Assembly (NCBI GenBank): GCA_018004935.1
Contig: JAGNBF010000012.1
Span: forward strand, 1-64,000
DNA length: 64,000 bases
DNA from: Chloroflexota bacterium
Lineage (GTDB): Bacteria > Chloroflexota > Anaerolineae > Promineifilales > Promineifilaceae
Direction: 5' to 3'
Shown here: in pieces, positions 1-64,000 of the stretch
How positions within the stretch are numbered: position 1 is the stretch's first letter
Layout of the letters: the number at the start of each line of letters is the position of its first letter
Notes under the pieces: model-generated
What the model was told of the DNA's origin: nothing
Database searches by the model: none
Seen by the model: only the letters and a program-made list of their open reading frames with translations
Made by a program: the position numbers and the translations under genes

Positions 1-825
1 GTTAAACTGTAAAACATGGGGCAACATAATGGCATTTGCCACCCCATGCGCTACCCCCGCTGTCCCCCCCAATACATGACACAACCCATGATGTAAAGCC
101 ATCTCCACTGTTGCCAGAGCCGTACCCCCCAGGTGTGCCCCCAGGAGCATCTCCGCACGGGCGTCCCGGTTTTGTCCGTCGGCCAGACAAAGGGGTAAGG
201 CCTGGTTAATGGCGCGAATACCGGCGAGTGCGGCCGCGCTTGCCAGGGGGTTAGCGGTGACGGAGTATAACGCCTCAAAACAGTGAGCCAGGGCATTGAT
301 GCCCGTGCCTGCCGTCACAGCGGCGGGTAAGGTGAGGGTGATGTCGGGGTCGTAAAGAATCAGCCGGGGGGCAACCTTGGGGTCGCGGACGGTGATTTTG
401 CGGCTGGAGCCATCGGCCAGATGATGGGTGATGCCATAAACTGGGGTCATCTCTGACCCGGCGTAGGTGCTGGGAATGGCAATAACTGGGAGTGCCACTG
501 CGCCGGTCTGGCTCAGGGCCTTAGCCAAACCAATGACGCTACCCCCGCCCAAACCGATGAGGCCATCTATCGCCTGGGTTTGGGCCAGGGCGGATACCTC
601 AGCCAGTTGGTAATCTTGTACGTGGGCCTCAGTGCGGCTGAAGGTGGCGACGAGGGTAGTGCCGAGCGCGGCCGCGAGCCGCCCCACTTCTCCCCCACGT
701 ACTAATGAGGCACTGGTAATCAATAAAAGCCGCCGCACCCCCAACGAGGTGACAGCGGCTTCTATCTGGTTGATACCCCCTGGGGCAAAGATGATCTGCT
801 GGGCCAGAGTGGTATAGGTAAACAT
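1..825 (-). CDS. Maleylacetate reductase / iron-containing alcohol dehydrogenase, 3' end off the window
   Basis: The first 275 codons are present and the frame is still open at base 1. The translation has the family fold: a dinucleotide-binding loop GLGGGSVIGLAKA, then AIPSTYAGSEMTPVYGIT, a segment typical of maleylacetate reductases, then GINALAHCFEALY and an HHGLCHVLGG metal-site region. Maleylacetate reductases use NAD(P)H to reduce maleylacetate to 3-oxoadipate in aromatic-ring degradation. The start (ATG at 825) lies 21 bp after the stop of the CpXC gene on the same strand, so the two may be co-transcribed. No ring-cleavage gene is visible, so another iron-dependent alcohol dehydrogenase role is possible. 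Confidence 0.85.
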   Translation of the reverse strand, partial: MFTYTTLAQQIIFAPGGINQIEAAVTSLGVRRLLLITSASLVRGGEVGRLAAALGTTLVATFSRTEAHVQDYQLAEVSALAQTQAIDGLIGLGGGSVIGLAKALSQTGAVALPVIAIPSTYAGSEMTPVYGITHHLADGSSRKITVRDPKVAPRLILYDPDITLTLPAAVTAGTGINALAHCFEALYSVTANPLASAAALAGIRAINQALPLCLADGQNRDARAEMLLGAHLGGTALATVEMALHHGLCHVLGGTAGVAHGVANAIMLPHVLQFN

Positions 826-846
826 GGGTGAGGGGGGAAAGTCCCC

Positions 847-2196
847 TTACAGGGCCAGCATCAGCCGGGTCTGGATCATGTTCTGAGCTTTGCTCAGAAC
901 ATCCACAAGGGCGGGTTCTTGGGTGGCCGCGCTCTGTTTCATCATTTCCAACATCTGCACCATTTCCGGGTTGACCATTTGCGGATTGTTTTTGAGTACC
1001 TGGCGCATCGCTTCATCAGATTCAGCTTCGATCAGGTCATTAACAAAACGTAGTTCTGGGGGAACCTGCTCTTCAGCCATTTTGAGGATGGTTTCATGCA
1101 CATGTTTAAGCGCGGCCGCTTCAATCGTTTGCCCGCGCCCTTCCGCCTGTTGGATGCGGCCGCTGAGGATATACATGAAGGCATCGTCAATTTCCTGAAT
1201 GCGGTTCTGGATTTCCATTTCTTTGTCTGGGGCGTCGAGAATGGCCTGCAAGGTAGCCTCTGCCTGGTCAAGAATCTGGCGCGATTGTTGTTGCAGGTTT
1301 TGGTACAGTTGCAACAGTTGCTCCCGGAGATGGATGATGGGCGCGGCCGCGATCTCACCGCCTAATTTTTGCCGCTTTTCCACCTCTTTGGTCAGCAAGT
1401 TAAAAAATTCATAATCGAGGGCCGCCTGACCCGTCAAGGCCATTGCCATCGCCAACTGGGGATCATCGGCATTGGCAATCACATGCTTCAACAACAGTTC
1501 TGGCGTCAGTTGTCCGCCCCCCTGTTTTACATCTTTTTGCAGTTTGTACATGGCCGCCTGCTGTTTTTGCATTCTGTGCCCGGCGGCTGTTTCCTGCATC
1601 AAACGGGCCAACAGGTTAGACAGTTTCACCAATTCCTGTTCTGCCTGCGCCTGCTCTGCCCGCGAGAGAGATTGGCGTAAGGCGTTGATCATCTCATCGG
1701 TAATTTCATGCCCCCGTTCTTTAAGCAACACATCTACCACATCATTATCAGCCGTCATGAGGGTGCGCAGAAGTTCCTGCTGTTTGCGTTGTTGTTCTAA
1801 CATTTCCGGTGTGACACCTTCCGTCCCCCAGACCCGCTCCATGAGGGTTTTCATTGTGAAGGCTGTTTCCGGCTGAAGCAGATACCCCTTACGTTGTTCT
1901 GCGGGCAGGCTGTTCATTACCTGTTGCACCATCTGCCCAATCAGCCGTTCCTGCTCTGGGCGGGGCATATTTAATTCCTGGGGTACATAGGTCATAAAAA
2001 GCTGGTGGGCAGGATCATGGTAGAGGAGAGGAGTGGCGATTTGCCCGGCCGCACCACAATTAGGGCAGACGGCAACGTTCAGTTGCCCGGATAGTAGTAG
2101 TTGTTTCAGTTGTGGCTCGCGGCCTACGTCCACAATTTGCCAGACTTCGGCCAGATAAGGCGTGCGGCAACGAGGACAGGTTAATTGAGTTTGCAT
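847..2196 (-). CDS. CpXC domain protein with coiled-coil body
   Basis: This 449-aa protein opens with two CPxC knuckles (CPRC at residues 7-10, CPNC at 44-47) in the arrangement of the CpXC domain, a probable zinc-binding module of unknown role. The rest is Gln/Glu/Leu-rich and predicted to be helical and largely coiled coil, with no enzyme motif that I recognise. An AAGGAG-type ribosome site precedes the ATG at 2196. It sits 38 bp after the histidine kinase and 21 bp before the maleylacetate reductase, all on the minus strand, which suggests a three-gene transcript. The function is unknown. Confidence 0.8.
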   Translation of the reverse strand: MQTQLTCPRCRTPYLAEVWQIVDVGREPQLKQLLLSGQLNVAVCPNCGAAGQIATPLLYHDPAHQLFMTYVPQELNMPRPEQERLIGQMVQQVMNSLPAEQRKGYLLQPETAFTMKTLMERVWGTEGVTPEMLEQQRKQQELLRTLMTADNDVVDVLLKERGHEITDEMINALRQSLSRAEQAQAEQELVKLSNLLARLMQETAAGHRMQKQQAAMYKLQKDVKQGGGQLTPELLLKHVIANADDPQLAMAMALTGQAALDYEFFNLLTKEVEKRQKLGGEIAAAPIIHLREQLLQLYQNLQQQSRQILDQAEATLQAILDAPDKEMEIQNRIQEIDDAFMYILSGRIQQAEGRGQTIEAAALKHVHETILKMAEEQVPPELRFVNDLIEAESDEAMRQVLKNNPQMVNPEMVQMLEMMKQSAATQEPALVDVLSKAQNMIQTRLMLAL

Positions 2197-2234
2197 GAGA
2201 TCTCCTTCAAAATTAGAGTTTCGGATTTCGTATT

Positions 2235-3821
2235 TTACGAGTTACCCTTTTGTTCACTGGCGACAAAGGGCAGGCAAAAAGTAAAGGTTGTGCCCGGACC
2301 ATCCTGGTTATTTTCAAACCAGATTTGCCCGCCGTGGGCTTCGATAATGGCTTTGGTGAGAAACAGCCCCAGGCCTGTGCCCTCCGTTTTACGACTGAGG
2401 GCGTTGTCCAGACGGCTGAATTTTTGGAAGATACGATGTTGTTGGTGTTCGGGAATGCCGATGCCTAGATCGTGCACACTGAGGGTGACATACTGATTTT
2501 GCACTTTGCCGCTAATTTCAATAGGGCCACCATCGGCGGAATATTTAATGGCATTGCTGAATAAATTGTTGAGAACCTGGGTCAGCCGTCGTTCATCCCC
2601 CTGGACGATGGGAAAATCGGGTGAGAAATGGACCTGGAAGGTATGTTTCTCGGTCTGGCTGGCGAATTTACGCGTCGCGGCCGCGACCAACCCTGGCAGT
2701 AACACCTCGCTCATCTCTAGTTTAAACGTGCCTGATTGCAGGCGCGAGGCCTCCAACAAATTATCAATCAGATCTGTCAGGTGGTCAGCCTCTTCTTCGA
2801 TCACATCCAGGTATTCCTGGTGCACCTCGTGGGACCAGTTTGCCTCGTACCGTTTGAGAGTACCCGCATACCCTTTGATGATGGAGACTGGGGTTTTTAG
2901 CTCGTGGCTGATCACTGAAACAAAAGTTTTCTGCAATTCCTGCTCTTCCCGGTAGCGGGTGAGGTCCCGTACATTGGCGATGATGTCAGTCATGCGGCCG
3001 CGGTTATCCAGCATCGGCACATAGGTCAGACTCAGACTGACAGACTTGTCATCTTTGCGCCATAGCTCACCTTCCACAGTCAGATGAGCGGCACCGGGCA
3101 AGGGCCAGCCATTGGCCAGGGCCACCCGTAAATCCAGGTCTGTTTTGAGGAGTTTCCAGCGAATGACATCATCATGGAGTAGACCAATCGTTGCGGTTGC
3201 GTCCCAGCCCGTCATGACACTCAGCGCCCGGTTAAACACGGTAATCCGCAAATATGGATCCAGTATCATAACCCCATCGGCACTTTGTTCTAAAATTGCC
3301 CCCAGCCGGTTTCGTTCGGCAATGAGGCGCTCATATAGACGGGCATTTTTGACAGCAATAGCCGCCTGGTCGGCAAAACTCTGGAGCAGACTGGCCGCAT
3401 CTGGGTTGATCTGGTACCGCCCCACCTGAAACACATAAATCAGGCCAATAAGCGATTCCCCACTAAGCAAGGGCAAGGGTAACACCTGGGTCAGCCCCAG
3501 ATTGGTAGCCTGAGCAATCCGTTTGACGCCAAGGCTAATCTCCTGAATGACTTCCCGTTCTCCCCCCTCATCATAGGGCAACCCGTGCAAAACGTTTTCA
3601 AATTGGGGATAAACGGCCCGCTGAAAACCATAACCGGTAGCCACATGAAATGTGCGGTCGGTGGGATCCGCCAGCACGACAATACCTGCCCGCCCGGAGA
3701 TGAAATCTATCGTTGCTTGCAAAATAATTCGTAGAACATCTTGCAGTTCCAACTCCGCCGAAAGCGCCCGGCTGATTGCCAGCAAATATTCGCGTTGGCG
3801 TACACGGTAATCTACTAACAT
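2235..3821 (-). CDS. GAF-PAS sensor histidine kinase
   Basis: This is a soluble sensor kinase of about 528 aa. Domains in order are a GAF domain (about residues 20-165), a PAS domain (about 180-295, ILEQSADGVMILDP), HisKA with the phospho-acceptor in ISHELKTP (about residue 305), and a HATPase domain with N box NLFSNAIKYS, G1 box DLGIGIP and G2 box GTGLGLFLTKAI. I chose the ATG at 3821, which follows a GGAAG about 9 nt upstream. The in-frame GTG at 3956 has no ribosome site and adds 45 residues without domain character. No transmembrane segment and no response regulator gene are nearby, so its partner must be encoded elsewhere. Confidence 0.9.
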   Translation of the reverse strand: MLVDYRVRQREYLLAISRALSAELELQDVLRIILQATIDFISGRAGIVVLADPTDRTFHVATGYGFQRAVYPQFENVLHGLPYDEGGEREVIQEISLGVKRIAQATNLGLTQVLPLPLLSGESLIGLIYVFQVGRYQINPDAASLLQSFADQAAIAVKNARLYERLIAERNRLGAILEQSADGVMILDPYLRITVFNRALSVMTGWDATATIGLLHDDVIRWKLLKTDLDLRVALANGWPLPGAAHLTVEGELWRKDDKSVSLSLTYVPMLDNRGRMTDIIANVRDLTRYREEQELQKTFVSVISHELKTPVSIIKGYAGTLKRYEANWSHEVHQEYLDVIEEEADHLTDLIDNLLEASRLQSGTFKLEMSEVLLPGLVAAATRKFASQTEKHTFQVHFSPDFPIVQGDERRLTQVLNNLFSNAIKYSADGGPIEISGKVQNQYVTLSVHDLGIGIPEHQQHRIFQKFSRLDNALSRKTEGTGLGLFLTKAIIEAHGGQIWFENNQDGPGTTFTFCLPFVASEQKGNS

Positions 3822-4277
3822 CGCTATCTTCCAGGCAACTGCATCAATTGCCTTATACGGTGCGCGGTCAGTTATTGCGCTTTTACGCTGTGGCCCGTCT
3901 CCGGGACGAGCCACCCATATGTGACCGTGATGGGCATACAAGCAATAACCGACCACTGATAACTGATTGCTCAGTCCTCAGCCCTCTATCAGGGATTGTT
4001 GTATTATGGCGAATGAGTGTTGGAAAGGCGTTGGATGGGAAGGAAAACGGAGAGGGACACCCTTAAACCTCTTTCCAGCAAAACAATGGCAGGCATTCTA
4101 ATCATTTTCGCCCCAGTACGCAAAAGTCGTTATACTAAATCGCCGTTTGCGGGATATAGTCACCGTTCAGTTGTGTCAATTTATTCGCCAGCCCACCCGA
4201 GTCGTAAAACGTCCGGGTTAGAGGAGTGTCGGTTATCGGCCGCGCCCGATAACCGACACTTAGTGAACATCTAAAAA

Positions 4278-4338
4278 TAACTTCCCGGTTTAGACCTGAC
4301 AGGTTTTCGGAAACCTGTCAGGTCTGCGCGGAACTTAT
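4278..4338. repeat. Dispersed inverted repeat (ACCTGACAGG family)
   Basis: The arms AGACCTGACAGGTTT and AAACCTGTCAGGTCT form a near-perfect hairpin, flanked by CTTCCCGGTTT and GCGGAACTTA. A second copy with the same flanks lies at 13095-13160. This is a non-coding MITE- or REP-like element. Confidence 0.75.
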
Positions 4339-4352
4339 TCTTGGACGATTAC

Positions 4353-4425
4353 TTAGAGTCTGGCGGTTTGACCGCCGGGCGGACTAACGGAACGCTTACC
4401 CTTCAAAATGTGAATTGCTGGTTGA
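4353..4425 (-). repeat. Dispersed repeat (CAAACCGCCGGGCGG family)
   Basis: It contains the palindrome GGCGGTTTGACCGCC followed by GGGCGG and a tail reading ACGCTTACCCTTCAAA then GAATTGCTG. Related copies lie at 6541-6665 and 38497-38612, with a fragment near 63230-63268. Confidence 0.65.
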
Positions 4426-4455
4426 AAACCCGGCTTTTTCTCTCTGGAATTCCCC

Positions 4456-4975
4456 ATGGGCCTACGGCACACCCAGTGGGGTGAAAATCTGTAGGACGAT
4501 TTTTTAAATCGTCCACCGGGCGATTTACCAAATCGCCCTACATTTTCGCAGGAGTTCCCCATGGGCCTACGGCGCACCAAGGGGAATGAAAATTTGTAGG
4601 ACAATTTTGTAAATTGTCCACCGGGCGATTTACCAAATCGCCCTACATTTTCGCAGGAGTTCCCCATGGGCCTACAGCGCACCAAGGGGAATGAAAATTT
4701 GTAGGACAATTTTGTAAATTGTCCACCGGGCGATTTACCAAATCGCCCTACATTTTCGTAGGAGTTCCCCATGGGCCTACAGCGCACCAAGGGGAATAAA
4801 AATTTGTAGGACAATTTTGTAAATTGTCCACCGGGCGATTTACCAAATCGCCCTACATTTTCGTAGGAGTTCCCCATGGGCCTACAGCGCACCAAGGGGA
4901 ATGAAAATTTGTAGGACAATTTTGTAAATTGTCCACCGGGCGATTTACCAAATCGCCCTACATTTTCGTAGGAGA
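4456..4975 (+). repeat. 105-bp tandem array ending at the ychF ribosome-binding site
   Basis: The unit GTAGGACAAT... begins at 4491, 4596, 4701, 4806 and 4911, an exact 105-bp period, with a partial unit in front. Each unit reads: TAGGAG or CAGGAG; TTCCCC; ATG; a 12-codon open frame ending in TAG; hairpin GGACAATTT/AAATTGTCC; hairpin GGGCGATTT/AAATCGCCC; TACATTTTCG; then the next GGAG. The mini-ORFs start at 4456, 4561, 4666, 4771 and 4876 (for example MGLQRTKGNENL). The last unit stops right after TAGGAG, which serves as the Shine-Dalgarno of ychF 5 nt before its ATG. Similar arrays precede purA and the pentapeptide gene. Confidence 0.95.
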
Positions 4976-4979
4976 TACA

Positions 4980-6050
4980 ATGAAATTAGGCATTATTGGT
5001 TTGCCCAGTAGTGGCAAAACCACCATTTTTAACGCCCTTACCCGGGGCGATGCTCCGGTAGGGCAAAGCGTAAGCGGTCGTTTTGATGTATTAACATCCG
5101 TTGTTGATGTGCCGGATGAACGAGTTGGCATTCTCACAGCCATGTTCAAACCCGAAAAGACCGCCTACGCCAAAGTGATTTATACTGATATTGCTGGCCT
5201 GAAAAAAGGGATCGGTGAAAGTGGGGGGATGAGTGGCCCTTTACTCAATCATCTGGCCGCCCTGGATGGTTTTGTCCATGTAGTGCGGGCCTTTGCCAAT
5301 GATCAGGTAGCCCATCTGGAAGATACGATTGATCCGGCACGGGATCTGGCGACGCTGGATACGGAGTTTTTGCTTTCTGACCTGGTACTGGTGGAAACCC
5401 GTCTCACCCGGCTGAAGGAAGGGCTGAATAAATCCAAGGATAAAGTGGCGACACAGCGGGATATTGCCCTGATGGAACAACTCCATGCCAAACTTTCCGA
5501 AGAGCGTCCCCTGCGGGAGCTAGACCTGACTGAGGAAGAAGAAAAATCTTTGCGTGGCTTTGGTTTCCTGACGCTTAAGCCGGTATTGGTGCTTATTAAT
5601 GTGGGAGATGAACAGGCGGATGTGCCGCTGACTTATACGTTTGGCAAAAGCCGGGTGCTGAATTTACGCGGCCGCTTAGAAGCCGAACTGGCCCAACTCT
5701 CTGGCGATGATCTGGAAATGTTTATGACCGAATATGGGGTGACAGAACTGGGGTTGGCAAAGGTTATTCACGAAAGTTATGACCTGATGGGCCTGCAATC
5801 GTTCTTCACTGTGGGTGAGGATGAGGTACGTGCCTGGACAGTAGCTCGTGGGGCGTCGGCGGTGGACGCGGCCGCAACGATTCACACCGACCTGGCTAAA
5901 GGGTTTATCCGTGCCGAAGTGGTAGCCTATGCTGACCTGATTGAACTCGGCAGTATGGCAAACGCCCGGTCCCAAGGTAAACTGCGCCAGGAAGGCAAAA
6001 CCTACATCGTGCAAGATGGTGACATCGTGCATATTAAGTTTAATTTGTAG
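4980..6050 (+). CDS. ychF: YchF/OLA1-family GTP/ATP-binding protein
   Basis: This 356-aa Obg-related P-loop NTPase has the P-loop GLPSSGKT at residues 7-14, the Asp-Ile-Ala-Gly-Leu G3 segment, an alpha-helical hairpin insert, and a C-terminal TGS domain (about residues 270-356). YchF proteins bind ribosomes and prefer ATP. The usual N-V-G-K of the P-loop is S-S-G-K here, and the G4-position segment reads LVLINVGDEQ, so it is a divergent member. The start is the ATG at 4980, directly after the TAGGAG that ends the 105-bp array. A longer in-frame reading would run back through the repeat and is rejected. Confidence 0.92.
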   Translation: MKLGIIGLPSSGKTTIFNALTRGDAPVGQSVSGRFDVLTSVVDVPDERVGILTAMFKPEKTAYAKVIYTDIAGLKKGIGESGGMSGPLLNHLAALDGFVHVVRAFANDQVAHLEDTIDPARDLATLDTEFLLSDLVLVETRLTRLKEGLNKSKDKVATQRDIALMEQLHAKLSEERPLRELDLTEEEEKSLRGFGFLTLKPVLVLINVGDEQADVPLTYTFGKSRVLNLRGRLEAELAQLSGDDLEMFMTEYGVTELGLAKVIHESYDLMGLQSFFTVGEDEVRAWTVARGASAVDAAATIHTDLAKGFIRAEVVAYADLIELGSMANARSQGKLRQEGKTYIVQDGDIVHIKFNL

Positions 6051-6080
6051 AGGAAACCCTTTACCAAATCGTCCTACAAA
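6046..6080 (+). repeat. Remnant of the 105-bp repeat
   Basis: Just after the ychF stop the sequence shows TTTACCAAATCGTCCTACAA, one arm of the 105-bp repeat hairpins, without the rest of the unit. Confidence 0.6.
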
Positions 6081-6202
6081 TGGTTAAGCACTGTTTGCCG
6101 CCTTATGAACCACGCCGGGAAAGGCAACGGAAGACAGAAAACAGTAGCAATTCTCAATTTGGCCTGAATGTCTAAAAATGCCGAGGTCGCCCGACCGTAA
6201 TT

Positions 6203-6529
6203 GTAGTTTAAAAAATTAGTATCTTTGGGATTTCAGGGGGTTGACACCATCTGTAGGGGCAACCCTTGTGGTTGCCCTCGGCGGGGCAGGCACAAGGCCA
6301 GCCCCTACATGTAGCCGCACCCCACGAATTCCGAAAGAACCAAATTAATCAGGTAATGGCATCCCCCCACCCCTAACCCCGCCCCCAGGGGCGGGGAACT
6401 TTTCTAAGGGGCATTTTTCGGGGCGAATGCCCCGAAAAATGCCCCATGGGAATTCCCCCCTTCCCGTGGGCAGGGGGGCAGGGGGGATGGGGTCAATGAA
6501 TGCGTTACCCGATTAAAAATTTAATGAAT
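6203..6529 (+). mobile_element. MITE-like element B, interrupted by a second element
   Basis: The ends are imperfect terminal inverted repeats: TAGTTTAAAAAATTA(ATCAGGTAATGG) on the left and GTTACCCGATTAAAAATTTA on the right. The core is rich in CCCCACCCC and has a long hairpin around ATTTTTCGGGGCGAATGCCC. The copies at 10639-10795 and 63001-63196 are uninterrupted, which shows that the left end of this copy was split by the element at 6219-6341. Confidence 0.75.
6219..6341 (+). mobile_element. MITE-like element D nested in element B
   Basis: The termini GTATCTTTGGGATTTC and GAATTCCGAAAGAACC are imperfect inverted repeats around a hairpin with arms GGGGCAACCCTTGTGG and GGCACAAGGCCAGCCCC. It splits the left end of element B, with AAATTA present on both sides of the break, consistent with a short target duplication. 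Other copies lie at 8016-8149, 47930-48030 and 52160-52222. Confidence 0.7.
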
Positions 6530-6540
6530 AAAAACGGGCG

Positions 6541-6665
6541 GGCTATGGTTACGAAGGCCGTTGGCCTGTTGTCTTAGCCCGTAGGGCCAGGTATTGATAG
6601 CCCGGTGGTCAAACCGCCGGGCGGATTATGGAGCGTATATCGTTCAAACGGAGAATTGCTGAGAA
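6541..6665 (+). repeat. Dispersed repeat (CAAACCGCCGGGCGG family)
   Basis: It contains AGGCCGTTGGCCT, CCCGTAGGGCC and CAAACCGCCGGGCGGATTA in order. The same blocks appear in reverse order and on the opposite strand at 38497-38612. It ends just before the lipoprotein gene. Confidence 0.65.
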
Positions 6666-6695
6666 AACAGGGTGCGGCTCACCGGGAGAAAACGT

Positions 6696-7658
6696 ATGAT
6701 CACACGACGATGGTTACACTGGTTAGCAGGTATGATAATTGTAGGCGTCGCGGCCGCGTGTTCAGCCGGTTCACCAGAGCCGACCAGCAATGAACAAGCC
6801 GCCCCACCTCTACTCCCTACCCAACTGACTCTAACCCCGATTCAAGATGTAACCCTAGAAACACCTACCCCATTCCCTACCATTACCCCACTGCCCACAC
6901 CAGAGCTAGAACCAACGACGCCCCTGTTGGATAATGCCGCCCAGTTTCAGGTGGTTTATGTAGCGCCCGATGACGTTTTGAATGTGCGTAGTGGCCCTGG
7001 TGTGGGTAATGATATTATCGGTGAACTACCGCCAGATGCCACCGGGATTACGATTACCGGCGACGGCCAAATGGTGGAAGGATCATTGTGGGTTCCCATT
7101 ACTGCCAATGGCACAAGCGGCTGGGTTAATACTGTTTATCTGACCGAGATAATAACAACCACTGATTTTTGCCAGGACGCGGCCGCGAACACCCTTATCA
7201 CCGATTTGCAGAAAGCCTTACATGACCGTAATGGCGCGGTTTTGGCTGGCCTGGTTCACCCGACAAGGGGTCTCACAATTCATTGGCACTGGGGGAACCC
7301 GGCCGTCAACATTCCCCCGGAAACTATTACCGACGTTTTCAGCGATTCCGCCAGCTACTACTGGGGTATTGAAGATGGTTCTGGTTTGGACATCAACGGC
7401 TCTTTTGCCGAAGTTGCTTTGCCCCTGCTCGACAATGATCTAGTCCTGGGGACAGAGATCGCCTGCAACCAGATTCTGGCCGGTAACACCACCGGTATGG
7501 TGCGCCTGCCTGATGGTTATGATCAAATCAACCACTATTCTGTCTACCGCCCGGCGACGGATATTGGCTTCGATTGGGGCAGTTGGGTCGTCGGCATCGA
7601 AAAAATAGAGGGTCGCTACATCGTGACCTACCTGGTGCACTTCGCCTGGGAAATTTAA
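6696..7658 (+). CDS. Lipoprotein with bacterial SH3 domain
   Basis: The N-terminus MITRRWLHWLAGMIIVG ends in AAAC, a lipobox-like site (Cys at about 22), so export and lipid anchoring are likely. A Thr/Pro-rich linker follows (to about residue 80), then an SH3-type domain (DVLNVRSGPGVGNDIIGELP to GWVNTVYLTE, about residues 95-155) as used for cell-wall or peptide binding. The last 160 residues have no motif that I recognise. I chose the ATG at 6696 because GGGAG sits 7 nt upstream; the GTG at 6672 would add eight residues ahead of the signal peptide. It stands alone between repeat-filled spacers. Confidence 0.8.
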   Translation: MITRRWLHWLAGMIIVGVAAACSAGSPEPTSNEQAAPPLLPTQLTLTPIQDVTLETPTPFPTITPLPTPELEPTTPLLDNAAQFQVVYVAPDDVLNVRSGPGVGNDIIGELPPDATGITITGDGQMVEGSLWVPITANGTSGWVNTVYLTEIITTTDFCQDAAANTLITDLQKALHDRNGAVLAGLVHPTRGLTIHWHWGNPAVNIPPETITDVFSDSASYYWGIEDGSGLDINGSFAEVALPLLDNDLVLGTEIACNQILAGNTTGMVRLPDGYDQINHYSVYRPATDIGFDWGSWVVGIEKIEGRYIVTYLVHFAWEI

Positions 7659-7899
7659 GGGAAGGGGAGAAACCCACCGGCGCGGTTTGGGTCGTACGTC
7701 CCCAAACCGTGCCGAGAAAAGTTCCCCCCAGGGGCGAGGTTAGGGGTGGCCCTGGACAAACCAATCCTGAAACGGGTTACAAAACCAGGGTCTCATTCTC
7801 GCTATGATGGTTGAGTGTGTGGTGATTATTGAACGACCTGAATCACCACACACTGGGAAAATGTTAGATTATGCTCTTTGGCAGTAATTACTAAGCCGT

Positions 7900-7955
7900 T
7901 GCCTGAGCTTGTCGAAGGCAATACGAGGTTTCGACAAGCTCAGCCCTCGAGAGCC
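7900..7955. repeat. TTCGACAAGCTCAG dispersed inverted repeat
   Basis: The arms GCCTGAGCTTGTCGAA and TTCGACAAGCTCAG form a hairpin. Copies of the same palindrome lie at about 13020, 34236, 39981, 48178 and 55548. All are intergenic. Confidence 0.75.
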
Positions 7956-8015
7956 TTAGTCATTACCTTTGACCGTATAATTTCGAGTGAACCCAATATG
8001 GTCGTGGTAAGCATA

Positions 8016-8149
8016 CCTTGGGTCTATGGGATTTTGCGGGGTGATCGGTACTGTAGGGGCTGACCTTGTGCCTGCCCCGTCGAGGGCAACCACAAGGGTT
8101 GCCCCTACATCTGGTGTCAACCCCCTGACTTCCCAAAGAATCCATACCT
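8016..8149 (-). mobile_element. MITE-like element D, second copy
   Basis: The core hairpin GTAGGGGCTGACCTTGTGCC with GGCAACCACAAGGGTTGCCC, plus a terminus reading TTCTTTGGGAAGTCAGGGGG on the minus strand, matches the left half of the copy at 6219. It lies directly downstream of purA. Confidence 0.7.
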
Positions 8150-8175
8150 TTATCATCCCCGTGTTCACCTCTTCT

Positions 8176-9468
8176 TTATATTCCCACAATCACCTGATCC
8201 CGATTTGGCCCTACCGAAACCAACGACACAGAAAGTCGGGTCTGATTGGCGACAAAAGTAATATAAGCCCGGGCGTTGGCTGGTAATTCGGCCAGGGTGC
8301 GGGCGGTCGTTATATCCTCTGACCAGCCGGGCAAAATTTCATACACTGGCTGGCAACGGGCCAATTGACGCAGGTCAGTAGGAAAATAATCAATACGGTG
8401 GCCGTCCAATGTATAGGCCACGCATACCGGAATTTCCGCCAGACCACTCAGAATGTCTAGTTTGGTGAGAGCCAGGGTGGTGAGGCCATTGATGCGCCGG
8501 GCATGGTTAAGAATGACCAGATCCAACCACCCCACACGTCGCGGCCGCCCCGTGGTAGTGCCATACTCATCCCACGGGTTACTGCCTGTGCCACGTAACC
8601 GCAACGCCTCAGCTCCCTCCAGTTCGGTGGGGAAGGGGCCACTGCCCACCCGGCTGGTAAACGCCTTGGCTACGCCTAACACCTGTTGCACGACCCCAGG
8701 CCCCACCCCTAACCCTACCAGCGCCCCACTGGCTGTGGGCGAAGAGCTGGTGACAAAAGGGTAGGTTCCATGATTGATGTCTAATAATGTGCCTTGCGCC
8801 CCTTCGGCCAGCACGGTTTGCCCTTGATGTAACGCTTCATCTAATAGGAGGGGGCCATTGGTCAGATAGGGGGCCAGCCGCTGGGCATAGGCGGCATACT
8901 CGGCCGCGATAACATCAGCATCAAGCGTGGGTTGGGCATAAATGCGTTCTAGTATCCGGTTTTTTTCCTGGATGTGTGTCTGCATGGCGTCCGCTAATTC
9001 TTCAGGTTCGGCAAAGAGGCCAACGCGTAACCCGGAACGGCTGGCTTTGTCGGTGTACGCTGGCCCGATGCCCCGCTGGGTAGTGCCGATGGCTTCGCGG
9101 CCGCGGATCGCTTCATTGGCTTTGTCCAGGGCCACATGAGCCGGAGTGATCAGATGGGCATTGGCGCAAATTTTCAACCGGGCCGGGCTGACATCCACGC
9201 CCCGCTCGGCCAGGGCATCTATTTCTTGCAATAACACCTTTGGGTTGAGCACCACCCCTGTCCCGATCAGGCACACCACTCCCTCATGAATAATGCCTGA
9301 AGGGATGAGATGTAGTTTAAAAATCTCCCCGTTGATCGTCAACGTATGTCCGGCATTATCGCCGCCACTATAGCGAGCCACGACATTCGCCTGCGCGGCC
9401 AATAAATCCGTTATCCGCCCTTTGCCTTCGTCACCCCACTGGGTTCCGACAATAATATTTAAAGCCAT
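8176..9468 (-). CDS. purA: Adenylosuccinate synthetase
   Basis: This 430-aa enzyme joins IMP and aspartate using GTP to make adenylosuccinate, the first committed step from IMP to AMP. The N-terminal loop GTQWGDEGKG (residues 8-17, catalytic Asp13), GGDNAGHTL with the catalytic His, GTTQRGIGPAYTDK, and the C-terminal KLDILSG GTP-base site are all present, and the length is normal. Its ATG is preceded by CAGGAG, which is the terminus of a 105-bp-type repeat (9477-9680) oriented with the gene. It lies downstream of no other purine gene here. Confidence 0.97.
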   Translation of the reverse strand: MALNIIVGTQWGDEGKGRITDLLAAQANVVARYSGGDNAGHTLTINGEIFKLHLIPSGIIHEGVVCLIGTGVVLNPKVLLQEIDALAERGVDVSPARLKICANAHLITPAHVALDKANEAIRGREAIGTTQRGIGPAYTDKASRSGLRVGLFAEPEELADAMQTHIQEKNRILERIYAQPTLDADVIAAEYAAYAQRLAPYLTNGPLLLDEALHQGQTVLAEGAQGTLLDINHGTYPFVTSSSPTASGALVGLGVGPGVVQQVLGVAKAFTSRVGSGPFPTELEGAEALRLRGTGSNPWDEYGTTTGRPRRVGWLDLVILNHARRINGLTTLALTKLDILSGLAEIPVCVAYTLDGHRIDYFPTDLRQLARCQPVYEILPGWSEDITTARTLAELPANARAYITFVANQTRLSVSLVSVGPNRDQVIVGI

Positions 9469-9476
9469 GATATTTC

Positions 9477-9680
9477 TCCTGCGTAAATGTAGGGCGATTT
9501 GGCAAATCGCCCGGACGATTTACCAAATCGTCCTACAGATTTTCTGGTGTGCCAAAGGCACATGGGGAACTCCTACGAAAATGTAGGGCGATTTTTTAAA
9601 TCGCCCAGTGGACGATTTAAAAAATCGTCCTACAGATTTTCATCCCTCTTGGTGCGGCCGCAGGCCCATGGGGGACTCCG
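9477..9680 (-). repeat. 105-bp-type repeat (about two units) ending at the purA ribosome-binding site
   Basis: Two degenerate units have the same order of parts as the arrays at 4456-4975 and 44431-44961. The unit next to purA ends in CATTTACGCAGGAG, 7 nt before the ATG. Both mini-ORFs are frameshifted: one by a deletion of about 8 bp near 9549, the other by extra bases that create a GCGGCCGC site at about 9655. It is therefore a decayed array that still supplies the Shine-Dalgarno sequence. Confidence 0.9.
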
Positions 9681-9757
9681 GTGAAGATAAGGCTGAAGAT
9701 GAAGGATTGAGCGCTGAGGGTTGGGCGAAAAGTGAGTCATAACCCGTGGGTCTATAT

Positions 9758-10279
9758 TCAAACCGGGGGAGTTGGGTTGCCCGTAATGACACCAATGAGA
9801 CTTTGACGATCCAATTTTCGTTCTACAAACCAGTGATTATTCCAACGCACGGCTTCTTCTACAGAGCTAAAAAAGGCAAATCGTTTAGGCCCCCGACTGG
9901 ATAGGGCTTCCAGGCTGGTCAAGAAAGTGAAGAAGACTGTCCCCGGATTACCCACAAATGCTACGGGTGTATCAAAAACCACCCCTTTCATGCGTTGACT
10001 GGCCGCCAATAACCCACTAACCCGAAAACGCATTTGGCGAAAATCAAGCACTGTCCCCAGAGCGTCGCCAACCTCATGATAATCCTGATAATTGAGATTG
10101 AAATAATGGTGAACCGTCTCTTCATCTAAGAAACCAATGAAGGTATAAATGACATTTAAACCATCACGCATGTGAGTTACGGACATAATGGGGTCGCTCC
10201 TAAAGACAAATCGCACGAGAATAGTATTATCTTGTAGCCATGCGACCTCAGCAATAGGAGTTCCAGGGCAATTAGACAT
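9758..10279 (-). CDS. STAS-like conserved protein
   Basis: This is a 173-aa soluble protein. The order of segments resembles STAS/SpoIIAA-like domains: a strand-rich start, GLNVIYTFIGFLDEETV, LGTVLDFRQMRFRVSGLLAAS, TPVAFVGNPGTVFFTFLT, and KRFAFFSSVEEAVRW near the end. STAS domains act in signalling and anti-sigma control, but no kinase, phosphatase or sigma gene is adjacent. I prefer the ATG at 10279 over a TTG three codons upstream. The assignment rests on a loose pattern, and a plain hypothetical protein is the safe name. Confidence 0.6.
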   Translation of the reverse strand: MSNCPGTPIAEVAWLQDNTILVRFVFRSDPIMSVTHMRDGLNVIYTFIGFLDEETVHHYFNLNYQDYHEVGDALGTVLDFRQMRFRVSGLLAASQRMKGVVFDTPVAFVGNPGTVFFTFLTSLEALSSRGPKRFAFFSSVEEAVRWNNHWFVERKLDRQSLIGVITGNPTPPV

Positions 10280-10947
10280 TATCGGCAATAGCCTTTGGAA
10301 ATCTTCCGAAGGTTTGTACTTTTGAGCAGTTAGTTGACATAAACCTTCGAAAGGTAATTACCGATAAACTCTCTTGTCTATGCCTCAGAATGATAGCTGT
10401 TACGTTGATCCTTGATGTTTATGCACAATTAAGTTGGGTGCTGTGCTTAGGAGATTCGCCATAACGTAAGCGTTCAGTTCCCTGAGAAAATGAACCTTGT
10501 GAAGGTTTCTGTGTAGATGTTGACCAGTGGTACAAACCTTCGCAAGGCTGAACGGGTTACGCCATAACACATTAATTTATGGAATTTGTGGCTTTTTTGA
10601 GGGCGTTTGTATCTATACAGGTACTCGTTCCACGCTCTTGTTCATTAAATTTTTAATCGAGTAACGCCTTCATTGACCCCATCCCCCCTGCCGATTCCCG
10701 AGGGAAGGGGGAAATGCCCCTTAGAAAAGTTCCCCGCCCCTGGGGGCGGGGTTAGGGGTGGGGGGATTCCATTACCTGATTAATTTTTTAAACGACAACT
10801 GCGTGGGAATAAGTTCGGACACCTGTATAAATAGGGGCGTTTAATAGTGAGTCCACTAAAAAAAGGTCAAAACAGTTAAAAAACTGGTTTCTTTTTCTCT
10901 GGAAGCGGCGGTTACATTAGTCAGAAACCGGGCTTTTTGCAGTAGAC
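10280..10947. other. Intergenic region with two MITE-like elements
   Basis: No gene is visible. A TATCTATACAGGTACTC motif at about 10610 and its partner GACACCTGTATAAATA at about 10820 bracket a B-type element (10639-10795). An element of the GAGTC(C/T)ACT family follows (10846-10953). GAACCTTGTGAAGG and ACCTTCGCAAGG at 10490-10550 form a weak hairpin upstream of the STAS-like gene. Confidence 0.5.
10639..10795 (-). mobile_element. MITE-like element B, intact copy
   Basis: The terminal repeats TTCATTAAATTTTTAATCG and CTGATTAATTTTTTAAAC enclose a CCCC/GGGG-rich core (GCCCCTGGGGGCGGGGTTAG). It is inverted relative to the copies at 6203 and 63001. It carries no coding capacity, so a transposase would have to act in trans. 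Confidence 0.8.
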
Positions 10948-10953
10948 TCAATA
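10846..10953. mobile_element. MITE-like element H (GAGTC-ACT termini)
   Basis: It starts AGTGAGTCCACT and ends AGTAGACTCAATAGT. Inside are AAAAAGGTCAAAACAGTTAA, TTTCTCTGGAAGC, and AGAAACCGGGCTTTTT pairing with an AAAACTGGTTTCTTT arm. Copies lie at 61709-61818 and 63288-63384. It abuts the stop of the L,D-transpeptidase gene and could act as its terminator. Confidence 0.75.
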
Positions 10954-12153
10954 GTGGACGTAGACAATTGTGCCGATGGTGGCCCAGTCAAAGAGGAACT
11001 CGGCGTCACTCAGGTTGACGTTGACGCAACCGTGGCTGGCAACGGAGCCAAAATTAGTGTGCCAGTAGGCACCATGTATGGCGTAGTCACCATAAAAATA
11101 CATGACATGGGGTACATTAGGCAGGTAATAATCATAACCCAGGGGGCGACCATCCATATTTTGGGCTTCATAACGCAGGTAAATGCGGAATTGCCCGGTG
11201 ACGGTGGGTGTTTGCCAGCGCCCGGTAGAAACCAGTGATTCCAGGGCCAGGGTGTCCCCTTCCCAGGCGGTGAGCGTTTGGGTGGTTAGATTGACATCTA
11301 TCCAACGTTCGCCGGGGGCCAGACCTGAGGGTTTGCTGATGGGGTCGGCTTCACCGACAAAGGTGGGGTAGGGCGTGGGGGTTGGTGTAGGGGTGTTGGT
11401 AGGGGTAGATGTATTGGTGGGGATAGGGGTGGCCGTCCAGGTAGCACGAGGTTGCTGGTTCTGGCTGATGATGTTTTTGGGCAGAATACGGATGGGTGTG
11501 GCCCCATTTTCCAGGATGGGGGTAGCGGCCGCGATGACGCGGGTGGCGTTGTTGGTAGTGCCGACGGGTGTGGGAGTAAGGGTGGCGGTGCTGACAGGTG
11601 TGTTGGCAACGACGACCTGGCTCGGTTGGTTTTGGTTGATGATGACCGCGGCCGCGAGGAAAAGAAGGACAAGAAGCATAACTGCGGCCGCGATACTGAT
11701 GCGTCGTCTATTCTCGCCCGCAGGCCGGGCCGGTTCATCTACTGGCCCAGGTGTGGCCGGGGTGATCATTGTTGCTGGCCCGGCGGATGGGGGTGTCGGT
11801 GCGATGATGGGCTGGGGGCTGGGGGCAATAATGGGTTTTGTTGTGGGGGCCGGACGGGGGACCAGGAAGGGTTGGGTTGGCGGTGATGCGGCCGCGTGGT
11901 CGCGGAGCCGTTGTTGTGCCCAGCTTTTTGCCTGAATGACCTTTGGCTCGTCCGGCTGGAGCTTTTCTGCCTGGGCGATAAACTTCAGACTGAGTTCTGG
12001 CGATTCGGCCAGGCCAGCCAGCCCCAACCAGATACGATATTCACGTGGGTCCTGGCGGGCGGCTTGCAAGAGTAACTGGTAAGCTTCTTGTTTGCGGCCG
12101 TTTTTTAATGCCTGTTGTGCCTGATGGAGCAGATTTAGGGCGGGTGTGGTCAT
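10948..12153 (-). CDS. Membrane-anchored L,D-transpeptidase (YkuD) with TPR-like N-terminus
   Basis: This 401-aa cell-wall enzyme has a TPR-like helical repeat (about residues 1-95), a Pro-rich stretch, one membrane span (RISIAAAVMLLVLLFLAAAV, about 150-170), a Thr/Pro-rich linker, and a C-terminal YkuD domain (about 275-401) with HGAYWH and the catalytic SHGCVN motif. YkuD enzymes make 3-3 or lipoprotein cross-links to meso-diaminopimelate in peptidoglycan. The ATG at 12153 overlaps the stop of the amidase gene (ATGA), which indicates translational coupling. The two enzymes probably act together on the wall outside the membrane. Confidence 0.9.
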   Translation of the reverse strand: MTTPALNLLHQAQQALKNGRKQEAYQLLLQAARQDPREYRIWLGLAGLAESPELSLKFIAQAEKLQPDEPKVIQAKSWAQQRLRDHAAASPPTQPFLVPRPAPTTKPIIAPSPQPIIAPTPPSAGPATMITPATPGPVDEPARPAGENRRRISIAAAVMLLVLLFLAAAVIINQNQPSQVVVANTPVSTATLTPTPVGTTNNATRVIAAATPILENGATPIRILPKNIISQNQQPRATWTATPIPTNTSTPTNTPTPTPTPYPTFVGEADPISKPSGLAPGERWIDVNLTTQTLTAWEGDTLALESLVSTGRWQTPTVTGQFRIYLRYEAQNMDGRPLGYDYYLPNVPHVMYFYGDYAIHGAYWHTNFGSVASHGCVNVNLSDAEFLFDWATIGTIVYVHY

Positions 12154-12932
12154 GAGGGGAGTTTCTCCAAAAAGCACATAATTCCCTGCACCAATCCATC
12201 GGCAGGGACATCAGCCTGGGCGGTGAGGATCTGCCGGTCTAAATTCATAAACCCTACTTCAATAATAAGAGCCGGTAGAGTGGCATTGATTTCCCGAAAG
12301 GCGTGATAGTCGGTCATGTGCGGGGTGATGGTATTGGCATGATAAGCCAGCCCGGTGGTGAGATAATATTGTTGTAAAACACATTGTTCCAAAAGGCTGG
12401 AATCATTAAACGGGGTGGCGGCCAATTTGAAGCCGGTAGCCAATTCGTTAATCTCATCACAAGAATCGGCATGGATGGAGATGAGGGCATTACCACTGTA
12501 ACCAGGCAGACGTTCATCAAATTCGGCCAGAATATCGCTGGCAACTCCTTGGGTAGCCAGGGCTACCGCGACTTTTTGAGCAATATCCAGGTTGACTTCA
12601 GCTTCGGTCAGACCATCAGCACAAACAGCGCCACTATCGTTGTCTTTATGACCGGCAATAAGGCCAATGCGATAAGCGGGTTGGCCCGGGGCAAGGGTGG
12701 CGATGGGCAGACCATCGTTGCCGAGCAGAGGGGTGGCGAGGGGAGGTTGGCCCTGAACGGCAGCGACCAGATCTGTGGCATCACCAGCGTCGGGGTTGAA
12801 GTAGAGGTAAACGGCGAATGTGCCCGCGGCCGCGAACACAAAAAAAATTGCCAGGGGTATATTGTTACTCAACCAACGTACAACAGGTGAAGAAGAGACA
12901 GTACGGCGTTCACGATTACGAGATGAATGCAT
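12150..12932 (-). CDS. N-acetylmuramoyl-L-alanine amidase (Amidase_3)
   Basis: This 260-aa protein has a short basic N-terminus, one membrane span (about residues 22-44), and an Amidase_3 catalytic domain (about 85-260). The zinc-ligand and catalytic positions are visible in IAGHKDND, EAEVNLDIA, SIHAD and ALIIEVGFM. It cleaves the bond between N-acetylmuramic acid and L-alanine in peptidoglycan. I chose the ATG at 12932; the longer frame to 13064 runs through a dispersed TTCGACAAG repeat and is unlikely to be coding. No strong ribosome site is visible. It overlaps the L,D-transpeptidase by 4 nt. Confidence 0.88.
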   Translation of the reverse strand: MHSSRNRERRTVSSSPVVRWLSNNIPLAIFFVFAAAGTFAVYLYFNPDAGDATDLVAAVQGQPPLATPLLGNDGLPIATLAPGQPAYRIGLIAGHKDNDSGAVCADGLTEAEVNLDIAQKVAVALATQGVASDILAEFDERLPGYSGNALISIHADSCDEINELATGFKLAATPFNDSSLLEQCVLQQYYLTTGLAYHANTITPHMTDYHAFREINATLPALIIEVGFMNLDRQILTAQADVPADGLVQGIMCFLEKLPS

Positions 12933-13019
12933 TATGTCTATTATTTTACACAACTTTAGAAGGGAAGGAAGAAGAGAATTGTGATAAGGTGATTGCCTAC
13001 GCGGATTTCCCTTACTAAG

Positions 13020-13082
13020 CCTCTTGAGGGCTGAGCTTGTCGAAGTCCGTTTTGCCTTCGACAAGTTCAGGCAACAGGCTTA
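13020..13082. repeat. TTCGACAAGCTCAG dispersed inverted repeat
   Basis: The arms GGCTGAGCTTGTCGAA and TTCGACAAGTTCAGGC form the palindrome. See the copy at 7900. Confidence 0.75.
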
Positions 13083-13094
13083 GGATTCGTAAAA

Positions 13095-13160
13095 ATATAA
13101 CTTCCCGGTTTAAACCTGACAGGTTTTCAGAACCCTGTCAGGTCTTGGCGGAACTTAATC
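13095..13160. repeat. Dispersed inverted repeat (ACCTGACAGG family)
   Basis: It shares the flanks AACTTCCCGGTTTA and GGCGGAACTTA with the copy at 4278. The arms are AACCTGACAGGTTTTC and CCCTGTCAGGTC. Confidence 0.75.
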
Positions 13161-13390
13161 TTTTACAGACCCACAGCAGTTACGAACGATTACTTAATTT
13201 CCTGTGTCACCTTTTTGAGGCAAGTTGGCTCTTATAGAGTAAAGGGATGAGTGGCAACTTAGTAATTGTCTGCAATTAAGTTTCTGAGATTGCATCCCTC
13301 TCTCAGACTGGTGTAATCTAAAAATTATCAGGCAATTTGCGGATAGTGACTTGTGGTTTTGTGAGAAGTTAACCCCTTAGGAATGAGAAC

Positions 13391-13457
13391 TAAATAACTT
13401 GTTCGCTGGAAGTGGCACGGTCAGGAGACCGGCCACAGCAAATGTTCAAGTTATTTA
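13391..13457. repeat. Dispersed hairpin with GGTCAGGAGACCGGCCAC core
   Basis: The outer arms AAATAACTTG and CAAGTTATTT are perfect complements. The same core sequence recurs in intergenic DNA near 13497, 24490, 43770, 53925, 55825 and 62950, often next to an AATTTTGAGCGAAC block. Confidence 0.65.
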
Positions 13458-13624
13458 ATCGTCAATCCTTAGTAATCGTCCAAAAATAACCTGGGTGGGG
13501 AGACCGGCCACAACAAATCGCTAAGTTAAATACGGACGATTACTAAATCTATTATTCTGATTAAAACTGTAACCAAAAGGGTGGCCTTTTGTCCCCCATT
13601 TTGATTGTGGTGAGGTGAAATGTT

Positions 13625-15499
13625 ATGGAAGAACAACCAAAAGGGAATGGTGGCGGTGGTGTACCAACCTGGGTATGGATTATTACCGGGTTAGCAATTG
13701 TGCTGGGAATTCAGTTGTGGTTGAGTGGTCGCTTTAATGGCCCTGAAGAAATCTCGCTTTCGGAGTTCATGGATCGGGTCAAGAGTGGCGAAATCAATGA
13801 GATAATTGTTCGGGGGGATCGTCTCATTGCTGAATTTGAAGGGGGACAATCTATTTCCGCCTCCAAAGGGCCAGCAGATAGCCTGAAAGATTTGTTTGAA
13901 TTGTACGGGTTGTCTGACGAACGGTTCAATCAGGTCAATATTCAGTACAACAATCTGGAAGGCTGGAATACGATTCTGAGTGTTATCCTTTCGATATTGC
14001 CGATTTTGCTCCTTATCTGGATCTTCACGCGAGGGTTCAGACAGTTACAAGGGGGGGGAGGTAACAGTATTTTCGGCTTTGGCCGAAGTCGTGCCCGGTC
14101 TATTAATGATGGCGACCGCCCGACGGTCACATTTAGTGATGTGGCTGGGGTAGATGAAGCCAAAGAGGAAGTACAGGAGATTGTTCAGTTTCTGCGGGAA
14201 CCGGAAAAATTTGTCCAGGTGGGTGCCCGTATTCCGAAGGGTGTGTTGATGGTGGGGCCGCCCGGAACGGGGAAAACGCTCCTGGCCCGTGCGATTGCCG
14301 GGGAAGCTGGTGTGCCTTTCTTCCACATTTCTGGTTCGGAATTTGTAGAAATGTTTGTGGGTGTAGGTGCTAGCCGGGTGCGGGATCTATTTGACAAAGC
14401 TAAACAACATGCGCCTTCTATCGTCTTTGTGGACGAGATTGACGCCGTGGGGCGGCAACGGGGAGCGGGTTTGGGCGGTGGTCATGATGAACGGGAGCAA
14501 ACGCTCAACCAGATTTTGGTGGAGATGGATGGTTTCTCGAATGAGACGAATGTTATTGTGATTGCGGCGACGAACCGGGCGGATGTGTTGGATCCGGCGT
14601 TGTTGCGCCCCGGCCGATTTGACCGCAAGGTAATTGTAGATTTGCCAGATGTCCGCGGCCGCGAGGCTATCCTCAAAATTCATGCCCGGGGTAAACCTAT
14701 TACCCCAGATGTCAGTCTGTCGGATATTTCCCGGCTCACGGCTGGCTTCTCTGGGGCAGACCTGGCTAACCTGGTGAATGAGGCCGCTATTTTTGCGGCC
14801 CGTCGCGGCCGCAATCAGGTTGTCCCTCAAGATTTCCAGGATGCGTTTGACCGGATTGTGATTGGACCAGAGCGCAAGAGCGCTGTGATGAGTGAAGAGG
14901 ATAAAGAAGTATTGGCTTACCATGAGGCAGGCCACGCGTTGGTGCAACTCACACTCCCCTATACGGATCCGGTGCAGAAAATTACGATTATTCCCCGCGG
15001 CCGCGCCGGGGGGTTTGTTATGACTCTGCCCCAAGACCGTCTTTTGCATACCCGTGAGCATTTTGAGGATCGGATTGCGACTGTATTAGCGGGACGCGCC
15101 TCTGAGGAAATCGTTTTTGGGCGTATTACTACTGGGGCGTCTAATGATTTGCAACAGGCCACCCGCATTGCCCGGGCGATGGTTATGCAATTTGGTATGA
15201 GTGAACGCGCCGGGTTGCTCTCCTTTGATGAAAGCTCCGGGGGTATCTTTCTGGGCCGTGATTTGAGCTATGGCCGCAATTATAGCGAAGCCACAGCTAC
15301 AATTATTGATGAAGAAGTGAACCGGATTACGAATGAAGCGTATGATCGGGCGAAAGAGACGATTCAGGCGAATCGGGCAAAACTGGAACGGCTGGCGCAT
15401 AAACTGATTGAAGTGGAAACGCTAGATCGGGAAGGGTTTGAATCGTTAATGAATGAAGAAATCCCGGCGTTATTAGGATCACAACCGGTGATGGCGTGA
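13625..15499 (+). CDS. ftsH: ATP-dependent zinc metalloprotease FtsH
   Basis: This 624-aa membrane protease degrades damaged membrane proteins and short-lived regulators. Two membrane spans (about residues 15-34 and 115-135) enclose an external domain. The AAA module follows with Walker A GPPGTGKT (about 210-217), Walker [16 protein letters not shown] and the second region of homology. The M41 protease has the zinc motif HEAGH (about 432-436). A GGTGAGGTG ribosome site precedes the ATG at 13625. Three GCGGCCGC sites lie within the gene, each in the Gly-Arg reading phase. Confidence 0.97.
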
Positions 15500-15883
15500 G
15501 AGGGAGAGTGGTGTGAGCGTGGGATTATTGATACTCACCACAGTCACTCTCGCTACTCTAAAAACCCGGTTTCTCCAGAGGCACTGAACGATTACCTATA
15601 CACGTCAGAAACCGGGTTTTTCTCTTGTAGGGCATAAGCTGGCCTCAACAAAAACCCGGTTTCTCCACGAGGTTGTATAGATACAAAAAGGTGACTGTCA
15701 TAATGGCCATGACAGTCACCTTTTTCTATTTGAATTGTATCTTGCCTCTCAACTGGAGTTTGGCGTTTTTTGTTTTTACCAGAGGGTGCACAGCCTGGAA
15801 AGGTCATGCTATACTGGCAATGGGCATAATCTGAGGTTTTTTCGCCAGTGGTTGTTATCTGGTGCGAGCCGATGGAGGTGTTT
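15500..15883. other. Intergenic region between ftsH and the hydratase
   Basis: No gene is visible. Two copies of AAAACCCGGTTTCTCC with a facing AGAAACCGGGTTTTT form a hairpin at 15558-15622. A strong terminator follows at 15685-15726. TATACTGGCAATGGGCATAA near 15810 is one end of the GGGCATAATCTGA element family. Confidence 0.55.
15685..15726 (+). terminator. Rho-independent terminator
   Basis: A perfect stem AAAAAGGTGACTGTCA / TGACAGTCACCTTTTT with a short loop is followed by T-rich sequence. It can stop transcripts from ftsH and, being symmetrical, works on either strand. Confidence 0.85.
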
Positions 15884-16669
15884 ATGTCACGATGGATTGA
15901 ACGGATTGACGCTGGCCCTGTAGTAACGTTGGCTTTGAACCGACCAGAGAGCCACAATGCCTTTAACCCGGAATTAATTGGGGAACTGACACTGGCTTTT
16001 CAGGCTGTGAGCCAGGATGAGACGGTACGGGTGGTGGTGTTGACCGGCCGCGGCCGCAGTTTTTGCGCCGGTGCGGATGTCAATTTTATGCGTGCGGCCG
16101 CGGATTTCACTTTTGCCCAAAATATGAGCGACGGTCAGGCCATCTTTGACCTGATGAATGTGGTTGATAGTTGTCCTAAGCCGGTTATTGGCCGGATCAA
16201 TGGGGCCGCCATTGGTGGGGGGGTGGGGCTGGTAAGCTGTTGCGACATCGTGGTGGCGGTCGAACGGGCTACGTTCGCCTTTAGCGAGGTGCGGTTGGGT
16301 ATCATCCCGGCGGTCATTTCCCCCTTTGTATTAGCTAAGATTGGCGTGGCTCAGGGGCGGGAGTTGTTCCTGACCGGGGAACGGTTTGCGGCCCATCATG
16401 CCCAACGTCTTGGTCTGGTGCATTACCTGGTAGCCGATGAAGTGGAACTCGATGCTAAGGTGCAGGAGCGGATAGAGCAATTATTACAGGCGGCTCCGGG
16501 GGCGATTGCGGCCGCGAAAAACCTCATCCGTACCGTAGCTTATCAGCCCAAGACCACCATGCGTGAAAACACCGCCACCCTCATCGCCCAGCGTCGGGCC
16601 AGTGAGGAAGGGCGTGAAGGCATGAGCGCCTTTCTAGAAAAGCGGAAACCGGGGTGGCAAGGAGAATGA
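15884..16669 (+). CDS. Enoyl-CoA hydratase/isomerase family protein, LiuC-like
   Basis: This 261-aa crotonase-fold protein has the oxyanion-hole segments SFCAGADVNFM (about residues 62-72) and GAAIGGGVGLVSCCD (about 107-121), followed by the SEVRLGIIPAVISPFV helix. Residues around ADVNFM resemble methylglutaconyl-CoA hydratases of leucine breakdown, but the specificity of crotonases cannot be read safely from sequence. The start is the ATG at 15884, behind GGAGG at ideal spacing; earlier in-frame ATGs lack such a site. No carboxylase or acyl-CoA dehydrogenase is adjacent. Confidence 0.88.
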   Translation: MSRWIERIDAGPVVTLALNRPESHNAFNPELIGELTLAFQAVSQDETVRVVVLTGRGRSFCAGADVNFMRAAADFTFAQNMSDGQAIFDLMNVVDSCPKPVIGRINGAAIGGGVGLVSCCDIVVAVERATFAFSEVRLGIIPAVISPFVLAKIGVAQGRELFLTGERFAAHHAQRLGLVHYLVADEVELDAKVQERIEQLLQAAPGAIAAAKNLIRTVAYQPKTTMRENTATLIAQRRASEEGREGMSAFLEKRKPGWQGE

Positions 16670-16715
16670 AGGAACGCCAATTGCGAAGTCTGACTTTCGT
16701 AAAGTTGAGCGATGA

Positions 16716-17834
16716 TTAGGCCAGATTAAGTTGGAAGGAGCCGCCGCCCAGGTTCACGCCGTTGACCTGGATTTCCAGGGTGTGGGTTCCGGGGTAGTGG
16801 ACGCGGGTAGTGACAGGGCGCAAGGCGTGTTTTTTCGTGATGGTGACGGTTTCACCAGGAGCCAGATGGCGGGTGGTGAGTTTGAACACTTTGGGGCTGG
16901 TGTTGCCGTTGGCTTTGACGTAATGGACGAGGTAATCAATGAGCAAGGATTGCGTTGCGGCCGCGTCATTCCTTAGCGTAAAAGTAAACGTCACCGCCTC
17001 ACCCAGCCGCACCACCACCGGTTCCAGCCAGAAATCCACCAGGCTCACCCTGGCCTCCCCATACCCCAACAACGCCAACGCCTGCGGATGCCCCGCCTTC
17101 ACCAGTGAGCGCAGGGCATGACGAATGATCCACAGCCGTTCCGGGCTGGCTCCCTCTTGCCAGCGGCGCAGGGTCGTCAGCACAATATCGGGGTGATCTT
17201 TGGTGATATCGTTCAGGTGATTGGCCACCGAGCGGCGCACATATTCCGAGGGATCATCTTTGATCTGTTCCAACAAAGCCAGGGTGGGGGTTGGGTCTTT
17301 GACGAATTGGTGCAGACGCATACCCCAGGGGAGTCGCGGCCGCGTGCCTTCACTCACCAGCCGTCGCACATGGAAATTCTCGTCGTGTGCCCACTCCTGC
17401 AACACGGCCAACATCGCGTCCGGATAACGCACCAGGAACGGGCGAATGGTAAATTCTGAGGAGTGGCGCTGGGTAATCTCCTTCATCGCCCGCACCGAAA
17501 TGTCAAAATGCTCCAGCCCATACACCTCAACAAAATGGGCCAGGGGCATGATGTACCAACCATCGTTGAACATCCCCTCTTCTTCATGTAAGGTCGGGCC
17601 AAGAATCGCCAGCAAAATCTCCACCGCCTGGGGATAGTCGGCAGGCAGGTGGTCGTGTAGGGCCTGGCTGAACACGGCGACCCGTTCTTTGAGTTCGAGC
17701 GGGGGGAGTTGCGGCCGCACCTGCGCCACAAACGCCTGCACGTCAAACGCCGGATACACCTGGGCCACCATCCCCCCCAACCGCCAGGCCATCTCCTCGT
17801 TGTAATAATTCTTAAACGGCTGTAATTCACTCAT
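16716..17834 (-). CDS. alkC: DNA alkylation repair glycosylase AlkC with Ig-like tail
   Basis: This 372-aa protein is built of HEAT-like helical repeats (about residues 1-260). The segments HFDISVRAMKEITQRHSSEFTIRPFL and NFHVRRLVSEGTRPRLPW match the AlkC/AlkD family, which excises alkylated bases such as 3-methyladenine without base flipping. Residues 270-372 form a beta-rich Ig-like domain, known in a subset of AlkC proteins. It starts 3 nt after the higA stop on the same strand, so it is probably read from the higBA transcript. That places a repair enzyme under antitoxin control, which is an inference. Confidence 0.88.
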   Translation of the reverse strand: MSELQPFKNYYNEEMAWRLGGMVAQVYPAFDVQAFVAQVRPQLPPLELKERVAVFSQALHDHLPADYPQAVEILLAILGPTLHEEEGMFNDGWYIMPLAHFVEVYGLEHFDISVRAMKEITQRHSSEFTIRPFLVRYPDAMLAVLQEWAHDENFHVRRLVSEGTRPRLPWGMRLHQFVKDPTPTLALLEQIKDDPSEYVRRSVANHLNDITKDHPDIVLTTLRRWQEGASPERLWIIRHALRSLVKAGHPQALALLGYGEARVSLVDFWLEPVVVRLGEAVTFTFTLRNDAAATQSLLIDYLVHYVKANGNTSPKVFKLTTRHLAPGETVTITKKHALRPVTTRVHYPGTHTLEIQVNGVNLGGGSFQLNLA

Positions 17835-17837
17835 AGT

Positions 17838-18158
17838 CTAAACCAATGCCGGTAATTGATTGTGGTAAGGCATGATCTCCTCAAGTACCTGGTTTTCTAA
17901 CGCGTCTTTCGCCGTTTCCAGGTCGTAAAGGGACTGCAAATTCATCCACACCTCAGCCGATGTGCCAAAGAAACGGGCCAGACGCAGAGCCGTATCTGCC
18001 GTAATTGCCCGTTTCCCCTGGACAATTTCATTGATGCGGCGCGGGTAAACATGCAGTGCTTTGGCGAGAGCATATTGGCTCAACCCCAGGGGTTGCATAA
18101 AATCCTCTAATAACACCTCTCCGGGATGTATTGGGGGTATTTTTTCTTCGCTCATCAT
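17838..18158 (-). CDS. higA: HigA-type antitoxin
   Basis: This 106-aa protein opens with IPPIHPGEVLLEDFMQPLGLSQ, the signature of HigA antitoxins, followed by an XRE-type helix-turn-helix (YALAKALHVYPRRINEIVQGKR). HigA neutralises HigB and represses the operon. ATG codons at 18158 and 18155 both follow a TAGGAG site, and that TAG is also the higB stop, so the two genes are tightly coupled. Confidence 0.92.
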   Translation of the reverse strand: MMSEEKIPPIHPGEVLLEDFMQPLGLSQYALAKALHVYPRRINEIVQGKRAITADTALRLARFFGTSAEVWMNLQSLYDLETAKDALENQVLEEIMPYHNQLPALV

Positions 18159-18165
18159 CCGACTC

Positions 18166-18447
18166 CTAGTGATAGTCCACAATTTCGACATTATGGGCAT
18201 CATTATCACTCCACTCAAAGCAGATTCGCCATTGGTTATTAATGCGGATACTGTACTGCCCCTGTCGATCCCCACTTAATCGTTCTAACCGATTAGACGG
18301 TGGGATCGTCAGATCAATCAAATCTCTGGCGGAATGTAAGTAACTCAATCGCTTAAGTGCAGCACATTGGATGTTCTGGGGCAATTTACGTGAAAATTGC
18401 CGCTGAAAAACCCGTTCAGTTTCCTTATCCTTGAAGGAACGAATCAT
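18166..18447 (-). CDS. higB: HigB-type toxin (RelE superfamily)
   Basis: This 93-aa protein has the RelE/HigB fold pattern: MIRSFKDKETERVF at the start, LIDLTIPPSNRLERLSGDRQGQYSIRINNQWRICFEW in the centre, and VEIVDYH at the end. These toxins cleave mRNA at the ribosome. It precedes higA, the typical order of higBA. The ribosome site is weak. A 15-bp perfect palindrome lies just upstream (18458-18472). Confidence 0.93.
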   Translation of the reverse strand: MIRSFKDKETERVFQRQFSRKLPQNIQCAALKRLSYLHSARDLIDLTIPPSNRLERLSGDRQGQYSIRINNQWRICFEWSDNDAHNVEIVDYH

Positions 18448-18457
18448 AATACAATAA

Positions 18458-18472
18458 TACCGCGACGCGGTA
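18458..18472. promoter_or_regulatory. Probable HigA operator upstream of higB
   Basis: TACCGCG-A-CGCGGTA is a perfect inverted repeat 11 nt before the higB start. It is surrounded by the direct repeat GGTATTA on the minus strand, a typical place for autorepression by the antitoxin. Confidence 0.55.
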
Positions 18473-18490
18473 ATACCAGCAAACAGCTAC

Positions 18491-18537
18491 AAAAAAAGGT
18501 GACAGTCGCCTCATTAACGACTGCCACCTCATTTTTT
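18491..18537 (-). terminator. Terminator between serA and higB
   Basis: The stem AGGTGACAGTCG / CGACTGCCACCT (one mismatch) is flanked by AAAAAAA and TTTTTT runs. It lies downstream of serA on the minus strand and separates the serine operon from higBA-alkC. Confidence 0.8.
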
Positions 18538-18614
18538 CTTTATCGCCCGCCCGGTTCGCACCAGGGGGTGCTCACTCCGCCACTGGTCACTGTTTACTGG
18601 TGACTGATAACTGT

Positions 18615-20207
18615 TTACTTCAACTCAACCAACGTCACCTGCGTGACAGCAGAAATTTTGCTCAGGGCATCTAGCACCGGGTGGGGGGGGATGCTGTCCA
18701 GGTTGATGAAGGAGAGCGCGCCACTGCCGGGGGCCAACCGCCCCATGCGCCATTCGCCGATGTTGACGCTGTAAGCGGAGAGGATGGTTCCTACCTGACC
18801 GATGACACCTGGTACATCGTTGTTGGCCAGGACGAGTAAGACCCCTTGCGGTTTGGCTTCTAGCAGGAAACCGTCTACCTGGACGATGCGGGGTTCACTA
18901 CCGCCGAACAGGACGCCAGAAAGGGTGCGCTCGCCCCCGTCCCAGCTAACTTTACAGGAGATGAGGTTGTTGTAGTCGGTGATGGCGAACCCACGGCTCT
19001 GAGTGATGCTGAGGCCACGATCTTCGGCCAGCAGGGGGGCGTTGATGAGGTTGACGGGGCCGGTGTCGTTGTTGTGGTAGCTGATGATGCCTTTGAGCAA
19101 CGCGGCCGCAATCGGGCGCACCAACTTATCTACCTCACCCCGCACTTCCATCTCCACCTTTCGCAGGGGGGACGGGGCCAACGCCGCCTGAATCGTGCCC
19201 AGTTTTTCCGCCAGTTGCATGTAGGGGCGCGCGGCCGCGAAATCTATCCCCTCTTCAAAGGCCAGATTCACCGAGTTGCGAAAATCACTGCCCCGCAAGG
19301 CGTTCAAAATCTGGTCGGCGATTTCTGTGGCGACGGCGCGTTGGGATTCTTCGGAACTGGCTCCCAGGTGGGGGGTGTGCAACACATTGGGCAGGCCCAA
19401 AATGGGGTTGTCAGGAGCGGGCGGTTCGGTGCTGAATACGTCAATCGCGGCCGCTTTCACCTGACCACTCTTGAGCGCGTCCGCCAGAGCCGCCTCGTCA
19501 ATCAGCTTACCCCGCGCCACGTTGACGATAACCACCCCTTTTTTCATCTGGGCGATAGCATCGGCGTTGATCATCTTGGCCGTTTCCGGGGTCATGGCCG
19601 TGTGCAGGGTAATGTAATCGGCCTGGGCGTACAAATCATCCAGGTCCACCAGCGTCACCCCCAGGTCACGGGCCACACTTTCCGAGACGAATGGGTCGAA
19701 GGCCAGGATTTCCATGCCGAACGATTGCGCTCGTTTGGCGACCAGCCGCCCAATCCGGCCAAAGCCGATGACGCCCAGGGTTTTGCCGTACAGTTCTGTG
19801 CCCACAAATTTGTTCCGGTTCCATTCACCGGCTTTGAGGGACGCATGGGCTGGGGCGGTGTGGCGACTGACGGCCAGCATAAGCGCCATTGTCTGTTCGG
19901 CGGTGGCGATGCTGTTGGCGCCGGGGGTGTTCATGACGATGACGCCGCGCCGGGTGGCGACTTTCACGTCAATATTGTCTACCCCCATACCCGCCCGCCC
20001 GACCACTTTGAGATTGGTCGCGGCCGCGAGCACATCCGCATCTACCTTTGTCTCACTGCGCACAATCAGGGCATCATATTCAGGAATGATTTGTAATAGC
20101 TCATCTTTCGGCAGGCCCAATTTCACATCCACCTGCACATCGTCAGCCGCTTTCAGGCGGTCCAGCCCCACCTGACCAAGTTTGTCCGAAACAAGTATTT
20201 TGTACAT
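18615..20207 (-). CDS. serA: D-3-phosphoglycerate dehydrogenase
   Basis: This 530-aa enzyme oxidises 3-phosphoglycerate with NAD, the first step of serine synthesis. The substrate and NAD domains carry VVGRAGMGVDNID, the Rossmann loop GFGRIGRL (about residues 147-154), NVARGKLIDE, and the catalytic HTPHLGASSEES. An intervening allosteric domain (about 315-450) and a C-terminal ACT domain (about 455-530, VLLVLANNDVPGVIG) mark the long form. It lies 82 bp downstream of the aminotransferase as the last gene of the serine operon. Confidence 0.97.
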   Translation of the reverse strand: MYKILVSDKLGQVGLDRLKAADDVQVDVKLGLPKDELLQIIPEYDALIVRSETKVDADVLAAATNLKVVGRAGMGVDNIDVKVATRRGVIVMNTPGANSIATAEQTMALMLAVSRHTAPAHASLKAGEWNRNKFVGTELYGKTLGVIGFGRIGRLVAKRAQSFGMEILAFDPFVSESVARDLGVTLVDLDDLYAQADYITLHTAMTPETAKMINADAIAQMKKGVVIVNVARGKLIDEAALADALKSGQVKAAAIDVFSTEPPAPDNPILGLPNVLHTPHLGASSEESQRAVATEIADQILNALRGSDFRNSVNLAFEEGIDFAAARPYMQLAEKLGTIQAALAPSPLRKVEMEVRGEVDKLVRPIAAALLKGIISYHNNDTGPVNLINAPLLAEDRGLSITQSRGFAITDYNNLISCKVSWDGGERTLSGVLFGGSEPRIVQVDGFLLEAKPQGVLLVLANNDVPGVIGQVGTILSAYSVNIGEWRMGRLAPGSGALSFINLDSIPPHPVLDALSKISAVTQVTLVELK

Positions 20208-20289
20208 AAAATCCTCAAGAAGTTTAGAACACGGATGGCACGGATTAAAAAGGGGAAATCCGTGTCCATCCGTGAAATCCGTGTACCAA

Positions 20290-21396
20290 TCAGCCTTTCG
20301 CTAAAAATTCATCCATGTTTGCCAGCAACTCTTCCAGGTCGCTCATTTGCGTGTCACCCATGTGGGCAATGCGGAAGGTGGAATCCTTGAGGTCGCCGTA
20401 GCCGCTGGAGATAACCATGCCTTTGGTACGCAGGGATTTGTTCAAGGCACTAACGCTGATGCCCAGATTGTTCTCGACGCAGGTCATGGTGGGGGATTCG
20501 TAGCCAGGAGCGGCGAAAACGTTGAAGCCGTGCCCCTTTGCCCAGGCGATGGTGCGGTCGCGCAGGGCCAGATGGCGGGCAAACCGGTTCTCCATCCCTT
20601 CGCTCATCATGTCTTCTAACTGTTTGTCCAGGGCGTACATGAGGGAGATGGCCGGGGTAGCCGGAGTTTGATCTTTGACCAGATATTTTTCCAGGTCTAC
20701 AAAGTCAAAATACAGGCCCCGTGCCGGAACCGTTTTGGCCTTGGCCAGCGCCCGATCCGAGACGGCACAGAAGGACAGACCGGCGGGTAGAGCAAACGCT
20801 TTCTGGCTGGATGTCAGCACCACATCCAAATCCCAGGCATCAAACTCAATCCGCGCTCCAGAGAGGCCACTCACGGAGTCAATGAGGATGGAGATGTCCT
20901 GGCCGTTGGGCAGGGCGCGGATGGCTTCAGAGAGGGCCTTTACATCGCTGGTGACACCAGTGCTGGTTTCGTTATGGACGATGGTCACGGCGTCAAATTC
21001 GCCAGTCGCCAGCCGTTCTACCACCTGTTCGGGCAGAATGGGTTGGCCCCAGGCCACGTTGAGCAGTTCGTTGGCTTTGCCGTTGGCTTCGGTGACTTCC
21101 TTCCACCGTTTGCTGAACGCGCCGTTGACGCAGTTGAGTACTTTGGTCTTGACGCAGTTGCGGATGGCGGCTTCTTGCAGGCCAGTGCCAGAGGCGGCAT
21201 TGATGTAAACGCGGCTTTGGGTGTAAAAAACGGGGCGGATTTTTTCCTGAATGCTGTGGAAGAGGGTGGCACATTCGGGCATCCGATGGCCGATCATCCA
21301 GCGGGTTTGGGCATCCAGAATCTCAGGCCGGACTTCGGTCGGGCCGGGGATAAACAGTTTGATATGCGGCGTAGAATTTCGTGCTAAGTCGCTCAT
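20290..21396 (-). CDS. Class V aminotransferase, probable phosphoserine aminotransferase of the serine operon
   Basis: This 368-aa PLP enzyme of the alanine-glyoxylate / serine-pyruvate aminotransferase family has LFIPGPTEV at the N-terminus, SGTGLQEAAIRN, VHNETSTGV, and the PLP lysine in SSQKAFALPAG (about residue 192). Its place between a phosphoserine phosphatase and serA makes phosphohydroxypyruvate the likely acceptor, replacing a classical SerC. That role is inferred from context. The start at 21396 overlaps the preceding gene by 74 nt; the conserved N-terminus argues against a later start. Confidence 0.88.
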   Translation of the reverse strand: MSDLARNSTPHIKLFIPGPTEVRPEILDAQTRWMIGHRMPECATLFHSIQEKIRPVFYTQSRVYINAASGTGLQEAAIRNCVKTKVLNCVNGAFSKRWKEVTEANGKANELLNVAWGQPILPEQVVERLATGEFDAVTIVHNETSTGVTSDVKALSEAIRALPNGQDISILIDSVSGLSGARIEFDAWDLDVVLTSSQKAFALPAGLSFCAVSDRALAKAKTVPARGLYFDFVDLEKYLVKDQTPATPAISLMYALDKQLEDMMSEGMENRFARHLALRDRTIAWAKGHGFNVFAAPGYESPTMTCVENNLGISVSALNKSLRTKGMVISSGYGDLKDSTFRIAHMGDTQMSDLEELLANMDEFLAKG

Positions 21397-22183
21397 GATT
21401 AAATTCTATTGCTCCTTGTGATATGAGTTGGTTGGCTTTGCGACTCAGGGGTTCATAGGGGGAATTTTGTAGGCGCAAAAAAACTTCTGGCCCGGCGGCG
21501 ATGGCGAGGAGAGGGGCCAGGCTGGCACTATGGATGAAAACGGGGGCTTCTTGTTGGACTCGCGGCCGCGCCACGACGCCCCCAAAACCGACGAACAAAT
21601 CCAGGGCACGGGCCGCCAGCAAATCACTGGTTCCGTCGCCGACGAGCAGGGCGCGGCCGCGTTTTCCTGCCATCAGTTCCTGTACCACCTGGGCTTTACC
21701 ATCGCTGATGGTCAGTGCCCCATGTTCGTAATCCAGGTAGCGCCCGCCGGGGGCGGTATCGGGCAGGGCCTGCCACCAGTCACCGGTGAGCTGGTTGTAG
21801 GCCACCCCCACGGCGCGGATGTTTTCGCGGGGAACCCCCAGGTACAACCCAAACTCGATGACCGGCTCGGCCAGCCCCCCACTGATGATATACACCTGAT
21901 GGCCGAGGAATTGGAGGGCGGTTATGAGCGCGGCCGCGTCCTCAACGATGTGATGTTTATACACCTGGCGGATGTCGTGGATTTGCTGGCGGGTTGGCCT
22001 AACCGCTTCCAGCCGTTTGCCATACACCTCTTGCAAATCCAGGTCGCCATCCATGGCCGCTTTGGTCAGGACTTCCACGCGCCACTTTTTGCCCTTGGCT
22101 TCAGCCAGCATGTCAATCCCTTCCACAGTGGTCAGGGTGGAGTCGCAATCAAAAAAGATGTGGTGATAAGGGGGCCAGCGCAT
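21323..22183 (-). CDS. HAD-family phosphoserine phosphatase-like protein
   Basis: This 286-aa hydrolase carries HAD motif I FFDCDSTLTTVEG (nucleophile Asp at about residue 12), motif II YIISGG, and motif III/IV LLVGDGTSDLLAA. It resembles SerB, the enzyme that releases serine from phosphoserine. It is first in the operon with the aminotransferase and serA, so all three steps of serine synthesis are together. The last 25 residues overlap the next gene in another frame and look less conserved, so the stop may have moved outward. Confidence 0.85.
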   Translation of the reverse strand: MRWPPYHHIFFDCDSTLTTVEGIDMLAEAKGKKWRVEVLTKAAMDGDLDLQEVYGKRLEAVRPTRQQIHDIRQVYKHHIVEDAAALITALQFLGHQVYIISGGLAEPVIEFGLYLGVPRENIRAVGVAYNQLTGDWWQALPDTAPGGRYLDYEHGALTISDGKAQVVQELMAGKRGRALLVGDGTSDLLAARALDLFVGFGGVVARPRVQQEAPVFIHSASLAPLLAIAAGPEVFLRLQNSPYEPLSRKANQLISQGAIEFNHERLSTKFYAAYQTVYPRPDRSPA

Positions 22184-22342
22184 GGAGTGAAATCCGTAGG
22201 GCGTATTGCGTAGATGGGTAAAAAATGACGCAACACGTCATCAGGTCTACGGAGGGGGATTTTACTGGTTTACAGGGGGTTTGCCAAAAAATTCACAAGT
22301 GGAGTCAACCGGTCTACGAAAATAGTCAAGGGCAATGATATC

Positions 22343-22867
22343 TTAATGAGCCACCACTCCATAAGAATTTTTAGAAAGGAGTTGTGCCCATTGGGCAATT
22401 TTGATCAGTCTACTCATATGAGCGTTGGCAGGGCTGGTCGAGGGTAAAGGGAGTAACTTGAGACGTTGTGTCAAGGTGTCTGGCAAATGGGGGTAGACAA
22501 GGCGCTGAAATGATTGCCTTGCTTTTTGCCCATTGAAGCCAATGGTATGAATGGCTGGATATTGCGTCAAGAAGGTCAAAAAATTGTTGGGAACTTCATT
22601 GGTGATGGCTGTATCCAGGCTACCTTCCCGTTCACAATGTTGTAATACATCCCACAGGGCAAAACCAACGCGTTGGATATGGGCAATTCGTTCAGGGTAG
22701 GGTAACGTTGGGTCAAAGCCGCCTAGTTCACCCATGATAGGCCAAAACAGATTGCGCGGATGGGCATAATACTGACTCATCTGTAACGATAACTCACCCG
22801 GCATTGAACCTAAAATGAGGGTATGGGCGGCATCATTCACGATTGGCGGAAAACTGGTGAGGATCAT
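22343..22867 (-). CDS. DNA-deoxyinosine (hypoxanthine) glycosylase, UDG family 6
   Basis: This 174-aa member of the uracil-DNA glycosylase superfamily has the motif 1 segment LILGSMPGELS (about residues 17-27), followed by QMSQYYAHPRNLFWPIM, and LPSTSPANAHMS near the C-terminus as the DNA-intercalating motif. These features fit family 6 enzymes, which remove hypoxanthine from deaminated adenine. A Mug-like G/U-mismatch activity is the alternative. The ATG overlaps the stop of the patatin gene (TAATG), indicating coupling. Confidence 0.85.
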   Translation of the reverse strand: MILTSFPPIVNDAAHTLILGSMPGELSLQMSQYYAHPRNLFWPIMGELGGFDPTLPYPERIAHIQRVGFALWDVLQHCEREGSLDTAITNEVPNNFLTFLTQYPAIHTIGFNGQKARQSFQRLVYPHLPDTLTQRLKLLPLPSTSPANAHMSRLIKIAQWAQLLSKNSYGVVAH

Positions 22868-23904
22868 TATTCCCCTTCAACAAACCGTCCGGCGTCTTTC
22901 CAGGCTCGCCGGGCATCTTCATACCCCATCCGGTATACCTGTTCATGTTTATCCCGTTCATACTGAATGATCTGTTCTACGGGTATGGGCAATTTGGGGG
23001 CAATGATTACCGGGTCGGGGAGCTGTTTAAATTCTTTTTCCAGAATATCAGGAATGCCGTTGCCATTGGCATCCACGAACTCACTTCCCAAACCCACCCC
23101 GCGCAACTGGCTTACAAGTACCGCATTTTGTGCCCGTAGGTGGGCATTTTCTACCTGCAAGCGCACCAAATCATTCACCCGGCGGAATAGTTTCATATCG
23201 GCCTGGAAGGATGCCAATAAGGCCCATTCCAGGGTGGTACTGGCCGCTTCCAACAAATTTTTGGGGGCATGCTGGTTGCCATCACTTTCTTCGTCGCCAA
23301 AGGGGGTCATGATCACGACCACAATTTCTTCGGCCCCAGCATCAATAGCTGGTCCCAGGGGGGTATTGGCAACGGTGGCTCCATCCCAGTAGAGGTTGCC
23401 ATGTAACTCGGTAGCGGGATAAACAATGGGAATGGAGCAACTGGCGATGATGTGATCCAGGGTGAGGGGTTCCTGACGCATTTTGCTAGGGTAGAGGTCG
23501 GTGCTGTTACCAAAAACATGCAGGTGGCCGGAATGAACTTCCGTGGCGGTTACACGCAGGTGCACCGCCGCTTCGGGGGAGTTGATTCGACTGAAATTGA
23601 CCCAGCCTTCTTTCTCCAGGGTTTGACGTAAGGGGGATGTGTTGAGTAGGAAGTTGCCGTTGAGTGGGTTCAGGTTGGCTCTCTGCACATCTTTTGTTTC
23701 CAGGCGTCGCCATAAGGCCCACAGGGAGTAGGCATTATGCCCGGAAGCGATGGCGGCACCGTTGACAGCGCCAATGGATGTACCGACAACGATGTCGGGA
23801 ACCCATTCGTGTTCTTCCAGAAAGCGTAAAACCCCTACATGGTAGGCACCGCGGCCGCCACCGCCGGAAAGGACCAAAGCTTTTTTACGTTCTTGACCTG
23901 GCAT
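22867..23904 (-). CDS. Patatin-like phospholipase
   Basis: This 345-aa lipolytic enzyme has the oxyanion loop LSGGGGRGAYHVG (residues 12-24), the nucleophile elbow GTSIG (Ser43), and the catalytic aspartate in WDGATVANTP (about residue 173), forming the Ser-Asp dyad. The C-terminal third is helical with a VNDLVRLQVENAHLRAQNAVLVSQ coiled-coil-like stretch. No signal peptide is visible, so it acts on membranes from the cytosol. GAGGAG precedes the ATG. It is translationally coupled to the inosine-DNA glycosylase, an unrelated function. Confidence 0.9.
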   Translation of the reverse strand: MPGQERKKALVLSGGGGRGAYHVGVLRFLEEHEWVPDIVVGTSIGAVNGAAIASGHNAYSLWALWRRLETKDVQRANLNPLNGNFLLNTSPLRQTLEKEGWVNFSRINSPEAAVHLRVTATEVHSGHLHVFGNSTDLYPSKMRQEPLTLDHIIASCSIPIVYPATELHGNLYWDGATVANTPLGPAIDAGAEEIVVVIMTPFGDEESDGNQHAPKNLLEAASTTLEWALLASFQADMKLFRRVNDLVRLQVENAHLRAQNAVLVSQLRGVGLGSEFVDANGNGIPDILEKEFKQLPDPVIIAPKLPIPVEQIIQYERDKHEQVYRMGYEDARRAWKDAGRFVEGE

Positions 23905-24576
23905 AACTGCTCCTCAGAAGTTAGGACTACGGGATAAGTAATTACGCGACTTTGGCGATTTTCTGGTCTACCGCTGGCTTTATATTGGCAACGGGCATAA
24001 TTTGAGGGTTTTTCACTCTGTGGCGATTGCTTTGGGTTCGCTCAAGATTACGTTGGGTGGCATGTTCAGGCGATTGGCCACCGCAAACTCAAAAGTTATT
24101 TGCGAGCGAACCCTTTGTCGTCGTATTGGGTATAGTTGGTGGACTGTTGCTCTGTGACGGTTTGGGTCTGACTATGTGGAGTTTCCAGAATTGCCACTCT
24201 TTACCTCTCTTAATCGTTGCCTGTCACGTCAACTGAGGCAATTATACGGAAAATGCCTTTGGTCGCTAATGATTTTGAGGTTTGTGCCCATGTTTGAGAG
24301 TTTGCCGTACGCACTTCGTTGGCTGGGATGCATTGGGTAGGGCAGGGTCGGCTTTATTTCTTTTTTGGTAACTATTCAGGTGTCACAACTTATTCCCACG
24401 CTCGGCGTGGGAATTCCCTCCGGGACGCTCTGCGTCCTACACGACGCCGAGCGTGGAATGAGAAGGGGTTGTATAGTCACCTTTTTAACTTAGCGTGGCC
24501 GGTCTCCTGATTTGTCGGTGTGAGATTCTGGGTGGTGGGTCGCGGCCGCGAACAAAGCCAGATTCACTCCCCCTTC
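23905..24576. other. Intergenic region, 670 bp, repeat remnants
   Basis: No credible gene. It begins with an end of the GGGCATAATCTGA family (about 23985-24020), has AT-rich unique sequence with remnants of a GAGCGAACCC block, an F-type hairpin element (24370-24480), a fragment of the GTGGCCGGTCTCCTGA repeat (24490-24512), and one of the rare intergenic GCGGCCGC sites at about 24541. Confidence 0.5.
24370..24480. mobile_element. MITE-like element F
   Basis: It begins GGTAACTATTCAGGTG and ends TTGTATAGTCACC, imperfect inverted termini. Inside are the palindrome CCCACGCTCGGCGTGGG and the pair GGGACGCTCTGCGTCC, then GACGCCGAGCGTGG. A second copy lies at 55340-55443. Confidence 0.75.
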
Positions 24577-26802
24577 TTAACCGTTGATCCCCCAAACACG
24601 AATCACCCCATCGTCACCACAACTAAACAACTTTTGCCCATCGGGGGAAAACTGTAACGCTGTTATAGCTCCATATGGCATTTCTAAAGTGCGCAACAAC
24701 ATCCCATCACTTAAACGCCATAGACGAAGGAGCCTGCCATTGGAATAAAGCACAGCCAGAAGTTGACCATCAGGAGAAAAAGCCATGTTGGTCACACGGA
24801 AAAATGGTTCTGGACTGCCGGTTAAAGTCATCTGTAGTTGACCCGTGCTAACGTCCCACAACCACACATCTCCCGATCCTTCATGATCCCCGCCAGCCAA
24901 AAAGCGTCCATCAGGGGAAAAGAGCAAAGCTCCTGCATACCCTTCACCAGGGTCAGCCATGCCCAAAAATGGTTCCGTCTTCCCTAAACGGATAAGTTCT
25001 ATCCCTTCAAAATCACTCTGAGGAGCATCATACGCAATGATGGGTTCTGTGGGTGAAACAGCCACCAAAACCGTATTCCAATCACCATAGTACTCAGAGC
25101 TACTGGCGCCATCTATATGCCATTGCCTGATGCCATCATCATGAGATAAAGAGATGACGGATTGACCATCGGGAGAAAACAAAACAGTTGCGGCTCCCCA
25201 GGGGGATTCATGATCTCCCAATAAACGGGTAGGTTGGCCTATGTCTGTTTGCCATAGCCATACTTCGCTATTCCCTAAACCGGTAGCAAAAGTTTGCCCG
25301 CCTGGGGCGAGAGCTAGACTCATGCCAAAATCAGTCAGGCCATAGAGACGACGCATCTGGTTTTGGAAAATAAACCATTGCTGGACATACAGATTATTGA
25401 GAAAGAAAAGTTGTTGACCGTCTGGAGAGAGAACCATGTTACTGGCTTCAAAGTGGTTTTCTAAGGTGAAAAGCAAGGATTGGGTATCGGGTTGCCAAAA
25501 TTGTACCAGGCCATTCCATGCGGTTAGTGTATGACCATCAGGAGAATAGGCAATTTTCGGACGGTGCATAGTGGGGAGGCGACCTTGTAATGTGCCATCT
25601 TGGAGATTCCACAGACGAATGATGCCATAGCCGGACGCGGCCGCGAGCGTTTGCCCATCCGGCGAAAAAGCCAAATCGGTAATCCGAAGCCAGCCAGGAC
25701 CTTGAAATTGTGGTGGAGCGGCCATTGTGCCGACCCCTCTTTGACTTAATACGGCGCGATCATCCAGGCCATAGAGAGGTTGTAAATCACTGGCCCGCCA
25801 GACCCATAAACAATCATCCCAACCACCAGCGGCAAGGAACGTTCCATTTGGCGAAAACAGAAAATGCTCCATCGGTGTAAACTCACAGTACGCTTCGTCA
25901 TGAAAAACTTCCTGGACAACTGTATTATCGCTGAGCCGAACCTGAAAGATACGTTGGTTGGTTAGAACTACAACTGTTTGCCCATCCGGTGAGGTTGCCA
26001 TCGCCTCGAAATCTTCATCTCCATCAAGTTGTGGTCTTGTAGGGTCGGAGACATCTGGCAATCTTGTGCCATCACTCACCTGCCAGCGTTCTTCCCCAAT
26101 AGCCAGTTGGCTACCATTCGCCACGAACCAAATTGCCCCGACTCCCTGGCTTTCTCTGGGCAAGAGATGTAACAGTTGACCTTCGGGGAGTTGGCGTAAT
26201 TCGACGTAAACGTAACCAGAGCGTAACGTACCCATCGCCATCGTTTGCCAGTCGGGGGAGAAGGCGACTCGAACCAGTTCATTCGCGGCCGCGATGAACC
26301 CCACCTGCTGATACGTCGCCGTGTCATAAAAATACACCCCTAACGGCGTCGCCACCGCCACCCGGCTCCCATCCGGGGCATACGCCACCTGGATGGCTTT
26401 ACCCAACCCCAGACGAGCCACTTCCTGCAACTGCCCCACATTTCCCGGCTGAATCACCTGGCCATTACCCGGCAAAGAGACATTGACGGGGATCAGTACC
26501 GGCGGCAAAGGGGTGGCGGTTGGAGCCAACGTGGGGGATGGGGTGATGGTGGGCGTGGCAGTCGCCGTGGGTCGGCGGGTGGGGATGGGTGTTTTGGTGG
26601 GGGTGAAGGTGGGAACAGGGGTTAAAGTAGCAGTGGGTGATGGCGTGGTGGTGGCTGTAGCCTGGCTAATGGCGGTAGCCGGTAACGCCGTTGCCGTAAA
26701 TGTAGGCCGAGGCGTTAATGTTGCCGTCGGTTCAGGAGCAGAATCAGTACAAGCCACAAGCCAAAGGCAAAATAAAAAGAGCCAGATCGTTTTGGGTTTC
26801 AT
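24577..26802 (-). CDS. WD40-repeat lipoprotein, copy 1
   Basis: This is a 741-aa lipoprotein. The signal peptide ends in the lipobox LVAC (Cys18), a Thr/Pro-rich linker spans residues 25-105, and the rest is WD40-like propeller blades with repeated AFSPDGQ.LA....G...LW signatures, the last ending in SCGDDGVIRVWGI. It probably forms one or two beta-propellers at the outer face of the membrane as a binding scaffold. A paralogue of 738 aa lies at 27876-30092. The first 170 codons and the last blade are almost identical between them; the middle blades differ. Confidence 0.88.
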   Translation of the reverse strand: MKPKTIWLFLFCLWLVACTDSAPEPTATLTPRPTFTATALPATAISQATATTTPSPTATLTPVPTFTPTKTPIPTRRPTATATPTITPSPTLAPTATPLPPVLIPVNVSLPGNGQVIQPGNVGQLQEVARLGLGKAIQVAYAPDGSRVAVATPLGVYFYDTATYQQVGFIAAANELVRVAFSPDWQTMAMGTLRSGYVYVELRQLPEGQLLHLLPRESQGVGAIWFVANGSQLAIGEERWQVSDGTRLPDVSDPTRPQLDGDEDFEAMATSPDGQTVVVLTNQRIFQVRLSDNTVVQEVFHDEAYCEFTPMEHFLFSPNGTFLAAGGWDDCLWVWRASDLQPLYGLDDRAVLSQRGVGTMAAPPQFQGPGWLRITDLAFSPDGQTLAAASGYGIIRLWNLQDGTLQGRLPTMHRPKIAYSPDGHTLTAWNGLVQFWQPDTQSLLFTLENHFEASNMVLSPDGQQLFFLNNLYVQQWFIFQNQMRRLYGLTDFGMSLALAPGGQTFATGLGNSEVWLWQTDIGQPTRLLGDHESPWGAATVLFSPDGQSVISLSHDDGIRQWHIDGASSSEYYGDWNTVLVAVSPTEPIIAYDAPQSDFEGIELIRLGKTEPFLGMADPGEGYAGALLFSPDGRFLAGGDHEGSGDVWLWDVSTGQLQMTLTGSPEPFFRVTNMAFSPDGQLLAVLYSNGRLLRLWRLSDGMLLRTLEMPYGAITALQFSPDGQKLFSCGDDGVIRVWGING

Positions 26803-26927
26803 GGAAGCTACTCCAGGGCAGACAGGGGAATAATCTGCCCGGATTGTAGCATAGGGTGGGTACGGTTACTGGGTGGAAAGGGGGCGATTGTTGGACGCGC
26901 TGTTTGTTGAGTTGTTTAGAGGTAGGG

Positions 26928-27359
26928 CTACGATTGGGGGGGCCACCAACCGGCACTTACCCACATGGCGCGGGTAGTGACGATTTCCGGGTTGTTTAAA
27001 AGAAGGGTGACAATGGTAACGCGGCCGCAAGTCGTTCTGCCTACTATCTCCGTCCCATCTTCACTCCAGGCAAAATGCTCCCACCAATCTTGTTCACGTG
27101 GATTGAACAAAGGTTGTTCCTGTCCCGTTTGTGGATCAATACCCGTCGTGCGCGTCCCTTTGCGGTCGTTACAGCGGCGGCAAGCCAACCACAAATTTTC
27201 TTCACTGGTTGCCCCACCGGCCGCTTCCGGCTGGATGTGTTCAATCGTGAGCGGCATCCCCATTAAATTTTGCGGAAACAGGCAATAGCCACAACGGTGG
27301 TTAGCCGCCTGTGCGACTTTCAAGCGCAACTGTTTAGAAATATGTTTCTTGCGGGGCAT
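26928..27359 (-). CDS. HNH endonuclease
   Basis: This 143-aa nuclease has a Cys-x2-Cys pair (HRCGYC), the core EHIQPEAAGG, and ENLWLACRRCNDRKG, which together make a zinc-supported HNH site. The C-terminal half carries NPREQDWWEHFAW, common in small HNH proteins. The ATG at 27359 overlaps the stop of the upstream RHH-like gene (TGATG). The pair sits between the two duplicated WD40 genes. Confidence 0.88.
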   Translation of the reverse strand: MPRKKHISKQLRLKVAQAANHRCGYCLFPQNLMGMPLTIEHIQPEAAGGATSEENLWLACRRCNDRKGTRTTGIDPQTGQEQPLFNPREQDWWEHFAWSEDGTEIVGRTTCGRVTIVTLLLNNPEIVTTRAMWVSAGWWPPQS

Positions 27360-27787
27360 CAGGCACAATCATCTAAGAAACTGAGTTCGGCCAGGGTAGG
27401 GAGCCGCTGGCCACGAAAGCGCAATAAAACAGCCGCTCGTGCTTTGCGGAGCATTACTTTATCCGCCTCACGCTGGAGATGATCGAGGCGGCCGCGTTCC
27501 TCTGCCGACAACATTCCCGCCTGATTTTTAGCTAACAATGCCTCAATTTGTGCCTGCTGTTGTGTGGGAACACATTCAGCCATCACCAGACGCAAACGGT
27601 CATTATCCAACATTTCCAGGCGGGATAATTCTTGAGCCAGGTCTGGCGGCAACCTATCTAAAGCAGGAAGCGAAGACTGAAGCGTGTTGAGCAACATCGT
27701 TTCCACGCTTTGGTTAGCACTTTTGGCCAGTCGTTCGATGGGGGAGTAAAGTCTATCGGGAATCGTCAAGGTAACGGTATGAGTCAT
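27359..27787 (-). CDS. RHH-like small protein paired with HNH nuclease
   Basis: This 142-aa protein opens with MTHTVTLTIPDRLYSPIERL and AKSANQSVETMLLNTL, a strand-helix-helix pattern like ribbon-helix-helix antitoxins. A Gln/Glu/Arg-rich helical region follows, ending in RGRLDHLQREADKVMLRKARAAVLLRFRG. The ATG at 27787 follows AAGGA; an upstream frame to 27853 lacks support. It is coupled to the HNH gene. The N-terminus resembles the protein at 30990, which is coupled to a retropepsin-like protein. An antitoxin or adaptor role is inferred. Confidence 0.7.
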   Translation of the reverse strand: MTHTVTLTIPDRLYSPIERLAKSANQSVETMLLNTLQSSLPALDRLPPDLAQELSRLEMLDNDRLRLVMAECVPTQQQAQIEALLAKNQAGMLSAEERGRLDHLQREADKVMLRKARAAVLLRFRGQRLPTLAELSFLDDCA

Positions 27788-27875
27788 TTTCGCCATTCCT
27801 TGTGAACTATCAATGCTGATGCCTATGCAAAGTTTAGTGGTTTCGCCGTTCATGTCAAACCTGGTCTGGCAAGGT

Positions 27876-30092
27876 CTAGCTGGTTATCCCCCAAACACGA
27901 ATCACCCCATCGTCACCACAGCTAAACAGCTTTTGTCCCTCGGGGGAGAAAAGGATGGTGGTGGGATAGCCGTGCGGCAGGGTGAGGGTGTGCAACAGTG
28001 TGCCGTCGCTTACCCGCCACAACCGGATGGTTCTGTCGTAGTAAGCTACCACCAAAATCTGCCCATCTGGTGAAAAAGCCACACTTTCCACATAACTCAG
28101 CATATCTGTTTGTGTAAACAGGGTCATGAGCAGTTGACCAGTACCAATATCGTACAACCATACCTGACCTTCTACCTCATCTGCACCAACCGCCAAAAGA
28201 CGCCCATCTCTTGAAAAAGCGAATGCACCAGGGGACGCTTCGTTTGGCGTCGCCAGTCCTAAAAACGGTTCCGTTTCGCCGATATGAGCCAGAGCTACAC
28301 CTATATAATCACAACAATAGCTATCGTAAGCAAAGACCGGTTCGGTTGGTGAAAGAGCAAGAGCCTCAGTTGTGTTATCACCTAAAGACAATTTCTGAGT
28401 AACTCCGTCTATGGGCCACTGCTTAACACCATCATCAAAAGCGGCTGAGATTACTGTTTGTCCATCAGCGGCAAACAAAAGGCTCCGAATTCCCCAAGAG
28501 GAACTCTGTCTCCCCAACAACCGCAATGGTTGGCCTGTTTCTGTTTGCCATAGCCAGATGTCACCATCACCATCCCCAGTCGCAAACATTTCGCCATCGG
28601 CTGACAAAGCCAAACTTGTGCCAAAACTGGTTAAGCCATAAAGGCGACGCATCTGGTTTTGACCGATAAGCCATTGTTGGACGTACCGGTTGCTGAGGAA
28701 AAGAAGCTGTTGCGCATCTGGTGAGAGAATAATGTTACTAGCCTGAAAGTGGTTTTCCAGAGTGGTAAACAATGTTTGGGTGTTGGGTTGCCAGAATTGA
28801 ATCGGACCATTCCACATGGCCAGGGTATGACCGTCAGGGGAATAAGCGACCTGGGGGTTGTCCATTGTGGAGAGTCGGCCCTGTAGTGAGCCATCCTGAA
28901 GATTCCACAAGCGAACAATGCCATAACCAGACGCGGCCGCGAGCGTTTGCTCATCGGGCGAAAAAACCAGTCCAGTAATTCGGTATGGGCCAGGGCCGCT
29001 GAGGTGTGATGGTGCATTCAGTGCATTGGCGCCCCGTTGATTGAGGGTTGTTCCTTCATACAAGTAATACATAAAACTCAAATTACTAACACGCCAAACC
29101 ATGAGGCAGTCGCCCCACCCACCAGCGGCGACAAAGGAGCCACCCGGTGAAAAGACGAAAAAATTAGTTGGATCGCAGGCGCCTTGTCCTGGCTCATGAA
29201 AAACTTCTTGAATAATACTGTTATCGCTTAACCGAAGTTGATAAATTCGTTGATCGGTCAGAATTATCTTGGTTTGACCATCAGGGGATGTAACCATTGC
29301 CTCATAACGTTCATCGGCGGCCATAGAAGGGGCAACCTCATCGGGCAATCTGGCTCCATCACTTACCTGCCACCTTTGTAAACCTACGGCCAATTGACTC
29401 CCATCAGCAGAAAATTCCACCCGCAATTCATAGGGTTCCTCAATGGCTAACTGGTGAAGCAATTCTCCATTGGGTAAGCGGTGTAATTCGACTTGAATCT
29501 GGCGGGTTGGGAGTATTGTACCCATCGCCAGGGTTTGCCAGTCGGGGGAGAAGGCGAGGGTGTAGAGTTGGTTCGCGGCCGCGATGAACCCCACCTGCTG
29601 ATACGTCGCCGTGTCATAAAAATACACCCCTAACGGCGTCGCCACCGCTACCCGGCTCCCATCCGGAGCGTATTCCACCTGGATGGCCTTGCCCAACCCC
29701 AACCGGGCCACTTCCTGCAACTGCCCCACATTACCCGGCTGAATCACCTGGCCATTACCCGGCAAAGAGACATTGACGGGAATCAGCACCGGCGGCAAAG
29801 GGGTGGCCGTTGGGGCGGGAGTTGGTGAAGGGGTGATGGTGGGTGTGGGGGTGGCGGTGGGTTTGCGGGTAGGAATGGGGGTTTTGGTGGGGGTGAAGGT
29901 GGGAACGGGGGTCAAGGTGGCGGTTGGTGGGGGCGTGGTGGTGGCCGTTACCTGGCTAATGGCGGTAGCCGGTAACGCCGTTGCCGTAAACGTAGGTCGA
30001 GGCGTTAAAGTTGCCGTCGGTTCAGGAGCAGAATCAGTACAAGCCACAAGCCAAAGGCAAAATAAAAAGAGCCAGATCGTTTTGGGTTTCAT
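27876..30092 (-). CDS. WD40-repeat lipoprotein, copy 2
   Basis: This is the 738-aa paralogue of the gene at 24577. It has the same signal peptide (lipobox LVAC, Cys18), the same Thr/Pro linker, and WD40-like blades ending in SCGDDGVIRVWGI. The duplication also includes about 95 bp upstream of the ATG, with the same GGAG ribosome site and GGATTGTAGCATAGGGTGGG segment, so both copies should share control. Blades in the middle (about residues 190-380) have diverged strongly, while both ends remain nearly identical. Confidence 0.88.
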   Translation of the reverse strand: MKPKTIWLFLFCLWLVACTDSAPEPTATLTPRPTFTATALPATAISQVTATTTPPPTATLTPVPTFTPTKTPIPTRKPTATPTPTITPSPTPAPTATPLPPVLIPVNVSLPGNGQVIQPGNVGQLQEVARLGLGKAIQVEYAPDGSRVAVATPLGVYFYDTATYQQVGFIAAANQLYTLAFSPDWQTLAMGTILPTRQIQVELHRLPNGELLHQLAIEEPYELRVEFSADGSQLAVGLQRWQVSDGARLPDEVAPSMAADERYEAMVTSPDGQTKIILTDQRIYQLRLSDNSIIQEVFHEPGQGACDPTNFFVFSPGGSFVAAGGWGDCLMVWRVSNLSFMYYLYEGTTLNQRGANALNAPSHLSGPGPYRITGLVFSPDEQTLAAASGYGIVRLWNLQDGSLQGRLSTMDNPQVAYSPDGHTLAMWNGPIQFWQPNTQTLFTTLENHFQASNIILSPDAQQLLFLSNRYVQQWLIGQNQMRRLYGLTSFGTSLALSADGEMFATGDGDGDIWLWQTETGQPLRLLGRQSSSWGIRSLLFAADGQTVISAAFDDGVKQWPIDGVTQKLSLGDNTTEALALSPTEPVFAYDSYCCDYIGVALAHIGETEPFLGLATPNEASPGAFAFSRDGRLLAVGADEVEGQVWLYDIGTGQLLMTLFTQTDMLSYVESVAFSPDGQILVVAYYDRTIRLWRVSDGTLLHTLTLPHGYPTTILFSPEGQKLFSCGDDGVIRVWGITS

Positions 30093-30190
30093 GGAAGCTA
30101 CTCCGGTGCGGTGGGGAAAATAATCTACCCGGATTGTAGCATAGGGTGGGTACGGTTACTGGGTGGAAAGGGGGCGATTGTTGGACGCGG
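30093..30190 (-). promoter_or_regulatory. Duplicated upstream region of the WD40 genes
   Basis: About 95 bp here match 26803-26900 (shared GTAGCATAGGGTGGGTACGG and GAAAGGGGGCGATTGTTGGA). The matching sequence ends at GGACGCG in both. It presumably carries the promoter, but no clear -35/-10 boxes can be named. Confidence 0.55.
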
Positions 30191-30237
30191 CCGCATTGAT
30201 ATAGCCAATCATCTCAAAACGAGATACACTTTTACTT

Positions 30238-30525
30238 ATGCACGTCATTTCACGGAAAACCCTGCAAGATTTTTGGGAACAGTACCCTGACAGTGAAAGC
30301 CCATTATCCAGGTGGTTCAAAATTGTCGAGCAAACCACCTTTACCAGTTTTGATGAGCTACGTTTGACATTCCCATCGGCTGATAAAGTGGGAGATTTGG
30401 TCGTTTTCAATATTGGGGGCAACAAGTATCGCCTCATTGCTTCCATCCACTTTAATCGCGGCAAGGTTTATGTGCGGCATATCCTCACACATCGTGAATA
30501 TGACAAAGGAGCGTGGAAAAAATGA
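30238..30525 (+). CDS. higB: HigB-family mRNA interferase toxin
   Basis: This 95-aa protein starts MHVISRKTLQDFWEQYPDSE and contains SADKVGDLVVFNIGGNKYRLI and VYVRHILTHREYDKG, the pattern of the second HigB family (HigB_toxin). It cleaves mRNA in known members. The stop overlaps the ATG of the antitoxin (ATGA). A small inverted repeat ATCTC-AAAAC-GAGAT at 30211-30225 could be an operator. Confidence 0.93.
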   Translation: MHVISRKTLQDFWEQYPDSESPLSRWFKIVEQTTFTSFDELRLTFPSADKVGDLVVFNIGGNKYRLIASIHFNRGKVYVRHILTHREYDKGAWKK

Positions 30526-30920
30526 CCGCTTTAACGAAAGAAATTGAAATCCACTGGCAACCCATCGCCCCACTTTTCACGATTCGGAATGAACCCGAGT
30601 ATGACCATGCGATTGAACGCCTCAACCGTTTGCTCGATGAAATCGGCACGGATGAAGACCATCCTTTATACGGTTTATTAGACATATTAGGCACAGTCAT
30701 TCGGGAATATGAGGCCACGCATTATCCCATGCCCACCAGCACCGGGGCCGACATGCTCCGTTTTTTCATGGCCGAACATCAACTTACCCAATCTGATTTA
30801 CCTGAAATTGGCTCGCAAGGGGTGGTGTCGGAGATATTGAACGGCAAACGGGAGTTGAATATCCGGCAGGTGCGGGCGTTGGCAGAGCGGTTTCATGTGT
30901 CGCCAGCGGTGTTTGTTTAG
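30522..30920 (+). CDS. higA: HigA-like antitoxin
   Basis: This 132-aa protein has an N-terminal helical half and a C-terminal helix-turn-helix (QLTQSDLPEIGSQGVVSEILNGKRELNIRQVRALAERF), the layout of HigA partners of this HigB family. The ATG at 30522 overlaps the higB stop. The last codons GTGTTTGTTTAG are repeated at 31982-31993 upstream of the Phd/PIN pair, evidence of a local duplication. Confidence 0.9.
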   Translation: MTALTKEIEIHWQPIAPLFTIRNEPEYDHAIERLNRLLDEIGTDEDHPLYGLLDILGTVIREYEATHYPMPTSTGADMLRFFMAEHQLTQSDLPEIGSQGVVSEILNGKRELNIRQVRALAERFHVSPAVFV

Positions 30921-30943
30921 CACAAACCGTTCTGCCTTTCTGC

Positions 30944-30949
30944 TATAAT
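30944..30949 (+). promoter_or_regulatory. Possible -10 box for the RHH/retropepsin pair
   Basis: TATAAT lies 41 nt before the ATG at 30990, but no good -35 hexamer is seen at 16-18 bp. The surrounding TTTCTGCTATAATCAGC is closely repeated before the Phd/PIN pair at 32012-32027. Confidence 0.45.
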
Positions 30950-30989
30950 CAGCCATTACTGAGAAAATCCTTCTGCTGAGGAGAGAGCG

Positions 30990-31379
30990 ATGAGCCAGAG
31001 CATAACCATTACTTTGCCGGAACGGGTTTATCAAACTGTTCACGATCTGGCCCAGAAAACCCAACAAAATGTCGTTCAGGTCTTGACCGATACGATTGTG
31101 GCGCATTTTGATACGCCACATTTTCCTGTTGATCCCAACCGTGATTTGATGGCGCGGGAAGAAACGGCTTATCAGGCCATGCATCCCGAACTATTGGCCC
31201 ACTATGCCTACCAATTCGTGGCTATTTTCCAGGGCAAACTGGTTGATCATGACCAGGATGTTGTCGCTTTGTCACAACGCATCAATGAAAATTTTCCCGA
31301 TGAGACGGTGCTCATCACCGATGTATTACCTGAAGTTACCCCTGAAATTATGGTTCGTTCCCCTCGCTTGATTCACTGA
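30990..31379 (+). CDS. RHH-like small protein paired with retropepsin-like protein
   Basis: This 129-aa protein begins MSQSITITLPERVYQTVHDL and AQKTQQNVVQVLTDTIV, similar in pattern to the start of the RHH-like protein at 27787. The rest contains EETAYQAMHPELLAHYAYQFVAIFQGKLVDHDQD, a segment common in small bacterial proteins of unknown role that often sit beside a protease-like partner. TGAGGAGAGAG provides the ribosome site. Its stop overlaps the next start (TGATG). Confidence 0.75.
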   Translation: MSQSITITLPERVYQTVHDLAQKTQQNVVQVLTDTIVAHFDTPHFPVDPNRDLMAREETAYQAMHPELLAHYAYQFVAIFQGKLVDHDQDVVALSQRINENFPDETVLITDVLPEVTPEIMVRSPRLIH

Positions 31380-31765
31380 TGTCTATTTCCTTCAATTACT
31401 CACGCCAGTTTGATCCCACCATGCCCATTGTTGAAGTGTCAGTCAGAGCCGTGGGCACATCACATCCAGCCTCTGTCGTGACAGCCCTGGTTGACTCAGG
31501 AGCCGATGCCACGATTTTGCCTTTGTCTGTTTTGCAACAGGTGGGAGCCAGATATGTTCGCGGCCGCGTCATGCGTGGCGTTACCGGCATTCCTGAAAAC
31601 GTAGATACTTACCTCGTTTCCATTCAAATTGGCCCTTATACCGTACATGGCATTCGGGCTGTAGCCTATGGCACCAACATGACCCCCATCATAGGGCGGG
31701 ATGTGTTGAATAATTTAGTTGTTACGCTGGATGGGCTGGCACAAGAGACGGTGGTTTCAGAGTAA
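31379..31765 (+). CDS. Retropepsin-like aspartic protease family protein
   Basis: This 128-aa single-domain protein has the clan AA active-site motif ALVDSGADATILP (catalytic Asp at about residue 39), a flap-like region, and IGRDVLNNLVVTLDG near the end. Like retroviral proteases it would need to dimerise. Similar bacterial proteins lack an assigned substrate. It is coupled to the RHH-like gene and lies in an island of toxin-antitoxin pairs. Confidence 0.85.
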   Translation: MSISFNYSRQFDPTMPIVEVSVRAVGTSHPASVVTALVDSGADATILPLSVLQQVGARYVRGRVMRGVTGIPENVDTYLVSIQIGPYTVHGIRAVAYGTNMTPIIGRDVLNNLVVTLDGLAQETVVSE

Positions 31766-31793
31766 ACTGGTTTCGTGCCCCATCAGCAGTGTT

Positions 31794-31975
31794 AGGGCGA
31801 TTGCATACTCACCAGAATGAACCCATCCCCCTACCCCCCTTCCCGAAATCGGGAAGGGGGAACCCACTCGGCGGGTAAAATCGGGGCGAAGCCCCGATTT
31901 TACCCGCCTTAAAAAACTCCCCGCCCCTGGGGGCGGGGTTGGGGGTGGGGGAAATCCGAATATGCAATCGCCCTG
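31794..31975. mobile_element. MITE with 17-bp terminal repeats and 11-bp flanking direct repeat
   Basis: The left end AGGGCGATTGCATACTC and right end GAATATGCAATCGCCCT match at 16 of 17 positions as inverted repeats. TCAGCAGTGTT occurs on both sides (31783-31793 and 31976-31986), a likely target-site duplication. The core has the hairpin GGGTAAAATCGGGGC / GCCCCGATTTTACCC and the CCCC-rich blocks seen in element B. It carries no gene. Confidence 0.8.
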
Positions 31976-32017
31976 TCAGCAGTGTTTGTTTAGCCCCAAC
32001 GAAAGCCTCGTTTCTGT

Positions 32018-32023
32018 TATAAT
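32018..32023 (+). promoter_or_regulatory. Possible -10 box for the Phd/PIN pair
   Basis: TATAAT is set in TTTCTGTTATAATCGGC, almost the same context as 30938-30953. Without a clear -35 match it remains tentative. Confidence 0.4.
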
Positions 32024-32043
32024 CGGCTATGATGACAGGCGAA

Positions 32044-32445
32044 ATGGCTGATTTAGACGATGATTTACGACCTCAGTACAACCTCAACCAGCTACTTAAG
32101 GGAGCTGTGAGGGGGAAGTATCACAAAGGTGTTTCCATGAATAATGCAACCGTCTTACCTGAAGGGGTTTTACTCCAATGGGCTGAGGTAGAACAGTCGG
32201 ACAAACCCATTGTGCTAAAGAAAAATGGGCAACCTGTGGCCGTTGTCCTGAAATATGCGGAATACACTCGTTGGCACACTGCCCAGCAAGCGGAACGGGA
32301 AACAACGTGGCAAGAGTTAGAAACTTTATTAGCTCAGGTTCATCAACGAACACAAGCGTTTACCCCCGATGAGATAGAAGCCGACATCCTCGCCGCCCGC
32401 CAGGAAGTACGGGATTTGCGTCATGGCCCACATCATAACGGTTGA
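32044..32445 (+). CDS. Phd/YefM-like antitoxin with an extra N-terminal segment
   Basis: The C-terminal two thirds (GVLLQWAEVEQSDKPIVLKKNGQPVAVVLKYAEY and on) is a Phd/YefM-type antitoxin fold. The first 30 residues, MADLDDDLRPQYNLNQLLKG then AVRGKYHKG, belong to a different family of small antitoxin-like proteins, so this is either a fusion or a remnant read in frame. An internal ATG at 32137 behind AAAGGTG could start the Phd part alone. The gene overlaps the PIN gene by 23 nt. Confidence 0.75.
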   Translation: MADLDDDLRPQYNLNQLLKGAVRGKYHKGVSMNNATVLPEGVLLQWAEVEQSDKPIVLKKNGQPVAVVLKYAEYTRWHTAQQAERETTWQELETLLAQVHQRTQAFTPDEIEADILAARQEVRDLRHGPHHNG

Positions 32446-32881
32446 TACCAATATCTGGGTTTCGGCTTTTATCACCCCACAAGGACACCCGGCTCGCCTG
32501 TTACAATACTGGCGAGCCGATTTGTTTGATGTGGTTATCTCCTTGCCACTGTTGGCCGAATTAGCTGAAGTGTTGGCGCGGCCGCGGCTTCAAACCAAGT
32601 ACCGCTATTCATCGGATGAGATGGCCCATTACCTGCATCATATTTCCGAATTGGCAATCATGGTGGAATTGCCCGGTGTTTTAGAACTGTCTCGTGATCC
32701 TGATGACAACATGGTGCTAGAAACAGCCGTTATAGGGCAGGCCACGCATCTGGTTAGCCGCGATGAAGACATGACCCGTGATGTCAACGTAGCGTCTTAT
32801 CTACAACAGCATGGCATTACGGTTATGACAATCCAAAGATTCTTGGCGTTGATCAGTCAGGATGAAAAAGGGAAGGAGTAA
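32423..32881 (+). CDS. PIN-domain toxin
   Basis: This 152-aa ribonuclease-type protein has the first acidic residue in TVDTNIWVSAF (Asp8), Glu in LLAELAEVLARPR, and DPDDNMVLETAV followed by SRDEDM, giving the four-acid metal site of the PIN fold. It pairs with the overlapping Phd-like antitoxin, and its likely action is RNA cleavage. Confidence 0.93.
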   Translation: MAHIITVDTNIWVSAFITPQGHPARLLQYWRADLFDVVISLPLLAELAEVLARPRLQTKYRYSSDEMAHYLHHISELAIMVELPGVLELSRDPDDNMVLETAVIGQATHLVSRDEDMTRDVNVASYLQQHGITVMTIQRFLALISQDEKGKE

Positions 32882-32885
32882 ACAG

Positions 32886-33449
32886 ATGACCGCAACCAAT
32901 TGGTCACAGGAAGGGTATATCAAGGCGTATAAGTTCGCGGCCGCGGCCCATCACAGCCAAACCATCACCGGTACTACCCTTCCCTACACCACGCACCTGG
33001 CCTTCGTCTGCATGGAACTCATCGCCGCCTTCCGGGCTGAACCAGGGCACGACGAAGAATTGGGCGTGTCATGTGCCCTGCTCCACGATGTCATCGAAGA
33101 TACCAACATCACTTATGAGCAGATCAAAGGGGAATTTGGGCAAGCGGTAGCCGATGGTGTTTTGGCCTTGACCAAGAACGAAGCATTGCCCAAAACTGAA
33201 AAGATGGCCGACAGCCTGCACCGCATCCAACAACAACCGCCCATCATCTGGATGATCAAACTGGCTGACCGCATCACCAACCTGCACCGGCCCACGCCCC
33301 CGCATTGGACAGACGAAAAAATCATTGCCTATGGGGATGAGGCGAGAGATATTCTTGAGGCATTAGGGTCCGCCAGCCCCTTTTTGGCGGCCCGGCTACA
33401 ACAGAAGATTATGGCTTATAAAGAGTGGACGGGTGAGGAAAAGAAATGA
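32886..33449 (+). CDS. HD-domain phosphohydrolase (SpoT/MESH-like)
   Basis: This 187-aa HD protein has [13 protein letters not shown], the metal motif [11 protein letters not shown] (about residues 61-71), [17 protein letters not shown], and a helical C-terminus. The layout resembles the hydrolase half of RelA/SpoT or small alarmone hydrolases, but without a synthetase domain. ppGpp hydrolysis is possible, not shown. The ATG at 32886 follows AAGGAG. It lies 4 nt after the PIN gene and overlaps the TauE gene, so the whole run may be one transcript. Confidence 0.82.
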
Positions 33450-34201
33450 CCTGGTTTGAGTTTTTACTGATTGGCCTCGCGGCCGCGGCCGCAGGCGCCG
33501 TCAACGCCATCGCCGGTGGGGGAACCCTCATCACCTTTCCTACCCTCAATGCCCTGGGCATCCCGGCGGTGGCCGCCAGCATTACCAACACCGTCGCCCT
33601 GACCCCCGGCTACCTGGGGGCCACCTGGGCACAACGGCAAGACCTCAAAGGGCAAGAGCGACGGCTCTGGTTTCTCGTCCCCGCCAGCATCATCGGGGGT
33701 ATTCTGGGCGGGTTCTTGCTCCTGAAATCCGGGGAAAAACTGTTTCAGTCGCTCGTTCCCTTCCTCATTTTGTTGGCTTCGTTGTTGTTAGCGGTGCAAG
33801 ACCCGGTAAAAAATTGGGTCAAAAAACGCCAGGGAGAACACGCGGCCGCGTCCGAAGCCTGGGCCATGTTGCCGGTGGGGTTAGCCTCGGTGTATGGGGG
33901 TTACTTCGGGGCGGGGCTGAGTGTGATTGTGCTGGCGGTGCTGGGGTTGGCCCTGAATGACAACCTGACCCGGCTGAATGCGTTGAAACAGGCGGTGGCC
34001 TTTAGTGTGAACGTCGCGGCCGCAATCTTTTTCCTCTTCTCCAGACAGGTGGTGTGGCCTGCGGCCGCGGTCATGGCTGTGGGAGCCTTGTTCGGTGGGG
34101 TGCTGGGTGGCCGCTTAGCCGGGCGCATCCAACCCGTCACCTTACGCCGTGTTGTTGTCACAATTGGCGTCATTGTGGCCCTTATTTACCTGGTGCCCTG
34201 A
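33446..34201 (+). CDS. TauE/SafE family sulfite/anion exporter
   Basis: This 251-aa membrane protein has seven or eight hydrophobic spans. [17 protein letters not shown] at about residues 14-30 and its repeat [17 protein letters not shown] at about 152-168 are the internal-repeat signatures of TauE/SafE. Members export sulfite, sulfoacetate or related anions. The ATG overlaps the HD gene stop (ATGA). Five GCGGCCGC sites occur within 600 bp, all in Ala-rich spans. Confidence 0.92.
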
Positions 34202-34235
34202 GAGCCAGACCCATTTAAGAAGTAACTATACACGG

Positions 34236-34298
34236 CCTCCAGGGCTGAGCTTGTCGAAGCCCGGCTCTGCCTTCGACAAGCTCAGGCAGAGCCATACC
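34236..34298. repeat. TTCGACAAGCTCAG dispersed inverted repeat
   Basis: GGGCTGAGCTTGTCGAAGCC and TTCGACAAGCTCAGGC form the hairpin. AGTAACTATACACGG precedes it and CACCTGAATAGATACT follows it, the same outer boundary motifs as near 39958, 48250 and 55530. Confidence 0.75.
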
Positions 34299-34335
34299 CC
34301 ACCTGAATAGATACTTTAAGGATAGCTAATCACCC

Positions 34336-35331
34336 ATGATCAACTTACGTAACCCCTGGACACAATCCGGCTGGCATGAACAAGCCAATGCCTGGATTCA
34401 ACAAGAGCTGACGCGTCAGGCTCTCTATATCACAGGGGACATTGAACAGCCCCATATTCGTCCCTGGTCTACCGTCAGGCGTATACCCACCCAGGAAGGA
34501 GACGTTTATTTTAAGGCGGTCAACCTGGATCTGAGGCACGAAATTACTGTGACCCAGGCTTTAGTCGAATGGTTCCCCAACATCATGCCCCAGGTGTTTG
34601 CCTTTAATGCGGCGCAAGGTTGGCTATTAATGCCCGATGGAGGTACTCGTTTCCGCGAGGTTAATCGGGCTGAGCACGATATAAGCCGCTGGGAGCGTAT
34701 TTTGCCCTTGTATGCCGAAACCCAGATCGCCCTGGCCGAACGAGTCCCCGAACTGTTGGCGCTGGGTGTACCCGATTGCCGCCCTACGAACTTGCTTCCT
34801 GCCCTGGAACCCATCCTGGCTGATACCACAGCCTTGATGATTGATGAAGCTGAGGGTATGACACGGGCCGAATATGAGCAACTACAGGCCACGCGGCCGC
34901 GAATCCAGCACATCAGTGAACAATTAGCTTCATCCCCAGTTCCATCTTCACTCCATCATGGCGACTTGCATGATGCCAATATTTTCTTGAACGACGAACA
35001 CCCCACCTTTTTTGATTGGGGAGATTGTTCGGTGGCGCATCCCTTTTTCTCCTTGCGTACGGTTTTCGTCAATATTGAGTACATTTTTGACCTGCCCGAG
35101 GGTGCGCCTGCCTTCACCCGCCTACGCGAGGCTTATCTGGAGCCATGGACTCGTTTTGCCCCGTCTCACCGTCTGGAGCAGATTTATCACCTGTCTCGCC
35201 AACTGGCTCCGTTATGTGGGGTACTTCGCTGGTATCAGGCCATCACCCATTTACCCCCAGAAGAACGAAGAGAATACGCGGCCGCGGTCCCCGCCCTTCT
35301 TCAAGAATTTCTAGACCTCTCCCAGCCATAA
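34336..35331 (+). CDS. Aminoglycoside phosphotransferase-like kinase (APH family)
   Basis: This 331-aa kinase-fold protein has an N-terminal lobe with a Lys in VYFKAVN, the catalytic loop LHHGDLHDANIFL (about residues 210-222), and FFDWGDCSVAHPF as the metal-binding motif. The family phosphorylates small molecules such as sugars, choline or antibiotics. The substrate cannot be inferred. It stands alone, ending at the bidirectional terminator shared with gyrB. Confidence 0.88.
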   Translation: MINLRNPWTQSGWHEQANAWIQQELTRQALYITGDIEQPHIRPWSTVRRIPTQEGDVYFKAVNLDLRHEITVTQALVEWFPNIMPQVFAFNAAQGWLLMPDGGTRFREVNRAEHDISRWERILPLYAETQIALAERVPELLALGVPDCRPTNLLPALEPILADTTALMIDEAEGMTRAEYEQLQATRPRIQHISEQLASSPVPSSLHHGDLHDANIFLNDEHPTFFDWGDCSVAHPFFSLRTVFVNIEYIFDLPEGAPAFTRLREAYLEPWTRFAPSHRLEQIYHLSRQLAPLCGVLRWYQAITHLPPEERREYAAAVPALLQEFLDLSQP

Positions 35332-35340
35332 TCACCCCAC

Positions 35341-35386
35341 AAAAAAACCCCCAGACAACCACATAAGGGTTGTCTGGGGGCTTATA
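35341..35386. terminator. Bidirectional terminator between convergent genes
   Basis: The stem CCCCCAGACAACC / GGTTGTCTGGGGG is perfect, with an AAAAAAA run on one side. It serves both the APH gene and gyrB. Confidence 0.85.
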
Positions 35387-35427
35387 ATCATCTTTTACAG
35401 ATCCTAAGCTGAAAAACCGCCTCTCAA

Positions 35428-37353
35428 TTACACATCCAGATTCCGTACCTCACTGGCATGAGTGGTGATAAAACGTCGGCGCGGTGCTACCTCATTTCCC
35501 ATCAACATATCAAAGGTGCGATCCGCAATCACCGCATCTTCTACCGCCACTTGCAACAACGTGCGCCGACCGGGATCCATTGTCGTTTCCCATAACTGCT
35601 CGGCATTCATTTCACCCAACCCCTTATACCGCTGAATATCTAATTTTTTGCCGTCTAGTCGTTTCATTAACACCAATTGTTCCGCTTCTGTGTAGGTGTA
35701 ATGAATATTTTTTCCTTCCTTGACGGCATAAAGAGGTGGTTGAGCAATGTACAGATGACCATTCTCAATGATTTTGGGCATGTAACGGAAGAAGAAGGTC
35801 AGAAGCAACGTCCGAATATGACTGCCATCTACGTCCGCGTCTGTCATGATAATAATCCGGCCATAACGTAAGTTGCCTACGTCAAAGGTTTCCCCAATCC
35901 CAACACCCAGAGCAGAAATAAGGGCTTTCACTTCATTATTGGCCAAAATTTTGTCCAGCCGTGCCCGCTCCGTGTTCAAAATTTTTCCGCGCAAGGGCAG
36001 AATCGCCTGGAAATGACGATCACGCCCTTGTTTCGCCGTACCACCAGCGGAGTCACCTTCAACGATATACACCTCACATTTGTGAGGATCTCGTTCGGAG
36101 CAGTCGGCTAGTTTGCCGGGTAACGTCAGGCTTTCCAAAGCACTCTTCCGCATCACCAATTCACGGGCTTTGCGAGCGGCATCGCGGGCGCGGGAGGATG
36201 TGAGACAACGGTCAATAATTTTCCGGGCTTCACGCGGATTTTCTTCCAGATAAACGGACAACGCTTCAGACGCCACCGAAGAAACGGCTCCCGTTACTTC
36301 CGGATTCATCAGTTTTACCTTCGTCTGGCTCTCAAACTGGGGATCTGGATGTTTTACACTGACAATCGCCGTAATTCCTTCGCGGGTGTCATCACTGGAG
36401 AAATTATTGTCTTTTTCCTTGAGCAGGTTGTTTTTGCGGGCATAGTTGTTGATGACGCGAGTGACTGCCGCCCGTAAACCGCTCAGGTGGGAACCACCAT
36501 CCGGTGTGTGGATGGTATTGGCAAAGGAGTATTCGGAGATAGCCACACCATCGGTATATTGGATGGCTACTTCCACTTCCATACCATCCACTTCTTTTTT
36601 GGCGTAAACGGGGGCATGGATGGGGTGGCGGTTCCGGTTGAGATAGCGGACAAATGATTTGAGGCCCCCCTCAAAGTAAAAATTCATTTCCCGGCTGGGT
36701 GTTACCCGCTCATCGCGCAGGCACATGTATACCCCGCTGGTGACAAAGGCCATTTCCCGGAAGCGATTGGTCAGTGTCTCGAAGCGGTAAATGGCCTCTT
36801 CGACAAAGATAATGGGGTCAAATTTGAAGCGCGTCGTTGTACCTGTGCCCTCGTCTGGGGCCATATCGCCGATTTTTTTGACTTTGTATTGGGGAATGCC
36901 GCGCTCGTACCGTTGTTTCCAGATGCCTCCGTCGCGCCGAACGGTTACTTCCATCCACTCAGAGACCGCATTAACGGCTGAAGCACCGACACCGTGTAAC
37001 CCCCCACTGACTTTGTAGGCGGCGTTATCAAATTTACCCCCGGCGTGCAGGTAGGTGTGGACGACTTCCAGGGTGGAGATTTTTTCGGTGGGGTGTTCGG
37101 CTACGGGGATACCCACGCCGTTATCTTTGACACTGACGCTAGAATCGGCATGAATAGTGACTTCGATATGGTCACACCGGCCAGCCAGCGCTTCGTCAAT
37201 AGAGTTGTCTACAATTTCATAGACAATGTGGTGTAAAGCTTTCACATCCGTACCACCGATGTACATGCCAGGCCGCTTACGCACGGCTTCCAGCCCTTTC
37301 AGGACCTGGATGTTATCGGCGTCGTAATGTGTATTATTTGTTGTTGGAGTCAT
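35428..37353 (-). CDS. gyrB: DNA gyrase subunit B
   Basis: This 641-aa ATPase subunit of gyrase has the GHKL ATP site ([34 protein letters not shown]), the transducer domain, and the Toprim domain with [20 protein letters not shown] and the [16 protein letters not shown] metal site, plus the C-terminal [18 protein letters not shown]. The length is normal for gyrase and rules out an insertion form. It could be ParE by fold, but the sequence pattern favours GyrB. Notably it contains no GCGGCCGC in 1.9 kb. Confidence 0.96.
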
Positions 37354-37474
37354 GCAATTTACCTCAAGCAGAAGGGATATATACCACCTATCAGAATGGT
37401 TAATTTTACCTCAAAATGGCCTTTTTTGCGACATTTTTGGGGGGTATAGTGGGATGTTGGGGAGTTGGTACAGG

Positions 37475-38443
37475 TTATTTTTCTGGGGGTACTGCCTGTA
37501 AAGTGGGGTAACGGTCACGGTAGAAAATGAAGGTCGCGGCCGCGAGCGATGTGCTCACAAAGCCATGCCCCACAATACTGACGACTGTCAACCATGAGCC
37601 ATCATCAGCTATCTGCCACAGAATAGTCAGCCCATTACCCAACAGATAAACCAATAAAAACAGTCCCAGGGCAGAGAATAAGTGCATCTGTACCAGGAGA
37701 ATGCTTTCGCGCAAGGCAGTCAACACGGGTCGAGAATTCAGGAATACCCCGTGTGGCCCAAAATAACCGTATAGGATCAGGGCCATCAGGGGCATGGCCC
37801 CCACAAACCAGAGGAACATCGTCAGGTTAAGACTGAAGAGGGAGGTGAATAGACTCACGCAAAAGAGGGGAAACAAGATAATCAGGCTCAATGCTCCCAC
37901 AAATAAGATCTGCCCGGTGAGTTTCACCAATAGTTTGGGCAATGTGCGCCAAAACCAGGACAGATGGATCGGTTCCTGGTTGACTGCCTGAGCGACCAAA
38001 CCATAATAAATTACCGATAAAAGCAGGCCCATGGCCATAAAAAGCAACAAAAGTAGGGATATGATCAGGACATTGCTGATTTCCATCGTGCTGGGTTGAA
38101 TGGGTGTCGCTTCAGGGGTGGGGCCATTCATTAGCGTGGGGACGCCGATGAGGGGTAGGCTGATGTTGGTGAACAGATTTACCGTGAGGGTAAGTTGGTC
38201 CCAGGTTTCGCGGAAGGTGTCCAGGGTGGAGAGCGGTTGTCCGGTTGCGGCCGCTTGTTGGATGAGTATGCCCATAAATGCTTCCATCAGCGGGCGAATA
38301 CTGAGCCGTGGCCCTAACCAGTAAAATCCATCTAACAAAACAGGGATAACAATGAGCCACAAGTGTTGGCTCGTCAATTCTAAACCGGCTTTCACTGTCT
38401 CTAATACGGTAGGCAAAGCCGGAGTTTTTTCTTTTGTAAGCAT
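37475..38443 (-). CDS. Multi-pass membrane protein of unknown function
   Basis: This 322-aa protein has about six membrane spans (for example LWLIVIPVLLDGFYWLG, NVLIISLLLLLFMAMGLLL, LFVGALSLIILFPLFCVSLF, WFVGAMPLMALILYGYF). The first loop after span one is long and external. No catalytic motif is visible, and I do not recognise a named family. It lies upstream of gyrB on the same strand with a 121-bp gap, so co-transcription is possible. Confidence 0.75.
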   Translation of the reverse strand: MLTKEKTPALPTVLETVKAGLELTSQHLWLIVIPVLLDGFYWLGPRLSIRPLMEAFMGILIQQAAATGQPLSTLDTFRETWDQLTLTVNLFTNISLPLIGVPTLMNGPTPEATPIQPSTMEISNVLIISLLLLLFMAMGLLLSVIYYGLVAQAVNQEPIHLSWFWRTLPKLLVKLTGQILFVGALSLIILFPLFCVSLFTSLFSLNLTMFLWFVGAMPLMALILYGYFGPHGVFLNSRPVLTALRESILLVQMHLFSALGLFLLVYLLGNGLTILWQIADDGSWLTVVSIVGHGFVSTSLAAATFIFYRDRYPTLQAVPPEK

Positions 38444-38991
38444 TCCCTTATTTTACCACTGAAACACTCTGAAAGCCGTAACCTTGAAGGTGATCCAGCA
38501 ATTCTCAATTTGAAGGGTAAGCATTCCCTTAATCCGCCCGGCGGTCAAACCGCCGGGCTATCAGTACCAGGCCCTACGGGCTAAGACTCCAGGCCAACGG
38601 CCTTCGTATAGGTTTCCCTTCTCCCTGGGAATCGTTAGAGGGATGGGCATTTCCGATTAGTGACATATCCAATTAATTTTGCAAAAGCCGTGCTTCCGTA
38701 GGTGTCACGTAGAGCGTAACCCAATTTCCTGTGGTATAACCGTTTGGCGGTCAAACAGGGCTACCATAGACAAACCGCGTCTCGTTTTCGGGGAGCTTCC
38801 GGCAAGCGAAAACTTATCCCTCTGCTAATTTGTCACCAAAATGCCACCGTTTGCTACCCCTATAACATAAACCTGTTATACTCATAATCATGTTTCTGTC
38901 CGACTTTTTCCAGCCAGTTATCACCATACTTTGTACCCTACAATTTACCTGGCTGGGTGCCTGATTTCCACCTAAGAAGGAGCAATTATTC
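38444..38991. other. Divergent intergenic region before moxR
   Basis: No gene is visible. A CAAACCGCCGGGC-type repeat occupies 38497-38612. CTGGTATAACC-like and TTATACTC sequences at 38730 and 38875 could be -10 boxes for moxR, but none pairs with a clear -35. Confidence 0.45.
38497..38612 (-). repeat. Dispersed repeat (CAAACCGCCGGGCGG family)
   Basis: Blocks CCGCCCGGCGGTCAAACC, GGCCCTACGGGC and AGGCCAACGGCCTTCG are the reverse complement of blocks at 6541-6665, and the flank CAATTCTCAATTTGAAGGG matches 4400-4425. Confidence 0.7.
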
Positions 38992-39954
38992 ATGTCTGAT
39001 GTCCAGGCTATTGCCAATCGTCTCATTGAAAATGTCGAACGGGTTATTGTCGGCAAGCGTTCCGCCGTCGAATTGACGATGTTGGGACTGCTAAGTCAAG
39101 GGCATATCCTCATCGAAGATGTGCCTGGTGTAGGGAAAACAGTTCTGGCGCGTGCTATCGCCACTTCCGTGGGTTGTGAATTTCAACGCATCCAATTTAC
39201 GCCAGATATGTTGCCCAGTGACGTTACGGGTGTTTCTGTTTTTAACCAAAAAACTATCGAATTTGAGTTTCGTCCCGGCCCTATTCACGCCCAGATTGTC
39301 CTGGCTGATGAAATTAACCGGGCGACGCCCAAAACCCAATCGGCTTTGTTGGAAGCGATGGAAGAGCGTCAGGTAACTGTAGATGGTACGACCTATGAAT
39401 TGAAGCGGCCGTTCATGATTTTGGCGACGCAGAACCCCATTGAATATGAAGGGACATTCCCTCTGCCAGAAGCTCAATTGGACCGGTTTATGCTCCGAAT
39501 TCGTCTGGGGTACCCCAATAAAGAGCAGGAAATTGAGATTCTGGATCGCCAGCAGTTTGCCCACCCTTTGCGGGATTTAGAGCAGGCGATTTCGGTAGAT
39601 GAGCTATTGTTGGCACAGCAGGCGATCAAAGAAGTGTATCTGGACCCCCTGGTGAAGGAATATGTGGTGGATTTGGTGCGGGAAACTCGGGAACATCCTG
39701 ATGTCTACCTGGGGTCTAGTTCGCGAGGTGCGTTAGCTTTGTACCGGTTATGCCAGGCACGGGCAGTTTATCAGGGAAGAGATTATGTGTTGCCGGATGA
39801 TGTGAAGGCGTTAGCAGTGGCCGCCCTGGCGCATCGTATTATTGTAGGACCGGCGGCTCGTATCAAGGATGTGTCGCAGGATGCCATTGTGGCCGATATT
39901 CTGGATAAGGTGCCGGTTCCAGGGGCGCAACCAACTTCGGCAAAACGAAAATAA
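38992..39954 (+). CDS. MoxR-family AAA ATPase
   Basis: This 320-aa AAA+ protein has Walker A GVPGVGKT (about residues 43-50), Walker [26 protein letters not shown], and the arginine-finger segment LDRFMLRI. MoxR ATPases act as chaperones that help assemble or activate complexes, usually with the neighbouring DUF58 and VWA proteins. AGGAG precedes the ATG. The DUF58 gene follows after a 198-bp gap that holds a dispersed repeat. Confidence 0.95.
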
Positions 39955-40060
39955 GGTGTATCTATACAGGTGTTGTTTGGCGATGCCTGAGCTTGTCGAA
40001 GGCAAACGGGCTTTGCCAGGCTCAGGCATCGAAAGAGTTGGTAGTTACTTTAGGCAAAGA
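39955..40060. repeat. TTCGACAAGCTCAG-type element between moxR and DUF58 genes
   Basis: It begins TGTATCTATACAGGTG, contains GCCTGAGCTTGTCGAAGGC facing CAGGCTCAGGC, and ends GGTAGTTACTTTAGG. It separates two genes that are normally adjacent. Confidence 0.7.
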
Positions 40061-40152
40061 ATGTCATTGAGTTTAGAGTTCTAAGATAGAAATGGGGCGA
40101 AACCTGGCTCTATCATTTCTTGGTTTGGCTCTGGCTCAAGAGGTAGACACGT

Positions 40153-41451
40153 ATGCGTAAACGTCGTAACGTGGTTTTTATCCTGGCTGTATTGGCGTTG
40201 TTGGGTGGCCTGATCACTGGCCGGGATATTTTGTTTACCATCACCTATCTGCTTGGATTGTTGCTGGTGTTATCTTTTATGTGGGCTTGGGCCAACATTA
40301 ATTGGACACATATTTCTCGGGTAACGCGTGTGCGGCGGACGCAGGTGGGGCGGCCGTTAGAAGAACGGTTTGCGGTGCGAAATACGAGTCGGATTCCCAA
40401 ATTGTGGTTGGAAGTGCGAGATTTTTCGGAAGTGCCTGCACATATGACCAGCCAGGTGGTAACTGGTTTGGCGGGGAAAGCTTCATATATTTGGCGCACG
40501 ACGACTATTTGTCAGCAACGCGGCCGCTACCGGCTTGGCCCTATTATGTTAGCCAGTAGTGATCCTTTTGGGCTTTTCCCTATGCACCGGGATCTTACGC
40601 CCACCTCCCATGTGGTTGTGTACCCCCTCACCGTGGATATTTACCAGTTTGTGATTCCTACCGGGGTGTTGCCAGGGGGAGATGCTCTGCGACGGCGTAC
40701 TCATTATGTGACAACGAATGCATCTGGCGTCCGGGATTATGCTCCCGGCGATAGCTTTAATCGTATTCACTGGAAGAGCACGGCGCGACGCGGCCGCCTC
40801 ATTGTCAAAGAATATGAGTTGGACCCCATGGCCGACATCTGGATTGTGCCTGACATGAGCCGGATGGAGCAGATTATTCGTCGCCGTCCGGTTAATGAAT
40901 CTACTTCATCAGGGGCGCATTTGGCTCCTGGCTGGTCTGTGCAGAAAGAAGAAGTTCGTATTCCCGAAACGACAGAAGAGTATATTGTGACGGTAGCGGC
41001 TTCATTGTCTCAATTTTTCTTGCGGCAAGACCGGGCGGTAGGGATGCTGGCGTATGGGCAGTCCAATGAGATTATCCAGCCCGACCGGGGTGAGCGGCAG
41101 ATGAATCGTGTTTTGGAAACTCTGGCCGTATTGCGGGCTGAAGGCTCGATTCCTCTGGCAGATGTGTTGAATGCGGAGATTAACCTGCTCCCTCGGGGAA
41201 CGACAATTATTGCGGTTACTTGCACGACGGATGATCATTGGGCTATTTCGGCCCGTGATTTGAAGCGACGGGGGATGCGGGTTGTGACGGTATTGGTGGA
41301 TCCGGCTACTTTTGGGGGGACGCAGACGAACAAGGGGTTGGCCCGCCTTTTGCAGGCAAGCGGGGTAATGACTTATGAGGTTAATAATGGTGATAACCTG
41401 ACACTGGCGTTGAGTAAAGCGAAGGTGGACAGTAGTTTTATTTATGCCTGA
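40153..41451 (+). CDS. DUF58 protein
   Basis: This 432-aa protein has two N-terminal membrane spans (about residues 7-45), a beta-rich domain, and the DUF58 hallmark GVRDYAPGDSFNRIHWKSTAR (about 197-217), followed by a VWA-like domain. It is the standard partner of MoxR. The pair probably acts in envelope assembly or stress. No transglutaminase gene follows, unlike many Chloroflexota loci. Confidence 0.9.
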   Translation: MRKRRNVVFILAVLALLGGLITGRDILFTITYLLGLLLVLSFMWAWANINWTHISRVTRVRRTQVGRPLEERFAVRNTSRIPKLWLEVRDFSEVPAHMTSQVVTGLAGKASYIWRTTTICQQRGRYRLGPIMLASSDPFGLFPMHRDLTPTSHVVVYPLTVDIYQFVIPTGVLPGGDALRRRTHYVTTNASGVRDYAPGDSFNRIHWKSTARRGRLIVKEYELDPMADIWIVPDMSRMEQIIRRRPVNESTSSGAHLAPGWSVQKEEVRIPETTEEYIVTVAASLSQFFLRQDRAVGMLAYGQSNEIIQPDRGERQMNRVLETLAVLRAEGSIPLADVLNAEINLLPRGTTIIAVTCTTDDHWAISARDLKRRGMRVVTVLVDPATFGGTQTNKGLARLLQASGVMTYEVNNGDNLTLALSKAKVDSSFIYA

Positions 41452-41521
41452 CAGGGTGGGTAAGTAACCGTTCAGAAACGTATCTTTTCGATATTTTGGG
41501 GGTTATAACCCTTTTTGTTGT

Positions 41522-41550
41522 TTTACAGGGGCGTGTGATCGGTCTATAAT
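41522..41550 (+). promoter_or_regulatory. Probable sigma-70-type promoter for the acyl-CoA ligase
   Basis: TTTACA and TATAAT are separated by exactly 17 bp, about 100 nt upstream of the ATG at 41652. Confidence 0.6.
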
Positions 41551-41651
41551 AAAGAGCAGTCGCCAGTATTATGTCATTTATTTCAGGTGAAAGTTGCCTG
41601 ATAGTCACTGTGATTAACCCATATTATTGACCTTGAGCAAGGAGTCGAGCA

Positions 41652-43439
41652 ATGGAGGAAACAGTACTGAAGAAGTTGCATGACCACGCCCGAATGCGGC
41701 CGCAAGATCCAGCTTATCATGTTAAAAAAGATGGGCAATGGGTGGCAACGAATTGGCAGACGTATTGCCAGGAAATACGTCAGACCAGTCGGGCATTAAT
41801 GGCTTTAGGTTTTAAGCCCAATGATAAAGTATGTATTCTAGGCTTTAATCGTCCCGAATGGACGATTATGGCATTGGGAGGTATGTTATCCCGGGGCGCG
41901 GCCGCGGGCATTTATATCACCAATTCCCCTGGCGAAGTAAAGTACATTGTGGACCACGCCGAAGCCCCGATCATTTTGCTTGAGGATGAGGGGCAATGGG
42001 AGAAAATTAAACAAATTCGGGCCGATGTGCCAACCCTCAAGTATGCTGTGATGATGAAAAATGCGCCTAAGATAAATGACCCCATGGCGCTAAGTTGGGA
42101 AGAATTTCTGGCTAAAGGCAACGAAGTTGCCGAAAGCCGGGTGGATGAAAACCTTAACCTTGTCAAACCTGAGGATCTGGCAACCCTCATTTATACCTCG
42201 GGGACAACTGGCCCGCCCAAAGCTGTCATGTTATCCCACAAGGCTGTTTACACTGTTTCCCGCTCCGCCAAAGACCTCTTCAACCTGGAACCCAATGACC
42301 GTCAACTTTCTTATTTGCCCCTTTCCCACATTGCCGAGCAGATGTTTACTCTCCATGCGGCTTTAGTCAATGGGTATCAGGTTTATTATGCCGAGTCTGG
42401 GGCAAAGGTAGCGGAGAATGTCCGCGAGGTTGAACCTACAATTCTTTTTGGGGTGCCACGGGTATGGGAGCGTTTCCATACAGGTGTAGCCAATAATTTG
42501 AACCAAAATACTGGCCTAAAAGCCAAAATTGCCCATTGGGCGCAGGGTGTAGGGAGCCAGGTTACGGCTTTACACCATCAGGGGAAACAACCTTCAGGCC
42601 TGTTAGCGATGCAATATGCCCTGGCAGATAGATTAGTTTTCGCCAAAGTGAAAGAGCGTACAGGCTTGGGCAAAGCCAAAATTATTGTCACCGGAGCGGC
42701 CCCCATTTCCCGCGAGATTTTGGACTTTTTTGGAAGCCTGGATGTGCGTATTTATGAGGTGTATGGCTTGTCGGAAAGCTGTGGCGTGCTGTCTTTTAAC
42801 CTGCCCGGTAAGGCAAAAGTAGGTTCGGTAGGCCCAGTATGGCCTTTAGTGGAAATGAAGTTGGGTAATGATGGGGAAATTATTGCCCGTGGGCCAGCGA
42901 TTATGATGGGGTATTACAAAGACCCTGTGGCGACGGCCGAAACGTTGATGGATGGCTGGCTGTATACGGGCGATCTGGGTTCGTTTGATAAGGATGGGTT
43001 TTTGAGTATTACTGGGCGCAAGAAGGAGATTATTATCACTTCTGGTGGCAAGAATATTGCGCCCAAGAATATTGAATCCGCTCTGACGGATCAGCCGTTG
43101 ATCGCGGAAGCCATTATTATTGGGGAACAGCGACGTTATCTGACGGCTTTATTGACGCTGGAACAGGGCGCGGCCGCGAAACTGGCTGAAGAACTCGGTG
43201 TGCCGCTGGCTGAACTAACTACCCATCCCAGTTGTCTGGCGGAAATCCAAAAAGCTGTAGAGAAGGTAAATAGCCTGTTTGCTAAAGTGGAGCATGTGCG
43301 CCGCTTTACCGTTTTGCCACAAAACTTCTCTGTGGAGGGGGGTGAACTCACCCCCACGCTTAAACTGAAGCGCCGGATCATTCACAAGAAGTATGAGGCG
43401 ATCATTGAATCTATGTATACGGATGGGAGCGGCGAATAA
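41652..43439 (+). CDS. Long-chain-fatty-acid-CoA ligase
   Basis: This 595-aa adenylate-forming enzyme has the AMP motif IYTSGTTGPPKAVMLSH (about residues 180-196), YEVYGLSESCG, GWLYTGDLGSFDKDGFL, and the hinge GRKKEIIITSGGKNIAP. The large size and these motifs fit long-chain acyl-CoA synthetases that activate fatty acids with ATP and CoA at the membrane. AAGGAG precedes the ATG, and a strong terminator follows. It stands as a single-gene unit. Confidence 0.94.
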   Translation: MEETVLKKLHDHARMRPQDPAYHVKKDGQWVATNWQTYCQEIRQTSRALMALGFKPNDKVCILGFNRPEWTIMALGGMLSRGAAAGIYITNSPGEVKYIVDHAEAPIILLEDEGQWEKIKQIRADVPTLKYAVMMKNAPKINDPMALSWEEFLAKGNEVAESRVDENLNLVKPEDLATLIYTSGTTGPPKAVMLSHKAVYTVSRSAKDLFNLEPNDRQLSYLPLSHIAEQMFTLHAALVNGYQVYYAESGAKVAENVREVEPTILFGVPRVWERFHTGVANNLNQNTGLKAKIAHWAQGVGSQVTALHHQGKQPSGLLAMQYALADRLVFAKVKERTGLGKAKIIVTGAAPISREILDFFGSLDVRIYEVYGLSESCGVLSFNLPGKAKVGSVGPVWPLVEMKLGNDGEIIARGPAIMMGYYKDPVATAETLMDGWLYTGDLGSFDKDGFLSITGRKKEIIITSGGKNIAPKNIESALTDQPLIAEAIIIGEQRRYLTALLTLEQGAAAKLAEELGVPLAELTTHPSCLAEIQKAVEKVNSLFAKVEHVRRFTVLPQNFSVEGGELTPTLKLKRRIIHKKYEAIIESMYTDGSGE

Positions 43440-43456
43440 TCATTGCCGCACCATCT

Positions 43457-43503
43457 AAAAAAAAGACCCGCCCTGGCTACAAGCCAGGGCGGGTCTTTTT
43501 TTT
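43457..43503 (+). terminator. Rho-independent terminator after the acyl-CoA ligase
   Basis: The perfect stem AAGACCCGCCCTGGCT / AGCCAGGGCGGGTCTT is flanked by runs of A and T. It can act on both strands. Confidence 0.92.
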
Positions 43504-43817
43504 ATTTCAGGATTTACGTACTGTGCCTGGTGTCCTCATATGCCAGAGTGCGTAAGCCCTAAGTCATGGTTCAGAAATATACTGGCAAAGGGCATCATCT
43601 GACATTTTTCCAGTTTTTGTGACCTGTCTCAGGATCGGTTTGTGCGGGGCCACCCCCCAACCGCACTGGTGGATTTCTTCCCTTCCCTGGGGATCGCCGG
43701 GGGATGGGTCTTCAGCCCAAAGCTACTCAGGCTGTGGCCGCCAACAATAAGAATAACTTTCCGTTTTTGCTGTGGCCGGTCTCCTGACCGCGCTACCTAA
43801 CTTATTTTAGACGTGCA
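43504..43817. other. Intergenic region with two decayed elements
   Basis: No gene. GGGCATCATCTGACATTTTT at about 43597 is one terminus of the element family seen intact at 52310, and GGGATGGGTCTTCAG at about 43700 matches its interior. GTGGCCGGTCTCCTGACCG at about 43774 belongs to the GGTCAGGAGACCGGCCAC family. Confidence 0.5.
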
Positions 43818-44423
43818 TTAAGCAGATAAAACCTCTTGTGATTGCTCTGGTTCATCAATAAACATACCCCCTACCAGTTCGCCATTCAACCCTTGGGGCC
43901 AGTGTGTCTGGCGGTTGTATTTACTCTTCTGTAGGTTGGCGTTTCGTACCATGGCCCGTGACAAATCGGTGCCGCGCAAATCGGTTTCGCTCAGATTCGC
44001 CCAATAAAGTTTAGCCCCCAACAAATTGGCTTCCCGTAGGTCCGCTTTACTGAGGTCAGAGGCCCCACGTAAGGTAGCCCTGGTTAAATTAGCTTGATAC
44101 AAATTGGCTCCACTAAGTTTGGTGCCATCTAGATTGGCCCCATGCAAATTGGCATCGGTTAGATTGACGCCCCCCATTTTGGCACTACGAAAGTCAGCAT
44201 AGGGTGCAATGACCCCCGCCAGGTTGGCTTTACTAAAATCAGCCTTGAAGAGATTCGCATTGGTCAGGGTAGCCCCTCTGAGATCTGATCCGGAGAAATC
44301 AACCTCACGTAAATCTAGATCGGAAAGATCCAGACCGCGTAGGTCTTTGTTTTTCAAGGAGATACGGCTACGGATGTGACGCATGGCACTGATGATGGTT
44401 TCACGGGTGATGGTCTCGGACAT
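43818..44423 (-). CDS. Pentapeptide-repeat protein
   Basis: This 201-aa protein has about 20 consecutive A(D/N)Lxx pentapeptides from residue 30 to 170 (for example LRGATLTNANLFKADFSKAN), predicting a right-handed quadrilateral beta-helix. The short N-terminal helix and the C-terminal tail lack known motifs. Such proteins can mimic DNA or bind gyrase, but most have no known role. Its ATG lies 6 nt after the TAGGAG at the end of the 105-bp array. Confidence 0.93.
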   Translation of the reverse strand: MSETITRETIISAMRHIRSRISLKNKDLRGLDLSDLDLREVDFSGSDLRGATLTNANLFKADFSKANLAGVIAPYADFRSAKMGGVNLTDANLHGANLDGTKLSGANLYQANLTRATLRGASDLSKADLREANLLGAKLYWANLSETDLRGTDLSRAMVRNANLQKSKYNRQTHWPQGLNGELVGGMFIDEPEQSQEVLSA

Positions 44424-44430
44424 GAGATAC

Positions 44431-44961
44431 TCCTACGAAAATGTAGGGCGATTTGGTAAATCGCCCGGTGGACGATTTACCAAATCGTCCTACAGATTTT
44501 CATCCCTCTTGGTGTGCCAAAGGCACATGGGGAACTCCTACGAAAATGTAGGGCGATTTGGTAAATCGCCCGGTGGACGATTTACCAAATCGTCCTACAA
44601 ATTTTCATCCCTCTTGGTGCGCCAAAGGCACATGGGGAACTCCTACGAAAATGTAGGGCGATTTGGTAAATCGCCCGGTGGACGATTTACCAAATCGTCC
44701 TACAAATTTTCATCCCTCTTGGTGTGCCAAAGGCCCATGGGGAACTCCTACGAAAATGTAGGGCGATTTGGTAAATCGCCCAGTGGACGATTTACCAAAT
44801 CGTCCTACAAATTTTCATTCCTCTTGGTGCGCCGTAGGCCCATGGGGAACTCCTACGAAAATGTAGGGCGATTTGGTAAATCGCCCGGTGGACGATTTAC
44901 CAAATCGTCCTACAAATTTTCATTCCTCTTGGTGCGCCAAAGGCACATGGGGAACTCCTGA
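44431..44961 (-). repeat. 105-bp tandem array ending at the pentapeptide gene ribosome-binding site
   Basis: Unit boundaries (TCCTACGAAA on the plus strand) fall at 44431, 44536, 44641, 44746, 44851 and 44956, an exact 105-bp period, five units. On the gene strand each unit reads TAGGAG-TTCCCC-ATG-12 codons-TAG-hairpin-hairpin. The mini-ORF next to the gene spans 44490-44528 and reads MCLWHTKRDENL; the others read MCLWRTKRDENL, MGLWHTKRDENL, MGLRRTKRNENL and MCLWRTKRNENL. The orientation relative to the gene is the same as for ychF and purA. Confidence 0.95.
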
Positions 44962-45025
44962 GAAAATAAGTTGCGAGTGACAAGTTTGCGGGTGGTAACT
45001 GAACGCTTACGGGCTGAACTCTTTT

Positions 45026-45850
45026 TCAGAAGCCTAAGTCTAACTGACGACTCTGGTATTGTACAGGTTTATCGGCGCGGAAGAGTTGGGCGAGCCGGGC
45101 ATGGATAGGTTGTTCTTTCCGTATGGTGAAGCCGGTTGTGGTGAGAAGTTCGTGCCAGTACGCGGCCGCGGGCCAACGCCACACCAATGGCCCCAAAAAC
45201 CATACGTTTTGTGGGTGCCGCATCTGTTCTAACACAATCAACCGGCCGCCGGGTTTGAGAATACGATAAATCTCGCGTAACAATTGCTCTTGATCCCCAC
45301 GTTGCCAAAATTCGGGTAACGTGTACGCCATTGTAACCACGGGCACACTTCTATCCGGTAGGGGTAACAAATCTACCGAACCCTCCAGACAAATAAGGCG
45401 CGGCTCTGCCTGGGGCCACGGGCGGGCCTGTTCTCGGGTACGACTCAGTGCCCTGCCTGGGGTCAATTGGGGATTAAAAACATCAATGACGGTAAGTTTG
45501 CCGGTTGTCAGATAGCGTACCAGGTGCAATGCTAACTGGCGCTGACCGAGATCAATATGGGCAAATGTATCGAGGGGCGACAGTTGCGCCCAGGCCAGAA
45601 ATAAATTGGCTTCGGCTTGTTCGTCCCGTTTGTAAGCCATCCACAAAGAGGCCCCAAAAAAATAGATGAGGATGAGAAGTGACGCTAACATGAGAGGGAT
45701 GAAACCCCACCAGCCTTGGCGTACACTGACCAGAGCTAGACTTAACACGGCGATTGCCCCACCGCCATACCCCAATAAATAAGCAGGCCAATGGGCATTA
45801 ACATGGCGCAGGGCCTGGTTGATCTGATTTTCGGGCAAACGCTGGTTCAT
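45026..45850 (-). CDS. Membrane-anchored class I SAM methyltransferase
   Basis: This 274-aa protein has two N-terminal membrane spans (about residues 23-42 and 47-68) followed by a methyltransferase domain. Motif I is atypical (VIDVFNPQLTPGRAL). LEGSVDLLPLPDRSVPVVTMAYTLPEF and REIYRILKPGGRLIVLEQM are the usual motif II-III blocks. The substrate is unknown; a quinone or lipid methyltransferase is possible given the membrane anchor. It stands alone between the 105-bp array and a repeat-bearing spacer. Confidence 0.82.
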   Translation of the reverse strand: MNQRLPENQINQALRHVNAHWPAYLLGYGGGAIAVLSLALVSVRQGWWGFIPLMLASLLILIYFFGASLWMAYKRDEQAEANLFLAWAQLSPLDTFAHIDLGQRQLALHLVRYLTTGKLTVIDVFNPQLTPGRALSRTREQARPWPQAEPRLICLEGSVDLLPLPDRSVPVVTMAYTLPEFWQRGDQEQLLREIYRILKPGGRLIVLEQMRHPQNVWFLGPLVWRWPAAAYWHELLTTTGFTIRKEQPIHARLAQLFRADKPVQYQSRQLDLGF

Positions 45851-46271
45851 GGTGATAATTATAGCGTAACTCCTGTGAGAGCATGACAGGCTGTGAACCT
45901 TGTTTATTTCATCCTTTGCAGTTGATTGATTAAACTAAAAGGTCATCCATTATCATTTGTTGATAGGTTATAATCCCGAAACAATGAACTATTTATTCAC
46001 GGGTGTTTAGAGTGACGGTGGGAGTCAGGGGGCAACCTTATATTATCCTCTTGTTCTTCTTTTTGTCTTTAACACCAGCTTTAGGAAAATTGTAGCAAAA
46101 CCGTAACTGTACAGGTACTCTGACTGTGGCGATCACCGGAACAGCTTACCCTCACCCTCGGCCCCTCTCCCACTTCGGGAGAGGGGAGTTGGTTCCTCTC
46201 TCTGGGGGAGTGGGTTAGAGTGAGGGGCTGTATAGTTACACAAAACCTTTATCAGGGAAGTGGAGCATATT
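45851..46271. other. Divergent intergenic region before the multicopper oxidase
   Basis: No gene. A hairpin element rich in CCCCTCTCCCACTTCGGGAG lies at 46145-46240, preceded by AACTGTACAGGTACTC and followed by CTGTATAGTTAC, the boundary motif shared by several elements. The same core is found at 52548-52600 and 55452-55535. Confidence 0.5.
46145..46240. repeat. Dispersed hairpin element (CCTCTCCC-TTCGGGAGAGG)
   Basis: CCCCTCTCCCACTTCGGGAG forms a tight hairpin with the following AGGGG, and outer CCCTCACCCT pairs with AGAGTGAGGGG. Related copies lie at 55452-55535 (full) and 52548-52600 (partial). Confidence 0.7.
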
Positions 46272-47921
46272 ATGAATCATTCTATCAGTCGCAGACGTTT
46301 TTTACAGTTATTGGGTGCCGGGGCCGCGGGTGTGGTCATGACTCCCTGGGTACGACGCCTGTTCGCGGCCGCGTCCGATCCCTTACAAGCTCTGGAACCC
46401 ATTACGTATCCGTTTACTTTTAATGTGGGTGATGAAGCCGATTTTGTCTGTAGAGTGCCACCCCCGGTCAAATTAAGTGGCACCCCTGACCTGGAGTTTA
46501 CCCTGGAAGCCAATACCGGACAGGTAAACATCCTTTCTGGGCAGGCGACCAATGTGTTTACGTATAACGGCCAATTTATTCAGGGCCAGCCAGGGCGGCA
46601 GGTGACAAACATTCCCGGCTCCTTTTTGGGGCCAATCGTTCAGGCACGGACGGGGGATCAGGTGCGGGTACATTTCACCAATAATCTGCCCCAGCAAACA
46701 ATTGTTCACTGGCACGGGTTGCATGTGCCCACTGTCATGGATGGACACCCACAGTATGGTATTCCACCTGGTCAGACCTACACCTACGATTTTGAAATTA
46801 TCAACCGGGCCGGTTTGTACTGGTTCCATCCCCATCCGCATATGCTCACAGCTTCGCAGGTGAATATGGGGCTGGCTGGACTGTTTATTGTTTCTGATAG
46901 TGAGGAGGACGCGGCCGCATTGCCTCATGGCCCCTATGATATTCCCCTGGTTGTCCAAGATCGTACTTTTGATAGTAGCAACCAGTTTGTATATAGTGGG
47001 GTGGGTCTGTATGGGTTCATCGGGACGACCATTTTGGTCAATGGTCAACCTGACCCAGAAAAAACCGTCCTCAACCAGACATATCGCGTGCGCTTGCTCA
47101 ATGGTTCTAACTCGCGCATCTACAAATTTGCCTGGGCCGATGGCACTCCCTTAACCGTAGTGGCGACGGATGGCGGACTGCTGGCCACGCCGATCCAACG
47201 GGATTATGTGACCCTGGCTCCGGCGGAGCGGGCCGAGTTATTGGTGGATTTTAGCCAGTGGGCACCCGGCACAGATGTGGTGCTTAAGAGCCTGCCGTTT
47301 TCTGGGGCTACCCCACCCATTGGGAGTTTGCCCAATGGGGCCGAATTAACGGTGATGATATTCCACGTCGCGGCCGCGCAAGATACCTACCTGCCCCTTG
47401 TGCCACGCCAAAGCCCTGCCCCCTTGCCACCCATCACCCCCTTATCTACCTTCCAACGGCTCAACCCTGCCGAGGCAGTCAACGCCGGTTCCCCCCGTAC
47501 CTACACCCTCTATGCCAACGGTGCCAGTTGGACCATCAATGGTCATCAGTTTGAAATGACTGGTGTGGCCACTGATGAAATCTTCCAGATCAACACCCAA
47601 GAAATCTTGGAATTCATCAATGTACCTCCAGGGGGCACAGGCTCCAACATCGAAATTGCTCATCCCATGCATTTCCATGGTGCTCATTTCCAGGTAGTTG
47701 GTCGTACCGCTCCCACTGATCCCACCCAATATGCTAACTGGCTGACCGTCAAAGACGGCTATACGGATGAAGGGTGGAAAGATACCGTACTCCTCATGCC
47801 CGGCGAGCGAGTCCAAATACAGATGCTCTTTCAGGCCTATACTGGCTTATACCTCTACCATTGTCACAACTTAGAGCATGAAGATATGGGGATGATGCGT
47901 AATTACCGGGTGGATGCATAA
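46272..47921 (+). CDS. Multicopper oxidase with Tat signal
   Basis: This 549-aa exported cuproprotein has the N-terminal twin-arginine motif SRRRFLQ and a hydrophobic stretch, predicting Tat export. Copper-site motifs are HWHGLHVPTVMDG and WFHPHPHM in domain 1, and HPMHFHGAHF and LYHCHNLEHEDMGMM in domain 3. The C-terminal Cys coordinates type 1 copper and the following Met gives the axial ligand. The CueO/laccase-like layout suggests metal or phenol oxidation outside the membrane. GTGGAG precedes the ATG at 46272. Confidence 0.93.
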   Translation: MNHSISRRRFLQLLGAGAAGVVMTPWVRRLFAAASDPLQALEPITYPFTFNVGDEADFVCRVPPPVKLSGTPDLEFTLEANTGQVNILSGQATNVFTYNGQFIQGQPGRQVTNIPGSFLGPIVQARTGDQVRVHFTNNLPQQTIVHWHGLHVPTVMDGHPQYGIPPGQTYTYDFEIINRAGLYWFHPHPHMLTASQVNMGLAGLFIVSDSEEDAAALPHGPYDIPLVVQDRTFDSSNQFVYSGVGLYGFIGTTILVNGQPDPEKTVLNQTYRVRLLNGSNSRIYKFAWADGTPLTVVATDGGLLATPIQRDYVTLAPAERAELLVDFSQWAPGTDVVLKSLPFSGATPPIGSLPNGAELTVMIFHVAAAQDTYLPLVPRQSPAPLPPITPLSTFQRLNPAEAVNAGSPRTYTLYANGASWTINGHQFEMTGVATDEIFQINTQEILEFINVPPGGTGSNIEIAHPMHFHGAHFQVVGRTAPTDPTQYANWLTVKDGYTDEGWKDTVLLMPGERVQIQMLFQAYTGLYLYHCHNLEHEDMGMMRNYRVDA

Positions 47922-47929
47922 AAATACAC

Positions 47930-48030
47930 CCTTTGGGAATTCAGGGGGTTGGGGCAGGCCTTGTGCCTGCCCCGTGTGGGGTAGCCACAAGGGTTGCCCG
48001 TACCCCACGAAACCCCAAAGAACTTATTTT
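47930..48030 (+). mobile_element. MITE-like element D, third copy
   Basis: CTTTGGGAATTCAGGGGGTT at the left and ACCCCAAAGAACTTA at the right are inverted termini. The core has GGGGCAGGCCTTGTGCC and GCCACAAGGGTTGCCC. Confidence 0.7.
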
Positions 48031-48057
48031 CTTCCTCTCAACCGAAATGAAACACAC

Positions 48058-48095
48058 CCTTTGGTAAATTATCCACTGGGCGATTTATCCGGCAG
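48058..48095 (-). repeat. Remnant of the 105-bp repeat
   Basis: TTTGGTAAATTATCCACTGG then GCGATTTATCC corresponds to the two-hairpin segment of the 105-bp unit with several mismatches. Confidence 0.5.
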
Positions 48096-48295
48096 AGTGG
48101 GGTAGGGGAAAATCCAGTAAGCAATCGTCCCCGGCACACCTGTATATTACGTTTTGTAAAACCATGGTAATTATGCACCTCCTTGAGGGCTGAGCTTGCC
48201 GAAGCCCGACTCCGCCTTTGACAAGCTCAGGCATCTCTGTGCCCCACCTGTATAGATACAAACCATTTTTCTTTTCAAGTGCTGGCTTGACATTT

Positions 48296-51200
48296 ATGGT
48301 GAACAAATTAGCTACTCCTAGAGTCATAGAACCTGGAACCTGGCGCGAGAAAATTCTGGAAGCCACACTGCGTGTGACGTGGGCGTTTTCCTTGCTGGCC
48401 GCGGCGAGTGGCGTCAACAATATTATGCAATCCTACCGGGAACATGGTCAGGGAGGGTTTGACTCCTGGTTTCAGGTGGTGATGATCTTAGTTTTGTATA
48501 TTCTGGCCATCCTGGTCATTGGCTTTATCACCCTCAAAAAAAGTTTGTCATTTGCGGTGCGGGCTATCTCCTTACTCTCTATTTATTATGTCGTGGCTGT
48601 TCTGGGACTTTATTTTACCGGTTTGAGCGGTGATGGCCGCGTCTTTTTGTTTGCGGTCTGTATATTGACCGCTATCCTTTTTGGTCAACGCGGCTCATCT
48701 ATTGCCCTGGGTCTGAGTTTCCTGACGCTGACGGCGATAGCTTATCTTTTTGTAACTGGCGTCATAGAGACATCTATACGTTACCGGACAAACACTACTG
48801 ATCCAACCGCCTGGTTAAGTGGTATCGTGGTTTTTGTTTTGCTCAGTACCGTGACAGTTGTTTCTGTTGTCTTTTTAGTGCGCCGGTTAGAAGAGAGCCT
48901 GATTTCTGCGCAACGAGATCAAATGCACCTACAACACAGTGAAAAATATTATCGTGCTCTCATTGAAAATAGCTCAGATGCGGTGGCTTTAGTAGATCCT
49001 CAGGGTATTGTTCTTTATGCCAGTCCTTCTACCTGGCGCGTCATTGGTTATACGGCGGAAGAATATTTGGGACAAAATGCCTTCGCATCGGTTCATCCTG
49101 AGGATGTGCTCCAGGCCGAATCATTTCTGAGAAAAATGTTGCATACACCTGGTCACATTTACATGACAGGGTACCGGGTTAAAGTTAAAACAGGGGAGTG
49201 GCGCTGGCTAGAGGGATCCGTTCATAATTTATTGGCGGAGCCAGATATTGGGGCGATTGTCATTAATTACCGAGATGTGACGCAACGACGGCAGGCAGAG
49301 GCGGCCTTGCAGGAGAGTGAGGCTCGTTTACAACGGTTGAATGGCGTTTTGCGGATTATGACGGAAATTAACCAGCTTATTGCCCGGGAGCAGGAGCGCC
49401 AGCCGTTGCTGGATCAAATTTGCCATTTGCTGATACGCCATCGGGAATATGCTTTTACCTGGATAGGTTTGGTGGATGAGAGTGGGGAAATGTGCCGTTT
49501 CGCGGCCGCGTCGTCGCCTGTTGATCCTGATGACTATACCTTTCGCCTAAACGATAAACACCACACCCTCGAATGTGTAAATCACACCATCCAGAGCCTT
49601 AGCCCCCTGACCATTACCCCAGATAGTTGTACTGAATGTCCTATACGTTATTCTCCCCAGGATCGTTCGGCGCTCTCCTTACCTATCTTACGCGGCGAGC
49701 GCATTCTGGGTATTTGGGTTGTCTATGCCACACATACTGGCTTCTTTGACCAGGAAGAGATTAACCTGCTCCGCGAATTAGCCAATGACCTGGCCTACGC
49801 ATTAGAGAACCTGCAAATTGAATCCCAACGTCGCCGTCGGGCCAACCAACAGCAAGCTTTGGCCGAAACCGCCGCCACACTCCTGTCCCAACTAGACCTG
49901 GCTCCACTCTTACAGGCTATTACCATCGCCGCCCGGCAAACCCTGGATGCGGATAGGGTAGCCCTATACGAGTACGATTCAGAACGAGATCGGTTACGCT
50001 GTCCTTATTCGTGGGGCCTTTCACCCGAATATGTGGCAATAATCAACGAGCAATTTCACCGGGTTCCAGGCTATCAACTCCTTAGCATCTCTGAACCTAT
50101 AACCATTCAAGATGTATCTGTAGATGCTCGTGCCGAGTTTCTCCGTAAGCACTTAATCCGAGAAGGTATCCACTCCTATGTTGTTTTCCCCCTCCATGCT
50201 CCTGATTTCCTGTTGGGAGCCTTGACGGTATACCGCAATCAGGTTTCCCAATTTGCCCCGGGCGATTTAGCTACCGGGCAAACTCTGGCTCATTTGCTGG
50301 CGGTGGCCATGCAAAATGTACAGCTCTTTACGACCATGCAAAAGCGTGCTGAAGAGGCTGAGACCTTGCGTCAGGTAGGAGCAGTGGTTGCGGCGACACT
50401 GGAACGAGATAAAACGATTGAGCTGATCCTGGAACAATTGGCACGAGTCATTCCCTATGACAGTGCTTCCGTACAACTGTTAGGCGAAGGTTATGTGGAG
50501 ATTGTGGGGGGACGAGGTTGGACAGATATGGGGCCAGTTATAGGGATACGTTTTCCCATCCCCGGCGATAACCCAAACACAATGGTGATTCAGGAACGGC
50601 GGCCGCAGATCCTCTCAGATCCGTCGGGAAAACATAGTTCATTCCAGCAATTACCCCATAGCCCCATTCTTTCCTGGTTGGGGGTTCCCCTGCTGGTTGG
50701 TGAACGGGTAATTGGCATGTTAGCTATAGATAGCACCAAACCTGACTTCTTCACCCGCCAACAGGCGCGACTGGTTGGTGCTTTTGGGGATCAGGTAGCC
50801 GTTGCCCTGGAAAATGCCCGCCTGTTTGAAGAAACGCGCCGCCGGGCCACGGAAATGGCGGTTCTGATTGAATTATCTACATCCCTACGTACAGCCACAA
50901 CCAGAATGGAAATACAACGCCTGACCCTGGATTATGCGCTCGATCTGTTAGAGGTGGAAGAAGGGGCCATCTTGGAGCCTATCGCGGGCCAAAAAGCCTT
51001 ACAGGTTGTCGAAGCTCGCCGCTGGTCACAACAGTTGCGTCAATTAACTTATAGTTGGGAAACTTCTATCGCGGGAAGGGTTTTTATGACGGGGCAACCG
51101 GTGGCCTCGGTTGATTTATCTCGGGAAATCTATGCCATGCCCGCTGTCGCCCAGTTCTTAAGAAAGAATGGTACACGGGCGGGTGTTTATGTTCCGCTAC

Positions 51201-52090
51201 GTTCTGGTAATGAGATTATTGGGGTTTTGTGTGTGGACACGGCACAGATTCGCTCATTTGATGCGGATGAGATTCGTCTGCTGACGGCAATTGCTGAGGT
51301 TGCGGGGAGTGCAATTCATCGGGCGACCGTTTTAGAAACGCTAGAACAACGGGTACAAGAGCGAACCGTCGAATTAATTGAGGCGAATGAACAACTCAAA
51401 CAGCTTGATCGCTTGAAGGATGAGTTTGTCACTAATGTTAATCATGAATTGCGGACACCTTTGACGAATATTGTTATGTACCTGGATTTGCTTCATACAC
51501 GGGGAGCGCAATCATTAGAGCGTTATTTGCCGGTTCTGCGCCGGGAAAGTAAACGACTGACCCAGTTGATAGAAGATATGCTTACCCTGTCTCGGCTAGA
51601 ACAGGGACAGATGGCCTTTGAGCCGAAGGCCCATATTTTGGATGGTTTAATTAGTGAAGTATTCCAGGTTGTTGAGGCACGTATTAAAGCCAAGTCACTG
51701 TTTTTCTGGCATGAACCCAATGCGCAGATACCCCCGGTGATGGTGGATGCGGCGCAGATGGTGCGGGTGTTTACGAATCTGATAGGCAATGCTGTAGCTT
51801 ATACGCCTGCCCGCGGCCGCATTGAATGCCAGGTGCAATGGGCTAAAGATAGTACGCGCTATGTAGAAGTGTTAATCCGCAATAGTGACACGCTTATTCC
51901 CCCTGAAGAAATCACCCATCTTTTTGAACGATTCTACCGGGGCAAGGTAGGACGTGATTCGGGGGAGGCGGGCACCGGTCTGGGGCTGGCGATTTGCCAG
52001 GAAATTGTGGCCCGGCATGGTGGTCATATTACGGTGGAAAGCAATGTGCTGGAGGGAACCAGTTTCCGCCTGTTTTTGCCCGTTGATTGA
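48296..52090 (+). CDS. Multi-sensor histidine kinase: membrane domain, PAS and multiple GAF domains
   Basis: This 1264-aa kinase has about six membrane spans in residues 25-200, a PAS domain (about 215-335, LIENSSDAVALVDPQGIVLYA), four GAF-type segments (about 355-520, 540-695, 710-860, 880-1030), HisKA with NVNHELRTPLTN (about residue 1062), and HATPase with NLIGNAVAYTP and GTGLGLAICQEIVARHGG. The G1 box reads IRNSDTLIPPEEI instead of the usual DxGxGI. I chose the ATG at 48296 because the longer frame starts inside a dispersed repeat. No response regulator is adjacent. Confidence 0.92.
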   Translation: MVNKLATPRVIEPGTWREKILEATLRVTWAFSLLAAASGVNNIMQSYREHGQGGFDSWFQVVMILVLYILAILVIGFITLKKSLSFAVRAISLLSIYYVVAVLGLYFTGLSGDGRVFLFAVCILTAILFGQRGSSIALGLSFLTLTAIAYLFVTGVIETSIRYRTNTTDPTAWLSGIVVFVLLSTVTVVSVVFLVRRLEESLISAQRDQMHLQHSEKYYRALIENSSDAVALVDPQGIVLYASPSTWRVIGYTAEEYLGQNAFASVHPEDVLQAESFLRKMLHTPGHIYMTGYRVKVKTGEWRWLEGSVHNLLAEPDIGAIVINYRDVTQRRQAEAALQESEARLQRLNGVLRIMTEINQLIAREQERQPLLDQICHLLIRHREYAFTWIGLVDESGEMCRFAAASSPVDPDDYTFRLNDKHHTLECVNHTIQSLSPLTITPDSCTECPIRYSPQDRSALSLPILRGERILGIWVVYATHTGFFDQEEINLLRELANDLAYALENLQIESQRRRRANQQQALAETAATLLSQLDLAPLLQAITIAARQTLDADRVALYEYDSERDRLRCPYSWGLSPEYVAIINEQFHRVPGYQLLSISEPITIQDVSVDARAEFLRKHLIREGIHSYVVFPLHAPDFLLGALTVYRNQVSQFAPGDLATGQTLAHLLAVAMQNVQLFTTMQKRAEEAETLRQVGAVVAATLERDKTIELILEQLARVIPYDSASVQLLGEGYVEIVGGRGWTDMGPVIGIRFPIPGDNPNTMVIQERRPQILSDPSGKHSSFQQLPHSPILSWLGVPLLVGERVIGMLAIDSTKPDFFTRQQARLVGAFGDQVAVALENARLFEETRRRATEMAVLIELSTSLRTATTRMEIQRLTLDYALDLLEVEEGAILEPIAGQKALQVVEARRWSQQLRQLTYSWETSIAGRVFMTGQPVASVDLSREIYAMPAVAQFLRKNGTRAGVYVPLRSGNEIIGVLCVDTAQIRSFDADEIRLLTAIAEVAGSAIHRATVLETLEQRVQERTVELIEANEQLKQLDRLKDEFVTNVNHELRTPLTNIVMYLDLLHTRGAQSLERYLPVLRRESKRLTQLIEDMLTLSRLEQGQMAFEPKAHILDGLISEVFQVVEARIKAKSLFFWHEPNAQIPPVMVDAAQMVRVFTNLIGNAVAYTPARGRIECQVQWAKDSTRYVEVLIRNSDTLIPPEEITHLFERFYRGKVGRDSGEAGTGLGLAICQEIVARHGGHITVESNVLEGTSFRLFLPVD

Positions 52091-52159
52091 GCGAGCGGCA
52101 GTGAATAGGGCGTTTGCCTACGGAGTCTAACGGTTTATGAATGTTCAAAAAATAAACCG

Positions 52160-52222
52160 GTAATGTACGGGCGACCCTTGTGGTTGCCCAACCGGGCAGG
52201 CACAAGGCCAGCCCGTACCCAT
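52160..52222. repeat. Element D core, fourth copy
   Basis: GTACGGGCGACCCTTGTGG and GGCACAAGGCCAGCCCGTAC form the hairpin. The outer termini seen in other D copies are not recognisable here. Confidence 0.65.
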
Positions 52223-52309
52223 CGTATTACCGCATTAAATTCTCAACCTTCATTAACCGGGGGCAAACGCCGCAAAATATTCAAGGGGGATACAACATAT
52301 ACTGTCAAA

Positions 52310-52522
52310 GGGCATAATCTGACATTTTTTCGCCCTGTCGCCGTCTCCCTTTATCGTCGTGTTGGGTTTATCCAAGGCCACCCCCACCCCTAACCCCGCC
52401 CCCAGGGGCGGGGAACTATTTTCGGCGCGGTTTCCCCCCTTCCCTCTGGGCAGAGGAAGGGGGATGGGTCTTCAGTCCAAACCTACCAATCTGTTGCCGC
52501 TAACAAAATGTCACTTTATGAC
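52310..52522. mobile_element. 213-bp MITE with 19-bp terminal inverted repeats
   Basis: The left end GGGCATAATCTGACATTTT and right end AAAATGTCACTTTATGACC match at 16 of 19 positions as inverted repeats. Inside lies a CCCCACCCC/GGGGCGGGG block shared with element B. Left-end fragments occur near 15818, 23990 and 43597. Confidence 0.7.
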
Positions 52523-52656
52523 CGTGGTAAGTATACCTCAAGGGAACCACATCCCCTCTCCCACTTCGGGAGAGGGGGCCAGGGGTGAGGGTAAGCTAAC
52601 CACAGTCAGAGTACCCGTATAGTTCCCCTTATTTTGCCTACAGCCAAGGGTCTCTT

Positions 52657-53421
52657 TTACCGTTTTTCGGGGGGGCGGTGGAAGCTCTGCATGGTGGGGA
52701 TGAGCGGTACTGAGCGGATTGACTTAAATGGGTGTTTGACGCCGGGTAGGACGATTAGTTCGCCATTAGCCATAATGCGACTCAGGCGTAAGGCTTCGGG
52801 AATCGGTACGAGTTCATCCCGGTCGCCCACGCTGATTAAGGTGGGAACTTGAACTTGTTTGACCATGCCTTCGGTCAGGCCATTTTTCCAGATGTAATGA
52901 ACCAGTTCGGCGGCCTGGCGCACCAGTTTGCGCCAGCGGCTTCCATGCTCCTGCGCTAACTGATTGGCATATTGGGGCACCTTTTCGGCGATGCTGTCGG
53001 GGTCTAGTTGATTCCCCATTTTTTTGACCGATTCTTCATTCCAGTAAAACTTAGTGGCGTGCATGAGGACAGTTTGTACCCGGCGTGGCTGATTCAGGTG
53101 TAGTAATAACCCCAGATAACCACCTACGCTATAACCGGCCACATGAAAATGGTCTATGTTTAGGGAATCCATTAGCCCACGGATATCTTGCATCATCCGT
53201 TCTGGGGTTAGATCCGTGGCTTTGTTTTCGGAGTGACCATGCCCGCGCAGGTCGGCCAGGACGACTTTGTATTGGGGGGTGAGGGCGGGGATGAAATGAC
53301 GCCATTGGCTACTGATGGAACCAAGCAAACCTGGCAGTAGCAGGAGCGTTTCCCGGCTGGTTGGTTCGCTGAACATTTCATAATTGATGAGGGTGCCATC
53401 GTCGGTTTTGTAATTGGGCAT
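52657..53421 (-). CDS. Alpha/beta hydrolase
   Basis: This 254-aa hydrolase-fold protein has the oxyanion segment LLLLPGLLGS, then VVLADLRGHGHS, the nucleophile elbow VAGYSVGGYLG (Ser at about residue 98), SVGDRDELVP with the likely acid, and GVKHPF with the catalytic His. Substrate unknown; esterase, dienelactone hydrolase-like or MenH-like roles are all possible. AAGGAG precedes the ATG. It lies 55 bp from the acpS stop on the same strand. Confidence 0.9.
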   Translation of the reverse strand: MPNYKTDDGTLINYEMFSEPTSRETLLLLPGLLGSISSQWRHFIPALTPQYKVVLADLRGHGHSENKATDLTPERMMQDIRGLMDSLNIDHFHVAGYSVGGYLGLLLHLNQPRRVQTVLMHATKFYWNEESVKKMGNQLDPDSIAEKVPQYANQLAQEHGSRWRKLVRQAAELVHYIWKNGLTEGMVKQVQVPTLISVGDRDELVPIPEALRLSRIMANGELIVLPGVKHPFKSIRSVPLIPTMQSFHRPPEKR

Positions 53422-53476
53422 AGGTACTCCTTTGGATGTGACAGATGAAGGGATGGGGTCTGGTGATTGTTAATTT

Positions 53477-53857
53477 TTACAGTTGACTCGCCACTTTTCC
53501 CAGGGCTACGGCGAAGGCAATGGCGTGGCTTTGGGTGTGGCTGAGGCTAATGGACCAGTGATGAAGATTTTGCGCGGCCGCGATCTCTTGTGCTTTGTTA
53601 TGTAATACCAGTTCTGGTTTACCCCGGTTATTACATACTACCTCAATATCCGTCCAGTTCATGTCACCGATGCCTGTGCCCAGGGCTTTGCTTACTGCTT
53701 CTTTGACGGCGAACCGTCCGGCTAATCGGGCCGCCTGTCCGGCGCAATACTTTTGTTCCTGGGCGGTAAAAAAGCGATCCAGAAACCGTTGGCCATGCCG
53801 GGTGATGCCCTGGGCAATGCGGTCAACTTCGATCATATCTACGCCACTGGCTAACAT
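53477..53857 (-). CDS. acpS: Holo-[acyl-carrier-protein] synthase
   Basis: This 126-aa phosphopantetheinyl transferase has GVDMIEVDRI at the N-terminus with the metal-binding Asp, RFAVKEAVSKALGTGIG in the centre, and WSISLSHTQSHAIAFAV at the C-terminus. It transfers the 4'-phosphopantetheine arm from CoA to acyl carrier protein, activating fatty-acid synthesis. I chose the ATG at 53857, which puts the conserved motif near residue 5 as in the family. Confidence 0.95.
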   Translation of the reverse strand: MLASGVDMIEVDRIAQGITRHGQRFLDRFFTAQEQKYCAGQAARLAGRFAVKEAVSKALGTGIGDMNWTDIEVVCNNRGKPELVLHNKAQEIAAAQNLHHWSISLSHTQSHAIAFAVALGKVASQL

Positions 53858-53897
53858 AATAGATGTTGGTGAAGACCAGACAAAAGGGTAAATAGGG

Positions 53898-53972
53898 TTC
53901 GTTCGCAAATAATTTTTGAGTTTGCTGTGGCCAGTCTGCTGACTGGGCTACCCAATTTAATTTTGAGCGAAC
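53898..53972. repeat. Dispersed repeat (GTGGCC-GTCTCCTGAC family)
   Basis: CTGTGGCCAGTCTGCTGACTG is followed by TTAATTTTGAGCGAAC, facing GTTCGCAAATAATTTTTGAG: an imperfect large hairpin. It separates acpS from the M16-like gene. Confidence 0.6.
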
Positions 53973-55231
53973 TAGGGGCCAGCGATGGTGATAATGACAT
54001 TATCGGCGTCTAAATATTTTCGTGCGGCCGCACGCATCCCTTCTGCCGTAATGTTGTTAATTAAATCTGGGAATTGAGCCAGATAGTCCCAACCCAGGTC
54101 ATATAGGGCAATATTGCTGATGACATCGGCCAGACCACTATTGGTTTCGAGGCTGACGGGTAATGAGCCCGTGCGGAACGCCTTGCAATCGTCTAATTCT
54201 TCTGCGGGGACTAGCTCTTCACACAAAACGCGGACTTCGTGGCGAATGCTATCCAGGGCTTGTTCGACCTTGTCTGGGGCGACGCCGGTGCTGACGTACC
54301 AGGGGGAAGGTCCTAGCCCGCCCCGCATGGAGCTACTGGCATAATAGGCTAATCCTTGTTCTTCACGTACCCGTTGCCCCAGCCGCCCCATCATGCCAAA
54401 AACGCCGAGAACGGTGTTGACCATGCTGGCGGCGAGGTAATCTTCGGCGTAGCGGGTTGGCCCGGCCCAACCGAGCATAATATCGGATTGGGTTTTGTCT
54501 TTCATGGGAATGTGGGTGCGGTTAAGGCCTTGCGGCCGCGGGGCCGAGGGTACAGGTGGTACCATTTTTTGCGCCGGGTTTCGCCAACCACCAAATGTGG
54601 CACGCACTTTCTCCAGAGCATCTGTGGCTTTCACAGCCCCCACAATGACCAGGATCATCCCTTCAGGACCATAATTTTCGGCATGGAATTGACGCAAGTC
54701 ATCTTGACTGATTTGGGGGATGGTTTCCAGGTAGCCTTCGACACTTACCCCATAGGGGTGGCCTTTGTAGAGGGTTTCTTGAAATTTGAGGGCGGCCATT
54801 TGTCGGGTGTCATTGGCCCGCATTTGTAGACTTGTCAGGGTTTCACCGCGCACTTGTTCCACATGGTCTATGGGGAAGGTGGGTAAACACAAGGATTCGG
54901 CGGCCAGGTTTAGGATAAGATCCAGGTCTTCCACCAGTCCACCGCCGGAAAAATCGGTGAGGTGGCGATTGCCGCTGAAACTAAGGCCAGCGCCGACGGA
55001 TTCCAGGGCGTCGTAAATGTGGGCAAAATCTCGTTTTTGAGTGCCGCGCATAAGCATGTTGGCCGTGAAGCTGGAGAGGCCTGCTTTGTCGTGGCTTTCG
55101 GCCAATGCTCCGGTGCGGAGCATGGTTTCAACAACGACGGTCGCGGCCGCGAAGTTTTCATAGACCAGTAAGGTTATTCCGTTATCCAATTGAGTATGGT
55201 GGATGGTAGCTGAACCAGGGTAAGTGGGCAT
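53972..55231 (-). CDS. M16 peptidase-like protein lacking the zinc motif
   Basis: This 419-aa protein has the two-lobe M16 fold (about residues 10-210 and 215-419). Where active members have HxxEH, this one reads AGLSSFTANMLMRGT, so zinc ligands are absent. The C-terminal lobe keeps MRGGLGPSPWYVSTG, the area that supplies substrate-binding Arg/Tyr in non-catalytic subunits. It probably pairs with an active M16 subunit encoded elsewhere, as in PreP- or MPP-like two-subunit enzymes. None is within the window. Confidence 0.88.
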   Translation of the reverse strand: MPTYPGSATIHHTQLDNGITLLVYENFAAATVVVETMLRTGALAESHDKAGLSSFTANMLMRGTQKRDFAHIYDALESVGAGLSFSGNRHLTDFSGGGLVEDLDLILNLAAESLCLPTFPIDHVEQVRGETLTSLQMRANDTRQMAALKFQETLYKGHPYGVSVEGYLETIPQISQDDLRQFHAENYGPEGMILVIVGAVKATDALEKVRATFGGWRNPAQKMVPPVPSAPRPQGLNRTHIPMKDKTQSDIMLGWAGPTRYAEDYLAASMVNTVLGVFGMMGRLGQRVREEQGLAYYASSSMRGGLGPSPWYVSTGVAPDKVEQALDSIRHEVRVLCEELVPAEELDDCKAFRTGSLPVSLETNSGLADVISNIALYDLGWDYLAQFPDLINNITAEGMRAAARKYLDADNVIITIAGP

Positions 55232-55339
55232 AGGCAAAGGTTAGGGGGAACTTTAGGTGAGATGGTTGTAGACAAGTCGCCCAAAACGAAAGGGCCATTC
55301 TTGATGTGTGTAAGTTTTAGGCTGAGATATTAAAGGAAT

Positions 55340-55443
55340 TGGTAACTATTCAGGTGTCACAACTTATTCCCACGTTCAGCGTGGGAATTCCCTTTGGGAC
55401 GCTCTGCATCCTACACGACGCCGAGCGTGAAATGAGGATGTGA
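55340..55443. mobile_element. MITE-like element F, second copy
   Basis: It starts GGTAACTATTCAGGTGTCAC like the copy at 24370 and contains CCCACGTTCAGCGTGGG and GACGCCGAGCGTG. The right terminus is replaced by the adjacent CCTCTCCC element. Confidence 0.7.
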
Positions 55444-55547
55444 AACCGCAGACCCGGCCCCTCTCCCGCTTCGGGAGAGGGGAGTTAGTTCCCTTTCCCT
55501 GGGGAGAGGGTTAGGGTGAGGGGCTGTATAGATACAGGTGCGGTACG

Positions 55548-55603
55548 GCTCTGCCTGAGCTTGTCCCAGGCGGAGCCGGGCTTCAACAAGCTCAGCTCTC
55601 GAG
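55548..55603. repeat. TTCGACAAGCTCAG-type dispersed inverted repeat
   Basis: CTGCCTGAGCTTGTCCCAGG faces CTTCAACAAGCTCAG. It is more decayed than the copies at 7900 and 34236. Confidence 0.65.
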
Positions 55604-55954
55604 AATGTGTGTAGGTACAAGGAATGTAACCGTTCAGTTCAGAGACGATTTAAGGTCGTTTTGGTTACTTCAACGGATTCAGAAAGAAACGGATTAAAGA
55701 CGACCTTTGGGAAATCTGTTGATGTAACCCGACTGAACGCTTACCAAGGAATTTACTGAACTTTAAGGATTAAAGCAATAGCCAGCCGAAATTGGGTTTA
55801 TTTGTTTAGGATTTACGCGTTGTGGCCGGTGTCCTCACCCAAGCCCAACGAGGATGGTCAGGAGACCGGCTCGAGCAACCCCGTAAGTCCTATATATACT
55901 GTAAATAGTTCAGGGTAGCCAGAGTGCTGATCCTGGCTTGCCCTGAGATGAGGT

Positions 55955-56620
55955 TTAGAACGGCCATAAAGAGAGAATAACAATCGCGGCCGCAGTGATG
56001 GTTAGATTGTCAATGCCACCAATGGAGACGGATTCTACCAGGGTGGTGACGGTGGCGATGATCAGGGCAGGGAGTAGGGCCGCGGCCGCGGTGATGGTGG
56101 GGTCACCATTCATCAGCCACAAAGCCAGCCAGACCGTCAAGGTGGTCGCTACCCAGAAGCCCGCCGAGCCTTCGAGGGTACGGGTAGCACCGCGAAAGGT
56201 GTAGGGCCGTTTGCCGATAGCCCGCCCGACAACGGGGGCGAGGCCATCGCCCCAGGCCAGAGGCATGAGGGCGGCTACCATGATGGGGGGGGTGGCCCAG
56301 AAGAGAACAGCGGTGAACGCGGCCGCAATCGGAAAATAAACGGTCCCCAAATTGGAGCGATCACTGCTGGCCATGGCGGCCAGGAAGCCGTATTTCCAGT
56401 CTAAAAAGTTGATGACGGCGAAGGAGAGCGCGGCCGCGACAAACCACCAGGGCGAATCAAAGAGCAGGTGGATAAACCAGCTCATCATGCCCACGCCAAT
56501 GTGGATGAACTTGCGCGTAAAGCCACTGCTATAACCCCGCCAACGCCGTAAACCTTCCGCTACACCAATGATGGCAAAGATGTAGGCAAAACAGAGTATT
56601 AAACCAAGCCAGTTGTTCAT
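55955..56620 (-). CDS. VTE5/dolichol-kinase-like polyprenol kinase
   Basis: This 221-aa membrane protein has about seven spans. Key segments are RKFIHIGVGMMSW near the N-terminus, PLAWGDGLAPVVGRAIGK in the centre (CTP-binding loop of the family), RTLEGSAGFWVATTL, and ESVSIGGIDNLTI. The family includes phytol kinase and diacylglycerol/dolichol kinases and uses CTP or other NTPs to phosphorylate lipid alcohols. Phytol or polyprenol salvage is a fair guess. Four GCGGCCGC sites lie in its Ala-rich spans. Confidence 0.85.
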   Translation of the reverse strand: MNNWLGLILCFAYIFAIIGVAEGLRRWRGYSSGFTRKFIHIGVGMMSWFIHLLFDSPWWFVAAALSFAVINFLDWKYGFLAAMASSDRSNLGTVYFPIAAAFTAVLFWATPPIMVAALMPLAWGDGLAPVVGRAIGKRPYTFRGATRTLEGSAGFWVATTLTVWLALWLMNGDPTITAAAALLPALIIATVTTLVESVSIGGIDNLTITAAAIVILSLWPF

Positions 56621-56697
56621 GAGGAGTGCATTTCCTGGTGAGTGAGATACCCCATTTTACCTCTTAGACACAAGGGGTAAAAATCAGGCGGAGAGCG

Positions 56698-56928
56698 TTA
56701 CTCGCCACTGGCCCGTTGACGTTCCATCTCTTCCATTTTTTTACGAAGGGAAAGCGGCCGCATGTCAGTCCACACCTCTTGAATGTAATCCAGGCATTCC
56801 TGTTTCGTGCCACTTTTGCCCACATCATTCCAGCCCAATGGGTTTTCCCGGTGGGCGGGCCAGATGCTGTACTGTTCCTCGTGGTTCACGACAACTTTGT
56901 AGATGGTATTGTCTTCTTGTTCGTCCAT
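56698..56928 (-). CDS. MbtH-like protein
   Basis: This 76-aa protein carries the MbtH signature [19 protein letters not shown], then [27 protein letters not shown]. MbtH proteins bind and activate adenylation domains of nonribosomal peptide synthetases. There is no such synthetase in the window, so it is an orphan here. AAGGAG precedes the ATG. The neighbour upstream is a lipoprotein gene on the same strand. Confidence 0.93.
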
Positions 56929-57022
56929 TGTTTGCTCCTTAAATGAAAGGGGGAAAGGGATAGGATGCGTATTTTACTCGCGCCTTCCCAATCACAAAAC
57001 AAGTTGCCGCGTTCCCCCTCTT

Positions 57023-58879
57023 TCATTTCTTTTCCCCAAGTCGGTACTGAGCTACAGTCGCATAATATGAGTCGGGATAATCGTGCCATACCTGCCAGTA
57101 GGCGGCGATGGCATTGGCCTCATCCCCCGCCACTTCATACACCAGCCCTAAAACATAATAGGGTTGCAAACAGACACGATTTTCGATGCAGTGTTCGGTA
57201 ATTAGCGTCTCCAGTTCGAGGATGATAGTTTGTGGATCGTCGCCAGCGAAGAGTCGGTAAGCTAGCTCTAGTGAAACCTTATCCACATCGAACCAAGTGA
57301 AAAGTGTATGTGCTGGCGACAAACTTGCGTTGAATTCAGCTAATAATTGTTCTGCCTGTTCTAAATTATCCAGATTGTCGAGATAAGTTTGAGCCATTGT
57401 GGGCCAAGGGTCTTCAAAATTAGCCAAAGGCTGGCTGGCAACTTGAGCCAGAAGCAGTTGAGCCTTCACCAAATCACCTGTCAGTGCATAGTAACGCCCT
57501 AACTGAAAACGGAAAATCCAGGGAAACTCGGTATCAAATTTTATCCAATCACGCACTACGTCATCTACCTGTTCTGGATCGGGCCATTTTTCCAACGCTT
57601 CTTCCATGTATTGAAGAAGCGTTTCCGTATCGCCAGTTTCAAAAGCACTTTTCCAAAGTATATCTACACATAACAATTCGTTAGGGTCGTTAAAATGCGT
57701 TGGAATGTCAATCCAGATATCTTCTACTAAATATTCCATACCAGTCCAGTCAAATATAAAATGATCGATCCGACTACAAAACTCGCGGACATTGACATAG
57801 CCCATCACTTCTATTTCAACAATTGCACCTGTTATAAGTTGGGTGTACTGCAATGGGTAAAGGTAGCCACGATAGGTGAAGCAAGGGTTGTTATTCGCGT
57901 TGTTCAGTAAAGAATGCCATTGATTCACACGCCACTGGTAAATACAAATATTTGCTTTGGCAACCTCAGGTCTGCCCCCTTGAACCGTGCCATGTTCAAC
58001 TGTAATTTCAGGTAAGTTGTCGTTTGTGTAATCCTCAACTAAAACATTGAAAGTATCACCGTAAAATGCTTCCCAAAAGCTGGTCACGGAAGAAATGACG
58101 TAACTGTCCTGCCTACGGCGGATGGCAAAAACAGCCCCGTCATCATTTGTGTAGGAACTGGTTGCCTGTTTGCCTAAAGCAAGAACCCAACCTGTTTGAC
58201 CGTCACCGAAAAGGTTCACGGCCGCAAACAATTGTGTCGTGAATCCTCTGTTTCGGAGAAAGGTGACATCTGGCTCTACGGTATTCTGGGCATTTAATTC
58301 TTGCTCTAACAGGGGAACCAGTCGGGCAGATGCTTCTTGATTCCCGGCCATCGCCAGATCATAGGCAATTTCCCACTCCAGATCATGGCGATGGCTGGTG
58401 TTAGGAAAACGCCATAATGTTTCCTCTTTGAACAAAGCAAGGTAAGAGCGACCATAATTAACAACCCACAAAGCATAAAACCAATCAATAGCGTTAAACT
58501 GTTGCCATTTGTCTTCTAACAAAACCATGACGTTTATAGCGTCTTGTTCTGTCCATGATCTAAGGGAGTAGTTGGCCGGTGATGGGAACGGGGTTGCTGG
58601 AATCAGGGTGGGAACGAGGGTTGGAGTAATGGTTGGGGGAAGTGTAGGTGTGTTGGTTGGGTGAGGGGGGACGGTGGGCATGTGGGTGTGGCTGGGGGTG
58701 AGGGAAGGGAGCAGGGATGTGGGGGTGGAAGGGGGAAGGGTGGGTGTCGCGGCCGCGATCACCACCTCTCTCGTCTCAGTCACCGTTGGCAGGGCCGTCC
58801 CCGTCACCACAGGTGCTTCCTGACATGCCGCTAGAAACAAAGCCACAAGCATGAGCAGATAGCTGATTTTTGATGACAT
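57023..58879 (-). CDS. Large lipoprotein with Thr/Pro linker and TPR-like C-terminus
   Basis: This is a 618-aa lipoprotein. The signal peptide ends in LAAC (Cys19), a Thr/Pro-rich linker spans residues 25-100, a mixed globular part follows, and the C-terminal third is helical with tetratricopeptide-like repeats (YALTGDLVKAQLLLAQVAS, YVLGLVYEVAGDEANAIAAY). The linker style matches the WD40 and SH3 lipoproteins in this window. No catalytic motif is visible. It contains one GCGGCCGC, in the linker region. Confidence 0.8.
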   Translation of the reverse strand: MSSKISYLLMLVALFLAACQEAPVVTGTALPTVTETREVVIAAATPTLPPSTPTSLLPSLTPSHTHMPTVPPHPTNTPTLPPTITPTLVPTLIPATPFPSPANYSLRSWTEQDAINVMVLLEDKWQQFNAIDWFYALWVVNYGRSYLALFKEETLWRFPNTSHRHDLEWEIAYDLAMAGNQEASARLVPLLEQELNAQNTVEPDVTFLRNRGFTTQLFAAVNLFGDGQTGWVLALGKQATSSYTNDDGAVFAIRRRQDSYVISSVTSFWEAFYGDTFNVLVEDYTNDNLPEITVEHGTVQGGRPEVAKANICIYQWRVNQWHSLLNNANNNPCFTYRGYLYPLQYTQLITGAIVEIEVMGYVNVREFCSRIDHFIFDWTGMEYLVEDIWIDIPTHFNDPNELLCVDILWKSAFETGDTETLLQYMEEALEKWPDPEQVDDVVRDWIKFDTEFPWIFRFQLGRYYALTGDLVKAQLLLAQVASQPLANFEDPWPTMAQTYLDNLDNLEQAEQLLAEFNASLSPAHTLFTWFDVDKVSLELAYRLFAGDDPQTIILELETLITEHCIENRVCLQPYYVLGLVYEVAGDEANAIAAYWQVWHDYPDSYYATVAQYRLGEKK

Positions 58880-59084
58880 GGTTTGCCCCCAGGTAAGAAA
58901 AACATCTGTTTATCAAGTAATACACACCCCGCTGTCGGTTTAATAAAATTGAGATAGGTTGCGGCCCATCTTTGTCTATTGGGCATTATAGCACTGAGAA
59001 CCGCTGAGAAGTCGCCGAGTACATCAGGTTTAACCGCAAAACAATAATCTCAACGAACCTCGGCGATAACTCTGCGCCCTCAGC
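58880..59084. other. Upstream region of the lipoprotein and start of the 149-bp repeat area
   Basis: It is unique sequence with a degenerate partial unit of the 149-bp repeat (GAGAACCGCTGAGAAGTCGC) at 58995-59084. No gene is visible. Confidence 0.45.
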
Positions 59085-59669
59085 GTAATGTCTGGAATGT
59101 TGCCATTATAGTAACGCCGAGGGTCGCTGAGAAGTCGCTGAGAGACACAGAGACTTTACGTAGTTTGATTGCTCGTATGTCAATAAGTTATCCCTTCCTC
59201 AGCAACCCTCAGCGATAACTCTGCGTCCTCAGCGTAATGTCTGGAATGTTGCCATTATAGTAACGCCGGGGGTCGCTGAGAAGTCGCTGAGAGACACAGA
59301 GACTTTACGTAGTTTGATTGCTCGTATGTCAATAAGTTATCCCTTCCTCAGCGACCCTCAGCGATAACTCTGCGTCCTCAGCGTAATGTCTGGAATGTTG
59401 CCATTATAGTAACGCCGGGGGTCGCTGAGAGACACAGAGACTTTACGTAGTTTGATTGCTCGCATGTCAATAAGTTATCCCTTCCTCAGCAACCCTCAGC
59501 GATAACTCTGCGTCCTCAGCGTAATGTCTGGAATGTTGCCATTATAGTAACGCCGGGGGTCGCTGAGAAGTCGCTGAGAGACACAGAGACTTTACGTAGT
59601 TTGATTGCTCGCATGTCAATAAGTTATCCCTTCCTCAGCGACCCTCAGCGATAACTCTGCGTCCTCAGC
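59085..59669. repeat. 149-bp tandem repeat, four units
   Basis: Units begin with GTAATGTCTGGAATGTTGCC at 59085, 59234, 59383 and 59521, giving periods of 149, 149, 138 and 149 bp. The third unit lacks GAAGTCGCTGA. Each unit has GTCGCTGAG at one end and CTCAGCGA at the other, so it can fold on itself. A related fragment TTTTTCAGCGTCCTCAGCG lies at about 60160, on the far side of the GxxExxY gene. Confidence 0.9.
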
Positions 59670-59695
59670 GCACCCCCTCTGTATGCCTTACTGGG

Positions 59696-60133
59696 TTAAA
59701 GTCGCCGTAGCCGTAGCTTTAAACGGCTTTCCTCATTCAAGGCAAATCGGCGGATGCCCTGCTTTAACAAGTTGGCGTTGAAATTTATGAGCAACCCTAC
59801 GGAACAATTGGAAAAACGGAGATAAGAAAGAACTTGTGCTTCATGGATTGGTGCGATTTGTTCAACGGTTTTTAACTCAACAATGACACGTTTCTCAACA
59901 ATGAGATCCGCCCGGTATCCTTGATCCAAATGAATCTCCTTGTATACCAGGGGCAACGGTTTTTGCCGTTCAAATGAAAGTCCAGCCTGTTCCAATTCAT
60001 AAGCCAGACAGCTTTCATACGCCGATTCAAGCATCCCTGGCCCTAAATAGCGATGCACCTCAATCGCCGCCTTAATAATTTTTTCCGTCAAACTATCATG
60101 ATCTCTTTGTGGGTCAAAACTTCTTGTTTCCAT
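59696..60133 (-). CDS. GxxExxY family protein (PD-(D/E)XK-like)
   Basis: This 145-aa protein has the signature GPGMLESAYESCLAYEL (GxxExxY), the nuclease-like core YRADLIVEKRVIVELK (Asp ... Glu-x-Lys), and QVLSYLRFSNCSVGLLINF. The pattern matches the PD-(D/E)XK superfamily, but the biological role of this widespread family is unknown. The start is the ATG at 60133 behind GGAGG. Relatives of the 149-bp repeat flank it on both sides, as often seen with genes of this family in repeat-rich genomes (the last point is an impression). Confidence 0.88.
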   Translation of the reverse strand: METRSFDPQRDHDSLTEKIIKAAIEVHRYLGPGMLESAYESCLAYELEQAGLSFERQKPLPLVYKEIHLDQGYRADLIVEKRVIVELKTVEQIAPIHEAQVLSYLRFSNCSVGLLINFNANLLKQGIRRFALNEESRLKLRLRRL

Positions 60134-60198
60134 CAGCAAACCTCCTCAAAGCATCTCTGTGATTTTTCAGCGTCCTCAGCGAAATTTTACGCTCCAAT

Positions 60199-61686
60199 TC
60201 AGCTATACAACTCGTTAAAAAACTCCTGCAAAACCGCCTCCGCCACCGCCGTCGGTAAAGCCGCCAGCAACGTATTCACCAACGCCATCTCTTCCGGCAG
60301 GGTTGTGCCTTCCAGACCACCGAGGGCCAGGAGTTGTTGGGCGAGAGTGGGAGATTGAGAGACTGAGAGACTGGAGATTGGAGACAGTTCACTGTTTACT
60401 GCTAACTGTTCACTGCGTTCCCCCAGCATCTGTTCAATCAACGCTTTAACCGGCCCCGGATCGAGCGGGTCGAGTTGTTTCACCTCGTCCACACAGGTTT
60501 GCAGATCGGCCAGGAAGGTGGCGACGTGCGGGGCGAAGGCGACGGTGAGGGAGAGATGCACGTTGGGGCGGTCGGAGTCGGGGGAGAATTGGGGTTGGAT
60601 GTACCAGCCCCGTTTTTTCATCTGGTCGGCCAGTTGGAAGACGTTGAGGGTGTCGGATTCAATCGCCAGCAGGCACATGGCCGGTTGGCCGACGATGTGC
60701 AGATCAGGCATGGTTTTGATGCCCGCGATGAGTTCAGCGGTGGCCTGCGCCGTCGCCCCAATCACCCGCCGGTAGCCATCATTCCCCATAAAGTTGAGAA
60801 TGGCCCACGCGGCCGCGACCGGGCCACCACTCTTCGTACTCTGCACCGTCGGATTGATAATGGCGTAGGCCGTTGTGGAGAGGTTGGCGTAAATCTGATA
60901 ACGGCGTAATGCCTTGCTCCGGTAAAGGATAACCGACGCTCCCTTCGCCCCATAACCGTACTTGTGCACATCCACCGAGAGGGAGGTCACACCGGGCACG
61001 GCAAAGTCAAAAGCGGGCACGGGGTAGCCGAGTTGGCGCATGTAGGTCAGTTGAAAGCCGCCGATGCAGGCGTCTACGTGGCAAAGGATGTTGTGCGCCT
61101 GGGCGATGGCGGCCATCTCAGCAATAGGATCAATGACACCATGAGAATAATTGGGGGCGGAGGCCACGAGCAGGATGGTGTTGGCGGTGATGGCCGGGGG
61201 AATCGCGGCCGCGACCGTCTCATACGTCTCCCGGTCATACGGCACAAAAACGAGCTTCACCCCCAGGTAATGGGCCGCTTTGTGGAACGCCACATGGGCC
61301 GTGCGGCTCAAAATCATCTCCGGTTCGGTGATACCCCGCTCGGCTCTGGCCCAATCCCGCGCCGTCTTCACCGCCAGCATAATACTTTCTGTGCCACCAC
61401 TGGAGACATTGCCCACCACCTGCTCATCCCCATGCAACATCGTGGCGACCATCCGCACCACTTCCCGTTCCAGCCGCAACAGGCTGGGGAAGGTGGTTGG
61501 GTCGAGGCCATTTTCGGAGAGGTAGAGGTTGTGGGCGGCTTTGATAAGCTGTTCGGCCTCGTCGCCCGCGTGGTAAACGTAGGCCATCACCCGCCCATCC
61601 CGCCAGGGGATGTCGTGGCTCTTGTAACTTTCTAAGGTGGAGAGAAGGGTGGCGGCGTCGCGGCCGCGCTCAGGAATAGCGTTCAT
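60199..61686 (-). CDS. PLP-dependent decarboxylase / sphingosine-phosphate lyase-like protein
   Basis: This 495-aa fold-type I enzyme has NVSSGGTESIMLAVKTAR for phosphate binding, VLSRTAHVAFHKAAHYLG-like substrate helix, HVDACIGGF with the PLP Asp, and the PLP lysine in LSVDVHKYGYGAKG. These features match the group II decarboxylase superfamily, nearest in pattern to sphingosine-1-phosphate lyases. The C-terminal 60 residues, rich in Ser, are unusual. The ATG at 61686 follows GGAG. Substrate unknown. Confidence 0.88.
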   Translation of the reverse strand: MNAIPERGRDAATLLSTLESYKSHDIPWRDGRVMAYVYHAGDEAEQLIKAAHNLYLSENGLDPTTFPSLLRLEREVVRMVATMLHGDEQVVGNVSSGGTESIMLAVKTARDWARAERGITEPEMILSRTAHVAFHKAAHYLGVKLVFVPYDRETYETVAAAIPPAITANTILLVASAPNYSHGVIDPIAEMAAIAQAHNILCHVDACIGGFQLTYMRQLGYPVPAFDFAVPGVTSLSVDVHKYGYGAKGASVILYRSKALRRYQIYANLSTTAYAIINPTVQSTKSGGPVAAAWAILNFMGNDGYRRVIGATAQATAELIAGIKTMPDLHIVGQPAMCLLAIESDTLNVFQLADQMKKRGWYIQPQFSPDSDRPNVHLSLTVAFAPHVATFLADLQTCVDEVKQLDPLDPGPVKALIEQMLGERSEQLAVNSELSPISSLSVSQSPTLAQQLLALGGLEGTTLPEEMALVNTLLAALPTAVAEAVLQEFFNELYS

Positions 61687-61708
61687 CGTAGACTCCAGGT
61701 AAGTAGTA

Positions 61709-61818
61709 AACAGTGACTCCACTGAAAAAAGGTCAAAGCAGTTAAAAGCCCGGTTTCTTTCTCTCTGGAAGCGACGGTTAGATTAGTCATAAACCGGGCT
61801 TTTTGCAGTAGACTCAAC
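61709..61818. mobile_element. MITE-like element H, second copy
   Basis: It starts CAGTGACTCCACTGAAAAAA and ends GCAGTAGACTCAACAG, with AGCCCGGTTTC facing GAAACCGGGCTTTTT-like arms. It lies between the SDR and decarboxylase genes. Confidence 0.75.
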
Positions 61819-61838
61819 AGTAGTCAGGACATTAACCA

Positions 61839-62816
61839 TTAACCATTAACCATTTTTTCGTTCCCCTCTTTCTGCTCTTGGCGGAAACGGGCAAAGGCGG
61901 CAATACACGCGGCCGCATCATATTGATAACGAAAATCGGTATAACGTGTCACCTTACGGCCATCGCACGACCAGGAGTAACGAAGATAATCCAACATCGG
62001 CGATGGGGCTTCCGTCAGAAATTTGAGGCGCAGTTTCCAGCCCAGGTCGGCCACCGGGTAGAGAATGGCCGGGGGTAGAGCAACAACGCGGCCGCCAATA
62101 GCCGCAATCCCCTGGCGCACCGAAATGGGGTTGGGCGCGTCCAGGTTGTATGCCCCACTTGGAGCCTGCAAAAACAAACAGGCCGTCGCCTGGGCCACAT
62201 CATCTTCATGGACGATGGGGGCAGGGGGATCGGAACCCCGCACCATAACGGCTACCGCTTTGAGGAAATAACGAGAAATGTAGTTGCTGACGTGTGGCCC
62301 CATCACCACCGACATGCGCGTAATGATGACCCGGCTCTGTGGATGCCCCTGGGCATATTGTTGGGTGAGCAAATCCTGTTTCACCTTGTCTTCAACATAG
62401 AAAAAGCCGGGTTTGCCCCGCAAAGGCATCGTTTCGTCCAATTGGAGCGGGTTATCAGGCCAGGCCCCGTAGGCGGTGGCACTACTGGTGATGAGGACGG
62501 TTTTGGCCTGCACGGCATGGCAGGCTCTGAGGAAATTCTCCGTACCTCCAATGTTGATCTGTCGCTCCCGTGCCCGGTCGTGAATGGGGTTAAGCACAAA
62601 AGCAAAGTGCGCGGCCGCGTCCACCCCATGCTCCTCAAACAGGGCTGTCATCGGTTGCGTTACATCATGTTGGATAAACGTCACCTTGTCCGAAGGGAAC
62701 GTGGCCGGGTGAATATCTAAGGCCAGAATACGCTCAATCTGGGGCGCGGCCGCGAGTTGCGCCACCACCCTTTGCCCCACATAACCTGATGCTCCCGTCA
62801 CAGCGATAATACGCAT
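61839..62816 (-). CDS. NAD-dependent epimerase/dehydratase (extended SDR)
   Basis: This 325-aa SDR has the cofactor loop VTGASGYVG (residues 6-14), Asp in LALDIHPA, the catalytic Ser-Tyr-Lys set (TSSATAYGAWPDN; YVEDK), and a C-terminal substrate domain. It acts on a nucleotide sugar or related compound, the identity of which cannot be read from sequence. AGGAGG lies very close to the ATG (3 nt). It is upstream of the PLP decarboxylase on the same strand, separated by an H element. Confidence 0.9.
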   Translation of the reverse strand: MRIIAVTGASGYVGQRVVAQLAAAPQIERILALDIHPATFPSDKVTFIQHDVTQPMTALFEEHGVDAAAHFAFVLNPIHDRARERQINIGGTENFLRACHAVQAKTVLITSSATAYGAWPDNPLQLDETMPLRGKPGFFYVEDKVKQDLLTQQYAQGHPQSRVIITRMSVVMGPHVSNYISRYFLKAVAVMVRGSDPPAPIVHEDDVAQATACLFLQAPSGAYNLDAPNPISVRQGIAAIGGRVVALPPAILYPVADLGWKLRLKFLTEAPSPMLDYLRYSWSCDGRKVTRYTDFRYQYDAAACIAAFARFRQEQKEGNEKMVNG

Positions 62817-63000
62817 ACGCCTCCTAACTTGATTTTAGAGTTCAGAGCCAAAGTTAGAGGAGTTTGCCAGGGTAATTTCCTCTTGCTCTCCCCTCTAGCT
62901 CTAAGCTTCAGTCCTAACGGTTTGTTCTTAAATAATTTTGAACTTGCGGTGGCCGATCTCCTGACCGTGCCACCCAACTTAATTTTGAGCGAACCCTATT

Positions 63001-63196
63001 GTAGTTTAAAAAATTAATCAGGTAATGGAATCCCCCCACCCCTAACCCCGCCCCCAGGGGCGGGGAACTTTTCTAAGGGGCATTTTTCGGGGTATTCGCC
63101 CCGAAAAATGCCCCATTGGAATTTCCCCCTTCCCTCGGGAAGGGGGCAGGAGGGATGGGGTCAATGAATGCGTTACCCGATTAAAAATTTAATGAA
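63001..63196 (+). mobile_element. MITE-like element B, intact copy
   Basis: It starts GTAGTTTAAAAAATTAATCA and ends CCCGATTAAAAATTTAATGA; the core has ATTTTTCGGGGTATTCGCCC as part of a long hairpin. It is the best reference copy for reading the interrupted copy at 6203. Confidence 0.8.
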
Positions 63197-63287
63197 CAAA
63201 AGGGTTCGCTCGCAAATAACTTTTGAGCTTGGCGGTTTGACCGCCGGGCGGGGTAACTGAACGCTTACAAAAATTCGTATCAATTCG

Positions 63288-63384
63288 TGACTCCAATGAA
63301 AAAAGGTCAAAACAGTTAAAAGCCCCGTTTCTTTCTCTCTGGAAGCGACGGTTAAATTAGTCAGAAACCAGTTTTTGCAGTAGA
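63288..63384. mobile_element. MITE-like element H, third copy
   Basis: TGACTCCAATGAAAAAAGGT at the left and TTTTTGCAGTAGACGCATTC at the right match the copies at 10846 and 61709 with a few changes; the right end is decayed. Confidence 0.65.
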
Positions 63385-63598
63385 CGCATTCGTAAAATTC
63401 GTGATCTTCTTGTTCTCGTACAAGAAGTTGACTTGTAAGGTTCTAAAGACCCGTGTAAAGCGCTACTCGTTGACTGGGGAAAGGCCCCGGAACTCCTACT
63501 TTTTAAGGTGAGTGTGGTAAACTTTACCCTATCTTGACTCATTTTATGATGACATCCCAGGCTCGTCCGGAGCAAAATTCCCAGCAATAGGAGTGAAT

Positions 63599-64000
63599 AT
63601 GGACCTCAAAGAAATCACCTTGCAACCGGAACAGGATAGACCTGTCCCGTCTACGTTTAAATTTGGTGCCACCTTTTCCAATCGTATGTTTAGCCAATCA
63701 TACACACCCGAATTGGGCTGGCATGATGCTACGATTGGCCCCCATCAACCGCTGTCGCTGGAACCATCCACGGCTGTTCTCCATTATGCCCAAGAGATTT
63801 TTGAAGGTACAAAAGCCTATCGTCGCCCCGATGGTCATATCAATTTGTTTCGCCCCTGGGAGAATACTCGCCGTTTCAACGAATCGGCGGCCCGCATGGC
63901 TATGCCTCAGGTAGATGCGGAAGATCATCTGGCCGCGATTGTACGCCTGGTGGAATTAGAGCATGAATGGGTTCCTGAACCCCCGGCCGCACTTTACATC
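63599..64000 (+). CDS. ilvE: Branched-chain amino acid aminotransferase, 3' end off the window
   Basis: The first 134 codons are present. They include FSNRMFSQSYTPELGWHDATIGP, LSLEPSTAVLHYAQEIFEGTKAYRR and INLFRPWENTRRFNESAARM, the N-terminal signature of class IV branched-chain aminotransferases (type II form). The enzyme interconverts Leu, Ile and Val with their 2-oxo acids. AGGAG lies 5 nt before the ATG at 63599. The PLP lysine lies beyond the window. Confidence 0.92.
   Translation, partial: MDLKEITLQPEQDRPVPSTFKFGATFSNRMFSQSYTPELGWHDATIGPHQPLSLEPSTAVLHYAQEIFEGTKAYRRPDGHINLFRPWENTRRFNESAARMAMPQVDAEDHLAAIVRLVELEHEWVPEPPAALYI

Follow-up and report, generated by a model that had tools for sequence, protein, structure and literature searches.

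A small modular repeat, probably mobile, that lies 3′ of AGGAG and carries Shine-Dalgarno sequences in a Chloroflexota genome

The tandem repeats that precede three genes of the window (the whole stretch of DNA analysed, 64,000 nt) are, as read from their sequence, very probably copies of a small, apparently non-autonomous, modular mobile element. Insertion is strand-specific, 3′ of (A)GGAG, and the element has an AGGAG of its own at the right end. Features of the window are listed by position and strand.

4450-4974 (+): ychF array, five cargo-A units at 4450-4554, 4555-4659, 4660-4764, 4765-4869 and 4870-4974; left flank CTCTCTGGAA, right flank ATACA-ATG
4870-4908 (+): constant head of one unit, TTCCCCATG-hairpin-CACCAAGGGGAATGAAAAT, by conservation in 206 units
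4909-4961 (+): cargo A, two inverted hairpins tagged GTAG...CTAC, a REPIN-like pair also found in another carrier
4962-4974 (+): constant tail ATTTTCGTAGGAG with the Shine-Dalgarno sequence (SD) at its end, by 206 aligned units
4970-4974 (+): AGGAG, right end of the last unit and SD of ychF, 5 nt to ATG
4980-6050 (+): ychF, downstream gene, 356 aa (Pfam YchF-GTPase_C, MMR_HSR1, TGS)
8176-9468 (-): purA, downstream gene, 430 aa (Pfam Adenylsucc_synt, E 3.6e-170)
9476-9674 (-): purA array, 105 bp at 9570-9674 and 94 bp at 9476-9569; left flank CTTCACCGGAG, tail ACATTTACGCAGGAG
43818-44423 (-): pentapeptide-repeat gene, downstream gene, 201 aa (Pfam Pentapeptide)
44430-44954 (-): pentapeptide array, five cargo-A units in front of the pentapeptide-repeat gene
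44955-44979 (-): tail CACTCGCAACTTATTTTCTCAGGAG of a truncated cargo-C element, directly before the pentapeptide array, by comparison with cargo-C units

The three arrays and their orientation are real, as originally predicted, with limits that differ by a few bases. Each ends in AGGAG before the ATG of its gene. The ychF and pentapeptide arrays each consist of five units of 105 bp, followed by ATACA (spacing 5 nt) and TATCTC (6 nt), respectively; the purA array consists of two units, 105 and 94 bp, followed by AAATATC (7 nt). Matches to ACATTTTCGTAGGAG with at most 3 mismatches number 12 in the window vs 1.3 expected. Two element types are combined in a mosaic at the pentapeptide locus, where the truncated cargo-C tail adjoins the cargo-A array. 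By Pfam, the three downstream genes encode YchF, adenylosuccinate synthetase and a pentapeptide protein.

Other repeat classes are present in the window. A tandem array at 59049-59670 has a 149-bp unit (CCTCAGCGATAACTCTGCGTCCTCAGCG...GTCGCTGAGAGACACAGAGACTT). A very abundant repeat, TTTGGGATTTCAGGGGGTTGACACC, is present twice, at 6224-6248 (+) and 8113-8137 (-); dozens of copies of it occur in the genome sample, on both strands.

The unit is built of a constant head, TTCCCCATG-hairpin-CACCAAGAGGAATGAAAAT, an exchangeable palindromic cargo and a constant tail, ATTTTCG(T/C)AGGAG. Units are about 101-123 bp in length, occur in hundreds of copies and have a longest open reading frame of 12 codons. 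Cargo A comprises two GTAG-tagged hairpins (units of 101-106 bp), cargo B TATCCGTGTT repeats (114-115 bp) and cargo C a GCGAGTAGCGAGTGG palindrome (about 122 bp); rarer cargos occur too. The length of 105 bp originally given to the unit is thus not fixed. The same head and tail enclose unrelated cargo in the same genome, in the family and in another family of the class. The right-end AGGAG is conserved at 99-100% in 206 aligned units, internal units included. The left-flank AGGAG is conserved less, as expected of a target.

Some covariation is seen in the arms of the head hairpin, where the innermost pair is paired in 55 of 64 cases vs 27 shuffled. The GAAAAT/ATTTTC stem was rejected as a selected RNA pair, since no compensatory changes were found in it across 206 units. 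An Rfam search of the arrays and their relatives gave nothing above the gathering score, only weak chance matches of microRNA type and one weak CsrB match.

Each unit head (e.g. window 4865-4912) reads AGGAG-TTCCCC-ATG, followed by a short frame to the TAG of the first GTAG hairpin. The ATG is retained in 271 of 286 heads. This mini-frame could reflect leader-peptide translation or mimicry of an SD-ATG target. A conserved mini-ORF peptide is disfavoured, since the frame is lost where the hairpin differs in length and the ATG is often missing in relatives.

A second dispersed element, about 120 bp, bears the cargo-A hairpin pair between inverted ends, GGCRTGGTTCA...TGAACCATGCC, present in nearly all of the 37 copies listed. 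Examples in the same genome lie on contig C165 near 16328-16399 and on C53 near 4520. From these sequences, the cargo-A interior appears to move between carriers. On contigs C35, C121, C126, C157 and C197, cargo-A hairpins are broken at ...CAAA or ...TAAA by the repeat GGGTGTGTTTCATTTCAGTTGAGAGGAAGAAAAT or a near variant of it, as if another element targeted the cargo-A palindrome.

Left flanks are mutually unrelated, save for an (A)GGAG ending at the insertion point. For 41 non-redundant unique left flanks, all without a preceding element, the information at positions -5 to -1 is A 0.66, G 0.94, G 1.72, A 1.46 and G 1.72 bits; in the same flanks nothing comparable was found upstream of -5. 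Left-flank variants occur (GGAA at ychF, CGGAG at purA, AAGAG and AGGCG elsewhere), while the right end remains AGGAG; these variants are absent from the right end, and therefore no target duplication is copied.

Empty and filled sites confirm the position of insertion. A dispersed non-genic repeat of the same genome has an uninterrupted, empty copy, CCGGAAATCGCAGGAG-AATGGGCGAATC, reading ...CCGGAAATCGCAGGAG-AATGGGCGAATCAACTCATT...; in its filled copies, units totalling about 236 or 318 bp start exactly 3′ of AGGAG and end in AGGAG, followed by AATGGGCG. In another genus of the family, one gene is filled in two genomes (...CCCAGGAG/element/CACAGGAG/TTTGCC-ATG) and empty in two congeneric genomes (...CCAGGAG-AACTTACC-ATG or -AGTTTACC-ATG). 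The coding DNA of this congeneric pair is 95% identical; AGGAG occurs once in the empty and twice in the filled state. The spacers of the pair differ by 2 nt, which leaves the precise point of cutting within AGGAGAG uncertain by that much. Hence the target is the AGGAG motif, and at the SD of a gene the element's own AGGAG replaces it. Spread into translation starts, one of the origins first proposed for the arrays, is in this way borne out. A second congeneric pair was sought at three further loci and not obtained: L135 flanks were not alignable, the L141 gene was missing in congeners, and the L174 congener was too diverged.

The genome (7.98 Mb, 229 contigs, 96.6% complete) contains 258 exact CATTTTCGTAGGAG, with 0 in the reversed control, and 334 tails CATTTTCGYAGGAG. 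About 100 stretches around motif matches were merged with the window to a sample of 1.8 Mb, picked for containing the motif, so that its densities are not genome averages. In it 1333 genes were called by a hexamer model, with starts set without regard to SDs. A unit profile search of this sample gave 375 copies in 254 clusters, 0 of 254 of mixed strand. The tabulation of tail-to-start distances that had been proposed supports the position claim: 77 of 126 classifiable terminal ends lie 3-12 nt before a predicted gene start, all sense, 73 with ATG, with a spacing peak at 5-8 nt. Supply of the SD by the repeat accordingly holds in the three cases of the window and, in the sample, for these 77 ends, not for all. 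Another 45 of the 126 ends are intergenic, 4 lie inside predicted genes (sense), and 0 lie antisense within a gene. Many copies outside gene starts, or randomly oriented ones, had been named as evidence against the original prediction; about one third of the ends do lie away from gene starts, and none is antisense in genes. The count of 77 is low, because some intergenic ends are missed gene starts or run into element heads: among the 45, at least two stand 6-8 nt before the ATG of ORFs of 140 and 224 aa, and several are followed by a further head.

Random intergenic positions lie at SD position in 2.6% of cases and non-element AGGAG in 8.8% overall. Of SD plus intergenic positions, 63% of the element ends are at SDs vs 27% of background AGGAG. 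About two thirds of AGGAG motifs are in genes, yet only 4 element ends are. SD occupancy is above that given by AGGAG targeting and gene avoidance; an extra SD preference, or retention at SDs, may add to it. Predicted SD accessibility has a median of 0.40 for the element vs 0.35 for native AGGAG sites (p=0.18), a similarity that is consistent with little effect on translation. Among 81 downstream proteins of the sample, alignments total 16, weakly similar, chiefly receiver-type, SDR-like and a few others. Conserved housekeeping genes behind elements are, by Pfam, ychF and purA; further ones, read from N-terminal sequences, are presumably recR, gmk, plsX and transketolase.

Arrays grow locally, because array neighbours are more alike than units elsewhere. 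For cargo-A units with an array partner, the nearest relative is in the same array in 71 of 113 cases (2.4 expected), and the median divergence is 3.8% within arrays vs 9.8% between arrays. Expansion from translation starts, also part of the original prediction, agrees with these counts. Mosaic arrays mix different cargo types; therefore separate insertions occur too. Identical units are found at different loci, suggesting, from their sequence, recent spread.

Of 396 genomes of the class, 13 contain the frame ATGAAAAT-N-ATTTTCRYAGGAG, and its interiors show no relationship from one genus to the next; the reversed control never occurs. When a looser tail was allowed, three genomes of one other family of the class gave 16, 11 and 10 copies; copy numbers in relatives run from 0 to 16, against hundreds in the genome of the window. 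Families of the class other than that of the window enclose unrelated cargo in ATGAAAAT-cargo-ATTTTCNNAGGAG, often before start codons. Among relatives, 23 of 41 terminal ends precede the ATG of an ORF that is 80 aa or longer. Chloroflexi genome UBA6077 has the same head, AGGAGTTCCCCATG...GAATGAAAAT. Viral contigs gave 13 frame matches, rejected as chance because they are apparently coding and without palindromic cargo. A plasmid search gave no frame match.

The following course would account for these observations. The element inserts strand-specifically just 3′ of (A)GGAG, and copies would gather between the old SD, now the left flank, and the start codon, because sense-strand AGGAG in intergenic DNA is often the SD of a gene. 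The AGGAG borne by the element would become the new SD at normal spacing. As the new right end is again AGGAG, further elements of the same or other cargo could insert there, and local duplication would lengthen the arrays as well. A recombinase acting at the DNA level would presumably recognise the conserved ends (head hairpin ... ATGAAAAT and ATTTTCNNAGGAG), the cargo between them being exchangeable. Much of the SD enrichment would follow from purifying selection against insertion in genes and from tolerance at SDs, whose motif each insertion restores. One rule, with (A)GGAG as the target and AGGAG as the element's own end, thus explains position, orientation, arrays and SD supply. Such a recombinase may possibly act on a circular form, whose joint, AGGAG-TTCCCC-ATG, would mimic an SD-ATG site.

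Selection for function offers a different account: a cis-regulatory leader or riboregulator of a regulon, in which the SD is exposed or masked by the head hairpin and the GAAAAU/AUUUUC stem. The structured leader directly adjoins the SD, the innermost pair of the head hairpin shows some covariation, and the frame is conserved across the class. The account is nevertheless quite improbable: downstream genes have no common function, the stem is without compensatory change, the SD is as accessible as native AGGAG, copies lie in non-genic repeats, no Rfam family reaches threshold, and cargo is freely swapped. The original prediction had also allowed for a shared leader controlling the three genes jointly. 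The 81 downstream proteins are mostly unrelated, so that co-regulation is unsupported, and AGGAG outside genes is hit by the element as well. A purely local origin, in which each gene's own leader was duplicated in tandem and gene conversion spread the similarity, would agree with the lower divergence within arrays than between them, but the same sequence stands before unrelated genes, between unrelated flanks, and arrays are mosaics of different cargo types. As a sole explanation it is refuted by the empty and filled sites and retains almost no probability.

Insertion of a mobile element is thus the preferred reading, and known enzymes were weighed as its agent. A search of the genome with PF01797 gave one weak, atypical match, while control genomes matched as expected. 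This single Y1_Tnp ORF (31 bits) encodes a 385-aa protein (L031 655-1812, contig C65) that ends in a Y1 domain of IS200 type, preceded by about 280 residues without Pfam match. No catalytic Tyr was evident near its C terminus on our own reading of the sequence, and no element copies were seen in the 3.2 kb around it. It is possibly, to judge by its sequence, a domesticated transposase domain. No autonomous copy was found in 1.8 of 8 Mb; heads without a tail within 300 bp had no recognised transposase behind them and are truncated, interrupted or chance matches. An atypical fusion as the sole Y1 domain speaks against a RAYT or IS200-type enzyme. REPINs moved by a RAYT (REP-associated tyrosine transposase) are highly improbable here. 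The two inverted hairpins of cargo A do bear GTAG/CTAC tags like those of REP/REPIN (PMC3733652, PMC3116915), yet cargo A also occurs in a different carrier, and other cargos, which have no REP hairpins, share the same ends and insertion site. As a full account of the unit, a RAYT-driven REPIN was rejected: REP-less cargos share the ends, and no RAYT was found in the assembly, which is 96.6% complete. IS200/IS605-type single-strand transposition of a non-autonomous element, with GGAG as the left target, is a choice of enzyme within the preferred reading and is itself unlikely. IS200/IS605 elements choose targets in the same way, strand-specifically 3′ of a short target (PMC6006769); a variable target duplication is absent here, and a subterminal hairpin is present near the left end. 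Against it, no TnpA-like ORF beyond the atypical fusion was found, among heads no invariant guide tetranucleotide was seen 5′ of the hairpin, and the constant tail contains no hairpin. Membership in REPIN/RAYT or IS200/IS605 is not established, because the genome yields no mobilising enzyme.

Like MITEs and other small interspersed repeats, the element is short, high-copy, intergenic, mobile, apparently non-autonomous and without transposase coding capacity. Unlike MITEs, it has no clear terminal inverted repeats (TTCCCCATG... and ...ATTTTCGTAGGAG, by inspection of the sequence) and no target-site duplication copied from each target; it has one fixed left-flank motif and a fixed strand, and supplies an SD. 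Cargo A resembles REPIN/REP (GTAGGACG...CCTAC); unlike in those, GTAG hairpins are confined to cargo A and missing from cargos B and C, hairpins are exchangeable cargo, mobility follows head and tail, and no canonical RAYT was found in the genome. With IS200/IS605 it shares insertion on one strand, 3′ of a short fixed target, and the left hairpin; it differs in that no transposase was found and no constant guide sequence seen, and in a right end equal to the target motif, which is why arrays form. It behaves like a MITE or an IS200/IS605 derivative yet lacks some defining features of each, and works as a target-specific miniature element. In architecture it resembles BOX of Streptococcus (constant outer and variable inner modules, tandem, near genes; PMC3049150), but the tandem unit of BOX is the inner module, here the whole element, ending at the SD. 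The TAACTGA repeats of Beggiatoaceae (PMC4679880) are likewise genome-wide, mostly in one orientation and directly before start codons of unrelated genes. They are heptamers of little SD character, and SDs are rare there; the present element, by contrast, is structured, about 105 bp long and a source of the SD, and its sites are known both empty and filled. These heptamers, which are not SD-bearing elements, are the nearest published pattern found in the open-licence literature. No description of an element that both targets and resupplies the SD was found in that literature, and this behaviour appears undescribed.

The frame ATGAAAAT-N35-70-ATTTTCNNAGGAG provides a search handle for the recombinase. 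Small bacterial repeats are usually intergenic and have no fixed relation to the translation start. The insertion rule accounts for the survival of many insertions beside unrelated genes, conserved housekeeping ones included. It is possible, if somewhat doubtful, that the elements form a distinct class that finds a refuge at translation starts: a recombinase would read the SD core, the joined ends would resemble SD-spacer-ATG, the SD would be rebuilt, and the interior would swap palindromic cargo. Such elements would accumulate before essential genes at little cost. A mobile element can enter translation signals without destroying them, and 5′ leaders are thereby rewritten genome-wide.
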